Source of the DNA: Campylobacterales bacterium
GTDB taxonomy: Bacteria > Campylobacterota > Campylobacteria > Campylobacterales > Sulfurimonadaceae
Assembly (NCBI GenBank): GCA_024280035.1
Contig: JAJRQV010000054.1
Span: 1 to 45,208 of the forward strand
DNA: 45,208 bases
Reading direction: 5' to 3'
Part shown: one piece after another, positions 1 through 45,208 of the stretch
Layout of the letters: each line of letters opens with the position of its first letter
Numbering within the stretch: position 1 is the first letter of the stretch
The notes under the pieces: model-generated
What the model saw: only the letters and a program-made list of their open reading frames with translations
Database searches by the model: none
What the model was told of the DNA's origin: nothing
Program-made: the position numbers and the translations under genes

Positions 1-1
1 T

Positions 2-427
2 GGTGCTCATGGTATTAATATTCAAGCCGATGCTCTTATTAAAGATATGAAAAGTGATGCATTTGATATGATGGTACTTCCTGGTGGTTGGGAAGGAACG
101 CATGGTTTGGCTGATAATGCAGATGTACAAAGACTGTTACAAGAGATGAAAGCTAAGGACAAGATGATAGGTGCGATTTGTGCTGCCCCTTTTGCACTGA
201 ATAAAGCCGGTGTTTTAAATCAAAACTATACCTGTTACCCTTCTGTTGAAGAAGATATTCGTCTGGATGGCTACATCTCGGATAAAAAAGTAGTTATTGA
301 TAAAAAGGTAATGACTTCACGTGGACCCGCTACAGCTATCTGTTTTGCTCTTAAAATTGTTGAAGAACTAAAAGATAAACAGACAGCTTTAGCCTTGAAA
401 GAAGGTCTACTTGCTGACTTCTGCTAA
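2..427 (+). CDS. DJ-1/PfpI family protein (5' partial)
   Basis: The reading frame is open from the left edge, so the N-terminus lies outside the window and 141 C-terminal residues are visible. The nucleophile-elbow motif GAICAAP, carrying the conserved cysteine, and the preceding VLPGGWEG loop are the hallmarks of the DJ-1/ThiJ/PfpI class I glutamine amidotransferase-like fold. A protease-like SRGPATAI segment follows near the C-terminus, as in YajL and DJ-1. Family members act on oxidised or glycated cysteines or as redox chaperones in the cytoplasm; which activity this one has cannot be told. The stop codon overlaps the TTG start of the downstream DNA methyltransferase, so the two are probably co-transcribed, giving a small damage-repair pair. 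Family assignment is secure, substrate is not. Confidence 0.9.
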   Translation, partial: GAHGINIQADALIKDMKSDAFDMMVLPGGWEGTHGLADNADVQRLLQEMKAKDKMIGAICAAPFALNKAGVLNQNYTCYPSVEEDIRLDGYISDKKVVIDKKVMTSRGPATAICFALKIVEELKDKQTALALKEGLLADFC

Positions 428-929
428 AAAAAAGATATATATTCAGTATTATAAGGCTTTTGGAACAGAGTTTATCTTGGGTTCTTTTGAAGAAAGTTTA
501 TGTCTTTTGGATTATCGTTACCGTAAAAATAGAGAGGGCATAGACAGACGTTTACAAAAAGGTCTTCATTCTGTGTATGTGTATCAAAACTCATCTGTTA
601 TAAAAAAGACGAGAATGCAGCTAGATGAGTATTTTGCCCAAAAGAGGAACTATTTTGATATAAAACTCTTAATGGTGGGAACTACTTTTCAAAAAAAAGT
701 ATGGAAGGCTTTATTGAAAGTCTCTTATGCACAGACCTCTTCTTATTTAAATCTAGCCAAAATAATTAAAAATGAAAAAGTAGTCCGCGCCCTTGCTAAT
801 GCTAATGGTGCTAATGCTATCTCTATTATTATCCCTTGTCATCGAATTATTGGGGCAGATGGAAGTTTAGGTGGTTATGCTGGTGGTTTACAAATGAAAG
901 AAAAACTTCTAAATTTAGAAAAATCATAG
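411..929 (+). CDS. ogt: methylated-DNA--[protein]-cysteine S-methyltransferase
   Basis: A 172-residue O6-alkylguanine-DNA alkyltransferase that moves the alkyl group from O6-methylguanine to its own cysteine. The signature IIPCHRII holds the acceptor cysteine at about residue 143, and is followed by the GSLGGYAGG loop. The segment GTTFQKKVWKALLKV upstream is the helix-turn-helix entry of the DNA-binding domain. The N-terminal third is the usual weakly conserved ribonuclease H-like domain. No ATG is available near the 5' end. A TTG at 411 inside the end of the DJ-1 gene is the best start and implies translational coupling (17-base overlap). Length matches Ogt (about 170 residues). The alternative is an MGMT-fold alkyltransferase-like protein, but those lack the cysteine seen here. 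Confidence 0.93.
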   Translation: MLTSAKKKIYIQYYKAFGTEFILGSFEESLCLLDYRYRKNREGIDRRLQKGLHSVYVYQNSSVIKKTRMQLDEYFAQKRNYFDIKLLMVGTTFQKKVWKALLKVSYAQTSSYLNLAKIIKNEKVVRALANANGANAISIIIPCHRIIGADGSLGGYAGGLQMKEKLLNLEKS

Positions 930-975
930 AACTTTTGATATACTTTCATAAAATATTAGTAAAGGAAGTGTATTT

Positions 976-1302
976 ATGAGACCTAAAGGTTTTGGAAAAA
1001 ACTATTTTACTTTTTCATCTGTTCTCGCTTATTCGGTGCAGATTACACTTCAGCGTCAAGTTTCAGCGATATATTCCCTTCTGTTTAAAAAGATGTCAGA
1101 CCAAGATGAGGACTTAGAAGAAGAACCTCCTGATGATATTTTACAGAACCTGTCTGTTCTGACTGCAAAACCTTGTCACTGCAACTGTTTTTATAAACTC
1201 AAAACACGTCTTGCTCTTTTAATCACCATTTTTATTCCTCGATGCCCTTTTTATACGGTCTGTTTTGCTTGTCGTAGAACTGGCGTTCATCCCCCTTTAT
1301 AA
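976..1302 (+). CDS. small hypothetical protein, unrecognised
   Basis: A 108-codon ORF starting with ATG 8 bases after a good ribosome binding site (AAAGGAAG, 961-968). The product has no recognisable domain. It contains an acidic stretch (DQDEDLEEEPPDD, about residues 42-54) and a cysteine-rich hydrophobic C-terminal half with a CHCNC cluster and two further CxxC-like pairs (PRCPFYTVCFAC). The composition of the second half is odd for a folded protein and could be out-of-frame remnant sequence. The ribosome binding site is the main argument that it is translated. Nothing around it points to a function. Confidence 0.35.
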   Translation: MRPKGFGKNYFTFSSVLAYSVQITLQRQVSAIYSLLFKKMSDQDEDLEEEPPDDILQNLSVLTAKPCHCNCFYKLKTRLALLITIFIPRCPFYTVCFACRRTGVHPPL

Positions 1303-1455
1303 ACCTTTTCTTAAATTAATCAACACCTGAGTTTCTCCCTTTTCTCAAAAATATATTTTTGTAGTGTTAGGGGTTTATAAGGACCTTAGTCCATGCCATA
1401 ATAATGGGTTTATACTCATAATTATGTGTTAATAGTAGATACTAGGATATAGAAC
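1303..1455 (+). promoter_or_regulatory. metE leader with AT palindrome and candidate promoter
   Basis: This 153-base stretch before metE holds a perfect 16-base palindrome, CAAAAATATATTTTTG, at 1346-1361, flanked by a looser AACAC/GTGTT pair (1322-1326 and 1364-1368). A possible -10 element TATACT lies at 1411-1416. The palindrome could be an operator for a methionine or cobalamin responsive repressor, or a terminator of the upstream ORF. No known riboswitch was recognised. Confidence 0.35.
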
Positions 1456-3741
1456 ATGTCAAATAACAACACATATGTAGTCGGTTTTCCAAGAATTGGA
1501 GAAAAAAGAGAATTAAAAATAGTTTTAGAAAAATTTTGGGCTAAAAAAAGCTCATTTGAAGAGGTTCAAGCAGTTGCGAGTGAACTTAAAAAGAGACATT
1601 GGAACTACCAAAAAGATGCAGGTATAGAGTTTATTAGTTCTAATGATTTCTCTTTATATGACAATATGCTTGATACGAGTGTTATGTTAGGTGCTATACC
1701 AAAACGTTTTAAAGCACTAAAAGATGAAGAACTTTATTTTTCTATGGCACGGGGGAATATAGAGTCTGTAGCAATGGAAATGACAAAATGGTTTAATACA
1801 AATTACCATTATATAGTCCCTGAACTCTCTTTAGAAGATAATTATAGTCTTAACTCTTCTAAGATTGTAAATGAGTATAAAGAGGCCAAGGCATTAGGAA
1901 TAACAACAAAAATCAATCTTATTGGTCCCATTACGTATTTGGGTCTATCTAAGCGCATTGATGGTGGTGATACGTATGAACTTTTAGGAAAAGTTCTTTG
2001 TGTTTATGAAAAACTTTTAAAAGAGATTGCAGACTTAGATACTGAGCTTGTTGTACAAATTGATGAGCCTATTTTTGTAAAAGACCATGAAGTGAAGCTT
2101 TTAAGTTTGATTAAACCTACTTATGATGCCTTAACATCAGTGAGTGATAAGCTTAAAATTATTGTTACTACCTATTTTGAGCACTCTGTTGAAGCAACTA
2201 AGGTACTTGTAAATACACCTGTTTGGGCTCTTGGTTTAGACTTTTTGTATGGAGAAGAAAATATGGTTTCTCTAGACTTGATTCATAAGAGTAATAAGAA
2301 GTTAATTGCAGGTGTGGTTGATGGAAGAAATATTTGGAAAAATGAGATTAAAAAAAGTGCAGAACTTCTGGATGAAATTGCTGAAATTATTCCTAAAGAG
2401 AAGATAATAATTAGTTCTTCATGTTCTTTACTGCATACGCCGTTTACCCTTAAGTATGAAGAAAAGATGGATAAAGAGATAAGAAATTGGTTAAGTTATG
2501 CGGTAGAAAAACTGGATGAACTTACACTACTTTCAAAACTCTTTTTTCAAGGAGTAGAGTGTTTAAATAAGGGTGAAGGCACTTTGTTAATACAAAATAT
2601 TCAGGCAAATGAGAGTAGAAAAACATCAACACGTATACATGATAAAGCTGTTCAAAAAAGAGTAGAAGAACTTAGTAAACTAAGTCGTGAAGGTAGTTAT
2701 GAAGAACGTATTAAAGTTCAAAAAGAGGTCTTAGCTTATAATGACTTGGCAACAACAAGTATAGGTTCATTCCCACAAACTCCAGAGGTAAGAAAGGCAA
2801 GACGAGATTTTAAAAATTCTGATATAACTTTAGAAAATTATGAAACACAGATGAAAGAATATATTGTTGATTGTATTAATTTTCAAGAAGAATGTGGTCT
2901 TGAAGTTCTTGTTCATGGTGAGCCTGAACGAAATGATATGGTGGAGTACTTTGGTGAACAGTTAAAGGGGTATGGTTTCTCTCAAAATGGATGGGTTCAG
3001 TCGTATGGAAGCCGATGTGTAAAACCACCTTTTATATTTGGTGATATTTCTCGTCCAGAAGCGATGACAGTAGAGTGGATGAAATTTTCTCAAAGTAAAA
3101 CTAAAAAAATCATGAAAGGGATGTTAACCGGACCAGTAACTATCTTAAACTGGTCTTTTGTTAGAGATGATAAAGCAAGAGATGAGGTTTCAAAACAGAT
3201 AGCGGTTGCCCTTAGTGATGAGATAGATGATCTTCAAAAGGCAGGCATTAAAATTATTCAAGTAGATGAAGCAGCTTTTAAAGAGGGATATCCTCTTCGT
3301 CAGGAGAAGATAAAAATTTATGAAAAATGGGCAGTAAGAGATTTTAAAATTGCAGTAAGTTCAGCAAATATTGATACGCAAATCCATACCCATATGTGTT
3401 ACAGTGAATTTAATGATATTATTGAAACTATTGAAAACATGGACGCAGATGTAATCTCTATTGAAACGGCACGAAGTGGAAATGAACTACTTAAAATCTT
3501 TAAAGAAGTGGGATATAAACAAGAGGTTGGACCAGGTGTGTATGACATCCATTCCCCAAGAATTCCAAGTGTTGAGGAGATGGTCAAACAGATTAAACTT
3601 CTGCTTGAAGTTTTACCTCAAAAACAGCTCTGGATTAATCCTGATTGTGGTTTGAAAACACGTAAATGGGAAGAGGTTAAACCAAGTTTAACAAACATGG
3701 TCGAAGCCGTTAATATTGTTAGAAAAGAGTTGGCTCTGTAA
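1456..3741 (+). CDS. metE: cobalamin-independent methionine synthase
   Basis: A full-length 761-residue 5-methyltetrahydropteroyltriglutamate--homocysteine methyltransferase, the last step of methionine synthesis without vitamin B12. The N-terminus has the typical GFPRIGEKRELK motif, and the second barrel opens with TTSIGSFPQTPEVRKAR. The zinc ligands of the E. coli enzyme (His641, Cys643, Cys726) correspond to His646 and Cys648 in IHTHMCYSEF and Cys731 in NPDCGLKTRKW. Length is close to the E. coli protein (753). It stands alone behind a 150-base leader, suggesting its own control. It is intact, in contrast to several genes that follow. Confidence 0.97.
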   Translation: MSNNNTYVVGFPRIGEKRELKIVLEKFWAKKSSFEEVQAVASELKKRHWNYQKDAGIEFISSNDFSLYDNMLDTSVMLGAIPKRFKALKDEELYFSMARGNIESVAMEMTKWFNTNYHYIVPELSLEDNYSLNSSKIVNEYKEAKALGITTKINLIGPITYLGLSKRIDGGDTYELLGKVLCVYEKLLKEIADLDTELVVQIDEPIFVKDHEVKLLSLIKPTYDALTSVSDKLKIIVTTYFEHSVEATKVLVNTPVWALGLDFLYGEENMVSLDLIHKSNKKLIAGVVDGRNIWKNEIKKSAELLDEIAEIIPKEKIIISSSCSLLHTPFTLKYEEKMDKEIRNWLSYAVEKLDELTLLSKLFFQGVECLNKGEGTLLIQNIQANESRKTSTRIHDKAVQKRVEELSKLSREGSYEERIKVQKEVLAYNDLATTSIGSFPQTPEVRKARRDFKNSDITLENYETQMKEYIVDCINFQEECGLEVLVHGEPERNDMVEYFGEQLKGYGFSQNGWVQSYGSRCVKPPFIFGDISRPEAMTVEWMKFSQSKTKKIMKGMLTGPVTILNWSFVRDDKARDEVSKQIAVALSDEIDDLQKAGIKIIQVDEAAFKEGYPLRQEKIKIYEKWAVRDFKIAVSSANIDTQIHTHMCYSEFNDIIETIENMDADVISIETARSGNELLKIFKEVGYKQEVGPGVYDIHSPRIPSVEEMVKQIKLLLEVLPQKQLWINPDCGLKTRKWEEVKPSLTNMVEAVNIVRKELAL

Positions 3742-3755
3742 CTAATTAACTCTGC

Positions 3756-3776
3756 TATAATAAGTGTTATAGGAGA
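3756..3776 (+). promoter_or_regulatory. extended -10 promoter and ribosome binding site for DUF1304 gene
   Basis: TATAAT at 3756-3761 preceded by TG one base upstream (TGCTATAAT), then TAGGAGA at 3770-3776, four bases before the ATG at 3780. The leader would be about 12 bases. The same TGCTATAAT form precedes the ankyrin gene. Confidence 0.5.
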
Positions 3777-3779
3777 AAA

Positions 3780-4144
3780 ATGCAGACACTTATTACTATT
3801 TTAGTCATTTTTATAGCCTTAGAACATTATGCATTTTTATACTTAGAAATGTTCTTATGGACAAAAAAAGTAGGAAGAAAGATTTTTCATAACACAGAAG
3901 AAGAAGCCAAAAGAACGAAGGTTCTCGCGGCTAATCAAGGCTTATATAATGGATTTTTAGCCTCGGGATTAATGTTTGGTCTGTTTTATCCTGATGTTCA
4001 CGCGCTGGGGCTCATATTATGATATTTTTTCTGTTTTGTATTTTTTTGGCTGGGCTTTATGGGGGAATTTCTGTTAATAGGCGTATCTTTTTTATTCAAG
4101 GAATACCGGCTTTTATTGGGCTTATTTTACTTTCAGTTGCTTAA
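3780..4144 (+). pseudogene. DUF1304 small membrane protein, split into two frames
   Basis: The first ORF (3780-4022, 80 residues) matches the N-terminal two thirds of the DUF1304 family of roughly 120-residue membrane proteins, including the HYAFLYLEMFLW helix and the NQGLYNGFLASGLMFG helix. It ends at TGA 4020-4022. The rest of the family domain, FLAGLYGGISVNRR then FFIQGIPAFIGLILL, is encoded in a different frame from 4019 to 4144. That second frame opens with an ATG that overlaps the stop (ATGA, 4019-4022). It is therefore either a one-gene frameshift or a natural split into two translationally coupled halves. Family function is unknown. Family recognition is fairly sure, the cause of the split is not. 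Confidence 0.7.
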
Positions 4145-4165
4145 GAGTATTCTGTCTTAATCTAA

Positions 4166-4234
4166 GTACTTTTCTCTTAAGGTGTCCGTTCTTTTTTCGC
4201 CGAAAAAGGATGAGGCACGTTAAGGAAAAGTTAC
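4166..4234. repeat. long imperfect hairpin, possibly repeat-derived
   Basis: The two arms are 4166-4197 and 4202-4234. GTACTTTTC pairs with GAAAAGTTAC, then CTTAA with TTAAG, and the tip is TTTTTTCG against CGAAAAA. It lies between the DUF1304 and dnaE genes. The tip resembles the outer arms of the large palindrome near 38.04-38.62 kb (TTTCGGTCGCGAA style). It could be a terminator or a relic of the same repeat family. Confidence 0.5.
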
Positions 4235-4309
4235 TGCGTAAAAAATAGAGTACTCTCATATAAAACTAAACAAAATCAAAAAAATAAGCTAAAAATCATA
4301 CAAAACCAC

Positions 4310-4315
4310 TATAAT
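4310..4315 (+). promoter_or_regulatory. candidate -10 element for dnaE
   Basis: TATAAT 31 bases before the dnaE ATG, in a very A-rich region without a clear -35 box, as is usual for Campylobacterota sigma-70 promoters. No strong ribosome binding site is seen before dnaE; AAAGA at 4336-4340 is the best match. Confidence 0.5.
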
Positions 4316-4345
4316 AAGAGAAATATAATTTATAAAGAATAGCCT

Positions 4346-7300
4346 ATGTCTGTACAGCAATTTACCCACCTACACTTACACACCGAATACTCCCTCCTAG
4401 ACGGAGCAAACAAGATTACTGACCTCGTAACAGAAGTAAAGAAATTAGGCATGACATCTGTGGCAATGACAGACCATGGAAATATGTTTGGGGCGATTGA
4501 TTTTTATAAGCAGATGATAGCAGCAGATATTAAACCTATTATTGGAATGGAAGGCTACATTCATAATGGGGAAACGATGGATGATAAGAGTACAAAACAG
4601 CGTTTTCATATCTGTCTGTTTGCTAAAAATCAGGTAGGTTATGAGAATTTAATGTACCTTTCGTCTAAGGCATATATTGATGGGTTTTATTATTTCCCTC
4701 GTATTAATAAAAATGAGCTTCGTAAACATTCAGAAGGTATTATCTGTACATCAGCATGTCTGCAAGGTGAGGTTAACTGGCATCTTAATCTAGCCAATGA
4801 GAGAAACGTTAGAAATGGAGCAGGGGGATATGAAGGCGCAAAGGCAGTTGCTTTAGAGTATAAAGATATTTTCGGAGATGATTTTTATCTTGAGATTATG
4901 CGTCATGGAATTGGAGACCAACTTTATATTGATTAGCAACTGCTTCAACTCAGCGTTGAGACAGACATTAAAATTGTTGCAACGAATGATACTCACTATA
5001 CGTGGTCTGATGATGCACAATATCATGAAGCCTTTATGTGTATCGGAATGAATAAACTTTATGATGATCCTAACCGTATGCGTCACTCAGTACATGAGTT
5101 TTACCTTAAGTCTCCTGCTCAGATGGCAAGGCTGTTTGCGGATATTCCTGAAGCCATTATGCATACGCAAGAGATTGTTAATAAAATAGACCCTTTTGTA
5201 CCTATTGTTAAAGATCCTATTCCACCAAACTTCAAGTTTACTCCAGAATATGCTCAAAAAGAGGGTCTTAATATTAATAATGTTGATGATGAACTTTTAT
5301 TAGCAGATGCTTCGGAAGAGGAAAAGAAAAAGTGGTTAGCTGAGGCAGATAAGAATGATGCTGAGTATTTTGTTCATCGTTGTGAGATTGGTCTTAAAAA
5401 CCGTCTGATTCATGTGCCTGAAGAACGTCATGAAGAGTACAGAGAACGTCTTGTTTTTGAGATGGATATTATTAACTCTATGAAGTTTCCGGGTTATATG
5501 CTTATTGTTTGGGACTTTGTTAAAGTGGCAAAAGAGATGGGCATTGCAGTAGGACCAGGTCGGGGTTCAGCAGCTGGAAGTCTGGTTGCTTATTCTCTTG
5601 ATATTACAGATATTGATCCGATGAAGTATGATCTGCTTTTTGAGCGTTTTTTAAATCCTGAACGTGTATCAATGCCTGATATTGATATGGATTTTATGCA
5701 AGCACGTCGTGGTGAAATCATTGATTATGTGGTAGAGAAATATGGGCGTAACCAGGTGGCACAAATTATCACCTTTGGTTCACTCTTAGCCAAAGGGGTG
5801 ATTCGTGATGTTTCTCGTGTGTTAGATGTACCCCTTTCTCAAGCAGATAAGATGGCAAAACTGATTCCTGATGAGTTAGGCATAACCCTTAATGGAAAGA
5901 TGAAAAATGGAGAGTTAAAACCAGGGGCTTTTCAAAAAGAGCCAAAAATTCAAGAGTTAGTTGAAACTGACCCGACTGCTGCGCGTGTTTGGGAATTCTC
6001 CAAACGTCTTGAAGGTCTGAAACGAAATGCAGGAATGCACGCTGCTGGTGTAGTTATCTCTAACCGTGAGTTATGGTATAAAACACCGATTTACAAACCT
6101 TCGGGGGAAACAACCTTTGTTACTCAATACTCTCTTAACTACCTTGAAGACGTGGATTTAATTAAGTTTGACTTCCTTGGGCTTAAAACACTTGATGTTA
6201 TTGATGCGGGTATTAAACTGGTTAAACGTCGTTATGATGTGGACGTGGACTGGAACAAAATTGATGAGAATGATCCGAAGGTGTATGAGGTAATTCAAAC
6301 TGGCGAAACAGTAGGAATGTTCCAAATAGAGTCTTCGGGGATGCAAGATCTGAATAAAAGACTAAAACCAGCGAATTTTGAAGACTTGATTGCGGTCTTG
6401 GCACTTTATCGTCCGGGTCCTATGGAGTCGGGGATGCTTGATGACTTTATTGAGCGTAAGCATGGTCGACAAGAGATAGTCTACGTTTTTGAAGCCCTTG
6501 AAGATATACTTAAACCTACGTATGGGGTTATTGTTTATCAAGAACAGGTTATGCAAATTGTTCAGACCATTGGGGGAATGAGCCTTGGTGGTGCCGATAT
6601 CGTTCGTCGTGCTATGGGCAAGAAAAAAGTTGATGAGATGATTAAGTATAATAAGCTTTTCTCTGAAGGTGCGCAAAAACAGGGGCTTGATTATAAAACA
6701 GCCTCGGAGCTGTTTGACCTGATTGAAAAATTTGCGGGGTACGGGTTTAATAAATCTCACTCTGCGGCATATGCAATGGTTACCTTTCAAACGGCATGGT
6801 TAAAAACCTACTATCCACAAGAGTTTATGGCGGCACTACTGACCTCTGAAAAAGACAATACTGATAAGGTGGTTAAGTATATTGATGAAGTCAAACGTAT
6901 GCAGATTGAGCTTTCTCCTCCTGATGTGAATGTATCTCAGCTTGAGTTTTCAGCCACTAAAAAAGATGAACAAGATGTTATTCTTTTTGGTCTTGGTGCC
7001 ATTAAGGGTGTTGGTGGCGCGGCAGTTGAGTCTATCTTGGAAGTACGTGAAGAGAGACCTTTTGATAGCATGAAGGATTTTGTTAACCGTATTGAACCTT
7101 CTAAGGTCAATAAACGTGTTATTGAGTCCTTAACAAAGTCGGGTGGTTTTGACCAGTTTGAGTATTAACGTCGTGCCTTACTTGAGCAGATAGAGACGAT
7201 TATTGAGACGGCAAAAAATGCTTCAATGGCAAGAAAAAATGCGGTTGGAAGTCTGTTTGGTGATGATGCAGAAATTACTGAGGTTGATCTACAGTTAAGT

Positions 7301-7954
7301 AATGCGCCTGAGTTTGAGATAAAGCAGATTTTAGAGTTTGAAAAAGACACTTTAGGCTTGTATGTTTCAGGGCATCCTCTTGATGATTATCGTGAAGAAA
7401 TTGACCAGTTAAACTACACACTTTCATCTGATATTGAAAATATTGCGGATGGTTCAACAGCAATTTTCATCGGAAAAGTGGAAGATATACATAAAAAAAT
7501 CTCTAAAAAAGGAAATGCCTTTGGTATCTTAAAATTGATGGATTTCCATGGTGATATTGAGATGATGCTTTTTTCAGATAAATTAGAGCAATTAGAACAT
7601 ATGGAACTTGATGAGCCTGTTGCCTTTAAGGTGAAAGTAACGCATACAGAGATGTTTACTCGAATCTCTGTGGTGGAAATCTTCACTCTAAAAGAGGTGA
7701 AAAAAGAGGCGAAAAAGGTACAAACTAAGATTAGAGAGATTCCTCAAGAACCTCTACTGGTTACGGTACGTCTTTCAAAAGACTTGGCACGATTAGAAGA
7801 ATTATACAGACTCATTCGTCAAAATCCAGGCTTAAGAGAACTTAAACTTTGTATCACTTCTAAACTTCAAAATGTTGTTTTAGACTCTGCAATTCGTGTT
7901 GATAATAAGGTGATTGCTGAAATTCAAAAACTGATGGATGTTGATGTCGCTTGA
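4346..7954 (+). pseudogene. dnaE: DNA polymerase III subunit alpha, two in-frame stops
   Basis: The frame reads as one 1203-codon dnaE apart from TAG at 4934-4936 (codon 197) and TAA at 7166-7168 (codon 941); no frame shift is involved. Domains in order: PHP domain (HLHLHTEYSLLDGA at residues 8-21, VAMTDHGNMFGA), polymerase core with GPGRGSAAGSLVAYS and the PDIDMDF catalytic aspartates at about 445 and 447, fingers, helix-hairpin-helix region (FGLGAIKGVGGAA), and the C-terminal OB and clamp-binding part. The first stop falls in LYID*QLLQL just before KIVATNDTHY, the second in FDQFEY*RRALLEQ; family sequence continues without loss across both. This is the essential replicative polymerase, so a functional copy must exist. 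Sequence error, readthrough, or a second intact copy elsewhere are the options. The pieces would be 4346-4936, about 5036-7168 and about 7226-7954. Confidence 0.93.
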
Positions 7955-8423
7955 GCTCATTATCTCATCTTTAGTCCGTCTTAATGAGCTTTTAGAAAAA
8001 AAGTTTGAAGAACATAAGGCAAAACAGAAGAAGTTTAAACAGATGCAGATGATTCTTATTATTCTCTCTTTTTCAATTAGTTTAGTACTGTTTGTTATTT
8101 ATCATGCCTCTTTTTTACAGATGCTTTTTATTCTTGTTGGTTTTAATACTGTGTTTTTTGTAGGTTTTAAACCGCGTAGCCCTTATACTGAAAGGTGGGT
8201 GAAACTAATGATGCAAAAGATCATTCTTTTACAAATTGGGCTTAAAAAATTTTTAATGGAAGAAGAGGTCTCTTTTGATGGGGTGAAATGCCACAGTAAA
8301 GAGGGATGGATATGTGATAAATGGGGTTTGCATAAAGATAATGAACGTATAGATTATGGAGATTTTTTGTATGATAAACATATCAAGGGACTTTATTTAG
8401 ATGCCCTTAGAAATAAAAAGTAA
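7938..8423 (+). CDS. hypothetical membrane protein with two transmembrane helices
   Basis: A 161-residue product whose start overlaps the last 17 bases of dnaE; ATG at 7938 or 7944 are both possible and neither has a strong ribosome binding site. A lysine-rich amphipathic N-terminus (ELLEKKFEEHKAKQKKFKQ) precedes a helical hairpin of two hydrophobic segments at about residues 38-75. The soluble C-terminal half contains one CHSKEGWICDKWG segment. No family is recognised. Overlap with dnaE suggests co-expression but says little about function. Confidence 0.7.
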   Translation: MLMSLELIISSLVRLNELLEKKFEEHKAKQKKFKQMQMILIILSFSISLVLFVIYHASFLQMLFILVGFNTVFFVGFKPRSPYTERWVKLMMQKIILLQIGLKKFLMEEEVSFDGVKCHSKEGWICDKWGLHKDNERIDYGDFLYDKHIKGLYLDALRNKK

Positions 8424-8435
8424 ATATAGATTTGC

Positions 8436-8441
8436 TATAAT
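8436..8441 (+). promoter_or_regulatory. extended -10 promoter of ankyrin gene
   Basis: TGCTATAAT with TATAAT at 8436-8441. The AAGGTG ribosome binding site follows at 8475-8480, just before the ATG at 8485. Confidence 0.5.
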
Positions 8442-8484
8442 AAATCTTATTTTTGTACTTAAATGCAATATAACAAGGTGTAAA

Positions 8485-9114
8485 ATGACGGGTCATAAAT
8501 CTATATTTTTATTTCTATTTTTATCATTATCTCTTTTTTCTGCCCAACTGCATAAGGCGGTACAAGAGGTAAATGAAAAAGAGGCACATAGCTTAGTTGA
8601 AATGGATTTAGATATTAATGCTGTAGATACAGAGGGAAAAACACCCTTACATTATGCAGCAAAAATTGGTCGTTACAGCCTTGTTAAATATCTTGTAGAC
8701 CATGGTGCTGATGTTCATATGAAAGACAAGGCACGAAAAACTCCCTTAGTCTATGCAATTGAAAAAAACCGTATTAAGGTGATTGTATTTTTAACTAAAG
8801 TGGTTAATAAGGTTGAAGCAAGTCACACTATTAATGGGCTCTTTGATTCGGCAAGACGTGGAAATATGAATGCTATGGCATACTTCTTAGAATATCATAA
8901 TATTAATACACTTAATGAAGATGGGAAAACTGCCTTACATATTGCATCTGAAGCAGGGCAGTATGAAATTGTCTCTTTTCTAATTGACTCAGGAGCAGAT
9001 AAAAATATCCTTGATGATGATGGAAGAGATGCCCTAAATTATGCTAAACTCTCAGGATATAAAAAGATAATCCTCTTATTAAGTGAAAATAATGACACAA
9101 AACCAATTCAATAA
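8485..9114 (+). CDS. exported ankyrin repeat protein
   Basis: A 209-residue protein. The chosen ATG has AAGGTG four bases upstream and immediately gives a signal peptide (MTGHKSIFLFLFLSLSLFSAQ, a run of Leu/Phe then SA-Q). Upstream in-frame codons would bury that signal. At least four ankyrin units follow, marked by GKTPLHYAAKIGR, KTPLVYAIEKN, GKTALHIASEAGQ and GRDALNYAKLSGY. Ankyrin proteins bind other proteins; the signal places this one in the periplasm. The last 23 bases overlap the start of the aminopeptidase gene in another frame. No partner can be named. Confidence 0.88.
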   Translation: MTGHKSIFLFLFLSLSLFSAQLHKAVQEVNEKEAHSLVEMDLDINAVDTEGKTPLHYAAKIGRYSLVKYLVDHGADVHMKDKARKTPLVYAIEKNRIKVIVFLTKVVNKVEASHTINGLFDSARRGNMNAMAYFLEYHNINTLNEDGKTALHIASEAGQYEIVSFLIDSGADKNILDDDGRDALNYAKLSGYKKIILLLSENNDTKPIQ

Positions 9115-10345
9115 CGAACTTTTAAACTTTCTCTCTTCTTCACCAACCCCTTTTCATGCAACACTATGCTTAGCCAAAGCGCTAGAAGAAGCTGGCTTTC
9201 AAAAACTTAATGAGGCCGATATTTGGAAGTTGAACTTAGGTGAAAAATATTATGTTACCCGTAATGACTCCTCTTTAATTGCCTTTGTTTATACCCATAA
9301 TCTTAGTGAAAAAGGCATCTCTATGGTAGGAGCACATACGGATTCACCCGCACTTAAACTTAAATCTAATACGCTCATACATAAAAAAGGCTATATTCAA
9401 CTCGGAGTTGAAGTTTATGGGGGTGCCTTACTTAATCCTTGGTTTGATAGAGACCTTTCAATAGCAGGGCGTGTAAGTGGTTTAAATAATGCAGGTCAGT
9501 TAGAGCATAAATTAATTGACTTTAAGCGTCCTGTTGCAATTATTCCCTCTTTAGCCATACATTTAGACAAAGAGGCGAATAAAAATCGTAGTATCAATGC
9601 TCAAACAGATATTCCTCCTATTATGATGCAGAGTTCAGAAGAGATATCATTTACAGATATTTTATTGCAAGAATCAGGTTTAAAAGAGGTTTTAGACTTT
9701 GAATTACTCTTTTATGACACTCAAGCCCCTGCTTTTATTGGTTTTAAAAATGAGTTTTTGGCTTCTGCTCGATTAGATAACTTACTCTCTTGTTATGTGG
9801 GTCTGCAAGCAATAAAAGAGAGCTCATTACAAAAGAGTACGCTTTTAGTATGTTCTGATCATGAAGAGGTAGGTTCAGAGTCAACTTCAGGAGCAGGAGG
9901 AACATTTTTACACAGTGTACTTCAACGTTTATGCCCTGAAGCTGAGTCTTATGCTCGAATGGTTAATGCTTCAATGATGATTTCAGCTGATAATGCTCAT
10001 GGTGTCCATCCTAACTTTATTTCTAAACATGATGAAAATCATGGTCCACTTTTAAACCATGGACCCGTGATTAAGATTAATGCCAACCAGAGATATGCCA
10101 GTAATTCACAAACTGTTTCAGAATTTAAACTCTTATGTAAAGAAGCAGGGGTGGCTTTTCAGAATTTTGTCACACGAACAGATATGGGGTGTGGATCAAC
10201 AATAGGACCTATTACGGCAACCAAGATAGGTGTAAAAACCATAGATATTGGTCTGCCTACCTTTGCTATGCACTCTATTCGTGAAACAGCAGGGAATGCA
10301 GATGCATTTAATCTTTATAAGGTCTTGAAATTTTACTTCTCTTAA
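9092..10345 (+). CDS. M18 family aminopeptidase
   Basis: A 417-residue cytoplasmic zinc aminopeptidase of the M18 (aspartyl aminopeptidase/ApeB) family. All family motifs are present: VGAHTDSPALKL with the first metal histidine, SARLDNLLSCY with the bridging aspartate, CSDHEEVGSES with the catalytic and metal glutamates, MISADNAHGVHPN, and the final metal histidine in FAMHSIRETAG. ATG at 9092 is preferred; a GTG at 9083 would add three residues. The family removes N-terminal residues from peptides. Its TAA shares the TTAA of the convergent gene's stop at 10342-10345, so there is no room for a terminator between them. The gene is intact. Confidence 0.94.
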   Translation: MTQNQFNNELLNFLSSSPTPFHATLCLAKALEEAGFQKLNEADIWKLNLGEKYYVTRNDSSLIAFVYTHNLSEKGISMVGAHTDSPALKLKSNTLIHKKGYIQLGVEVYGGALLNPWFDRDLSIAGRVSGLNNAGQLEHKLIDFKRPVAIIPSLAIHLDKEANKNRSINAQTDIPPIMMQSSEEISFTDILLQESGLKEVLDFELLFYDTQAPAFIGFKNEFLASARLDNLLSCYVGLQAIKESSLQKSTLLVCSDHEEVGSESTSGAGGTFLHSVLQRLCPEAESYARMVNASMMISADNAHGVHPNFISKHDENHGPLLNHGPVIKINANQRYASNSQTVSEFKLLCKEAGVAFQNFVTRTDMGCGSTIGPITATKIGVKTIDIGLPTFAMHSIRETAGNADAFNLYKVLKFYFS

Positions 10346-11091
10346 AGACGCTCTTTTATCCAACTTGGACTTAGCCCGCTCATAGAGTCATTGCCTATGA
10401 TAAAAGTTGGATAACCTGTTCCATGATACTTTTTCATAAGACTTTTTCCCTTACTTGATTTTTCAGCATCATACTCAATAAATCGAATACCATTTTTTCT
10501 TAGATAAGCCTTTGCTTTTTTACACTGACCACACCATGTTGTTGAGAGTAAAATAAGCTTTTTTGAGCGTGTCTGTTGTGCGGAAGTGATAAGTTCATTA
10601 GAAGAAGAGAATGGTTCTGTGATATCTACACCATACTGTTGATCATAACTCTTTTCTGCCTGAATTTTTTTGTTAAGGTAGGGACTCGCATAACGATTTT
10701 TATTGTTTAGATAGTAGCTGAAGATATGTTTTCTAAAAGATTCTTGGGTGTAAAATGCTTCGATATGTGTTTCATTAAGAGCCTGAAAACTTAAGATATC
10801 ATTATTTTTAATACTGTTTATCATCTCTCTTTTTGCTAAGTTTATGATGGCATCATGTTCTTTAGTAAGGTGGCGAAGGGCTTTAAAGTAGTTTCTCTTG
10901 TCTTCTATGGATAGATTACGCAGTTTTTATTGTTCTTGATGATAGTTAAGAACTTTTGGTGAGTAGAGCTTTTCCTTAGGAAGACGACTAAATGTTGCAT
11001 CAGCATCAAACAGAGGTTTGGATATTGATTCAAATGAGGAGGCAAAGAGCAAAGAAAAAGAGAGGCTTAGTAGTATTAATGTTTTTTTCAC
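10342..11091 (-). pseudogene. exported glutaredoxin/thioredoxin-like protein, one in-frame stop
   Basis: The intact frame runs from a GTG at 11091, which overlaps the upstream stop by one base (TAGTG), to 10342, interrupted only by TAA at 10927-10929 (codon 55). The N-terminus VKKTLILLSLSFSLLFASS is a signal peptide. The middle is helical and unassigned. The C-terminal 80 residues form a glutaredoxin-like domain with LLSTTWCGQCKKAKAYL (Cys187 and Cys190), the cis-proline segment GTGYPTFIIG and a DxxxS pattern. A periplasmic thiol-disulfide role is inferred. The sequence on both sides of the stop is in frame and coherent, so a single base change explains the break. An internal ATG at 10824 could give a fragment without the signal. 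Confidence 0.75.
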
Positions 11092-11450
11092 TAGATATCC
11101 TTTAGTAAAGAGGGGATATTTTTATCATTTTTCATATTACTAAACTGAGTATGCATCTCATCTTTTAACTCAAGAAAAAGTGCTTCAATTTTTTGTTCGT
11201 GTTCATCAATTTTTTTCAGATAACTCTCTTCCGTCGATTTAAGCTTTTTTAAAAAAGAAAGAAAATACTGTTTATCTTGTGTTAATAAGATAATTTCATC
11301 TTTAGCTGCCCATTTACGTTTAATATTTGGTTTCGCACCAAATTCAAAAATGATAGTATTGTTTTTTTTGGATGATTTATATTTGTGAACAGAATAAGAA
11401 ACAAAATGTTTATTCTTTATTCCTTCAAGTGCTTGAATAACATAATACAT
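11091..11450 (-). CDS. hypothetical cytoplasmic protein with C-terminal coiled coil
   Basis: A 119-residue protein with a good ribosome binding site (AAGAGGT just upstream on the reverse strand). The first half is basic and beta-rich (KFVSY/IIFEFGAK/EIILLTQ). The second half, from about residue 65, is a charged helix likely to form a coiled coil (KKIDEHEQKIEALFLELKDE). No family recognised. It lies between the broken kinase and the thioredoxin-like gene and overlaps the latter by one base, so the three look like one reverse-strand transcription unit. Confidence 0.7.
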   Translation of the reverse strand: MYYVIQALEGIKNKHFVSYSVHKYKSSKKNNTIIFEFGAKPNIKRKWAAKDEIILLTQDKQYFLSFLKKLKSTEESYLKKIDEHEQKIEALFLELKDEMHTQFSNMKNDKNIPSLLKDI

Positions 11451-11488
11451 TAGACCTCTTTTCGAATAGCTAAGTGTTTTGTTGTCTC

Positions 11489-12874
11489 CTACTTTTTCAG
11501 CGTAATTGTAAACCTTGCACCATCTTTGGTATTAATAACACTAAGTTTACCATGATGTTTCTGAACAATTTGTGAACTCATATAAAGTCCTATGCCTGTT
11601 CCTCCTTTAGCTGCTTTGGTTGTTACATTTGGATGGAAAATATCTTTAATGATATGTTCAGGAACTCCCCCTGCATTATCAACAACTTGTAAGGTAATAT
11701 GATGTTCTGTTTCAGTGTAACCAATGGCTATAACACGTTTTTTAATAGTATTATCATTAAAGGCATCTTTTGCATTATTAATAAGATTAAGTAAAAGATG
11801 TTTAAACTCATTTTCATAACCTAGGATTAAGATATCTTTTTGTTCTGCTTGCTGAATAGTGATATTATTTTTAATGAGTTCATCTTTTAAAAGAATTTTT
11901 ACAGAGTTAATACATGACTCAAGGGAAAAATGAGTACTCTCTTTATTAGGGCGAAAAAAGCTTCTAAATTCACTAAGTGTTATAGTCATATGTTAAATTT
12001 GATGGTGAATCACTTCACTCATCTCATTTACCTCTATAGACTTCTCATCTAAATCTGCATTTTTGTCACTTTTAATCATGTCAGCAGCCATAGAAATAGC
12101 ATTAAGAGGCTGTTTCCATTGATGGGCGATGGCGTCTATCATTTCCCCCATAGATGCCATTCTTGAACGCTCTTTTAAAAGGTTCTCTTTTTCAGACACA
12201 TTTTCCATCTCTTCATGAACACGTTTTTATAATCGCCCTTTATATTGTTCGAGTTTCCAATTTGCTCCTTGCAACTCTATGGTACGCTCTTTTACTCTGT
12301 CTTCTAATGTTTGTGTTAATTTAGAAAGTTTTTGAGTCTCACGTTTAAGTCGGGCTTCAGAGAGTTTCATACTAAAAACATAATAACCTAAAAGAAGTAC
12401 AATAATAACTTGAATAAGAATAAGTTGAAAAACCTCATAGGTGGTGAAATGAAGGTGAGTAAGGTTTAAAAGTAAGGTTATGAGAACTAGAATAATATAA
12501 ACAGCAACCCAGATAAGGGCAATTTTAAAGGGACGTAATAAGATTGCTGGAATAGGGTAAATAACTAAAAAAATAACACTTTCAAGCTGTACATCTGTTG
12601 TTTTAAAACCAGTGTAAAAAAACAGCAATGAAAAAAATAAGGTGATATTAATTAAGGTAGATGTTTTAACACTTTCTCGTAAGAGTAAAAAGGTGATAAG
12701 TAAACTAAATGAAGAGAGAATGAGTCCCACACTCGCGTCTTGCATATTATGAAGAAAAAAGTTTAGACTTCCCAATACAATACCCGCAAAAAAGCTTGTA
12801 ATCATTAAAATAAGAAGAATCTTTGACTCATCAGTGTGGGCATTAGAAAAATATGGATAAATCTTTTTAATCAC
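11489..12874 (-). pseudogene. membrane sensor histidine kinase, two in-frame stops
   Basis: A 461-codon kinase frame starting with GTG at 12874 after an AAAGGAAG site, broken by TAA at 12227-12229 (codon 216) and TAA at 11993-11995 (codon 294). Order: about six transmembrane helices (residues 18-170), a coiled coil to about 245, a HisKA box RMASMGEMIDAIAHQWKQPLN with the phospho-acceptor near His251, then the HATPase domain with NEFKHLLLNLINNAKDAF, DNAGGVPE and GGTGIGLYMSSQIVQ. The kinase at 20543-22118 is a paralogue: where it reads SQIEHMTTTLAEFR this one reads HQI*HMTITLSEFR, so the second stop replaces a glutamate codon. No response regulator gene is nearby. Signal unknown. The broken gene would express only the membrane part. 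Confidence 0.88.
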
Positions 12875-13101
12875 TAAGGTCTTCCTTTATTTTATAGTCT
12901 AATTTTAGCTAAACAGTCTCTATCACGACTTAATTGTGTATAAGAATTTGTTTTATATCTCAAATGAGTAGAAATGAGAAGAAGCTTGGCAAAAGGAAAT
13001 TTTATTTAGTTTAACTCTGTGAAGTTAGATTTTATCCCTCCTTAGTGTGTTCAATAAATTGCGTTATACTACTTTTAAAATTTTATAATAGAATGAGAAT
13101 T

Positions 13102-14097
13102 ATGGCTGAAAATAATGAAGAGATTTTAGAACAGTTACAAACACTTATTGAGCAGACTTATAAGGTGGAAGAAGAGTATAAGACCCTTCGGGGTTCATAT
13201 GAACAACTTCAAGGTACTATAGAAAATTTGATTGAATTTTTACCCAATGCCTTGTGGGTACTATTTGAAAACGGGGATGTTTTTACTCAAAATTCACGTG
13301 CGAGTGAACAGGCAAAACTTCTTGATGTTATGGATCTGAGTCAAAGTGATTATGAGATTAATTTTGATGAGTGCAGTTTTTTAATTAAAACCAGCCATTA
13401 TAAAGACAAAATTTTAATTTCTGCAACAGATATAACAGAACAAAAACGAAAAGAGAACCTTGCTACAATGGGGCAGATGGCAGCACATCTTTCTCATGAG
13501 ATAAGAAATCCTATAGGCTCAATCTCTTTACTAACGTCTACGCTTATGAAACGTGTTAAATTAGAGAATAAACCCATAGTCTTAGAGATTCAAAAATCGG
13601 TCTACAGAATAGAACGTATTATTAAAGCAACACTGATGTTTTCTAAGGGGGTAAAAGCCATTAAAACAGCTCTTAAATGGAGTGCTATACTTGAAGATAT
13701 TGAACTCTCTATGGCGTATTATTCTTATGCTAAAGAGATAAACTTTGTCTTTCCTCTTAATGATTTTGAAATTAATGGTGATGCAGACTTACTTTCTATG
13801 CTTTTTTCTAACTTTATCTTTAATGCGATTGATGCCATTGAACTTGATGATAATGAAGAAGGAACAATAGAAATACAGTATGAAGAAGATGAAGATTATC
13901 ATATTTTTAAAGTATATGACTCTGGCGTAGAGATTGAAGATTCTACTGCACTGTTTGAAGCCTTCAAAAGTACCAAAGAAAAAGGGAATGGTTTAGGTCT
14001 TGTTCTCTCTGCACAGATTGCAGATGCCCATGGGGGAAGTGTAAAATTAGTTGATGGAAAGAAAAAATGTTTTGAAATAAGATTAGGGAAATCCTAA
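13102..14097 (+). CDS. flgS: flagellar two-component sensor kinase FlgS
   Basis: A 331-residue soluble kinase whose layout follows Campylobacter/Helicobacter FlgS: an N-terminal helical region (EQTYKVEEEYKTLRGSYEQLQ), a PAS-like segment starting FLPNALWVLFENGDVFTQN, the HisKA box MGQMAAHLSHEIRNPIGSISLLTSTL with His132, and a HATPase domain with NFIFNAIDAIE and GNGLGLVLSAQI. In that family FlgS senses assembly of the flagellar export apparatus and phosphorylates FlgR, which turns on sigma-54 flagellar genes. FlgR is not in the window. ATG at 13102 is preferred over codons further upstream, which are unlike the family. The gene is intact and implies a flagellated organism. Confidence 0.87.
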   Translation: MAENNEEILEQLQTLIEQTYKVEEEYKTLRGSYEQLQGTIENLIEFLPNALWVLFENGDVFTQNSRASEQAKLLDVMDLSQSDYEINFDECSFLIKTSHYKDKILISATDITEQKRKENLATMGQMAAHLSHEIRNPIGSISLLTSTLMKRVKLENKPIVLEIQKSVYRIERIIKATLMFSKGVKAIKTALKWSAILEDIELSMAYYSYAKEINFVFPLNDFEINGDADLLSMLFSNFIFNAIDAIELDDNEEGTIEIQYEEDEDYHIFKVYDSGVEIEDSTALFEAFKSTKEKGNGLGLVLSAQIADAHGGSVKLVDGKKKCFEIRLGKS

Positions 14098-14110
14098 TCA
14101 AAGCCTCTTT

Positions 14111-14707
14111 TTAAGGGGCGTAATTCTCAACACTGATTTCCTCAAGAAAAACCACTTCACAAGCACCGTTTCCTGTATCGCTTCGACTCAATGAACTGAT
14201 CCAATGCCAACCATCACGGGCATCAACCTTAACAAGGTAACCTTTAATCACAACAATATCTCCCTTGCGTACTTTTTTGAGAGCTTGGGCGACATGTTCA
14301 TCTTTTGGAAGCATGTGCATATTTGCACTGTGCCGTTCAATTTCTCGTTTTGGAATGGGTAGTTTCTGTGTTTTCCATCTAAACCATCGTCCTGATTGCC
14401 AGATATCTACCTCTTGGGTTACTGTCTTATCTGACATTCTGCCCCAACCTAAGGCAAGGTCGGTAGGCGAGAGTTCTGCCTCTCTTCCTGAGGTATAGTT
14501 TTCTCTAGAAAGCACCTTTGCCTTTACCTTGAAATTTGCCAAAGGGGTGATGGTGTATTTTTTAAAAGCAAAACTTTTTTGCATGCTGATTTTTTCTTGT
14601 AGAGGTTCATTAGGGGCTAAAACACCTGAACCTAAGTCAATGCTGTCTTCTTTAAGCCACATTAACAACACAAAACTAAGTAAAACAAAAAACAGAATCT
14701 TATTCAT
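14111..14707 (-). CDS. conserved exported/membrane-anchored hypothetical protein
   Basis: A 198-residue protein with an N-terminal signal anchor (MNKILFFVLLSFVLLMWL). The central and C-terminal parts contain a recognisable conserved block found in uncharacterised bacterial proteins: LALGWGRMSD, WQSGRWFRW, HSANMHMLP, VRKGDIVVIKGYLV and SLSRSDTGNGACEVVFLE. The phrase pattern suggests a small beta barrel working outside the cytoplasmic membrane. It ends 13 bases from the convergent flgS stop; GCCTC/GGGGC around 14102-14119 could form a weak shared terminator. Function unknown. Confidence 0.8.
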   Translation of the reverse strand: MNKILFFVLLSFVLLMWLKEDSIDLGSGVLAPNEPLQEKISMQKSFAFKKYTITPLANFKVKAKVLSRENYTSGREAELSPTDLALGWGRMSDKTVTQEVDIWQSGRWFRWKTQKLPIPKREIERHSANMHMLPKDEHVAQALKKVRKGDIVVIKGYLVKVDARDGWHWISSLSRSDTGNGACEVVFLEEISVENYAP

Positions 14708-14722
14708 AAGAAAAGTATAACA

Positions 14723-14741
14723 AGTTTTATAAGATAAAACT
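14723..14741. promoter_or_regulatory. perfect 8-base inverted repeat between divergent genes
   Basis: AGTTTTAT, three bases, ATAAAACT, located 16 bases upstream of the reverse-strand gene starting at 14707. It overlaps the likely promoter zone of that gene. It may be an operator or chance in AT-rich DNA. Confidence 0.3.
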
Positions 14742-14835
14742 AAACAGGGTCACTTAAAAAAGAGGGAAGTAGAGATAAATATTTTCTAAAAACCTCTCTT
14801 TTCTTATTTAAGTGTTTAAGAAAAACTATATAAGC

Positions 14836-14855
14836 TATAATAATTTAAAAGGATG
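14836..14855 (+). promoter_or_regulatory. -10 element and ribosome binding site for zinc-ribbon protein gene
   Basis: TATAAT at 14836-14841 followed by AAAAGGATG at 14847-14855, just before the ATG at 14860. Confidence 0.45.
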
Positions 14856-14859
14856 ATGT

Positions 14860-16092
14860 ATGTGGAAATGGTTAGCAAAAACAAAAACAATTAAAAATGA
14901 TCTTTTAAACTTTAAAGATGAACCGCTTTCGGGTTTATCTATTGTTGTACTTATTGTCTTAGATATTTTTATATTTACTAATGTAATGATTGGCGTTGAA
15001 GCAGAAACAGCAAAGGTTCCTCCTCTCTCTTATCATTTTCCCAGTTCATGTACGAAACATTTTGACAATGTGCAAAACAGTTATGAAGACTTTTCTAATT
15101 ACACGTATTGGAAGTCTAGAGCAGCACATTTAAGGTCTCAGTTAAACCCTTATTGTAAGGAATTAGAACAAAAAATAGAAGCCTTTACCTTAGGTAAAAT
15201 CTTTAAACAAAACTATAAACTTACTCAAAATATTAAAGATAAAAAACGGCAAAACAAAAGACGCTTAAGTCAGATTTCAAAGCAATACAATACCCGTCTT
15301 TTTGAACGCATTGCTCAGATGCAAAATAATAAAGAACTTTTAAATGCAAAACATGAATATGATGGGCTTATCTTAGATGATAAAAATCTTGATAAAGAGT
15401 TGCAAGGCATTGCCCCTATCAGTAGTTTAAAGGCTTATAATGCTTATGTAAAGTATCTTAAAGAAAATAGAGATGCTTTTAAAGAAGAGAAAAAATCATA
15501 TAGATTCTGGCAACCTTTTAAGGAATATTGGCATATGCTGATTTTTATTTTGCCACTTCTTCTTCTATTTGGATTTTTTTATAGACGAGCAAAAATTAAG
15601 CAGATTGCCTTAAAAGAGTATAACCCTGTTGTTAAAATTATTTCAACACACATCTCTTTAATTCTTAGTTTACCTCTAATTTGGTTTACATTAACACTTG
15701 TTTATCATGTTTTACCTAAGACTCTTTTACTTTCTATTATTAACTTTTTAGTTGATATTGGTTTTATCTCTTTACTGAATTATCTGGCAATATTTTTAGT
15801 AGTGGCTTTTTTTGGAAGTTTGATTTATTGGATTCAAAAACGTACTTTAAAACGTAAAAAAGAGGTGATTTATAAAAAAGATTTTAAGAAGTTACTCTCG
15901 TGGTCACAATGTTTTGAATGTGAGTATAAGGTAGATTATACAAAACCCTATTGTCCATTTTGTGCAGTAGCTTTGCACACAAAATGTACAAAGTGTGGGG
16001 AAGAGATCAATAAACATGAAACTTATTGTTCTTTTTGTTCAGCAAAGGTTGATACTACTCACGAACAATATCAAAATCTGGAGGAATCTTAG
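14860..16092 (+). CDS. membrane protein with C-terminal double zinc ribbon
   Basis: A 410-residue protein. One transmembrane helix near residues 25-45 is followed by a probably extracytoplasmic helical region containing two cysteines (SSCTKHF, NPYCKEL) and a long coiled coil (residues about 100-205). Three hydrophobic segments follow between about 225 and 330. The C-terminus carries two zinc-ribbon units, CFECEYKVDYTKPYCPFC and CTKCGEEINKHETYCSFC. Zinc ribbons on the cytoplasmic tail suggest binding to protein or nucleic acid, but no function is recognised. The 3' end overlaps the convergent lolA gene by 38 bases. Confidence 0.8.
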   Translation: MWKWLAKTKTIKNDLLNFKDEPLSGLSIVVLIVLDIFIFTNVMIGVEAETAKVPPLSYHFPSSCTKHFDNVQNSYEDFSNYTYWKSRAAHLRSQLNPYCKELEQKIEAFTLGKIFKQNYKLTQNIKDKKRQNKRRLSQISKQYNTRLFERIAQMQNNKELLNAKHEYDGLILDDKNLDKELQGIAPISSLKAYNAYVKYLKENRDAFKEEKKSYRFWQPFKEYWHMLIFILPLLLLFGFFYRRAKIKQIALKEYNPVVKIISTHISLILSLPLIWFTLTLVYHVLPKTLLLSIINFLVDIGFISLLNYLAIFLVVAFFGSLIYWIQKRTLKRKKEVIYKKDFKKLLSWSQCFECEYKVDYTKPYCPFCAVALHTKCTKCGEEINKHETYCSFCSAKVDTTHEQYQNLEES

Positions 16093-16570
16093 GCAGAAAA
16101 AAATCATCTTCAATAAGACGGTTTTGTTTCTGGTTCGTAAAATGAATGAGTACCTTATTTTCAAGTTGGTCGGTATAAGACAAAAAGGTGATAATTCCAT
16201 TTTCTTCTTCTAGGGTAAATTCAATGTCTTTATAATATGCCTTATAATATCTTTCATCTACAGATTTTGCCTTAGATAAAATTTTAAAAAAATCAATTTC
16301 ACCTCTTAACTGTTTAATAATAGCTTGTTCTAATTCTGCCTCAACAATAACTGCGCGTTTTTGATTAACATAGATTTTTTTGTTTATGGGCGTGGTATAG
16401 TTCCAAAGTACAAGAGCAGGGCGCTTAGAGTGCATTGTTCCTTTATATTTTAAAACCTTATTTTCTTCATCCGTAATGGTTTGCGTAAAGTCAGCCTCAA
16501 AACTTTGAATGTTTTCACCAAAAGCGAAAAGAGAGCTCAGTAAAAATGTAAAAACTAAGAGATATTTCAT
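16055..16570 (-). CDS. lolA: outer membrane lipoprotein carrier protein LolA
   Basis: A 171-residue periplasmic chaperone that ferries lipoproteins to the outer membrane. The start at 16570 has AAGGA about five bases upstream and gives a clear signal peptide (MKYLLVFTFLLSSLFAFG). The mature protein begins with the LolA pattern SFEADFTQTITDEENKVLKYKGTM and continues with KRPALVLWNYTTPINKKIYVN, the strand pair typical of the open beta barrel. It lies next to secA and a Lol-type permease, an order I recall from other Campylobacterota. Divergence from enterobacterial LolA is normal for this phylum. Confidence 0.88.
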   Translation of the reverse strand: MKYLLVFTFLLSSLFAFGENIQSFEADFTQTITDEENKVLKYKGTMHSKRPALVLWNYTTPINKKIYVNQKRAVIVEAELEQAIIKQLRGEIDFFKILSKAKSVDERYYKAYYKDIEFTLEEENGIITFLSYTDQLENKVLIHFTNQKQNRLIEDDFFLPKIPPDFDIVRE

Positions 16571-16742
16571 AAAAATCCTTATTTTAATTAAGTGATGCAA
16601 GTGTAACGTTTTTGGGCTTAAAATGGCTAATGTTTAGCTTTGAAAATCAATAATGATTTGAATCAAGCAAGTTTATAGAATTAAAATGATAAAATCAGAA
16701 AAATTTAAAACATACACTTAATTATGTTCAAAGTAGGTAGAG

Positions 16743-19310
16743 ATGATTCAGCAGATGCTAGGTAAAGTATTTGGAACTAAAAATGATAGAGAACTTAAAA
16801 AATACAGTAAACGTGTAAAACAGATTAATAACTTAGAAGCACAATATGAGGCACTCAGTGATGAAGAATTAAAAGATGCTTTTGATGCACTGAAGGTTTC
16901 TGTTTTAAGTGAAGAAAAAAGTCTAGATGATGTTCTTGTTGACTCATTTGCTATTACAAGAGAAGCGTCTAAACGTGTTCTTGAAATGCGTCATTTTGAT
17001 GTACAACTTGTCGGGGGTATGGTACTTCACGAAGGACGTATTGCTGAGATTAAAACAGGTGAGGGTAAAACCCTTGTTGCAACACTCGCAGTTATCTTAA
17101 ATGCAATGAATGGAAAGGGTGTTCATGTTGTTACGGTAAATGATTACCTTGCTTCTCGTGATGCTGCTGATATGGGTGCATTATACACTTTCTTAGGTTT
17201 TACTACAGGAACAATTTTAGAAGATGAGTATGATCCTGCAGCCAAGCGTGAGCAGTATTACTCTGACATTACTTATGGAACTAATAATGAATTTGGTTTT
17301 GACTATCTAAGAGATAATATGTCTTACTCTCGTGAGCAGATGGTTCAACGTGATCATGCCTTTGTAATTGTAGATGAGGTGGATTCAATTTTAATTGATG
17401 AGGCAAGAACACCACTGATTATTTCAGGACCTACGAATCGTAAAATGGAAGATTATGGAAAATCTAATGAGGTTGCCTTAGCCCTTGAAAAGGAGAAACA
17501 TTTTACGGTAGATGAAAAAGATAGAGTCATTTTAATTACAGAAGAGGGTATTGCTAAAGCAGAAGAACTTTTTGAAGTTGAAAATCTTTATAGTCCTTCT
17601 AATGCTCAACTTTCACACTATTTAGATAATGCACTTAAATCAAATTACATTTTTGAAGTGGATGTTGATTATGTAGTAAATAATGGTGAGGTTGTTATTG
17701 TTGATGAGTTTACAGGTCGTCTTTCTGAAGGGCGTCGTTTTTCTGAAGGGCTTCACCAAGCACTTGAAGCCAAAGAGGGTGTTGAAGTTAAAGAAGAGAC
17801 ACAAACGCTTGCCGACATTACCTTTCAAAATTACTTTAGAATGTATGACAAACTTGCAGGTATGACAGGAACAGCACAAACAGAAGCAACAGAGTTTGCA
17901 CAGATTTACTCTCTTGATGTTGTTTCTATTCCTACCAATGTTATGATTAATAGACAAGATTTGAATGACCTTATTTATAAAACAGAGTTAGAAAAATTTG
18001 AAGCCGTGATGAAAACGGTTAAAGAACTTAATAAAACAGGTCAACCCATTCTTATTGGTACGGCTTCCATTGAAAAATCAGAAGCCCTTCATGAATTTTT
18101 AAAGAAGGCAAAAATTCCTCATACTGTTTTAAATGCAAAACAGCACGCTTCTGAGGGTGAAATTATTAAAAATGCAGGTCAAAAAGGTGCAGTAACTATT
18201 GCAACTAATATGGCAGGTCGTGGGGTTGATATAAAAATTGATGATGAAGTTAAAGATCTGGGTGGTCTTTATATTCTAGGAACAGAACGTCATGAGAACA
18301 GACGTATTGATAATCAGCTTCGTGGTCGTGCAGGTCGTCAAGGTGATCCGGGTGTATCTCAATTTTACCTCTCTTTAGAAGATAACTTACTTCGTATTTT
18401 TGGCTCAGATAAGATTAAATCAATTATGGAACGTCTTGGTGTTGAAGATGGCGAATACATCGAATCAGGAATGGTGACACGTGCCGTTGAAAAAGCGCAG
18501 AAAAAAGTGGAAAACATGCACTTTGAAGGGCGTAAACAGATTGTTGAGTATGATGATGTTGCAAATGAACAGAGAAAGATTGTTTATAAGTTTAGAAATG
18601 ATATTTTAAATCCTGAATATGATATTGATGCTAAGGTAGATGAAATTCGTGAAGAGTACATTAATGAGACCTTAATGAGTTGTGATGTTTTTGATGGACA
18701 GAGTGAAGAAGATTTTAAAATTGAAAAACTTTCTGCTTTGTTTAAAGAAGAGATTAATCAAGATTTAGACCCTATGGAAGGGAAAGATTATGAGACACTT
18801 CATGCTTATGTGAAAGAAGAGATTAAAAAAGCTTATGATGAGAAAATGTCTGTTCTTGATAAAGAGATTCAGTCTGCTGTTGAACGTGAAATTTTCTTAA
18901 AAACCTTAGATCAAACATGGAGAGACCACCTTTACCAAATGGATACCATGAAAACTGGTATCCGTCTTCGTGCTTATAATCAAAAAGATCCTTTAGTAGA
19001 GTTCAAAAAAGAGTCTTATAACTTATTTACAGAACTTCGTGCTTCAATCAAGTTTGAAACTATTAAAATGCTTCAGATTATTCAATTTAAAGCACAAGAA
19101 GCAGAAGAAGAGGCAGAAGCCCTTGTTGAACAGCGTGAGGTTGAATACAAACAAGATGAGATGCGTATGCAGTTGAATCACTCTGATGAAGAAGTAATTG
19201 AGAAAAAAGTGGCAAGAAATGATCCTTGCCCTTGTGGTTCTGGTAAAAAATATAAAGCATGCTGTGGTAAGTCAGGTCCAAAAATTGGAGCTTTAGCCCA
19301 AGGTGAATAA
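16743..19310 (+). CDS. secA: preprotein translocase ATPase SecA
   Basis: A complete 855-residue SecA, the ATP-driven motor of the Sec pathway. Visible parts: Walker [10 protein letters not shown] (residues 105-113), Walker B region [22 protein letters not shown], the preprotein cross-linking domain, the helicase motifs [12 protein letters not shown] and [13 protein letters not shown], the helical scaffold with the two-helix finger, and the C-terminal zinc-binding [13 protein letters not shown] used to bind SecB or ribosomes. A ribosome binding site (AGGTAGAG) precedes the ATG. Its stop overlaps the GTG of the permease gene. The gene is intact, although it lies inside the zone where many neighbours are broken. 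Confidence 0.98.
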
Positions 19311-20505
19311 GCACTTAGTAAAATTTATGGTCAAGCGATACCTTCGTTTTGACTCCGACCAACCTTTTATCTTTTTGTCGGCTCTTCTTGCTTTTTTAGG
19401 TATTTTACTGGGTGTTATGGTACTTATTATTGCCATGTCTTTAATGAATGGTTTTGACGCAGAGTTTAGAAAAAAACTGACGGTGATGAATTATCCCTTA
19501 ACGATAATGCCGAAGTTTTATGGTGCGGTTGATAAACCTTTATATAAAGAGTTAAAAAAAGAGTTTAAAGATCTCTCTTTTAGCCCTTATGTAGCATCTC
19601 CTGTTATTGTTAGACGAGGTTCGCGTATGGAAGGTGGATATCTTTTTGGTGTTTACCTTGAGTCTGAGGCAAGGGTAAACGCTGTTATTGCCAAAGCGAT
19701 AGAAAAAAGAGATTTCAAAAAATTTGATGTGATTATTGGAAAAACTCTGCATGATGATATGTACCTGACTGATGGTGAACGTCTGATGTATATTTTCACC
19801 CAAGCAGAACCGGGTGGTTTAACACTAACACCAAAGATTAAGCGTTTTAAAATTAATGGAAGTTTTGATTCAGGGCTATCTGCTTATGATAAGGCTTATC
19901 ATTACACTTCTATGTCGGCACTTCAGACGATTATGCATCTTCCTTCTACGCAATATGATGGAATTCACATCTTTTCTAAAAATCCGCATGAAGATATTAA
20001 ACGGCTTCAAGAGTTTTTACCTGATGATGTTCGTATTAAAGGATGGTGGGAAGACAATATAAGCTTTTTTGCAGCCTTAGAGTTGGAAAAACATGCACTT
20101 TTTATTGTTTTAATGCTAATTATTCTTATTGCAGCGGTAAATATTATCTCCTCTTTGTTAATGACCGTGATGAATAGACGCTCTGAAATTGCCCTGTTTA
20201 TCTCTTTAGGTGCCTCTGAAGATGAAGTTAAAAGAATCTTTTTAAGACTGGGTGTGATTATTGGAATAGCGGGAATTGTTGCAGGAACATTATTGGGATT
20301 AACGGGTCTGTGGATACTCTCAAGTTTTGATATTATCTCCATACCTGCAGAAGTTTATGGAACATCAAAACTTCCTTTAGAACTCTCTTTTATTGACTTT
20401 TTCTCTATTATTATAGGTGCCTTTATCATTGTAGTACTTTCAGCTTGGTACCCTGCTAAAAAAGCAGCTCAAGTGGATGTACTTAATGTTTTAAGAAATG
20501 AGTAG
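19303..20505 (+). CDS. lipoprotein-releasing ABC transporter permease (LolC/LolE/LolF type)
   Basis: A 400-residue inner-membrane permease. One transmembrane helix near residues 25-50 ([30 protein letters not shown]) is followed by a large periplasmic MacB-like core domain (about 50-260) and three C-terminal helices of the FtsX domain ([20 protein letters not shown], then [15 protein letters not shown], then [19 protein letters not shown]). With the ATPase LolD it would extract lipoproteins and pass them to LolA. The GTG start overlaps the secA end by eight bases; ATG at 19327 is an alternative. LolD is not in the window. Campylobacterota commonly have one such permease instead of separate C and E, which is why no letter is assigned. 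Confidence 0.9.
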
Positions 20506-20542
20506 ATTTATACACGAGTTTTATATTACGCTATCATAAGAT

Positions 20543-22118
20543 ATGCGTTTAATAATATTATCTCTTTTTCTTAGTTCATCTCTTTTTGCTGAGGCTATAA
20601 ACTTTACGGTACAGCAGAAGCAATGGATGAAAGAGCATCCTGTAATTACTTATGTGGGTGATCCTAATTGGTTGCCTTATGAAGGTTATAATAATAAGGG
20701 TCAATATGTGGGTCTTGTACCTGATATTATTGATATTGTCTCTGCTCAAACACCTCTAAAATTTAAACATATTAAAACCTCTACATGGAAAGAATCAATT
20801 GATTTTGTTGAAAGTGCAAAAGTGATGATAATTTCACAATCAAAATATTCAAACCGTGATTTAAACCTGAGTTTCTCTTCTACCTATTTTGAAAACCCTC
20901 TTGTGTATGTGATGCAAGAAGGCGAAAAGTATGTACCTTCTCTTTATACTATAGCTAAGAAACGTATAGGCCTTGTTCATAATAACACAACCCATTTTTG
21001 AAAAACAGTATCCTCATATTGATTTTTTACTTTTTAATAATATATCCGAAGGTTTACAAAGTGTTGCAGTAGGAAAAATTGATGTTTTTATCTGCTCTCT
21101 TCCTCGTGCAGGATATGAAATTGCACATAATAGACTTTTGAATTTACGTATAGTAGGTAAGAGTAAGGTTAATATGGAGTTGGGTTTTGGTGTGAATAAA
21201 AATTATTCTCCTTTAGTAGGGATTTTAAATAAGCTGATAAAAGAGGAGCCACATGAAAAAATTCATAAAGTATTATCAAAATGGTCAAGGCAAAAATATG
21301 TGGAGAAGGTTGACCATACTCTTTTATATATTAGCTTAGTTATTTTCTTCATTATTGTTGTAATGGGTACCCTGTTTTACCTTCGTTTAAAACATGAGAG
21401 CCAAAAACGCATACACCTTCAAGATAAGATGCTGGAACAGCAGGCAAAGATGGCTTCTATGGGTGAGATGATGGATGCAGTAGCACATCAGTGGAAGAAA
21501 CAACCCTTGAATGCTTTAAGTATGTATGGTGAGCTTTTAAGGAGTGATTATGATGAGGGTCTAGTTAATAAGGCTTATATTAAAGAGATGCTGGAGGGTG
21601 TTGATTCTCAGATAGAACATATGACAACAACCTTAGCTGAATTTAGAAACTTTTTTCGACCCAGCAAGGGAGTTGTTTCTTTTAAACTTTTAGACCTTGT
21701 TAATTCGGTTCTTTTTTTAGTAAAAGATGAGTTTATGAAAAACAGTATTTCTATAAAAGTGAATATTAATGAAGAGGTGAGTATTAAAGGAAATGAAAAT
21801 GAATTTAAACATCTTATTTTAAATATTATTAATAATGCCAAAGACGCTTTTAATGAAAAAGATATACAAAATCGTCAGATAATAATAGAAGCTTATGCAG
21901 AAGAAGATATTCTACTCACTATACAAGACAGTGCAGGTGGTATAAGTGAAAAGGTTCTACAAAGTCTGTTTGAGGCAAATGTAACAAGTAAAAAAGAGGG
22001 TAAGGGTACGGGCATTGGTCTGTATATGAGTAGACAAATTGTACATAAGTTAAAAGGAGAAATTTGGGTGGAGAATTCCCCTCAAGGGGCTTGTTTTAAA
22101 ATAAATCTTCCTCTTTAA
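20543..22118 (+). pseudogene. periplasmic-sensor histidine kinase, frameshifted
   Basis: The first frame (20543-21001) gives a signal peptide (MRLIILSLFLSSSLFAEA) and the first part of a SBP_bac_3 solute-binding sensor domain. It stops at TGA 20999-21001. The same domain resumes one base later in frame (PIFEKQYPHIDFLLF) and runs to 22118. Next come a transmembrane helix (LLYISLVIFFIIVVMGTLFYL), a HisKA box with AHQW, and a HATPase domain with NEFKHLILNIINNAKDAF and GTGIGLYMSRQIV. One surplus C in the CCC at 20991-20993 would explain the shift, giving VHNNTTIFEKQYP. The His box reads HQWKKQPLN, with one lysine more than the usual HQWKQPLN. It is a paralogue of the kinase at 11489-12874. The ligand is unknown. 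The stop shares TTAA with the convergent gene. Confidence 0.88.
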
Positions 22119-25100
22119 AGGGATTGCTTTTTCTTATTTTCTTCTTCATCATCAAAAATATCAAGCAGTTTAAGTGGCAGGGTAATGGTTCTTTTTAAGA
22201 TATTATAAGGTGCAATCAGAACACTTTTTGCGGCAGAGGTATCGACCTCGGGATCTTTAAGACTTCCATGTACATGTACAGTAGTGGAAATAGAGTCATC
22301 TCCAAAGATTATGTAGCCTACAAGAGGGATATCTTTAGCAGAACTTCCAATATCTGTTTTTACCTGCATTAAAATATCAATGGTCTCATTTTCTAAGTCA
22401 CTGCTCCCTTCTGCTGTAATAATAAGCTCTTTTGAGTTCATCTGTAGGTTTTCAATATTTACAATAGAGTCATTGGTATCAAAAGAAGCATATGCCTTAG
22501 AAACCTTTAATCCTTTACTTTAGTAACCCGGCACAGAAAAAGTCACAAGAGCAGGAATTGTATTAAAAAATGCTAAGGTGTTATTTAATACAGTATAGTC
22601 TTTTATTACCGTATCATTAATATTCATATCGGTATGATAGTTTTTAAAATTACCCGAAACACTGGCAGAGAGTTCGCCCCCTTCAAAGGTAGAAAATTTA
22701 AAAAGAGCATTCATAAAGCTGTCATCTAAGCCATTAGCATAAAGAGAAAAATCATCTCCTTCACTTTGAAAAAGTATCCCCCCATCTTTATAATAGAGTT
22801 TTGCATTAACCCTATCTTTTTCAATCTCAATTTCTATGCTATTGGCAATGGCTTGCCTTCCTGCTTTTCCAAGATAAACATTAGAATGACTGGCATTAAT
22901 AAAAACTCTGAGCTTAGTTTTTGTCTCTTTTTTACTACTGTATTTAATATAATCTAAAATAGGATAGAGATTAAAGTCCAGCTCTTTTACAGTGATATTA
23001 ACATCTTTTTTATACTGGAGGTGTATTTTTTTATTAATACGAAGGTCTAAAAACCCATTTTTATAGTTACCTCTGACCTTATATTGACTTACTTCTTTGT
23101 TCTTTTCTATAAAAAGAGGTTTGAAGTTTTCAATTGCAGCATAAATAGAAGTGTCATTTTTATTAAAATTTAATTTTGCACTTCCTTGTTTATAGGCATA
23201 GGTTTTTAATAATTGGGAATAAGGATACAGTTTAGAAATGTCATTCATACGAAGCGTCATCTTATGTTCTTTATCTACTATTATTTGAAGTGCAAGTTTT
23301 TTGCATCAAAATAGTGTTTATTGTTTTTTGCTTTATACTTCACCTTAAACTTTGGACCAATAAAGAGCAGGTCTTCTGATAGTATTTTTGTATCTTCAAG
23401 GCTGAACTCAGCAGTCTTATCTTTTAAATTATGATGAATAGAGAGTTGTGTAGAGAAGTGATTATCAAGCTCAAGATTGATTCCATAGATATCAAGGTAG
23501 TCTTCTTTAATACGAAGACGTGTTGCTTTTACAGAAAGGTTTGCATCATTAATGCAGAGTGTATAAGGATCTGAAAAATTAATATGTGTAATATTTTTAT
23601 CTCTAATCACATCAAAGTGAATAAGGTCTGTAGAGCTAATGTTTAAGTCTTTGTTTTGATACTTAATATTAGAAATTTTAGCCTCAACATTTACATAATC
23701 TTTATTAAGGTCAAATTCACCGCTTAAGTTAGCATCCGCAAGACCGAGTCCTTTTATCTGCAAATTGCTAAATCTCATGATAGGGCTAAACTTTTTATGA
23801 GGTCTGAGACTGTTTTTTCTTAGAATAAATTCTTGTTTATCAATTTTCCATTGTGTGGTATTAAAATGGATAAGTTCATCATCTTTTGTATATTGCAGAT
23901 GAATTTGGGTCTTATCATTAAGATTAAGTGTCTGTTTATTTGCAAGATCAAAGTTAATATAGTCCGTATTAAAATAGAAGTCTCCCACAAGTTCTTTGAG
24001 CTCTAAACTACCATTTAGTTTGGCTCTGAACATGTTTTTGTAACTTATATTTGCCGTGTCTATACTTAAAAAACTTTTATTAAGACGTACAGCAGCATTT
24101 TTAAGATGGTAGTCAACACCGCCTAACTCCACAATAGAGTCTTTAATAAAAAACTGTCCTTTTACTTCTGCTTTTTCTGTTTTGAGATCAATATGTAAGT
24201 TAATCTTTGCCTCGGTTTTGCCACTTTTTTGAAGTAAGGGAAGGGGAATATTATAGGCCTTAACAATATCAATAATATCTTGGCTTGCACGAGTTTTAAC
24301 ACCAAGTTTAAGATCTAAAAGAACATGTTCGGTATTAAAGTCAATCTTAATATCACTGTCTTCAATAGGATGCTCATTATAAAAAGCATTTTTAGGTAAA
24401 ACATTTAAAATACCCTTTGTAAAAGAGATGTCTATCTCTTTAGCAACAATAGGACTAAGTTTTTCATTAAAGGTATAACTTACGTATTTTTCTTTAGCGG
24501 AGAGGTAGAGAGTATTAAGAATCAGATTCATATCTGTATAGTCGTGCAAACCCTTTGCCTGAACAAGCTTGAAGGTGAGTGCTTGATTATAATCTACTAT
24601 CCATTTACTGATACTGGGTTTTAGATCAAAAAGATCTATTATCGGTTTGATGTTAATAAAAGTGTTTGATTCTGCAGTAAACGCAAGGCGGTGAGCATTC
24701 TCTTTTGTATAAAATTCTACCTCTACACAGTCCGCAAATATAAGCTTAAGATGGCTAAAAGACCTCTCTTTTTTAAAGTCATAAACCCCTTCTCCCTCAA
24801 TTTTTATTTTTGTAGGTTTATGCACAAAGTGATCAATGCTTGTGAGTACATAATCATCATAGATTTTAAAAAATATTAAGGCATTAATATTATTTCCCTT
24901 ATAGCTAATACTGTTGTCTGTATCTTTTAAGGGTTTATCCATGTAACTAAATGAAACTATATTCTTGTCTATATTTAAGGTTTCAATGGAGATTTTAGAA
25001 AAGTTAGTACGAACAAAGTCGAGTATAGGGGAAACTTTGGGGATTTTAAAGATAGAAACCTGCTCTATTGAATCGTTACTTAAAGTAACAGTTACTGTTT

Positions 25101-25299
25101 TTGCCTTAAGAATAATCTTTTTATTGAGTTTAATGTATAATTGCTCAGCTTCAAAACCAGGCAAAACAAGAGAAGGAATACTAATACCGTATGATAAAGA
25201 CGCAACAGTTATGATGACAAGGGACAATACAAAGGTAAAAAAACTATATATTATAAATTGGATTTTTGAGATAATTTTATTCATCACTCTTTTTGTCAT
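22115..25299 (-). pseudogene. AsmA-like/DUF3971 (YhdP-type) envelope protein, broken
   Basis: About 1,060 codons on the reverse strand from ATG 25299 (or 25284). An N-terminal transmembrane helix (FIIYSFFTFVLSLVIITVASL) leads into a very long, repetitive beta-rich protein of the AsmA/TamB/YhdP class, thought to form a lipid-carrying groove between membranes. Damage: the frame changes near 23281-23300 (the first frame stops at 23281-23283, while the continuation QIIVDKEHKMTLRMND is in the neighbouring frame), and TAA at 22520-22522 interrupts VPGY*SKGLKV. Fragments are 25299-23281, 23260-22520 and 22441-22115. The C-terminal IVNIENLQMNSKELIITAEG and VHGSLKDPEVDTS match the AsmA C-terminal pattern. 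It overlaps mltG head-to-head. Confidence 0.78.
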
Positions 25300-26173
25300 G
25301 TACTACCTTAATCAACCACTCTTAACCACAAAGGTACTCCACGTTCCCTCGGGTTCAATTGGCGCAATTATAACACATTTAAAAGAGAAAAAGATAAGTT
25401 TAACCTCCTTAGATAAGACATTTTTACGCTTTATTGGTTCTCCCCAACAAGGATGGATTTATATGGGGCAAACGAAGATGAATCATGGAGACTTTTTATA
25501 TAAACTTACAACGGCTAAAGCCGCTATGAAAGCGGTAACGCTTATCCCTGGAGAGACCACTTATGGTTTTTCACATACCCTTGCAGAAGAGTTTAATCTT
25601 GATGAAACAAGGTTATATAAAGAGTTTATGCACTTAGGACATTATAAAGAGGGTGCCTTAGTCCCCGATACTTATCACCTTCCTTTAGGTATTACTGAAC
25701 ATTATGCAGCGGTTCTTCTTCTGCGCTCTTCTGCCTTAAGACATCAAGAGTGGGCAATGAAGATTTTTGGAAAATACAATAAAAAGAAATGGCAACGTTA
25801 CCTTATTATTGCCTCTATTGTTCAAAAAGAGGCAGCTAATAAAAAAGAGATGCCTCTGGTCTCTTCTGTTGTATATAACCGTCTTAAAAAAGGGATGAAG
25901 TTACAGATGGATGGTTCTTTGAATTATGGAAAATACTCCCACCAAAAGGTAACAGCAACACGAATTCGTAATGATAAGAGTCATTATAATACCTATAAAT
26001 ACAGAGGTTTACCCCCTGAACCTGTCTGTAATGTTGAGCTTTCAGCGATAAAAGCAGCTATCTTTCCTGCCAAAACAGAGTACCTTTATTTTGTAGTGGG
26101 TAAAAAAGGAACACATCGTTTTACGAGTAACTATTTTACACACGTTCGCAATATTCGTAATGCTACAAAGTGA
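25211..26173 (+). CDS. mltG: endolytic transglycosylase MltG
   Basis: A 320-residue inner-membrane enzyme that cuts nascent peptidoglycan glycan strands. The start at 25211 (or ATG 25214) is chosen because it supplies the membrane anchor IINWIFEIILFITLFVMYYL; the ATG at 25298 would remove it. The LysM-like part begins VLHVPSGSIGAIITHL and the catalytic YceG domain contains VLIP-type GETTYGFSHTLAEEF, IIASIVQKEAANKKEMPLVSSVVYNRLKKGMKLQMDGS, YNTYKYRGLPPEPVCN and FPAKTEYLYFVV. The motif usually written ASIVEKE is ASIVQKE here; the second glutamate is kept. Its 5' end overlaps the reverse-strand AsmA-like gene by 74-89 bases. Intact. Confidence 0.92.
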   Translation: MMTRDNTKVKKLYIINWIFEIILFITLFVMYYLNQPLLTTKVLHVPSGSIGAIITHLKEKKISLTSLDKTFLRFIGSPQQGWIYMGQTKMNHGDFLYKLTTAKAAMKAVTLIPGETTYGFSHTLAEEFNLDETRLYKEFMHLGHYKEGALVPDTYHLPLGITEHYAAVLLLRSSALRHQEWAMKIFGKYNKKKWQRYLIIASIVQKEAANKKEMPLVSSVVYNRLKKGMKLQMDGSLNYGKYSHQKVTATRIRNDKSHYNTYKYRGLPPEPVCNVELSAIKAAIFPAKTEYLYFVVGKKGTHRFTSNYFTHVRNIRNATK

Positions 26174-26187
26174 AACAAAGCCGATAA

Positions 26188-26217
26188 AAGCATCTAATTA
26201 TAATTATTATAATGCTT
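26188..26217 (+). terminator. AT-rich hairpin after mltG
   Basis: AAGCAT pairs with ATGCTT around an inner TTATAAT/ATTATAA stem. It sits 15 bases after the mltG stop and has no clear T tract, so termination is uncertain. Confidence 0.4.
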
Positions 26218-26236
26218 AATTGAATTTAAGAAGTGC

Positions 26237-26242
26237 TATTAT
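26237..26242 (+). promoter_or_regulatory. extended -10 promoter for icd
   Basis: TGCTATTAT, with TATTAT at 26237-26242. The leader to the ATG at 26323 would be about 75 bases and ends with the AAGGAAA ribosome binding site. Confidence 0.4.
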
Positions 26243-26322
26243 TTCTCATATAAAAACGAACTGAGTTCTTTTAAAAAACACATAATATGTTTTATAAAGG
26301 GCTTGGAAACTGAAGGAAATTC

Positions 26323-28497
26323 ATGTCAAAAATCATTTGGTCAGTAATTGACGAAGCACCAGCATTAGCGACTTACTCGCTTTTACCAATCGTTAACGCG
26401 TTTACTCAAGCCGCAGGCGTTGAAGTTGTTACTAGTGATATCTCACTATCAGGTCGTGTTCTTGCAACATGGGATCTTGCAAAAGATGAACTTTCTGAGT
26501 TAGGAAAAGTTGTATTACAAGAAGATGGAAACATTATTAAACTTCCAAACATTTCTGCATCTGTTGGACAGCTTAAAGACTGTATCGCTGAACTTCAAGG
26601 TCAAGGTTTTGATATTCCTAATTACCCTGAAAATCCTGCTAACGCTGAAGAAGAAGCTATTCAAGCTAAGTACTCTACTTGTTTAGGCTCAGCAGTTAAT
26701 CCTGTTCTTCGTGAAGGTAACTCTGATCGTCGTGCAGCTAAAGCAGTTAAGAAATTTGCTCAAAAGAATCCACATAAATTACGTGCATTCCCAGAAAACC
26801 CTAAATCATATGTTGCACATATGGAAGGTAATGGAGACTTTTATGGTAATGAAAAATCAGTTACAGTAGAAAAAGCTCAAAAAGTTACTATCGCTCTTAA
26901 TGGAAAAGAGTTAAAAACTATTGATGCAATTGATGGTGAGATTCTTGATGGTACATACATGTCAATTGCTGCATTAAATACTTTTTATGTAAAAACTATT
27001 GAAGATGCTAAGAAAAATGATGTTTTATGGTCATTACATCTAAAAGCAACAATGATGAAAATCTCTGATCCAATTATGTTTGGTCACGGTTTCACTATCT
27101 TTTTCAAAGATGTATTCGCTAAATATGCAGATGTATTTGCAGAACTTAACGTTGCACCTAACCAAGGTATGTCTGACTTAGAGAAGAAAATTGCTGGTCA
27201 CGCAAAAGAAGCTGAAATTAAAGCAGCATTCTTAGCAGTAGTTGAAAGTGATTCTCCAAAAATCGCTATGGTTGATTCTGATAAAGGTACAACTAACTTT
27301 AATGCATCAAATGATGTGATTATTGATGCTTCAATGCCAGTTGTTGTTCGTGAAGGTGGTAAACAGTGGGATAGAACAGGTGCTGCAGTAGAATGTGTTG
27401 CTGTTATTCCTGATTCAACTTACGGAATGTTCCATGAAGAGATGGTAGCTGATTGTGTTAAAAATGGTCAGTACGATGTTACCACTATGGGTACTATGCA
27501 AAATATCGGTCTTATGGCTCAAAAAGCTGAAGAGTATGGTTCTCACCCAACAACTTTTGAACTTACTGAAGCAGGTACAGTTACAGTAACAGGTTCAATT
27601 GATGGTGAAATGATGTCTTTTGAATGTGAAGCAGGTGATATTTGGAGAATGTCTCGTACTAAAGACATTCCAATTAAAGACTGGGTTCGTTTAACGGTTG
27701 AAAGAACAAGAATTGAAAACGTTCCTGCAATCTTCTGGTTAGATGAAAAACGTGCTCATGATGCTGAAGTTAAGAAAAAAGTAGATGCTTACCTTAAAGA
27801 CCATGATACTTCTGGTTTAGATATTCAGTTCATGAATGTTACAGATGCTACACGTTTTACAAATGCTCGTGTACGTGAAGGTAAAACTACTATCGCTGTA
27901 ACAGGTAACGTTCTTCGTGATCACCTTACCGATATGTACCCAATTTTAGAGCTTGGAACATCTGCTAAGATGCTTTCAATCGTTCCATTATTAGCAGGTG
28001 GTGGTCTGTATGAAACTGGTGCGGGTGGATCTGCTCCTAAACATGTTGAGCAGTTCTTAAAAGAGGGTCACCTTCGTTGGGATTCTTTAGGTGAGATTTT
28101 AGCGCTTGCTGAGTCTTTACGTTTCTTAGGTAATAAGTACTCTGATTCAAAACTAACAGCACTTACAGCGGCTTTAGATGTTGCTAATGATGCTTACCTT
28201 GATAATAATAAAGAGCCATCACGTAAATGTTGTGAGCCAGATAACAAAGCGTCTCACTTCTTCGTAGCTCAGTACTGGGCTAAAGCTCTTTCTGAAGGTG
28301 CTGATGCTGAATTAGCAGCTAAGTTTGCTCCAATTGCTAAAGAGTTAACTGAGAAAGAAGATACTATTATCGCAGAGCTTATCGCTTCTGAAGGTAGCCC
28401 AAAAGATATTGGTGGTTACTTCCGTCCAGATACAGCTAAAGCGACAGCAGCAATGCGTCCGTCTGCTACACTAAATGCAATTATTGATAACATCTAG
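26323..28497 (+). CDS. icd: monomeric NADP-dependent isocitrate dehydrogenase
   Basis: A complete 724-residue enzyme of the monomeric (about 80 kDa) IDH family, which shares little sequence with the common dimeric type. Recognisable segments include NYPENPANAEEEAIQAKYSTCLGSAVNPVLREGNSDRR (split here as it reads), the KNPHKLRAFPENPKSYVAHM strand, HLKATMMKISDPIMFGHG, WDRTGAAVECVAVIPDSTYG and PLLAGGGLYETGAGGSAPKH. It interconverts isocitrate and 2-oxoglutarate with NADP and so feeds or receives from the OorDABC enzyme encoded downstream. It has a strong AAGGAAA site and its own likely terminator before mdh. The codon use is cleaner and the gene intact, as expected for high expression. Confidence 0.97.
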   Translation: MSKIIWSVIDEAPALATYSLLPIVNAFTQAAGVEVVTSDISLSGRVLATWDLAKDELSELGKVVLQEDGNIIKLPNISASVGQLKDCIAELQGQGFDIPNYPENPANAEEEAIQAKYSTCLGSAVNPVLREGNSDRRAAKAVKKFAQKNPHKLRAFPENPKSYVAHMEGNGDFYGNEKSVTVEKAQKVTIALNGKELKTIDAIDGEILDGTYMSIAALNTFYVKTIEDAKKNDVLWSLHLKATMMKISDPIMFGHGFTIFFKDVFAKYADVFAELNVAPNQGMSDLEKKIAGHAKEAEIKAAFLAVVESDSPKIAMVDSDKGTTNFNASNDVIIDASMPVVVREGGKQWDRTGAAVECVAVIPDSTYGMFHEEMVADCVKNGQYDVTTMGTMQNIGLMAQKAEEYGSHPTTFELTEAGTVTVTGSIDGEMMSFECEAGDIWRMSRTKDIPIKDWVRLTVERTRIENVPAIFWLDEKRAHDAEVKKKVDAYLKDHDTSGLDIQFMNVTDATRFTNARVREGKTTIAVTGNVLRDHLTDMYPILELGTSAKMLSIVPLLAGGGLYETGAGGSAPKHVEQFLKEGHLRWDSLGEILALAESLRFLGNKYSDSKLTALTAALDVANDAYLDNNKEPSRKCCEPDNKASHFFVAQYWAKALSEGADAELAAKFAPIAKELTEKEDTIIAELIASEGSPKDIGGYFRPDTAKATAAMRPSATLNAIIDNI

Positions 28498-28513
28498 TTA
28501 AAAGATTGTATTG

Positions 28514-28574
28514 GCTAACATAAGAGCGGTTTATCTGCTCATGGATTTGAAAATAGGTCAAACCTAGTGTTAGC
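28514..28574 (+). ncRNA. candidate structured RNA: three-way junction 3' of icd
   Basis: An outer stem GCTAACA/TGTTAGC (28514-28520 with 28568-28574) encloses two perfect or near-perfect hairpins: GAGCGG/CTGCTC (28524-28540, one G:U pair) and TAGGT/ACCTA (28554-28566). Eight bases later comes a terminator hairpin. The arrangement resembles a compact aptamer-plus-terminator or a stable 3' UTR RNA. No known riboswitch class was recognised; chance pairing in AT-rich DNA is possible. Confidence 0.35.
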
Positions 28575-28581
28575 GTCGGTT

Positions 28582-28606
28582 AAGGGGATTTTCTCCTTTT
28601 CCTTTA
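28582..28606 (+). terminator. intrinsic terminator between icd and mdh
   Basis: AAGGGGA pairs with TCTCCTT around a TTT loop, followed by TTCCTTT. It lies about 85 bases after the icd stop and would separate icd from the mdh operon unless read through. Confidence 0.55.
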
Positions 28607-28628
28607 AATAGATGAGTTCTTTTTATAA

Positions 28629-28750
28629 TAAAACCTTTAGGTTTTAATGTAAAGACAATTGTGTCTTTCTTTAATATTGTCATCGCTTTAAATATACTTA
28701 TTGTTGTCTGCTCGCAGGTAGTTGTTAAGTATATAAAGTTGATGAACTAC
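28629..28750 (+). promoter_or_regulatory. mdh operon leader with serial hairpins
   Basis: Three hairpins follow one another: TAAAACC/GGTTTTA (28629-28646), AAAGACA/TGTCTTT (28651-28668) and a longer one with arms ATATACTTA/TAAGTATAT (28692-28700 with 28726-28734) and inner CTGC/GCAG. GTAGTT at 28718-28723, inside the last hairpin, can instead pair with AACTAC at 28745-28750 just upstream of the ribosome binding site TTAGGAG. The exclusive pairings suggest possible translational control. The reading frame through this stretch (28661-28858) overlaps mdh and is not considered a gene. Confidence 0.35.
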
Positions 28751-28766
28751 TACATTAGGAGTTTAT

Positions 28767-29723
28767 ATGAATCACGGAAAAAGAGTTGGTATTGTTGGCG
28801 CAGGTTTTGTTGGATCAACGGTAGCGTATTCACTTGCAATGCAAGGTGCTTGTCATGAAATTATTTTAAGAGATAACAAGATTGAAATTGCAAAGAGTAA
28901 GGCTTTAGATATGTCTCAAGCTGCATCTGCAGTCCGTTCTCACACCGTTGTATCAGTTGCTGAAGATATGTCTGAACTTACAAACTGTGATGTTGTTGTG
29001 GTAACAGCAGGTAGCCCCCGTCTTCTAGGTATGAGTCGTGATGATCTACTTATGATTAATGCAAAAATCACTAAAGAAGTACTTAGAGATATTGCAAAAT
29101 ACTCTCCAGATGCTATTGTTATTATGGTTTCTAACCCCCTTGATGCAATGACTTATGTTGCAATTAAAGAGTCTGGTTTTGATAGAAGTCGTGTTCTTGG
29201 AATGGCTGGAATTCTTGATTCTTCTAGAATGGCTTCATTTATTCAAGAAAAACTGGGTTATGGTGGAGGTCAAATTCGTGCATCTGTAATGGGTGGGCAT
29301 GGAGATGATATGGTACCACTTCCTCGTTATTCAACAGTTGCGGGTGTGCCTCTTACGGATGTACTTACCCATGCTGAAATTGATGAAATTGTTCAAAGAA
29401 CTCGTCAAGGTGGAGCAGAAATTGTTGCTCACCTTCAAACAGGTTCGGCTTATTACGCTCCAGGTAAGTCAACAGCGATTATGGTAGATGCTATCTTAAA
29501 AGATACCAAACAAATTCATCCATGTGCAGTACTGCTTGATGGTGAATATGGTTATTCTAACGTTGTTTCAGGTGTACCAATTATGATCGGTGCAAACGGT
29601 TGTGAAAAAATTATTGAAGTGACTTTAAATGATGTGGAAAAGAAAATGTTTAAAAAGTCAGTTGACTCAGTTCAATCTTTAATAGATACACTGAATGAAA
29701 ATAATTTTTTTGAAGGAAACTAA
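28767..29723 (+). CDS. mdh: malate dehydrogenase
   Basis: A 318-residue NAD-dependent malate dehydrogenase of the LDH-like type. The Rossmann motif is [18 protein letters not shown]. The substrate loop contains [14 protein letters not shown] with the arginines that favour malate over lactate. [11 protein letters not shown], the Asp in GILDSSR (about 151) and the catalytic His in [15 protein letters not shown] (about 178) are all in place. It interconverts malate and oxaloacetate. It is the first gene of the compact operon mdh-fumarase-sucCD-oor, with a strong TTAGGAG site; the next gene starts two bases after its stop. Confidence 0.95.
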
Positions 29724-29725
29724 GC

Positions 29726-30577
29726 ATGCGTGAAATTGCATATGAAGAGATTGTAAAAAACGTTAGAGATATTATTGTTTATTCTGCGTCAAACCTTCCA
29801 GAAGATGCACTACAAGCAATGAAAGATGCTTATGAAAATGAGAAATCTCCTGTGAGTAAAGAGGTGCTTAAACAACTTCTTGAAAATGCAGATATTGCGA
29901 GTTCAGAAGCACGTCCTTTATGTCAGGATACGGGCTTAGCTGTGTTTTTTGTAAAAATTGGTGCTGATGTTAAGGTGGTTGGTGGGCTTTTAAAAGATGC
30001 TATTAATGAAGGTACTGAAAAAGGCTATGTTGAAGGTTATTTAAGAGCGTCTACTTGTGAACCTTTTTCTCGTGCGAACTTAAAAGATACGGTAGGGTAT
30101 AACCTACCTGCAATCATTCACTTATACATTGTTGAAGGTGATAAAATTGCGATTGAATACGCGGCTAAAGGTGGAGGTTCTGAGAATGTATCACGTGCCA
30201 GAGTTTTCCCTCCTGCTGCAGGTAAAGCGGGTGTAATCGAGTATGTTAAAGAGTGTATCTCTGATGCAGGTCCAAATCCTTGTCCTCCACTTACAGTTGG
30301 TGTTGGAATTGGTGGTACCTTTGAAAAAGCGGTTATCTCTTCTAAGCATGCATTGTTTAGAAATATCGGTTCAGTTAATGAAGACCCTGAAATGGCAGAG
30401 ATGGAAGTAGAAATTAAAGAAGTTTTAAACAAACTTGGAATTGGAACAATGGGTATGGGTGGAACAGAAACTGTTTTAGCTGTTCATATTGAGTCTAATC
30501 CTTGTCATATTGCTTCATTACCTGTTTCTGTGAATGTTCAGTGTCACTCTTCACGTCATACACATATCACGATATAA
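29726..30577 (+). CDS. class I fumarate hydratase, alpha subunit
   Basis: A 283-residue N-terminal (alpha) subunit of the two-subunit iron-sulfur fumarase or tartrate dehydratase type. The cluster cysteines expected in this family are visible: Cys in RPLCQDTGLAVFF, in RASTCEPFSR and in GPNPCPPLTVGVGIGGTFE. It hydrates fumarate to malate together with the beta subunit encoded next. Oxygen-sensitive 4Fe-4S fumarases of this split kind suit microaerobic or anaerobic life. The position between mdh and sucC supports fumarase over L-tartrate dehydratase, which has very similar sequence. Confidence 0.92.
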   Translation: MREIAYEEIVKNVRDIIVYSASNLPEDALQAMKDAYENEKSPVSKEVLKQLLENADIASSEARPLCQDTGLAVFFVKIGADVKVVGGLLKDAINEGTEKGYVEGYLRASTCEPFSRANLKDTVGYNLPAIIHLYIVEGDKIAIEYAAKGGGSENVSRARVFPPAAGKAGVIEYVKECISDAGPNPCPPLTVGVGIGGTFEKAVISSKHALFRNIGSVNEDPEMAEMEVEIKEVLNKLGIGTMGMGGTETVLAVHIESNPCHIASLPVSVNVQCHSSRHTHITI

Positions 30578-30587
30578 GGAAAAGAAG

Positions 30588-31145
30588 ATGAGTAAAACAT
30601 ACCATTTAACCACTCCACTTAGTGATGAAGATGTTTCAATGTTAAATAGTGGTGACATTGTTTATCTTAATGGAACGATTTATACCGCACGTGACGCGGC
30701 ACATAAAAGATTAGTTGACCTTCTTGATGCAGGAAAAGAACTTCCTTTTGATGTTAAGGGTGCCGTGATTTACTTTGTAGGTCCAACACCACCTAAACCC
30801 GGTGATCCCATTGGTTCAGCAGGTCCAACAACATCTTACCGTATGGACTCATACTCTCCAAGACTTATTGCTGAGGGTCTTAAGGGAATGATTGGTAAGG
30901 GTAAACGTAACAAAGATGTTACTGATGCATGTCAGAAACATAAGGCAGTCTATTTTGGTGCAACAGGTGGAGCAGGGGCTCTTCTTGGAAAACAAATTAA
31001 ATCTGCAGAAGTGATTGCATACGAAGAATTAGGCCCTGAAGCGGTAAGAAAACTAGAAGTAGTTGACTTTCCAGTAACTGTAATTAATGACACGTATGGT
31101 GAAGATCTTTATAAAATTGGTCGCTCACAATACGAAGTTAAATAA
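30588..31145 (+). CDS. class I fumarate hydratase, beta subunit
   Basis: A 185-residue C-terminal (beta) subunit. The ATG at 30588 has AAGGAAAAGAAG directly upstream; an earlier in-frame start would overlap the alpha gene by 44 bases and is unlikely. Family segments are LNGTIYTARDAAHKRL, FVGPTPPKPGDPIGSAGPTTSYRMD and GATGGAGALLGKQIKSAEVIAYEELGPEAVRKL. It pairs with the alpha subunit to form the active site around the 4Fe-4S cluster. Fused versions are one protein of about 500 residues; here the two halves total 468. Confidence 0.92.
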   Translation: MSKTYHLTTPLSDEDVSMLNSGDIVYLNGTIYTARDAAHKRLVDLLDAGKELPFDVKGAVIYFVGPTPPKPGDPIGSAGPTTSYRMDSYSPRLIAEGLKGMIGKGKRNKDVTDACQKHKAVYFGATGGAGALLGKQIKSAEVIAYEELGPEAVRKLEVVDFPVTVINDTYGEDLYKIGRSQYEVK

Positions 31146-31173
31146 AATTAAATCTAAAGACTAGGAGAAAGAT

Positions 31174-32346
31174 ATGAATGTTCATGAATATCAAGCAAAA
31201 CAGATTTTTGCTGAATATGGTGTACCTACACCAAAAGGTATTATGGTTGAAAGCGTAGACGCTGCTGTTGAAGCTGCAAAAGAACTTGGTGGTCCAATTT
31301 GGGTTGTTAAAGCTCAAATTCATGCGGGTGGACGTGGTCTAGGTGGGGGTGTTAAACTAGCTAAAACTTTAGATGAAGTAAGAGAACTTGCAGATGAAAT
31401 TCTTGGAATGACTCTTGTAACGCACCAAACTACTGCTGAGGGTAAATTGGTTCAAAAGCTTTACATTGAAGACGGTGCTGATATTAAAGATGAGTTCTAT
31501 CTTTCTGTTGTTTTAGACAGAAAATTAGAAATGCCTCTAATTATGGCATCTACTGAGGGTGGAATGAACATTGAAGATGTTGCTGAAAATACTCCAGAAA
31601 AAATTATTACAATTGCTGTTGACCCGGCTATCGGTTTTCAGGGTTTTCATGGTCGTGAGTTAGCTTTTGGTCTTGGAATTACTGATAAGGGCGAGCAAAA
31701 AAATATTATCTCTTTTGCACAAAAACTTTTTAAACTTTACATGGAGAAAGATGCCGAGATGATTGAAATCAATCCTCTTGTTCGTACAGGTTCAGGTGAA
31801 TTTCTTGCATTAGATGGAAAAATGGGATTTGATAATTCTGCTCTTGGACGTCAACCAGAAATCTTAGCTATGCGTGATTTAACCGAAGAAGATGAGGATG
31901 AAGTTGAAGCAGCTAAATATGGTCTTTCTTATGTTGCACTTGATGGTGAAATTGGTTGTATGGTAAATGGTGCTGGTCTTGCGATGGGTACTATGGATAC
32001 AATTAATTATATGGGTGGAACACCTGCTAATTTCCTTGATGTTGGGGGTTCTGCTAATGCTGAAACTGTTGCTAAAGGTTTTGAGATTATTCTTAAAAAT
32101 CCAAAAGTTAAGGCAATTTTCGTAAATATCTTTGGTGGTATCGTTCGTTGTGATCGTATTGCTAATGGAATTATTGAAGCCACTAAACTTACAGATGTTA
32201 ATGTTCCAGTAATTGTTCGTCTTGATGGAACTAATGCACCAGAAGCTTCAGAAATTTTAAACAAAGCAAACATCTCTAACTTAATCGTTGCTAGCGATTT
32301 AGGTGATGGCGCAGCAAAAGCTGTAGCAGCAGCGAAAGGAAACTAA
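31174..32346 (+). CDS. sucC: succinyl-CoA synthetase, beta subunit (ADP-forming)
   Basis: A 390-residue ATP-grasp protein, the nucleotide- and succinate-binding subunit. Motifs: [19 protein letters not shown] at the N-terminus, [18 protein letters not shown] for nucleotide binding, EINPLVRTG, and the CoA-ligase part with [12 protein letters not shown] and [13 protein letters not shown]. It makes or uses succinyl-CoA, the substrate of the ferredoxin-dependent 2-oxoglutarate synthase encoded downstream. AGGAG precedes the ATG. The stop and the sucD start share one base (TAATG), which fits coupled 1:1 synthesis. Confidence 0.97.
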
Positions 32347-33221
32347 TGTCAATTTTAATTAACAAAGATACAAAAGTAATCGTTCAAGGTTTTACAGGTA
32401 AAGAGGGGTCTTTCCATGCTGAGCAATGTTTAGCTTACGGAACTAAAATTGTTGGTGGTGTTACACCTAACAAGGGTGGTCAAGAGCATTTAGGTCGGCC
32501 TGTATTTAATACGGTAGCTGAAGCCGTTAAATCTACTGGCGCTACAGTTTCTATGATTTTTGTTCCACCTGCATTTGTGGGTGATGCTGTAATGGAAGCT
32601 GCTGAAGCGGGGATTGATCTTGCTGTAATTATTACAGAAGGTGCTCCGGTTAAAGATATGCAAATGGCAAAAGCACATGCGACTAAACACGGTATGAAAA
32701 CACTTGGGCCAAACTGCCCAGGTATCATTACGGCAGAAGAGTGTAAAATTGGAATTATGCCAGGTTCGATTTTCAAAAAAGGTAATGTTGGTCTGATTTC
32801 TAAGTCAGGAACACTTACTTATGAAGGTACTAACCAAGTTTGTAATGAAGGTTTTGGTATTACTACCGCTGTTGGTATCGGTGGAGACCCAATTATTGGT
32901 CTTTCCTATAACCAACTTCTTCCAATGTTTGAAGCAGACCCTGAAACGGAATGTATCGTTATGATTGGTGAGATTGGTGGAGATCTTGAGATTCAAGCGG
33001 CTAAACTAATTAAAGAACAAATCACGAAACCTGTTGTTGCTTTTATTGCAGGTCAAACTGCTCCTAAGGGTAAAACAATGGGTCATGCTGGTGCAATTGT
33101 TTCTGGAAGTGCAGGAACGGCTAAAGAGAAAATGGAAGCACTAGAGGCAGCAGGCGTAACGGTTGTTGTTTCTCCAGCTGAAATTGGAAAAGCAGTAACA
33201 AAAGCGATGGCTAAAAAGTAG
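32346..33221 (+). CDS. sucD: succinyl-CoA synthetase, alpha subunit
   Basis: A 291-residue CoA-binding subunit. The N-terminal Rossmann CoA site [23 protein letters not shown] and the [20 protein letters not shown] segment are typical. The active-site histidine, phosphorylated during catalysis, is about His247 in [17 protein letters not shown]. With SucC it interconverts succinyl-CoA and succinate with nucleotide. Its TAG overlaps the GTG start of the next small gene by one base (TAGTG). Length equals that of the E. coli protein within a few residues. Confidence 0.97.
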
Positions 33222-33505
33222 TGATTAAAACTTTTGAGGTCAGTAACATCCGCTGTGGCGGATGTGCTTCAACGATTAAAAAAGCCCTCCTCGAAGAGGG
33301 TTTTGAGAATGTTGAAGTTGACCTCTCGTGTGAGCCTAGAAAGGTAGCAGTAGAGCTACTTGATGAAGCGTTAGAAGCACATTTAATTATGACTTTAAGA
33401 AAACTAGGCTATCCTCTTGCCAATGAAGCCGTTGGTAAGATGGATTCTGCTGGATTAAAAGCCAAGAGTTTTGTCTCTTGCGCGGTAGGAAAATTTAGTA
33501 TTTAA
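33221..33505 (+). CDS. heavy-metal-associated (HMA) domain protein
   Basis: A 94-residue protein starting with GTG, coupled to sucD by a one-base overlap. The first 65 residues are a ferredoxin-like HMA fold with the metal-binding IRCGGCASTIKKAL motif near the N-terminus and the usual beta-alpha-beta ending LRKLGYPL. A 25-residue tail with a lone cysteine (FVSCAVG) follows. Such proteins carry copper(I) or related soft metals. Sitting inside a TCA operon immediately before an iron-sulfur enzyme is unusual; a role in metal supply or protection there is a guess. Confidence 0.88.
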   Translation: MIKTFEVSNIRCGGCASTIKKALLEEGFENVEVDLSCEPRKVAVELLDEALEAHLIMTLRKLGYPLANEAVGKMDSAGLKAKSFVSCAVGKFSI

Positions 33506-33548
33506 AATGATGTGAAATTTTTCACATCTTAATTAAGAAGGAGAATGT

Positions 33549-33887
33549 ATGTTTAAAATGGAAAACCCTGGCGATCAGCCAGTATGGGTAAATACAGACA
33601 ACTGTAAAGCGTGTGATATCTGTGTATCAGTATGCCCTGCAGGTGTACTTGCTATGAAATATGAGACAAGCTCTACCTTAGGTGCAATGATTTCAATCGA
33701 GCATCCAGAGTCTTGTATTGGTTGTAATGACTGTGAACTTAATTGTCCAGACTTCGCTATTTACGTAGCAGATAAAAAAGAATTTAAAGCAGCTGGTCAC
33801 AGCTTTGCAAAACTTACTGATGAAGCGAAAGCACGTCAAGAAGTGATTGCTGCAAACAATTACTATGTTACAGAAGGAGCTAAATAA
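33549..33887 (+). CDS. oorD: 2-oxoglutarate:ferredoxin oxidoreductase, delta (ferredoxin) subunit
   Basis: A 112-residue protein with two 4Fe-4S clusters, seen as CKACDICVSVCPAG and CIGCNDCELNCPD. It is the electron-transfer subunit of the four-subunit OorDABC enzyme described in Campylobacter and Helicobacter. An AGAAGGAGAA site lies before the ATG. Its stop overlaps the oorA start by one base (TAATG). The DABC order matches the family. Confidence 0.94.
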   Translation: MFKMENPGDQPVWVNTDNCKACDICVSVCPAGVLAMKYETSSTLGAMISIEHPESCIGCNDCELNCPDFAIYVADKKEFKAAGHSFAKLTDEAKARQEVIAANNYYVTEGAK

Positions 33888-35023
33888 TGGCTACAAGAGA
33901 AATTATATCAACAGGTAATGAACTGGCTGCAATCGCAGCAGTTGATGCTGGATGTATGTTTTTTGGTGGGTATCCACTAACACCATCATCAGAAGTAATG
34001 CATGTTATTTCTGACCTTTTACCTAAAAAGGGCGGTGTGGCAATTCAGATGGAAGATGAGATCGGTGGTATCTGTGCAGTAATTGGTGCAGCTATGGTTG
34101 GTCAACGTGCATTAACTGCGACTTCAGGTCCAGGTATGTCACTAAAAGCTGAACAATTAGGTCTTGCTCAAATGGCAGAAGTACCTTTAGTTTGTGTTAA
34201 TGTTATGCGTGGTGGTCCATCAACTGGTCTTCCAACGCGTGTATCTCAGGGGGATATTCTTCAATCTAAAAACCCATCACATGGTGATTACAAATCAATC
34301 ACGTTTTGTGCAGGTTCTTTAGCTGAATGTTATACTGAAGTTGTTCGTGCATTTAATGTTGCGGATCGTTTCATGCAACCTGTAATCGTTTTACTAGATG
34401 AGACTATTGGTCACATGCACGGTAAGGCAATTCTTCCAACAGTTGAAGAAGTTGAAGCTGGAATCGTTCCTCGTAAAGTATTCGAAGGCGCACCAGAAGA
34501 TTACTTCCCATACCAATGTGAGCATGATGAGCCAGCGGTACTTAACCCAATGTATACAGGTTACCGTTACCACTTTACTGGTCTTCACCATGATAAAAAT
34601 GGTTTCCCAACTGAGGAAATTGAAACATGTCGTAAACTTATCCAACGTTTAGAAGATAAAGTTGCACTACACGAAGATGAAGTTGAATCTTATGAAGAGT
34701 TCATGATGGATGATGCAGAAGTAATGATTATTGCTTATGGTTCTGTTTCTCTTGCAGCTAAAGAATCAATTCGTCACTTACGTGCAGATGGTATTAAAGC
34801 GGGTCTATTCCGTCCTATTACAATTTGGCCTTCTCCAGCGGCGAAGATCAAAGAGTACACAGATAAAATTGCTAATGTAATTGTAGTTGAGCTTAATATT
34901 GGTCAATTCCACTCTGAAGTTCAACGTGCGTCTTCTAGATTAGACATTGAAGGTCTTTTCAAAGTTAATGGTCGTCCAATTTCTCCACATGAAATTGTAA
35001 GTAAAGTAAAAGAGGTATTCTAA
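33887..35023 (+). CDS. oorA: 2-oxoglutarate:ferredoxin oxidoreductase, alpha subunit
   Basis: A 378-residue pyrimidine-binding/core subunit of the 2-oxoacid:acceptor oxidoreductase superfamily. Segments include GCMFFGGYPLTPSSEVMHV, the EDEIGGICAVIGAAMVGQRALTATSGPG active-site strand and VPLVCVNVMRGGPSTGLPTR. It binds the pyrimidine part of thiamine diphosphate and the 2-oxoacid. With OorB it decarboxylates 2-oxoglutarate to succinyl-CoA, passing electrons to ferredoxin, or runs backward to fix CO2 in a reductive TCA cycle. Context (sucCD, icd) makes 2-oxoglutarate the substrate rather than pyruvate. Confidence 0.95.
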   Translation: MATREIISTGNELAAIAAVDAGCMFFGGYPLTPSSEVMHVISDLLPKKGGVAIQMEDEIGGICAVIGAAMVGQRALTATSGPGMSLKAEQLGLAQMAEVPLVCVNVMRGGPSTGLPTRVSQGDILQSKNPSHGDYKSITFCAGSLAECYTEVVRAFNVADRFMQPVIVLLDETIGHMHGKAILPTVEEVEAGIVPRKVFEGAPEDYFPYQCEHDEPAVLNPMYTGYRYHFTGLHHDKNGFPTEEIETCRKLIQRLEDKVALHEDEVESYEEFMMDDAEVMIIAYGSVSLAAKESIRHLRADGIKAGLFRPITIWPSPAAKIKEYTDKIANVIVVELNIGQFHSEVQRASSRLDIEGLFKVNGRPISPHEIVSKVKEVF

Positions 35024-35024
35024 C

Positions 35025-35882
35025 ATGGCATTTAATTATGATAAATATTTAAGACTAGAGAAAATGCCAACACTATGGTGTTGGGGTTGTGGTGATGGTG
35101 TAATTCTTAAGGCTTTTGTAAGAGCTGTTGAGAAGATGGGTCTAGATCAAAATGACGTTTGTGTTGTTTCTGGTATTGGTTGTTCAGGACGTTTTTCGTC
35201 TTATGTTGACTTTAATACAGTTCACACTACTCACGGACGTACTGTTGCTTATGCAACGGGTATTAAGTTAGCTAACCCAGATAAGATTGTTGTTTGTGTT
35301 GCTGGTGATGGTGATGCCCTTGCTATTGGTGGTAATCATACTATTCATGGTTGTCGTCGTAACATTGATATGACTATGATTGTTATTAATAACTTTATTT
35401 ATGGTCTTACTAATTCACAAACTTCTCCAACCACTCCTAAGGGTATGTGGACTGTTTCTCAAAAAGCGGGTAATATTGATCCAACTTTTGATACTTGTGA
35501 TTTAGCTATCGCTTCAGGTGCTTCATTTGTTGCACGTGAGACTATGCTTGATCCTAAGAAACTTGAAAAAGTTATGATTAAAGCAATGGAACACAAAGGT
35601 TTCTCAATGATGGAAGTTCTTTCGAACTGTCACATTAACCTTGGTCGTAAAAATAAAATGGTTTCAGCTATGGATAACTTGGACTGGATTGATTCTATTA
35701 CTACGCCTAAAAAGAAATATGATGCACTGTCTCCAGAAGAGCAACTTAATCTGTTCCCAACGGGTGTTATTAAACAAGATACAGAAGCAGACGAGTATTG
35801 TGATATGTATGCAGAGATTCAAAAAGTACATCAAGGTCTTCGTAAGCCAATTGGCGTAGATGACTTCGCTAAAAAAATATAA
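35025..35882 (+). CDS. oorB: 2-oxoglutarate:ferredoxin oxidoreductase, beta subunit
   Basis: A 285-residue thiamine-diphosphate subunit. The early CWGCGDGVILKAF and SGIGCSGRFSSY cysteines fit the family, and the cofactor motif is VCVAGDGDALAIGGNHTIHGCRRNIDMTMIVINN (read in two parts: GDGD, and NN about 28 residues later). TSPTTPKGMWT is the substrate loop. It begins one base after the oorA stop. The product is soluble and works in the OorDABC complex. Confidence 0.95.
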   Translation: MAFNYDKYLRLEKMPTLWCWGCGDGVILKAFVRAVEKMGLDQNDVCVVSGIGCSGRFSSYVDFNTVHTTHGRTVAYATGIKLANPDKIVVCVAGDGDALAIGGNHTIHGCRRNIDMTMIVINNFIYGLTNSQTSPTTPKGMWTVSQKAGNIDPTFDTCDLAIASGASFVARETMLDPKKLEKVMIKAMEHKGFSMMEVLSNCHINLGRKNKMVSAMDNLDWIDSITTPKKKYDALSPEEQLNLFPTGVIKQDTEADEYCDMYAEIQKVHQGLRKPIGVDDFAKKI

Positions 35883-35892
35883 GGAGAATACA

Positions 35893-36450
35893 ATGAGTAA
35901 AACATTAATGAGATTTACAGGTGTTGGTGGTCAAGGTGTTCTTCTTGCTGGTGAAATCTTTGCAGCTGCAAAGATTAAAACTGGTGGCGAAGGTCTTAAA
36001 ACAGCAACCTATACATCACAAGTACGTGGTGGACCAACAGTTGTTGATATTCAACTTGATGATCAAGAAATTTACTACCCATATGCAAATGATGGTGAAA
36101 TTGGTTTTATGCTTTCCGTTGCAAATGTATCTTATAACTCATTCAAAGATGGTGTTCAAAAAGGGGGAACAATTGTTGTTGATCCTAACCTTGTTCACCC
36201 AACGGATGAAGATAGAAAAACGTGGAATATCCATGAGATTCCAATTATTACTATTGCTAAAGAAGAGGTAGGAAATGTAATTACTCAATCAGTAGTTGCA
36301 CTTGCTACTGCAAATACTATGATGAATGCTATTGATAAAGATGTTCTTATTGATACAATGCTTTCTAAAGTACCTGCAAAGGTTCATGATGTAAATAAAA
36401 TTGCATATGAACTTGGTGAAAAATATGCTAAAGAAGCAATGGCTAAATAG
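35893..36450 (+). CDS. oorC: 2-oxoglutarate:ferredoxin oxidoreductase, gamma subunit
   Basis: A 185-residue subunit of the 2-oxoacid:acceptor oxidoreductase gamma family. The N-terminus LMRFTGVGGQGVLLAGEIFAAA is the family signature, followed by TSQVRGGPTVVDIQL. The ATG at 35893 follows the strong AAGGAGA site (35881-35887); an upstream in-frame start inside oorB is rejected. It closes the operon and is followed by a terminator hairpin. Confidence 0.94.
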   Translation: MSKTLMRFTGVGGQGVLLAGEIFAAAKIKTGGEGLKTATYTSQVRGGPTVVDIQLDDQEIYYPYANDGEIGFMLSVANVSYNSFKDGVQKGGTIVVDPNLVHPTDEDRKTWNIHEIPIITIAKEEVGNVITQSVVALATANTMMNAIDKDVLIDTMLSKVPAKVHDVNKIAYELGEKYAKEAMAK

Positions 36451-36462
36451 TTATTACTTTTT

Positions 36463-36530
36463 AAGAGGATTTTACTAAAGAAACATCGGACTCTGTCCGA
36501 GTATTTTCTTGGTTACTCCTCTTTCTTTTT
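36463..36530 (+). terminator. intrinsic terminator of the mdh-oor operon
   Basis: A long hairpin with outer stem AAGAGGA/TCCTCTT (36463-36469 with 36517-36523) and a perfect tip TCGGAC-TCT-GTCCGA (36486-36500), followed by TCTTTTTTATT. It begins 12 bases after the oorC stop. Confidence 0.8.
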
Positions 36531-36584
36531 TATTAAAGAGAATCTCCTTTATCTACAAACAAACTTCCCCTTATTTTTTTTCAG

Positions 36585-36590
36585 TATAAT
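36585..36590 (+). promoter_or_regulatory. -10 element for the 36619 gene
   Basis: TATAAT preceded by G and a T-rich tract, about 28 bases before the ATG at 36619. Confidence 0.45.
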
Positions 36591-36618
36591 TTTGAAAATT
36601 TTAATTAAAAGAACTATT

Positions 36619-37062
36619 ATGGATCCTAAAGATGTTTTATTTACAAGAAAATGGCTGACACGTAAAGAGATAGATACCAACTTAGACGGTGTTGAATATA
36701 TTGTTATGGCAGGTCCAACCTTAGACCAAGATGCAAGTACACCCATACATTTTACAATCTACCTTAACACACAAGAGAACTTACCTGATGAAATTATTGA
36801 GCAAGTGTTTAATAAGTTTGCTATGGAGTATAAGATTACAAAGGTGAGAGATATGGTAAGTGGGTTATATCCTGTTGCTTTTGCACTTAATGACAGAGAT
36901 ACTGCTATGCCAATGTTTTTGATGGGTGATAATGCTGAGAGTGGTGAGGTTGAATATACTCAAATGTACCTGTTTGACTTTGAAGGTAATGCCGAGGGTT
37001 TTAAGGAGTGTAAAACAGAGTCTAAAACAGGCTGGACTTACTCTTACGATTCAGATAGTTAA
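36619..37062 (+). CDS. hypothetical acidic protein
   Basis: A 147-residue soluble, acidic protein with no signal peptide, membrane segment or recognised domain. It is predicted to be mixed alpha/beta, with strands around EYIVMAGP and TIYLNTQ, a helix EIIEQVFNKFAMEY, and a tail ending TYSYDSDS. The ATG at 36619 is preferred over an upstream in-frame codon at 36592 because it follows the TATAAT at a sensible distance. A small hairpin GTAGA/TCTAC followed by ATTTTT at 37072-37091 may end its transcript. Confidence 0.75.
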   Translation: MDPKDVLFTRKWLTRKEIDTNLDGVEYIVMAGPTLDQDASTPIHFTIYLNTQENLPDEIIEQVFNKFAMEYKITKVRDMVSGLYPVAFALNDRDTAMPMFLMGDNAESGEVEYTQMYLFDFEGNAEGFKECKTESKTGWTYSYDSDS

Positions 37063-37071
37063 GTAAAACTG

Positions 37072-37091
37072 GTAGATTTCTCTACATTTTT
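37072..37091 (+). terminator. short hairpin with T tail
   Basis: GTAGA, four bases, TCTAC, then ATTTTT. It lies 10 bases after the stop of the small hypothetical gene. Confidence 0.45.
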
Positions 37092-37180
37092 AGCTAAATG
37101 AAAATGAATTTTGTCAATTCTGACATATTATACTATTAAAATATGGTAGAATAATTCCACTTAAATATAAGGGAATTAAT

Positions 37181-37387
37181 ATGACACATACAGGAAGAAT
37201 TACAAACGTTAAAAATTTAATAGGACTGAGCTGTTTTGGTAAGATTAAACCAGATGCAGGCGGAAGAGCTGTTTTTGTTAGTGCAGTAAACTGTGATGAG
37301 TTTAAAATTGAAGACGGTATGCATGTGGCTTATGAGCTAAAAAAAGGTACTAGAACTCACTTCGCGGTTAACGTTAGAGCAGCCTAA
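37181..37387 (+). CDS. divergent cold-shock-domain-like protein
   Basis: A 68-residue protein the size of CspA. Aligned by eye to the cold-shock fold, GRITNVKNLIGLSCFGKIKPDAGGRAVFVSAVNCDEFKIEDGMHVAYELKKG and AVNVRAA (read in short parts) follow the pattern GxVKWFNxxKGFGFIxPDxGGxDVFVHxSAI...L.EGQxVxFExxxGxxGPxAxNV. The RNA-binding motifs are altered: RNP1 KGFGFI becomes SCFGKI and RNP2 VFVHF becomes VFVSA, losing the stacking aromatics. A GGGA site and a TAGAAT box (37147-37152) precede it. It may bind something other than single-stranded RNA. The homology is my reading, not a database match. Confidence 0.6.
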   Translation: MTHTGRITNVKNLIGLSCFGKIKPDAGGRAVFVSAVNCDEFKIEDGMHVAYELKKGTRTHFAVNVRAA

Positions 37388-37392
37388 TTAAC

Positions 37393-37412
37393 AACTCCTC
37401 ACTCGAGGAGTT
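37393..37412 (+). terminator. hairpin after the cold-shock-like gene
   Basis: AACTCCTC and GAGGAGTT form a perfect 8-base stem around ACTC. The following bases (CTCATCTATCC) are only moderately T-rich. It starts 5 bases after the stop codon. Confidence 0.55.
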
Positions 37413-37477
37413 CTCATCTATCCTCCATTTAAAATCAACTTTTTCTCTATTTACTTTATAAACAACTAAAATTATCC

Positions 37478-37483
37478 TATAAT
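37478..37483 (+). promoter_or_regulatory. -10 element of rnpB
   Basis: Consensus TATAAT placed seven bases before the first base of the RNase P RNA terminal helix, so the predicted transcription start (about 37490) coincides with the RNA's 5' end. Confidence 0.7.
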
Positions 37484-37489
37484 TTCATA

Positions 37490-37936
37490 TATGGTAGAAC
37501 AACGGCAGCTTCTTTACATTTGTAAAGAAGAGGAAAGTCCGGGCTGCAGTGAGACAGGGTTCCATCTAACGGATGGCCATGGTAACATGAGGGAAAGTGC
37601 AACAGAAAATGTACCGCCACGTTTGATAGGCTAAGCAGTGTGTTAATCTAAGGTCGATGGCAATGCCGTAAGCATTGGTGTGCTTTAGTAACATAGCGCT
37701 TAGCGTAGGGTAGAGGGGCTTACCTCTTTGCCCGTTCAAATAGTGGTAAGGGTGAAAAGGTGGGGTAAGAGCCTACCAGTCCTCTCAGTAATGCTAGGAG
37801 CTTGAAAACCCAACCCGCAGCAAGAAGCAGATGGTTACAGTCTTACAATGTAATGCTTCGCTAGAGGTTTGTAGTAATACAAACAGTAGATGAATTGCCG
37901 TTTAAAAACAGAACCCGGCTTATTGTTCTGCCATAC
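37490..37936 (+). ncRNA. rnpB: RNase P RNA (class A)
   Basis: The catalytic RNA that trims tRNA 5' leaders. Conserved core pieces are present in order: GAGGAAAGTCCGGGCT near the 5' end, the ACAGAAAA region, GGTAAGGGTGAAAAGGTGGG followed by GTAAGAGCC, CCCGCAGCAAG, and the 3' ACAGAACCCGGCTTA that closes P4. The ends pair to form P1 (TGGTAGAACAA with TTGTTCTGCCA). The total of about 447 bases is longer than many bacterial homologues, with extra length in the peripheral helices. Ends are set from P1 and the upstream -10 box. Confidence 0.95.
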
Positions 37937-38042
37937 TTATTGATTTCTTATTTCTAATATTAATAACCTTATTTCTATTATTGCCTTTCAATTTCAGTGT
38001 TTTAATCATTTATTTTTTTTATTTCTGTAGTTATTTTATTGT

Positions 38043-38625
38043 GGTGCTCTCTTACTTTCTTCGACCGCGAATGAAAGTAATCAAAACTAGCCATGGTGAT
38101 TTTCCAAAGGAAAAAGTTTCTTTAGTAAAGAAGCTCTCTCAATGGCTTTGAACTCGGTAGCTACAGAGTGCCTTCATTCCACTTTATTTTTTCCTAAAAA
38201 CTCAAAACTCGCTTTGCTCAGACAGTTGAGTTTTTTTAACGGAAACAATAAAGTTCCATTCAGTTCTGTAGATGTTTCAATGCAAGTAGATAAGGTAACG
38301 CATCTATTAATGTAAAAGCTTTGCTTTTATCCCTGCCTAACATAACAAAGAATAAAACTATTCTAAAAGATGTTTCACAGAAACCTTAGTTTCTGAATTA
38401 ATAGTGCGTTACCGCTTGGGATGTGGCAGAGCATCTGCAGAGCCAAAAGGAGAGATAGCTTTAGCGTTAAAAAAATGCAACTGTCTGAGCAAAGCGAGTT
38501 TCAGGTTTTTAGCTAAAGTTTCTTTGCAGAGAGGGCACTTGATAGCGGTCAAGCTTGAAGCCAGCAGAGCGAGCTTTTTACTTACCTTTTCGCGACCGAA
38601 AAAGTGAGGGAGTATCATAATAAAA
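38043..38625. repeat. 580-bp imperfect palindromic (MITE-like) element
   Basis: The whole segment folds back on itself. Outer arms 38043-38090 and 38577-38625 match as inverted repeats at roughly 70%. A middle pair contains a perfect 22-base inverted match (38206-38227 against 38479-38500), extended by CGTTAAAAAAA-type sequence on the inner side. Further in, 38294-38310 pairs with 38398-38413 (one base missing) and CTGTAGATG with CATCTGCAG. Small perfect hairpins sit at 38313-38329 (TAAAAGC/GCTTTTA) and 38378-38395 (CAGAAAC/GTTTCTG). The left tip 38052-38080 alone forms TTACTTTC/GAAAGTAA. No transposase is present. Overlapping opposite-strand reading frames at 38404-38618 are by-products of the palindrome. 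Confidence 0.75.
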
Positions 38626-38877
38626 TGGCTACTTAGGTAAAAAATCCAAATGATAAATTATAAGAATATTATATGGGTGTTTTAAAGCTAATAGTAATGT
38701 CTTGATTTCTTTGTCAAAAGTGGAAATTTATTCACTGGGGTGTGATTTCAAGAATCTTAAATGAACTAAACCTCTGACCTTTAAATAAATTTTCAAACAA
38801 TCATTCCTAACAATAACTTTCTTAACTTCTTTTTGATAAAATACTATATATTAAATCATATTTTTTAAGGTGTAAAA
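38626..38877 (+). other. AT-rich spacer before type IIG gene
   Basis: No gene or strong repeat seen. A possible -10 region (TAAAAT or TACTAT, about 38837-38846) and the AAGGTG ribosome binding site at 38867-38872 lie at its right end. Confidence 0.5.
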
Positions 38878-41800
38878 TTGTCAATATTTCAAAAATCAGT
38901 TTTAAACAATGCTAGTCAAGATGAAAGCAAAGTAGCTCTTAGATGGGCAGAATATCAAAAGTATTTATCTAAAATAGAATTTATAAAAACTGTTAAAGAA
39001 GAAAAATATCAAGATGGATTTTTAAAAGATATTTTTGAGAACTGCTTAGGCTATACACTTGACAGCACTAACCCTGATGATTTTAATCTTGAAAGAGAAA
39101 AGAAGAACGAAACAGACGGAAAAAAAGCGGATGGTGTTATATATGTAAATAACGAAGTTATCGGCATAATAGAACTTAAAGCACAAGATACTAAAAACCT
39201 TGATAAGATAGAAGCACAAGCATTTAACTATCACAACTCACATTCAAACTCAAAATATATAATTATCTCTAACTTTGATGAATTAAGATTATATATAGAT
39301 AAAAAAACGGCTTATGAAAAGTTTTCACTTTTTAATCTTAACTATGAGGAATTTAAAAAACTTCATCTACTACTATCGTATGAAAGTATCAAAGAGAATA
39401 TTCCACAAAAACTAAAAGACAAATCAGCTTCATTTGAACAAGATATATCTAAAAATTTATATAAAGATTTTTCAGCATTTAGAATACATCTTTTTGAAAA
39501 CTTAGTAAAAAACAACTTGTTAGATAAAGCCTTACTTCTTAGACTTACTCAAAAATTATGCGATAGAATTATATTTATACTATTTGCAGAAGATAGAGGG
39601 CTGTTAACAGCTAATACTATTAAAGAGATACGAGAAAGACATCAAAGTGATGGTTTTGGCGATAGAAGTATGTATGACTACTTCAAACTTTATTTTGATG
39701 CTATAAATAAAGGGAATGAGAGATTAAATATTCCTAAATATAATGGTGGTTTATTTGCGGTAGATGAAACTCTTGATAGTTTAATCATAGATGATAATGT
39801 ACTTGACTTAGAAGCCCAAGCATTAAGTGATTATGATTTTATGAGTGATGTGTCAGTTAATATTTTAGGGCATATTTTTGAGCAAAGTTTAACAGACTTA
39901 GAAGAGATAAATGCTTCAATCAATGATACGGAATTTGACAATAAACAATCCAAAAGAAAAAAAGATGGTGTTTTTTACACTCCTGAATATATAACTAAGT
40001 ATATAGTAGATAATACTCTTGGTAAACTTTGTAATGATAAAAGAGAAGAATTGAATCTTACAGAACTTACAGCACCTAAAAATCCAAAAAAACCCACTAA
40101 AAAAGAGCAAATTACAAAAGACAACTTAGAAGAGTATCTAAACTGGTTATTAAATATAAAAATCTTAGACCCTGCTTGTGGTAGTGGTGCATTTTTAAAT
40201 CAAGCCTTAGACTTCTTAATATCAGAACATAATGCCCTACAAAAAGACCTAGTAGTTATGGGAGATTTAACAGCTTACTATGAGGTAGAAAAATCAATAC
40301 TTGAGAATAATCTTTATGGTGTAGATATAAATGAAGATGCCGTTGAGATAGCTAAACTCTCTTTATGGCTTAGAACAGCAAGTAAAGGGCGAGAACTTAC
40401 TAAACTTGCTGATAAAATTAAGTGTGGGAATAGTCTTATAGATGATAAAAATATTGTTGATAATGCTTTCGTATGGAATGAAGAGTTTTCGGAAGTTTTT
40501 GAAGATGGTGGCTTTGATGTAGTTATCGGTAACCCTCCATATTTAGGTGGAAGAGAATGGAAAAATAAAGAAACAGAAAATTATTTTATTTCAAAATATC
40601 AAGTTGCTGAGTATCAGTTTGATATGTATGTTCTATTTTGGGAGTTAGGCGTTAATCTCATGAGCAATGATGGCTTATTATCATTCATTACCCCAAATAC
40701 TTGGCTTAACAATCAATCAAATACGAAATTAAGAGAATTGATATTAGAAAATACTAGTATTACGGACATAGTAGATTATTCAAAAATAGAAGTTTTTGAT
40801 GATGCCACAGTATTAACAATAATCGCTACATTGAAAAAAGGGACATCAAATGGTAATACACAAGTGTTTCAGCCAATTAACGATGAGTTAATTGAAATAA
40901 ATAGTATTAATCAAAATATTTGGTTACAAAATGACCATCATATTATCAATATAAACTTATCTGAACAAGATAATATATTGTTAAAAAAGATAGAAGCAGT
41001 TTCAAGTGAGTTAGAATCAATTGCAAAAATAAAGTTTGGTGTTAAACTATATGAAAAAGGAAAAGGAAAGCCTAAGCAAGAATCATTATTTTCAAAAGAA
41101 AATATTTATGAAAGTAATGTAAAAATAGATGACTCATACAGAAAATACTTAACTGGAAAAGACATAAATAAATATTCATATTATTGGAATAATACTTGGG
41201 TTAAATATGGAGAAAACTTAGCCGCACCAAGAGAAAGAGAATTATTTAAAAATAAAAGAATTGTTGTGCGGAGAATTGTTGGGGATAGATTAATTTCAAT
41301 GTCTTTAAGTGAAGATTATGTAACAAGTCAATTATTGCAAATTGTTAAATTACATAATGAAGAATTAACCAATGTGGTGACTGCTATTTTAAACTCAAGT
41401 CTCATGATTTATTTTTTTAAGACAAAATATAATAGACAAGAAAAAACATTTCCTGAAATTAGAATCTATGAATTGGCAAGTTTACCAATAATAAAAAATA
41501 TTAACCCTAATATACAACTGAGTGCCAAAGTTGAGTTTATGATACAGCTTAATAAAAATCTAGAAGAAGCAAAATTAAACTTCATGAGCGAATTAGAAAT
41601 AGAAAAAATCCCAAAAAAATTACAAAACTTTGAGGAATTAGATTTTGATGAGTTTATTAAAGAGTATAAAAAAGCTAAAAGATTGAAGTTTGCTGATAAA
41701 CTGGAAGAAAGAAACTTTAAAAATGACTGGAAAGCACTTTTTGAAAATGATAGAAATATAGCATTAGATTTAAAGTCCCAAATTGATATAACAGATAAAG

Positions 41801-41886
41801 AGATTGATGAAATGGTCTATAAGCTTTATGGGCTTAGTGATGATGAAATTAAAATTATTGAAAACCTGTATGGATGTAAATATTGA
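38878..41886 (+). CDS. type IIG restriction-modification enzyme (nuclease-methyltransferase fusion)
   Basis: A 1,002-residue protein starting with TTG, supported by AAGGTG five bases upstream. The N-terminal nuclease has the PD-(D/E)xK pattern: Asp85 in KKADGVIYV and Glu99/Lys101 in GIIELKAQD. A helical linker follows (about 150-370). The N6-adenine methyltransferase has motif I ILDPACGSGAFLNQAL (Asp431) and motif IV VVIGNPPYLGG (Asn552). The target-recognition region is at about 690-930, and a terminal helical segment ends the protein. One polypeptide thus cuts and methylates a site using S-adenosylmethionine. BREX PglX is similar in the methylase part but has no such N-terminal nuclease, and no BREX genes are nearby. 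The intact gene lies between the palindrome and a coupled membrane protein. Confidence 0.9.
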   Translation: MSIFQKSVLNNASQDESKVALRWAEYQKYLSKIEFIKTVKEEKYQDGFLKDIFENCLGYTLDSTNPDDFNLEREKKNETDGKKADGVIYVNNEVIGIIELKAQDTKNLDKIEAQAFNYHNSHSNSKYIIISNFDELRLYIDKKTAYEKFSLFNLNYEEFKKLHLLLSYESIKENIPQKLKDKSASFEQDISKNLYKDFSAFRIHLFENLVKNNLLDKALLLRLTQKLCDRIIFILFAEDRGLLTANTIKEIRERHQSDGFGDRSMYDYFKLYFDAINKGNERLNIPKYNGGLFAVDETLDSLIIDDNVLDLEAQALSDYDFMSDVSVNILGHIFEQSLTDLEEINASINDTEFDNKQSKRKKDGVFYTPEYITKYIVDNTLGKLCNDKREELNLTELTAPKNPKKPTKKEQITKDNLEEYLNWLLNIKILDPACGSGAFLNQALDFLISEHNALQKDLVVMGDLTAYYEVEKSILENNLYGVDINEDAVEIAKLSLWLRTASKGRELTKLADKIKCGNSLIDDKNIVDNAFVWNEEFSEVFEDGGFDVVIGNPPYLGGREWKNKETENYFISKYQVAEYQFDMYVLFWELGVNLMSNDGLLSFITPNTWLNNQSNTKLRELILENTSITDIVDYSKIEVFDDATVLTIIATLKKGTSNGNTQVFQPINDELIEINSINQNIWLQNDHHIININLSEQDNILLKKIEAVSSELESIAKIKFGVKLYEKGKGKPKQESLFSKENIYESNVKIDDSYRKYLTGKDINKYSYYWNNTWVKYGENLAAPRERELFKNKRIVVRRIVGDRLISMSLSEDYVTSQLLQIVKLHNEELTNVVTAILNSSLMIYFFKTKYNRQEKTFPEIRIYELASLPIIKNINPNIQLSAKVEFMIQLNKNLEEAKLNFMSELEIEKIPKKLQNFEELDFDEFIKEYKKAKRLKFADKLEERNFKNDWKALFENDRNIALDLKSQIDITDKEIDEMVYKLYGLSDDEIKIIENLYGCKY

Positions 41887-42587
41887 AGAAAGCATTAAAT
41901 GTAGATACTTTTGGTGTAACTCAAATAATAAAAAGATTGGCACAACAACAGAATGACTTTGCAAAAATAACTAATAATTTTTTTAATAGTGAAGTTATGG
42001 AAAATCTGAGGAAACAGCAGAAAGATTTTATAAAAATTACTTCTACGTTTTTTAATAGTGAAGCTATACAAAAGTTGGCACAACAGCAAAATGAATTATA
42101 TAAAATTAATTCAAGTTTATTTAACAAAGAAGCAATTTTAGAGATTATTAATAGTCAAGAAATTGAAAAAATACAAAATAGCATTATTTTTGAAAATGAA
42201 AAAAGTGTTTATGATGATATTGTGCAGATATTATCTGAGATGTCTCCTGATATAAATATTTTTCTTAAATCACTAAAAGCTAAAAATTATAAAAAACTAA
42301 TTCTCGCAATAATTCTGCATTTTCTTCTTTATTCATTTTACTATTATCAGTTACATAATGAACTATTTAATAGTGATAAATACTACAAAATTAATAGAAA
42401 TAATGTCAGGGTGAGATTAACACCATCGATAGAGAATAGTAAAAATATTATTACTAAATTAAATAAAAATACATTTATTGAAAAGACAGATTCAAAAAAT
42501 GGTTGGATAAAAGTAAGGTTTGAGTTAGAAGATGGTATAGAAAAAGAAGGCTGGATTTTTAGAACAATGCTTACTAAAATGGATTAA
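41883..42587 (+). CDS. membrane protein with three 23-residue repeats and periplasmic SH3 domain
   Basis: A 234-residue protein whose TTG start overlaps the stop of the type IIG gene by TTGA, so it is translationally coupled to it. Residues 19-87 are three tandem 23-residue repeats with the pattern L-A-QQQN-F-KI---FFN-EAI. A helical stretch follows. One transmembrane helix lies at 139-157 (LILAIILHFLLYSFYYYQL) with KNYKK before it, which puts the repeats in the cytoplasm and the C-terminus in the periplasm. The C-terminal 60 residues are a bacterial SH3 domain (NNVRVRLTPS, IEKTDSKNGWIKVRF, GWIFRTML). No family is recognised. Coupling implies a role with the restriction enzyme, for example anchoring or sensing at the envelope; that is inference. 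Confidence 0.8.
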   Translation: MKKALNVDTFGVTQIIKRLAQQQNDFAKITNNFFNSEVMENLRKQQKDFIKITSTFFNSEAIQKLAQQQNELYKINSSLFNKEAILEIINSQEIEKIQNSIIFENEKSVYDDIVQILSEMSPDINIFLKSLKAKNYKKLILAIILHFLLYSFYYYQLHNELFNSDKYYKINRNNVRVRLTPSIENSKNIITKLNKNTFIEKTDSKNGWIKVRFELEDGIEKEGWIFRTMLTKMD

Positions 42588-42771
42588 ATTAACTTATTAT
42601 TTAAAACTTTTTTTTTTGGGGGGGGTCAAGACTTTGAGCGTTAGGGGTCAGGGATTTTATGAAAAAAACCACGATCATCACAATTGTCATACATAGAGTA
42701 AAATTGTGCTCAGGCGTTAAGACAGCGATGTAAGATGAATGCAGCTACTAGGCGTGTAAGTAAAGAGAATG
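42588..42771. other. spacer with T10-G8 tract and GGGGTCA remnants
   Basis: Ten T (42608-42617) run directly into eight G (42618-42625), followed by TCAAGACTTTGAGCGTTA and then GGGGTCAGGG at 42644-42653. Paired GGGGTCA boxes are reminiscent of the edges of single-strand (Y1-type) transposase elements. The poly-T may also serve as a terminator tail for the SH3 gene. No gene is seen. Confidence 0.4.
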
Positions 42772-42777
42772 TATAAT
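42772..42777 (+). promoter_or_regulatory. -10 element for the PepD-like gene
   Basis: TATAAT 36 bases before the ATG at 42814. The AAAGGAT ribosome binding site lies between them. Confidence 0.5.
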
Positions 42778-42813
42778 GTTTGATTAGTAATTTTTAAAGG
42801 ATATTAAACAAAT

Positions 42814-44175
42814 ATGGAAAATTTTTGGAATATAGTTAGACAAATTTGTGAAATACCACGTTGTAGTGGTCATACTATGGAAATGGAGACCTTTATTCGT
42901 AAATGGGTGAAACCTTATGGGTATGTGGTTAAAAGTGATAAGGCTGGTAATATTATCTGTTATCATGATGAAGCGACCTTAACCCTACAATCACACTATG
43001 ATATGCCTTGTTTGGGTGAAGCTCCTAATTTAGAGCTTATGGAAAAGATGGGGAAACTCTGTGCAACAGAGTCCACTTTAGGGGCAGATAGTGGTGTTGG
43101 TGTGGCGATGATGCTTCTTGCAATGCAAGATAAAAAGCCTGTTGATTGTCTGTTTACAGCAGATAAAGAGATGGGTCTTAAAGGGGCTACCGCCTTAGAA
43201 CTCACTATCAAAACCAAACATGTTCTTAATTTAAATGCACAAGAGAGTGAAGCTATTTTTATTGCTTGTGCGGGAGGTCTTGATTTGATTGGAACCTTAG
43301 AACTTAAACGTGCTAAAAGTGAAGGGGCTAAGTATTATGAGTGTAGTATTGATAAGCTTCCAGGAGGACATTCTGGTTTAGATATCGATAAAAATATTCC
43401 TAATGCCAACCTAGAGATGGTAAAACTTTTACAAAAAAATGATATTAAGCTGACGGGTATTTTGGGTGGTCAAAGTCCTAATGCTATTTCTGCGTCAGCA
43501 AAAGCTCTGTTTATCATCGAAGAGGGTTCTCATGTACCTAGGCAATTTAAAGAAGCTGTAAACCAAGAGCATGTTCATTGTTATGCAGATACCCAAAAGA
43601 TACTGTCAGCATTAGTTAACATGCCTCATGGGGTTAAAAAAGATAATAATATCTACAATATCCCTCATAGTAGCGTGAACTTTGCACAGATGAAAATTGA
43701 AGATGACAAGCTCATTGTTAAACTATCTCTTCGTTCTATGGATGGTATAGGTATGATGCAACTTGAAGAACAGACCCGTTCTTCTCTTAATAACTTTAAA
43801 TTTAAAATCAAAGAAGAGCATGTATACCCAGCATGGATTGTTGAAAAAAGTGAGTTTGCTCAGAGATTGTCTCATCGGGTTGAAGAGGTAGAAGGTTTTA
43901 TGGAATTTAAAGGGGTTCATGCAGGGTTAGAGTGTGCCGTACTTAAGCAGAAGGCTCCTAAACTTGAGTTTGCTTCTATTGGAGCAAACATTACAGGATC
44001 TAATACTACACGAGAGAGTATAGATATACGTTCAGTAGAACGCTTTAAAGAGATTGTTTATAAGTTTATTGATTCAGAGGCTGCTTTTGTTATTGAAGAG
44101 GCTGAGGCTCAAAAGAACAAGCCCTATCAAGGAACGAGAGAAAAGGGCACAAAAAACAAGAAAAACCGCCGTTAA
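42814..44175 (+). CDS. pepD: PepD-like M20 family protein with altered active site
   Basis: A 453-residue homologue of aminoacyl-histidine dipeptidase (PepD, peptidase C clan MH). It begins FWNIVRQICEIPRCSGH and keeps the first metal motif as LQSHYDMP (His61, Asp63) and the bridging aspartate in STLGADSGVGVAM (Asp92), plus LPGGHSGLDI and ACAGG. Where PepD normally has two adjacent glutamates it reads TADKEMGLKGA (Lys118-Glu119). The metal aspartate after LNL is Asn141 (LNLNAQE). The C-terminal metal histidine of the GxHSPxE motif is Asn397 (GSNTTRES). The canonical dipeptidase site therefore looks incomplete, and the protein may be inactive or have another substrate. Length is slightly below E. 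coli PepD (485). The lysine-rich tail is poorly conserved. Confidence 0.82.
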   Translation: MENFWNIVRQICEIPRCSGHTMEMETFIRKWVKPYGYVVKSDKAGNIICYHDEATLTLQSHYDMPCLGEAPNLELMEKMGKLCATESTLGADSGVGVAMMLLAMQDKKPVDCLFTADKEMGLKGATALELTIKTKHVLNLNAQESEAIFIACAGGLDLIGTLELKRAKSEGAKYYECSIDKLPGGHSGLDIDKNIPNANLEMVKLLQKNDIKLTGILGGQSPNAISASAKALFIIEEGSHVPRQFKEAVNQEHVHCYADTQKILSALVNMPHGVKKDNNIYNIPHSSVNFAQMKIEDDKLIVKLSLRSMDGIGMMQLEEQTRSSLNNFKFKIKEEHVYPAWIVEKSEFAQRLSHRVEEVEGFMEFKGVHAGLECAVLKQKAPKLEFASIGANITGSNTTRESIDIRSVERFKEIVYKFIDSEAAFVIEEAEAQKNKPYQGTREKGTKNKKNRR

Positions 44176-44360
44176 AACTCAAATAGCAAGTTCTCCTTAT
44201 GACTTGTTCCCCCACTTCTAACTCAAAAATTATTATTTATAAATGTTCAAAATAAAGGTATACCACTGATATTTGGACATACTTTTTAATTAAGTTTGAA
44301 GGTGAAGAAGAAGTGTATACTTTTAAAAATTTATGTTGTTATAAAATTGGTGGAACAAAT

Positions 44361-45208
44361 ATGAAAGAATTAAAACAAAACTCTGTGTTGGTAGAAACGC
44401 TCGATGATATGGGGAAGTTGGTAGATTACTCACTAATGCACAGGCTTAATTGCGATCCTGATGCCACAGAAAACGGTATTGACTACTCTCCTCGACAGGT
44501 ATTTACAGGGCATTATGTTCCTGTGAAACCAACTCCAATCAAAGACCCTCACTATATTGCACACAGTCAAACCTTTTTTAGTGAACTGGGATTTTCGGAT
44601 AGTTTGGCACAATCAGAGGACTTTATTCGTATGTTTTCTGGGGATCTTTCGCAGGTGCCCGAGTCGATGTCTAGGCTGGGCTGGGCATGTGGATATGCGC
44701 TGTCTATTTATGGAACGGAGTATTACCAGCAGTGTCCCTTCCAAACGGGAAATGCCTATGGTGATGGTCGTGCTATGTCCGTTTTTGAGGGTGTGATAAA
44801 TGGTAAACGTTGGGAAATGCAACTTAAGGGTGGTGGTCCTACGCCGTACTGTCGTGGTGCAGATGGTCGTGCCGTCTTACGTTCTAGTATTCGTGAGTTT
44901 TTAGCACAGGAGCATATGCATGCGCTTGGCGTTCCAACATCACGCTCCTTGAGTCTGTATACCTCAAAAACTGAGACCGTGAGGCGTCCATGGTTTTTTC
45001 AGGGATCGTATTCGAAAGATCCTGAAGTTATGATAGAAGAAGCTGTTGCTATCTCGACTCGGGTTGTACCCTCATTTATTCGAGTGGGGCAAGTTGAACT
45101 TTTTGGTCGCCGTGCTCGTAAAAATGAGCACCCCAAAGCGATGGAAGAACTTGAACAGATTGTCTTGCACTTGATTGATAGGGAGTACAGTGAGGATATT
45201 GATTTGAA
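44361..45208 (+). CDS. selO: protein adenylyltransferase SelO/YdiU family (3' partial)
   Basis: The frame is open from ATG 44361 to the right edge, showing 282 N-terminal codons of a protein normally about 480-500 residues. Family hallmarks are [16 protein letters not shown], the pseudokinase glycine-rich loop [18 protein letters not shown], the lysine in [20 protein letters not shown], and [26 protein letters not shown]. SelO transfers AMP from ATP to serine, threonine or tyrosine of target proteins and is linked to oxidative stress. GGTGGA precedes the start and TATAAA lies at 44340-44345. Base use is clearly more G+C-rich than its neighbours (codons such as tcg, ccc, ggg, cgc), suggesting acquisition from another lineage. 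Confidence 0.93.

What the first reader, a model, noticed from the sequence alone, without database searches (positions are those of the whole stretch)
38043..38625. Large nested palindrome next to rnpB
About 580 bp form one long imperfect stem with nested perfect hairpins, including a perfect 22-base inverted match 250 bp apart. No transposase or real ORF is present. It borders the restriction-modification cargo, so it may be a mobile palindromic element, a recombination hot spot, or a long structured RNA.
Basis: seen in the sequence. Interest (0 to 1): 0.6.

Follow-up and report, generated by a model that had tools for sequence, protein, structure and literature searches.

The report
Gene-less mobile nested DNA palindrome
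A 600-base stretch of DNA beside a housekeeping RNA gene is a gene-free, hairpin-shaped repeat of a kind that inserts between genes and recurs in very distant bacteria, apparently kept symmetrical as DNA rather than made to work as RNA; how it copies itself is still unknown.

Summary
Window 38030-38629 folds into one nearly continuous stem (z about -14), with a perfect 24-nt inverted match 249 nt apart. It is neither a one-off nor a structured RNA. It is one copy of a dispersed, gene-less palindromic family, with many copies of about 450-650 bp in same-genus genomes and shorter relatives in the family. A same-genus copy beside rplA is absent at the intact orthologous site in the window's own genome and in two others. 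The palindrome's two 48-nt tip hairpins match a motif found by exact pattern in Campylobacterota, Clostridia, Fusobacteriota, Bacteroidota, Thermotogota and Marinimicrobia. The motif has a variable 4-bp stem that stays complementary in 96 of 120 copies (10 expected), and was not found in the viral or phage collections. Clostridium species carry dozens of about 210-bp versions with empty sites. Their arms change in concert without wobble bias, which points to DNA-level upkeep, probably template switching, and not to RNA function. The window copy carries a second, 47-nt mobile hairpin at 38083-38129, a genus-specific repeat with about 47 copies. The palindromes show no association with a Y1 transposase. 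The transposition enzyme is unknown. Best filed as a new variant of the REP/MITE-like kind.

The parts
38004..38665 (.). Whole palindromic element by comparison with same-genus copies; boundaries approximate
   Evidence: Alignment A2 with six same-genus copies; left flank AATCATTTATTTTTTTTATTTCTGTAGTT aligns with AATCATCTGAACTTTTTATTTCAGTTG of G001 copies
38030..38629 (.). Continuous imperfect long stem (the palindrome proper)
   Evidence: MFE -245.5, z -14.3
38052..38080 (.). Conserved basal hairpin TTACTTTCTTCGACCGCGAATGAAAGTAA
   Evidence: Conserved in A2 with paired changes
38083..38129 (+). Inserted 47-nt mobile hairpin element (AAAACTAGCCATGGTGATTTTCCAAAGGAAAAAGTTTCTTTAGTAAA) sitting in an A-run of the palindrome arm
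   Evidence: Absent at this point from sister copies L064 and L065 in A2; model R1 finds it at 38083-38129 and about 46 more times in the genome
38194..38241 (+). Left tip unit CTAAAAA-CTCA-AAACTCGCTTTGCTCAGACAGT-TGAG-TTTTTTTAACG
   Evidence: Exact match of the cross-phylum pattern; n4 complementarity test
38465..38512 (-). Right tip unit (CTAAAAACCTGAAACTCGCTTTGCTCAGACAGTTGCATTTTTTTAACG), inverted copy of the left one
   Evidence: Exact pattern match on the minus strand at 38482-38512
38313..38329 (.). Central hairpin 1, TAAAAGCTTTGCTTTTA
   Evidence: fold; conserved in A2
38378..38395 (.). Central hairpin 2, CAGAAACCTTAGTTTCTG
   Evidence: fold; conserved with paired changes in A2

Best explanation
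It is a gene-less, nested, palindromic repeat that spreads as DNA. Shown here: it is multicopy and dispersed between genes; orthologous sites are filled in one genome and empty in others; its tip is a 48-nt hairpin unit shared across bacterial phyla; smaller hairpin elements insert into it, so it grows by nesting. Also shown: its two arms stay complementary through concerted two-sided changes with no preference for G-T over A-C mismatches, so what is maintained is DNA symmetry and not an RNA. Inferred: when the region is single-stranded during replication the arms form a hairpin, and polymerase template switching between arms corrects one arm from the other. The same hairpin intermediate, possibly gripped at the conserved tip by a host or trans-acting factor, lets a copy join a new A/T-rich intergenic site. 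Elements persist where they are tolerated, in Clostridium directly after stop codons, where their outer A-stem-T stem can itself serve as a terminator. The window copy is one such insertion in the variable stretch behind rnpB. It is probably selfish, without a dedicated function for the host.
For: Fold far beyond chance. Copies in own genome and relatives. Same-genus empty site: G001 palindrome L064 beside rplA, with flanks 736 bp apart there but about 90 bp in the own genome and about 85 bp in G003 and G004. Clostridium empty sites at three loci, including one collapsed remnant (L334). Cross-phylum tip unit; its n4 stems are complementary in 96 of 120 copies against a shuffled mean of 10.4 and maximum 20. 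Concerted arm change: 58 pairs, 96.6% paired, 226 two-sided cells, covariation above all 500 shuffles; 225 Watson-Crick double changes against 21 G-T and 35 A-C. Independent arms test 150 against 168. rnpB as RNA control gives G-T 32 against A-C 4. Nested insertions. Template switching homogenises inverted-repeat arms (abstract of PMC8604942).
Against: No transposition intermediate, enzyme or target-site duplication was identified. The empty site of the window copy itself could not be shown, because the stretch behind rnpB differs in every relative. Empty sites are read as gain although loss by palindrome deletion also happens (L334). Concerted arm change can also come from selection on structure. 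The tip unit shows different G-U counts on the two strands when folded as RNA, but that test includes the conserved tip itself. Outside the tip unit, Clostridium and Campylobacterota elements are not clearly homologous.
Confidence: 0.62

Rival explanations
1. It is a conventional MITE: a deletion derivative of a DDE or Y1 transposon, moved in trans by that transposase.
For: Defined ends in Clostridium (AAAAGTATATATTAC...GTAATATATACTTTT), empty sites, short size, no ORF.
Against: No target-site duplication seen at the empty sites. No longer copy with a transposase was met among about 75 loci inspected. Y1 transposase presence is independent of the element (8 of 16 against 22 of 44 genomes, p = 1), and the own genome has none. 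A conserved tip at the centre is not what a transposase would need at the ends.
Confidence: 0.22
2. It is a long structured RNA or an RNA-level 3' element such as a terminator or stabiliser, kept by selection on the transcript.
For: Strong fold; Clostridium copies lie immediately after stop codons with a fixed orientation (36 of 40) and an outer terminator-like stem; covariation.
Against: No wobble or strand bias in arm changes, against 32 to 4 in rnpB. No gene-orientation preference in Campylobacterota. Absent from Rfam. Patchy presence between sister species.
Confidence: 0.1
3. It is a one-off decayed inverted duplication.
For: In the own genome only one other large, shorter copy exists (C51:6038-6278).
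Against: At least ten related copies in G001 and others in G003, G005, G011, G028, with conserved centre and tips.
Confidence: 0.02

Closest known systems
REP sequences, REPINs and BIMEs with RAYT (Y1) transposases
   Same: Short palindromic extragenic repeats, mosaic and nested, no coding capacity, many copies, mobile
   Different: No GTAG or CGTC tag, far longer (200-650 bp), 22-nt loop in the tip unit instead of the 2-20 and 4-5 listed for GTAG and CGTC repeats (PMC3733652), no association with Y1_Tnp genes
MITEs and small mobile sequences (RU, ERIC, Correia type)
   Same: Gene-less, intergenic, presence/absence polymorphism, inverted ends
   Different: Palindromic along nearly the whole length, conserved tip across phyla, no target duplication, no partner transposase found
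GC clusters of yeast mitochondria and repetitive hairpin-forming elements of sponge mitochondria (PMC4478555, PMC2800124)
   Same: Mobile hairpins without genes; they seem to work alike
   Different: Organellar, unrelated sequence, shorter
Potential intrastrand triplex motifs / BoxC (PMC4666352)
   Same: The basal hairpin Y-loop-R-R layout resembles a class II motif
   Different: BoxC is G/C-rich and about 35 nt; triplex formation was not tested here

Membership tests
REP/REPIN (RAYT-mobilised) | GTAG or CGTC tag beside a short (5-13 bp) stem with a short loop | tested here: not met
   Tip unit is CTAAAAA-n4-22 nt-n4'-TTTTCTTAACG; no GTAG or CGTC tag consistently present
REP/REPIN (RAYT-mobilised) | Y1_Tnp (RAYT) gene in the genome | tested here: not met
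   None in the own genome, G003, G022, G033; Fisher p = 1 over 60 genomes
MITE | Terminal inverted repeats and empty orthologous sites | tested here: met
   Clostridium ends and empty sites; G001 against own genome
MITE | Target-site duplication | tested here: inconclusive
   None visible; A/T-rich junctions and flank divergence prevent certainty
MITE | Related autonomous transposon with the same ends | tested here: inconclusive
Structured non-coding RNA | Match to a described RNA family | tested here: not met
   Rfam
Structured non-coding RNA | One-strand wobble bias in covarying stems | tested here: not met
   control rnpB met it
Structured non-coding RNA | A discrete transcript | not testable with these tools
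   No RNA-seq on hand

The most novel reading that the evidence does not exclude
A distinct class of selfish DNA, chromosomal and spread over at least six phyla, defined by a conserved 48-nt DNA hairpin tip. It copies and repairs itself only through replication-linked hairpin template switching, has no transposase of its own, and grows by swallowing smaller mobile hairpins.
Probability: 0.2. Interest if true: 0.85.

Novelty: new variant of a known kind. Interest (0 to 1): 0.6.

Why it matters
Gene-less palindromic repeats are usually tied to one clade and one transposase. Here one short hairpin unit recurs in distant phyla, was not found in the viral or phage collections, and has no visible transposase. 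Its arms evolve in concert at the DNA level. That makes two open questions testable: how transposase-less palindromes spread, and how long palindromes survive in bacterial chromosomes. It also warns that such sequences can be mistaken for structured RNAs on covariation alone.

Tried and rejected
RNA family: no Rfam match, and the strand-bias tests were negative. Energy comparison of the two strands favoured the minus strand in 93 of 107 loci, but that includes the conserved tip; with the tip excluded the bias vanished, so one search was not used as evidence. RAYT link: rejected. Phage or plasmid carriage: no match in phages, one 43-bp match in plasmids, no exact match in viral contigs. Link to the restriction-modification genes: none seen at other copies. 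Terminator function for the window copy: no terminator-like site found within it, and Campylobacterota copies show no gene-orientation preference. Alignment A3 contained one wrongly placed row (L112) and was replaced by A4. Model R1 had no base pairs, so its counts are sequence-only. A full-text search for the tip sequence found no paper, and searches for Campylobacterota or Clostridium palindromic repeats gave nothing matching. The library lacks most subscription papers, so novelty is not proven.

Full report
Observation. Window 38030-38629 is one long imperfect stem: -245.5 kcal/mol against -144.3 +/- 7.1 for shuffles, z -14.3. A perfect 24-nt inverted match (38205-38228 and 38478-38501) lies 249 nt apart (read). 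No ORF of 80 aa lies in it, and no RNA family matches. rnpB ends at 37938, and a restriction-modification enzyme with Eco57I, TaqI_C and MmeI domains starts at 38878.

Copies. The own genome (2.51 Mb, 107 contigs) has a second, shorter large copy at C51:6038-6278 between two convergent genes, and many short matches. Of 60 genomes searched, own included, 16 have matches. G001 has at least ten copies of about 450-650 bp; G003, G005, G011, G028, G033 and G020 have others. Contig lengths suggest that G001 is Arcobacter sp. NORP14 and G003 Campylobacterales Kmv12 (inference). Aligned copies (A2) share the basal hairpin, both tips and the centre.

Tip unit. CTAAAAA-n4-AAACTCGCTNCGCTCAAACAGT-n4'-TTTTCTTAACG was sought by pattern in 84,980 species genomes. 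The copies read out mostly lie at or near the centre of longer palindromes. n4 takes 45 forms and its complement follows in 96 of 120 units; 10.4 are expected from shuffles, maximum 20 of 1000. In 298 genomes of the own phylum the exact pattern occurs in 6, its reversed control in none. It has no exact match in viral contigs, and the whole element has none in phages. On the complementary strand the tip reads GAGCGNAGCGAG, which resembles the very stable DNA mini-hairpin d(GCGNAGC) (own knowledge). My search pattern partly imposes this, and loops in Clostridium vary in length, so it is only a lead. Some copies show nested layers that repeat the CTAAAA.../...TTAACG borders (L158, L162, L120).

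Mobility. G001 copy L064 lies beside rplA. The same two flanks are 736 bp apart there, about 90 bp apart in the own genome (84 and 92% identical flanks) and about 85 bp apart in G003 and G004. In cold-adapted Clostridium species, about 210-bp versions number at least 12-47 per genome in a capped search. At the L131 locus of C. bowmanii, tagluense and CF012 have a plain terminator instead. The L276 locus is empty in four species. At the L271 locus five sister species carry a plain terminator, while tagluense has AAAAAAGTATATATTACTACTAATGCGTAATATATACTTTTTTTT, which reads as the element with its interior deleted. So both gain and internal loss occur. Clostridium copies start within a few tens of bases of a stop codon, with fixed orientation in 36 of 40 and convergent neighbours in 23. 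Campylobacterota copies show no such preference.

DNA, not RNA. For 31 Clostridium copies (A4) and 58 pairs: 96.6% of cells paired, 226 two-sided changes, covariation above all 500 shuffles and far above slid controls. The changes are 225 Watson-Crick swaps, with only 21 G-T and 35 A-C cells. An RNA would favour G-T on its own strand: rnpB gives 32 to 4. In an independent set of arms outside the tip unit, G-T on plus and minus are 150 and 168, p 0.34. The Campylobacterota copies give 79:36 folded on one strand and 72:32 on the other, that is, symmetric. The simplest reading is hairpin template switching, which homogenises arms (abstract of PMC8604942), possibly with selection for symmetry. This is inference.

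A second mobile hairpin inside it. Window 38083-38129 is an insert that sister copies L064 and L065 lack. It belongs to a genus-restricted repeat: 47 matches in the own genome, 72, 29, 16, 7 and 16 in the other five, 0-2 elsewhere. It inserts into A-runs, forms tandem 44-bp arrays at contig ends, and in 3 of 9 cases follows directly on a 29-, 33- or 39-nt repeat of a sequence that recurs 30-61 bp downstream. An even smaller, about 20-nt insert (GTAGCGAAGCGGAGTTTAC and variants) interrupts some G001 palindromes.

What it is not. Not RAYT-driven REP: no Y1_Tnp in the own genome, no association over 60 genomes (8 of 16 against 22 of 44, p 1), no tag. Not a clear MITE: no target duplication or partner transposase found, though the search for a partner was limited. 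Not linked to the restriction-modification genes. The stretch behind rnpB differs in all relatives, so the history of the window copy itself is unresolved.

Verdict. A real, dispersed, mobile, gene-less palindromic DNA family with cross-phylum tip units; a new variant of the REP/MITE-like kind. Mobility and DNA-level upkeep are well supported, the mechanism of spread is not.

Noticed in passing
window 38083-38129; L021-L033; G000:C71 end and C39 start: A genus-restricted 47-nt hairpin repeat, about 47 copies in the own genome, single or in 44-bp tandem arrays, inserted in A-runs.
   Followed up: partly
L030, L031, L032: Exact 29-, 33- and 39-nt direct repeats: the left copy abuts the 47-nt element, the right copy lies 30-61 bp downstream at the neighbouring gene end. 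Far longer than usual target duplications; cause unknown.
   Followed up: partly
L066, L067, L068 (G001): About 20-nt inserts (GTAGCGAAGCGGAGTTTAC-like) interrupt palindromes that are uninterrupted in sister copies.
   Followed up: no
L269, L271, L273, L275, L300, L302, L303, L304: A 14-16 nt perfect palindrome (CGTATTGCAATACG) inserted near the left end of some Clostridium copies.
   Followed up: no
L069 (G001:C20:98150-98745): Two right-half palindromes in inverted order, as if an element had broken or recombined at its centre.
   Followed up: no
G336 and G337 contigs such as C51, C62, C44: Many half-elements lie about 100 bp from contig ends, suggesting that assemblies break at palindrome centres and copies are undercounted.
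   Followed up: no
window 37939-38878; L247-L251: The stretch behind rnpB differs in every same-genus genome, so it is a variable site; in G001 and G004 it looks like a reversed integrase-like gene (not tested).
   Followed up: partly
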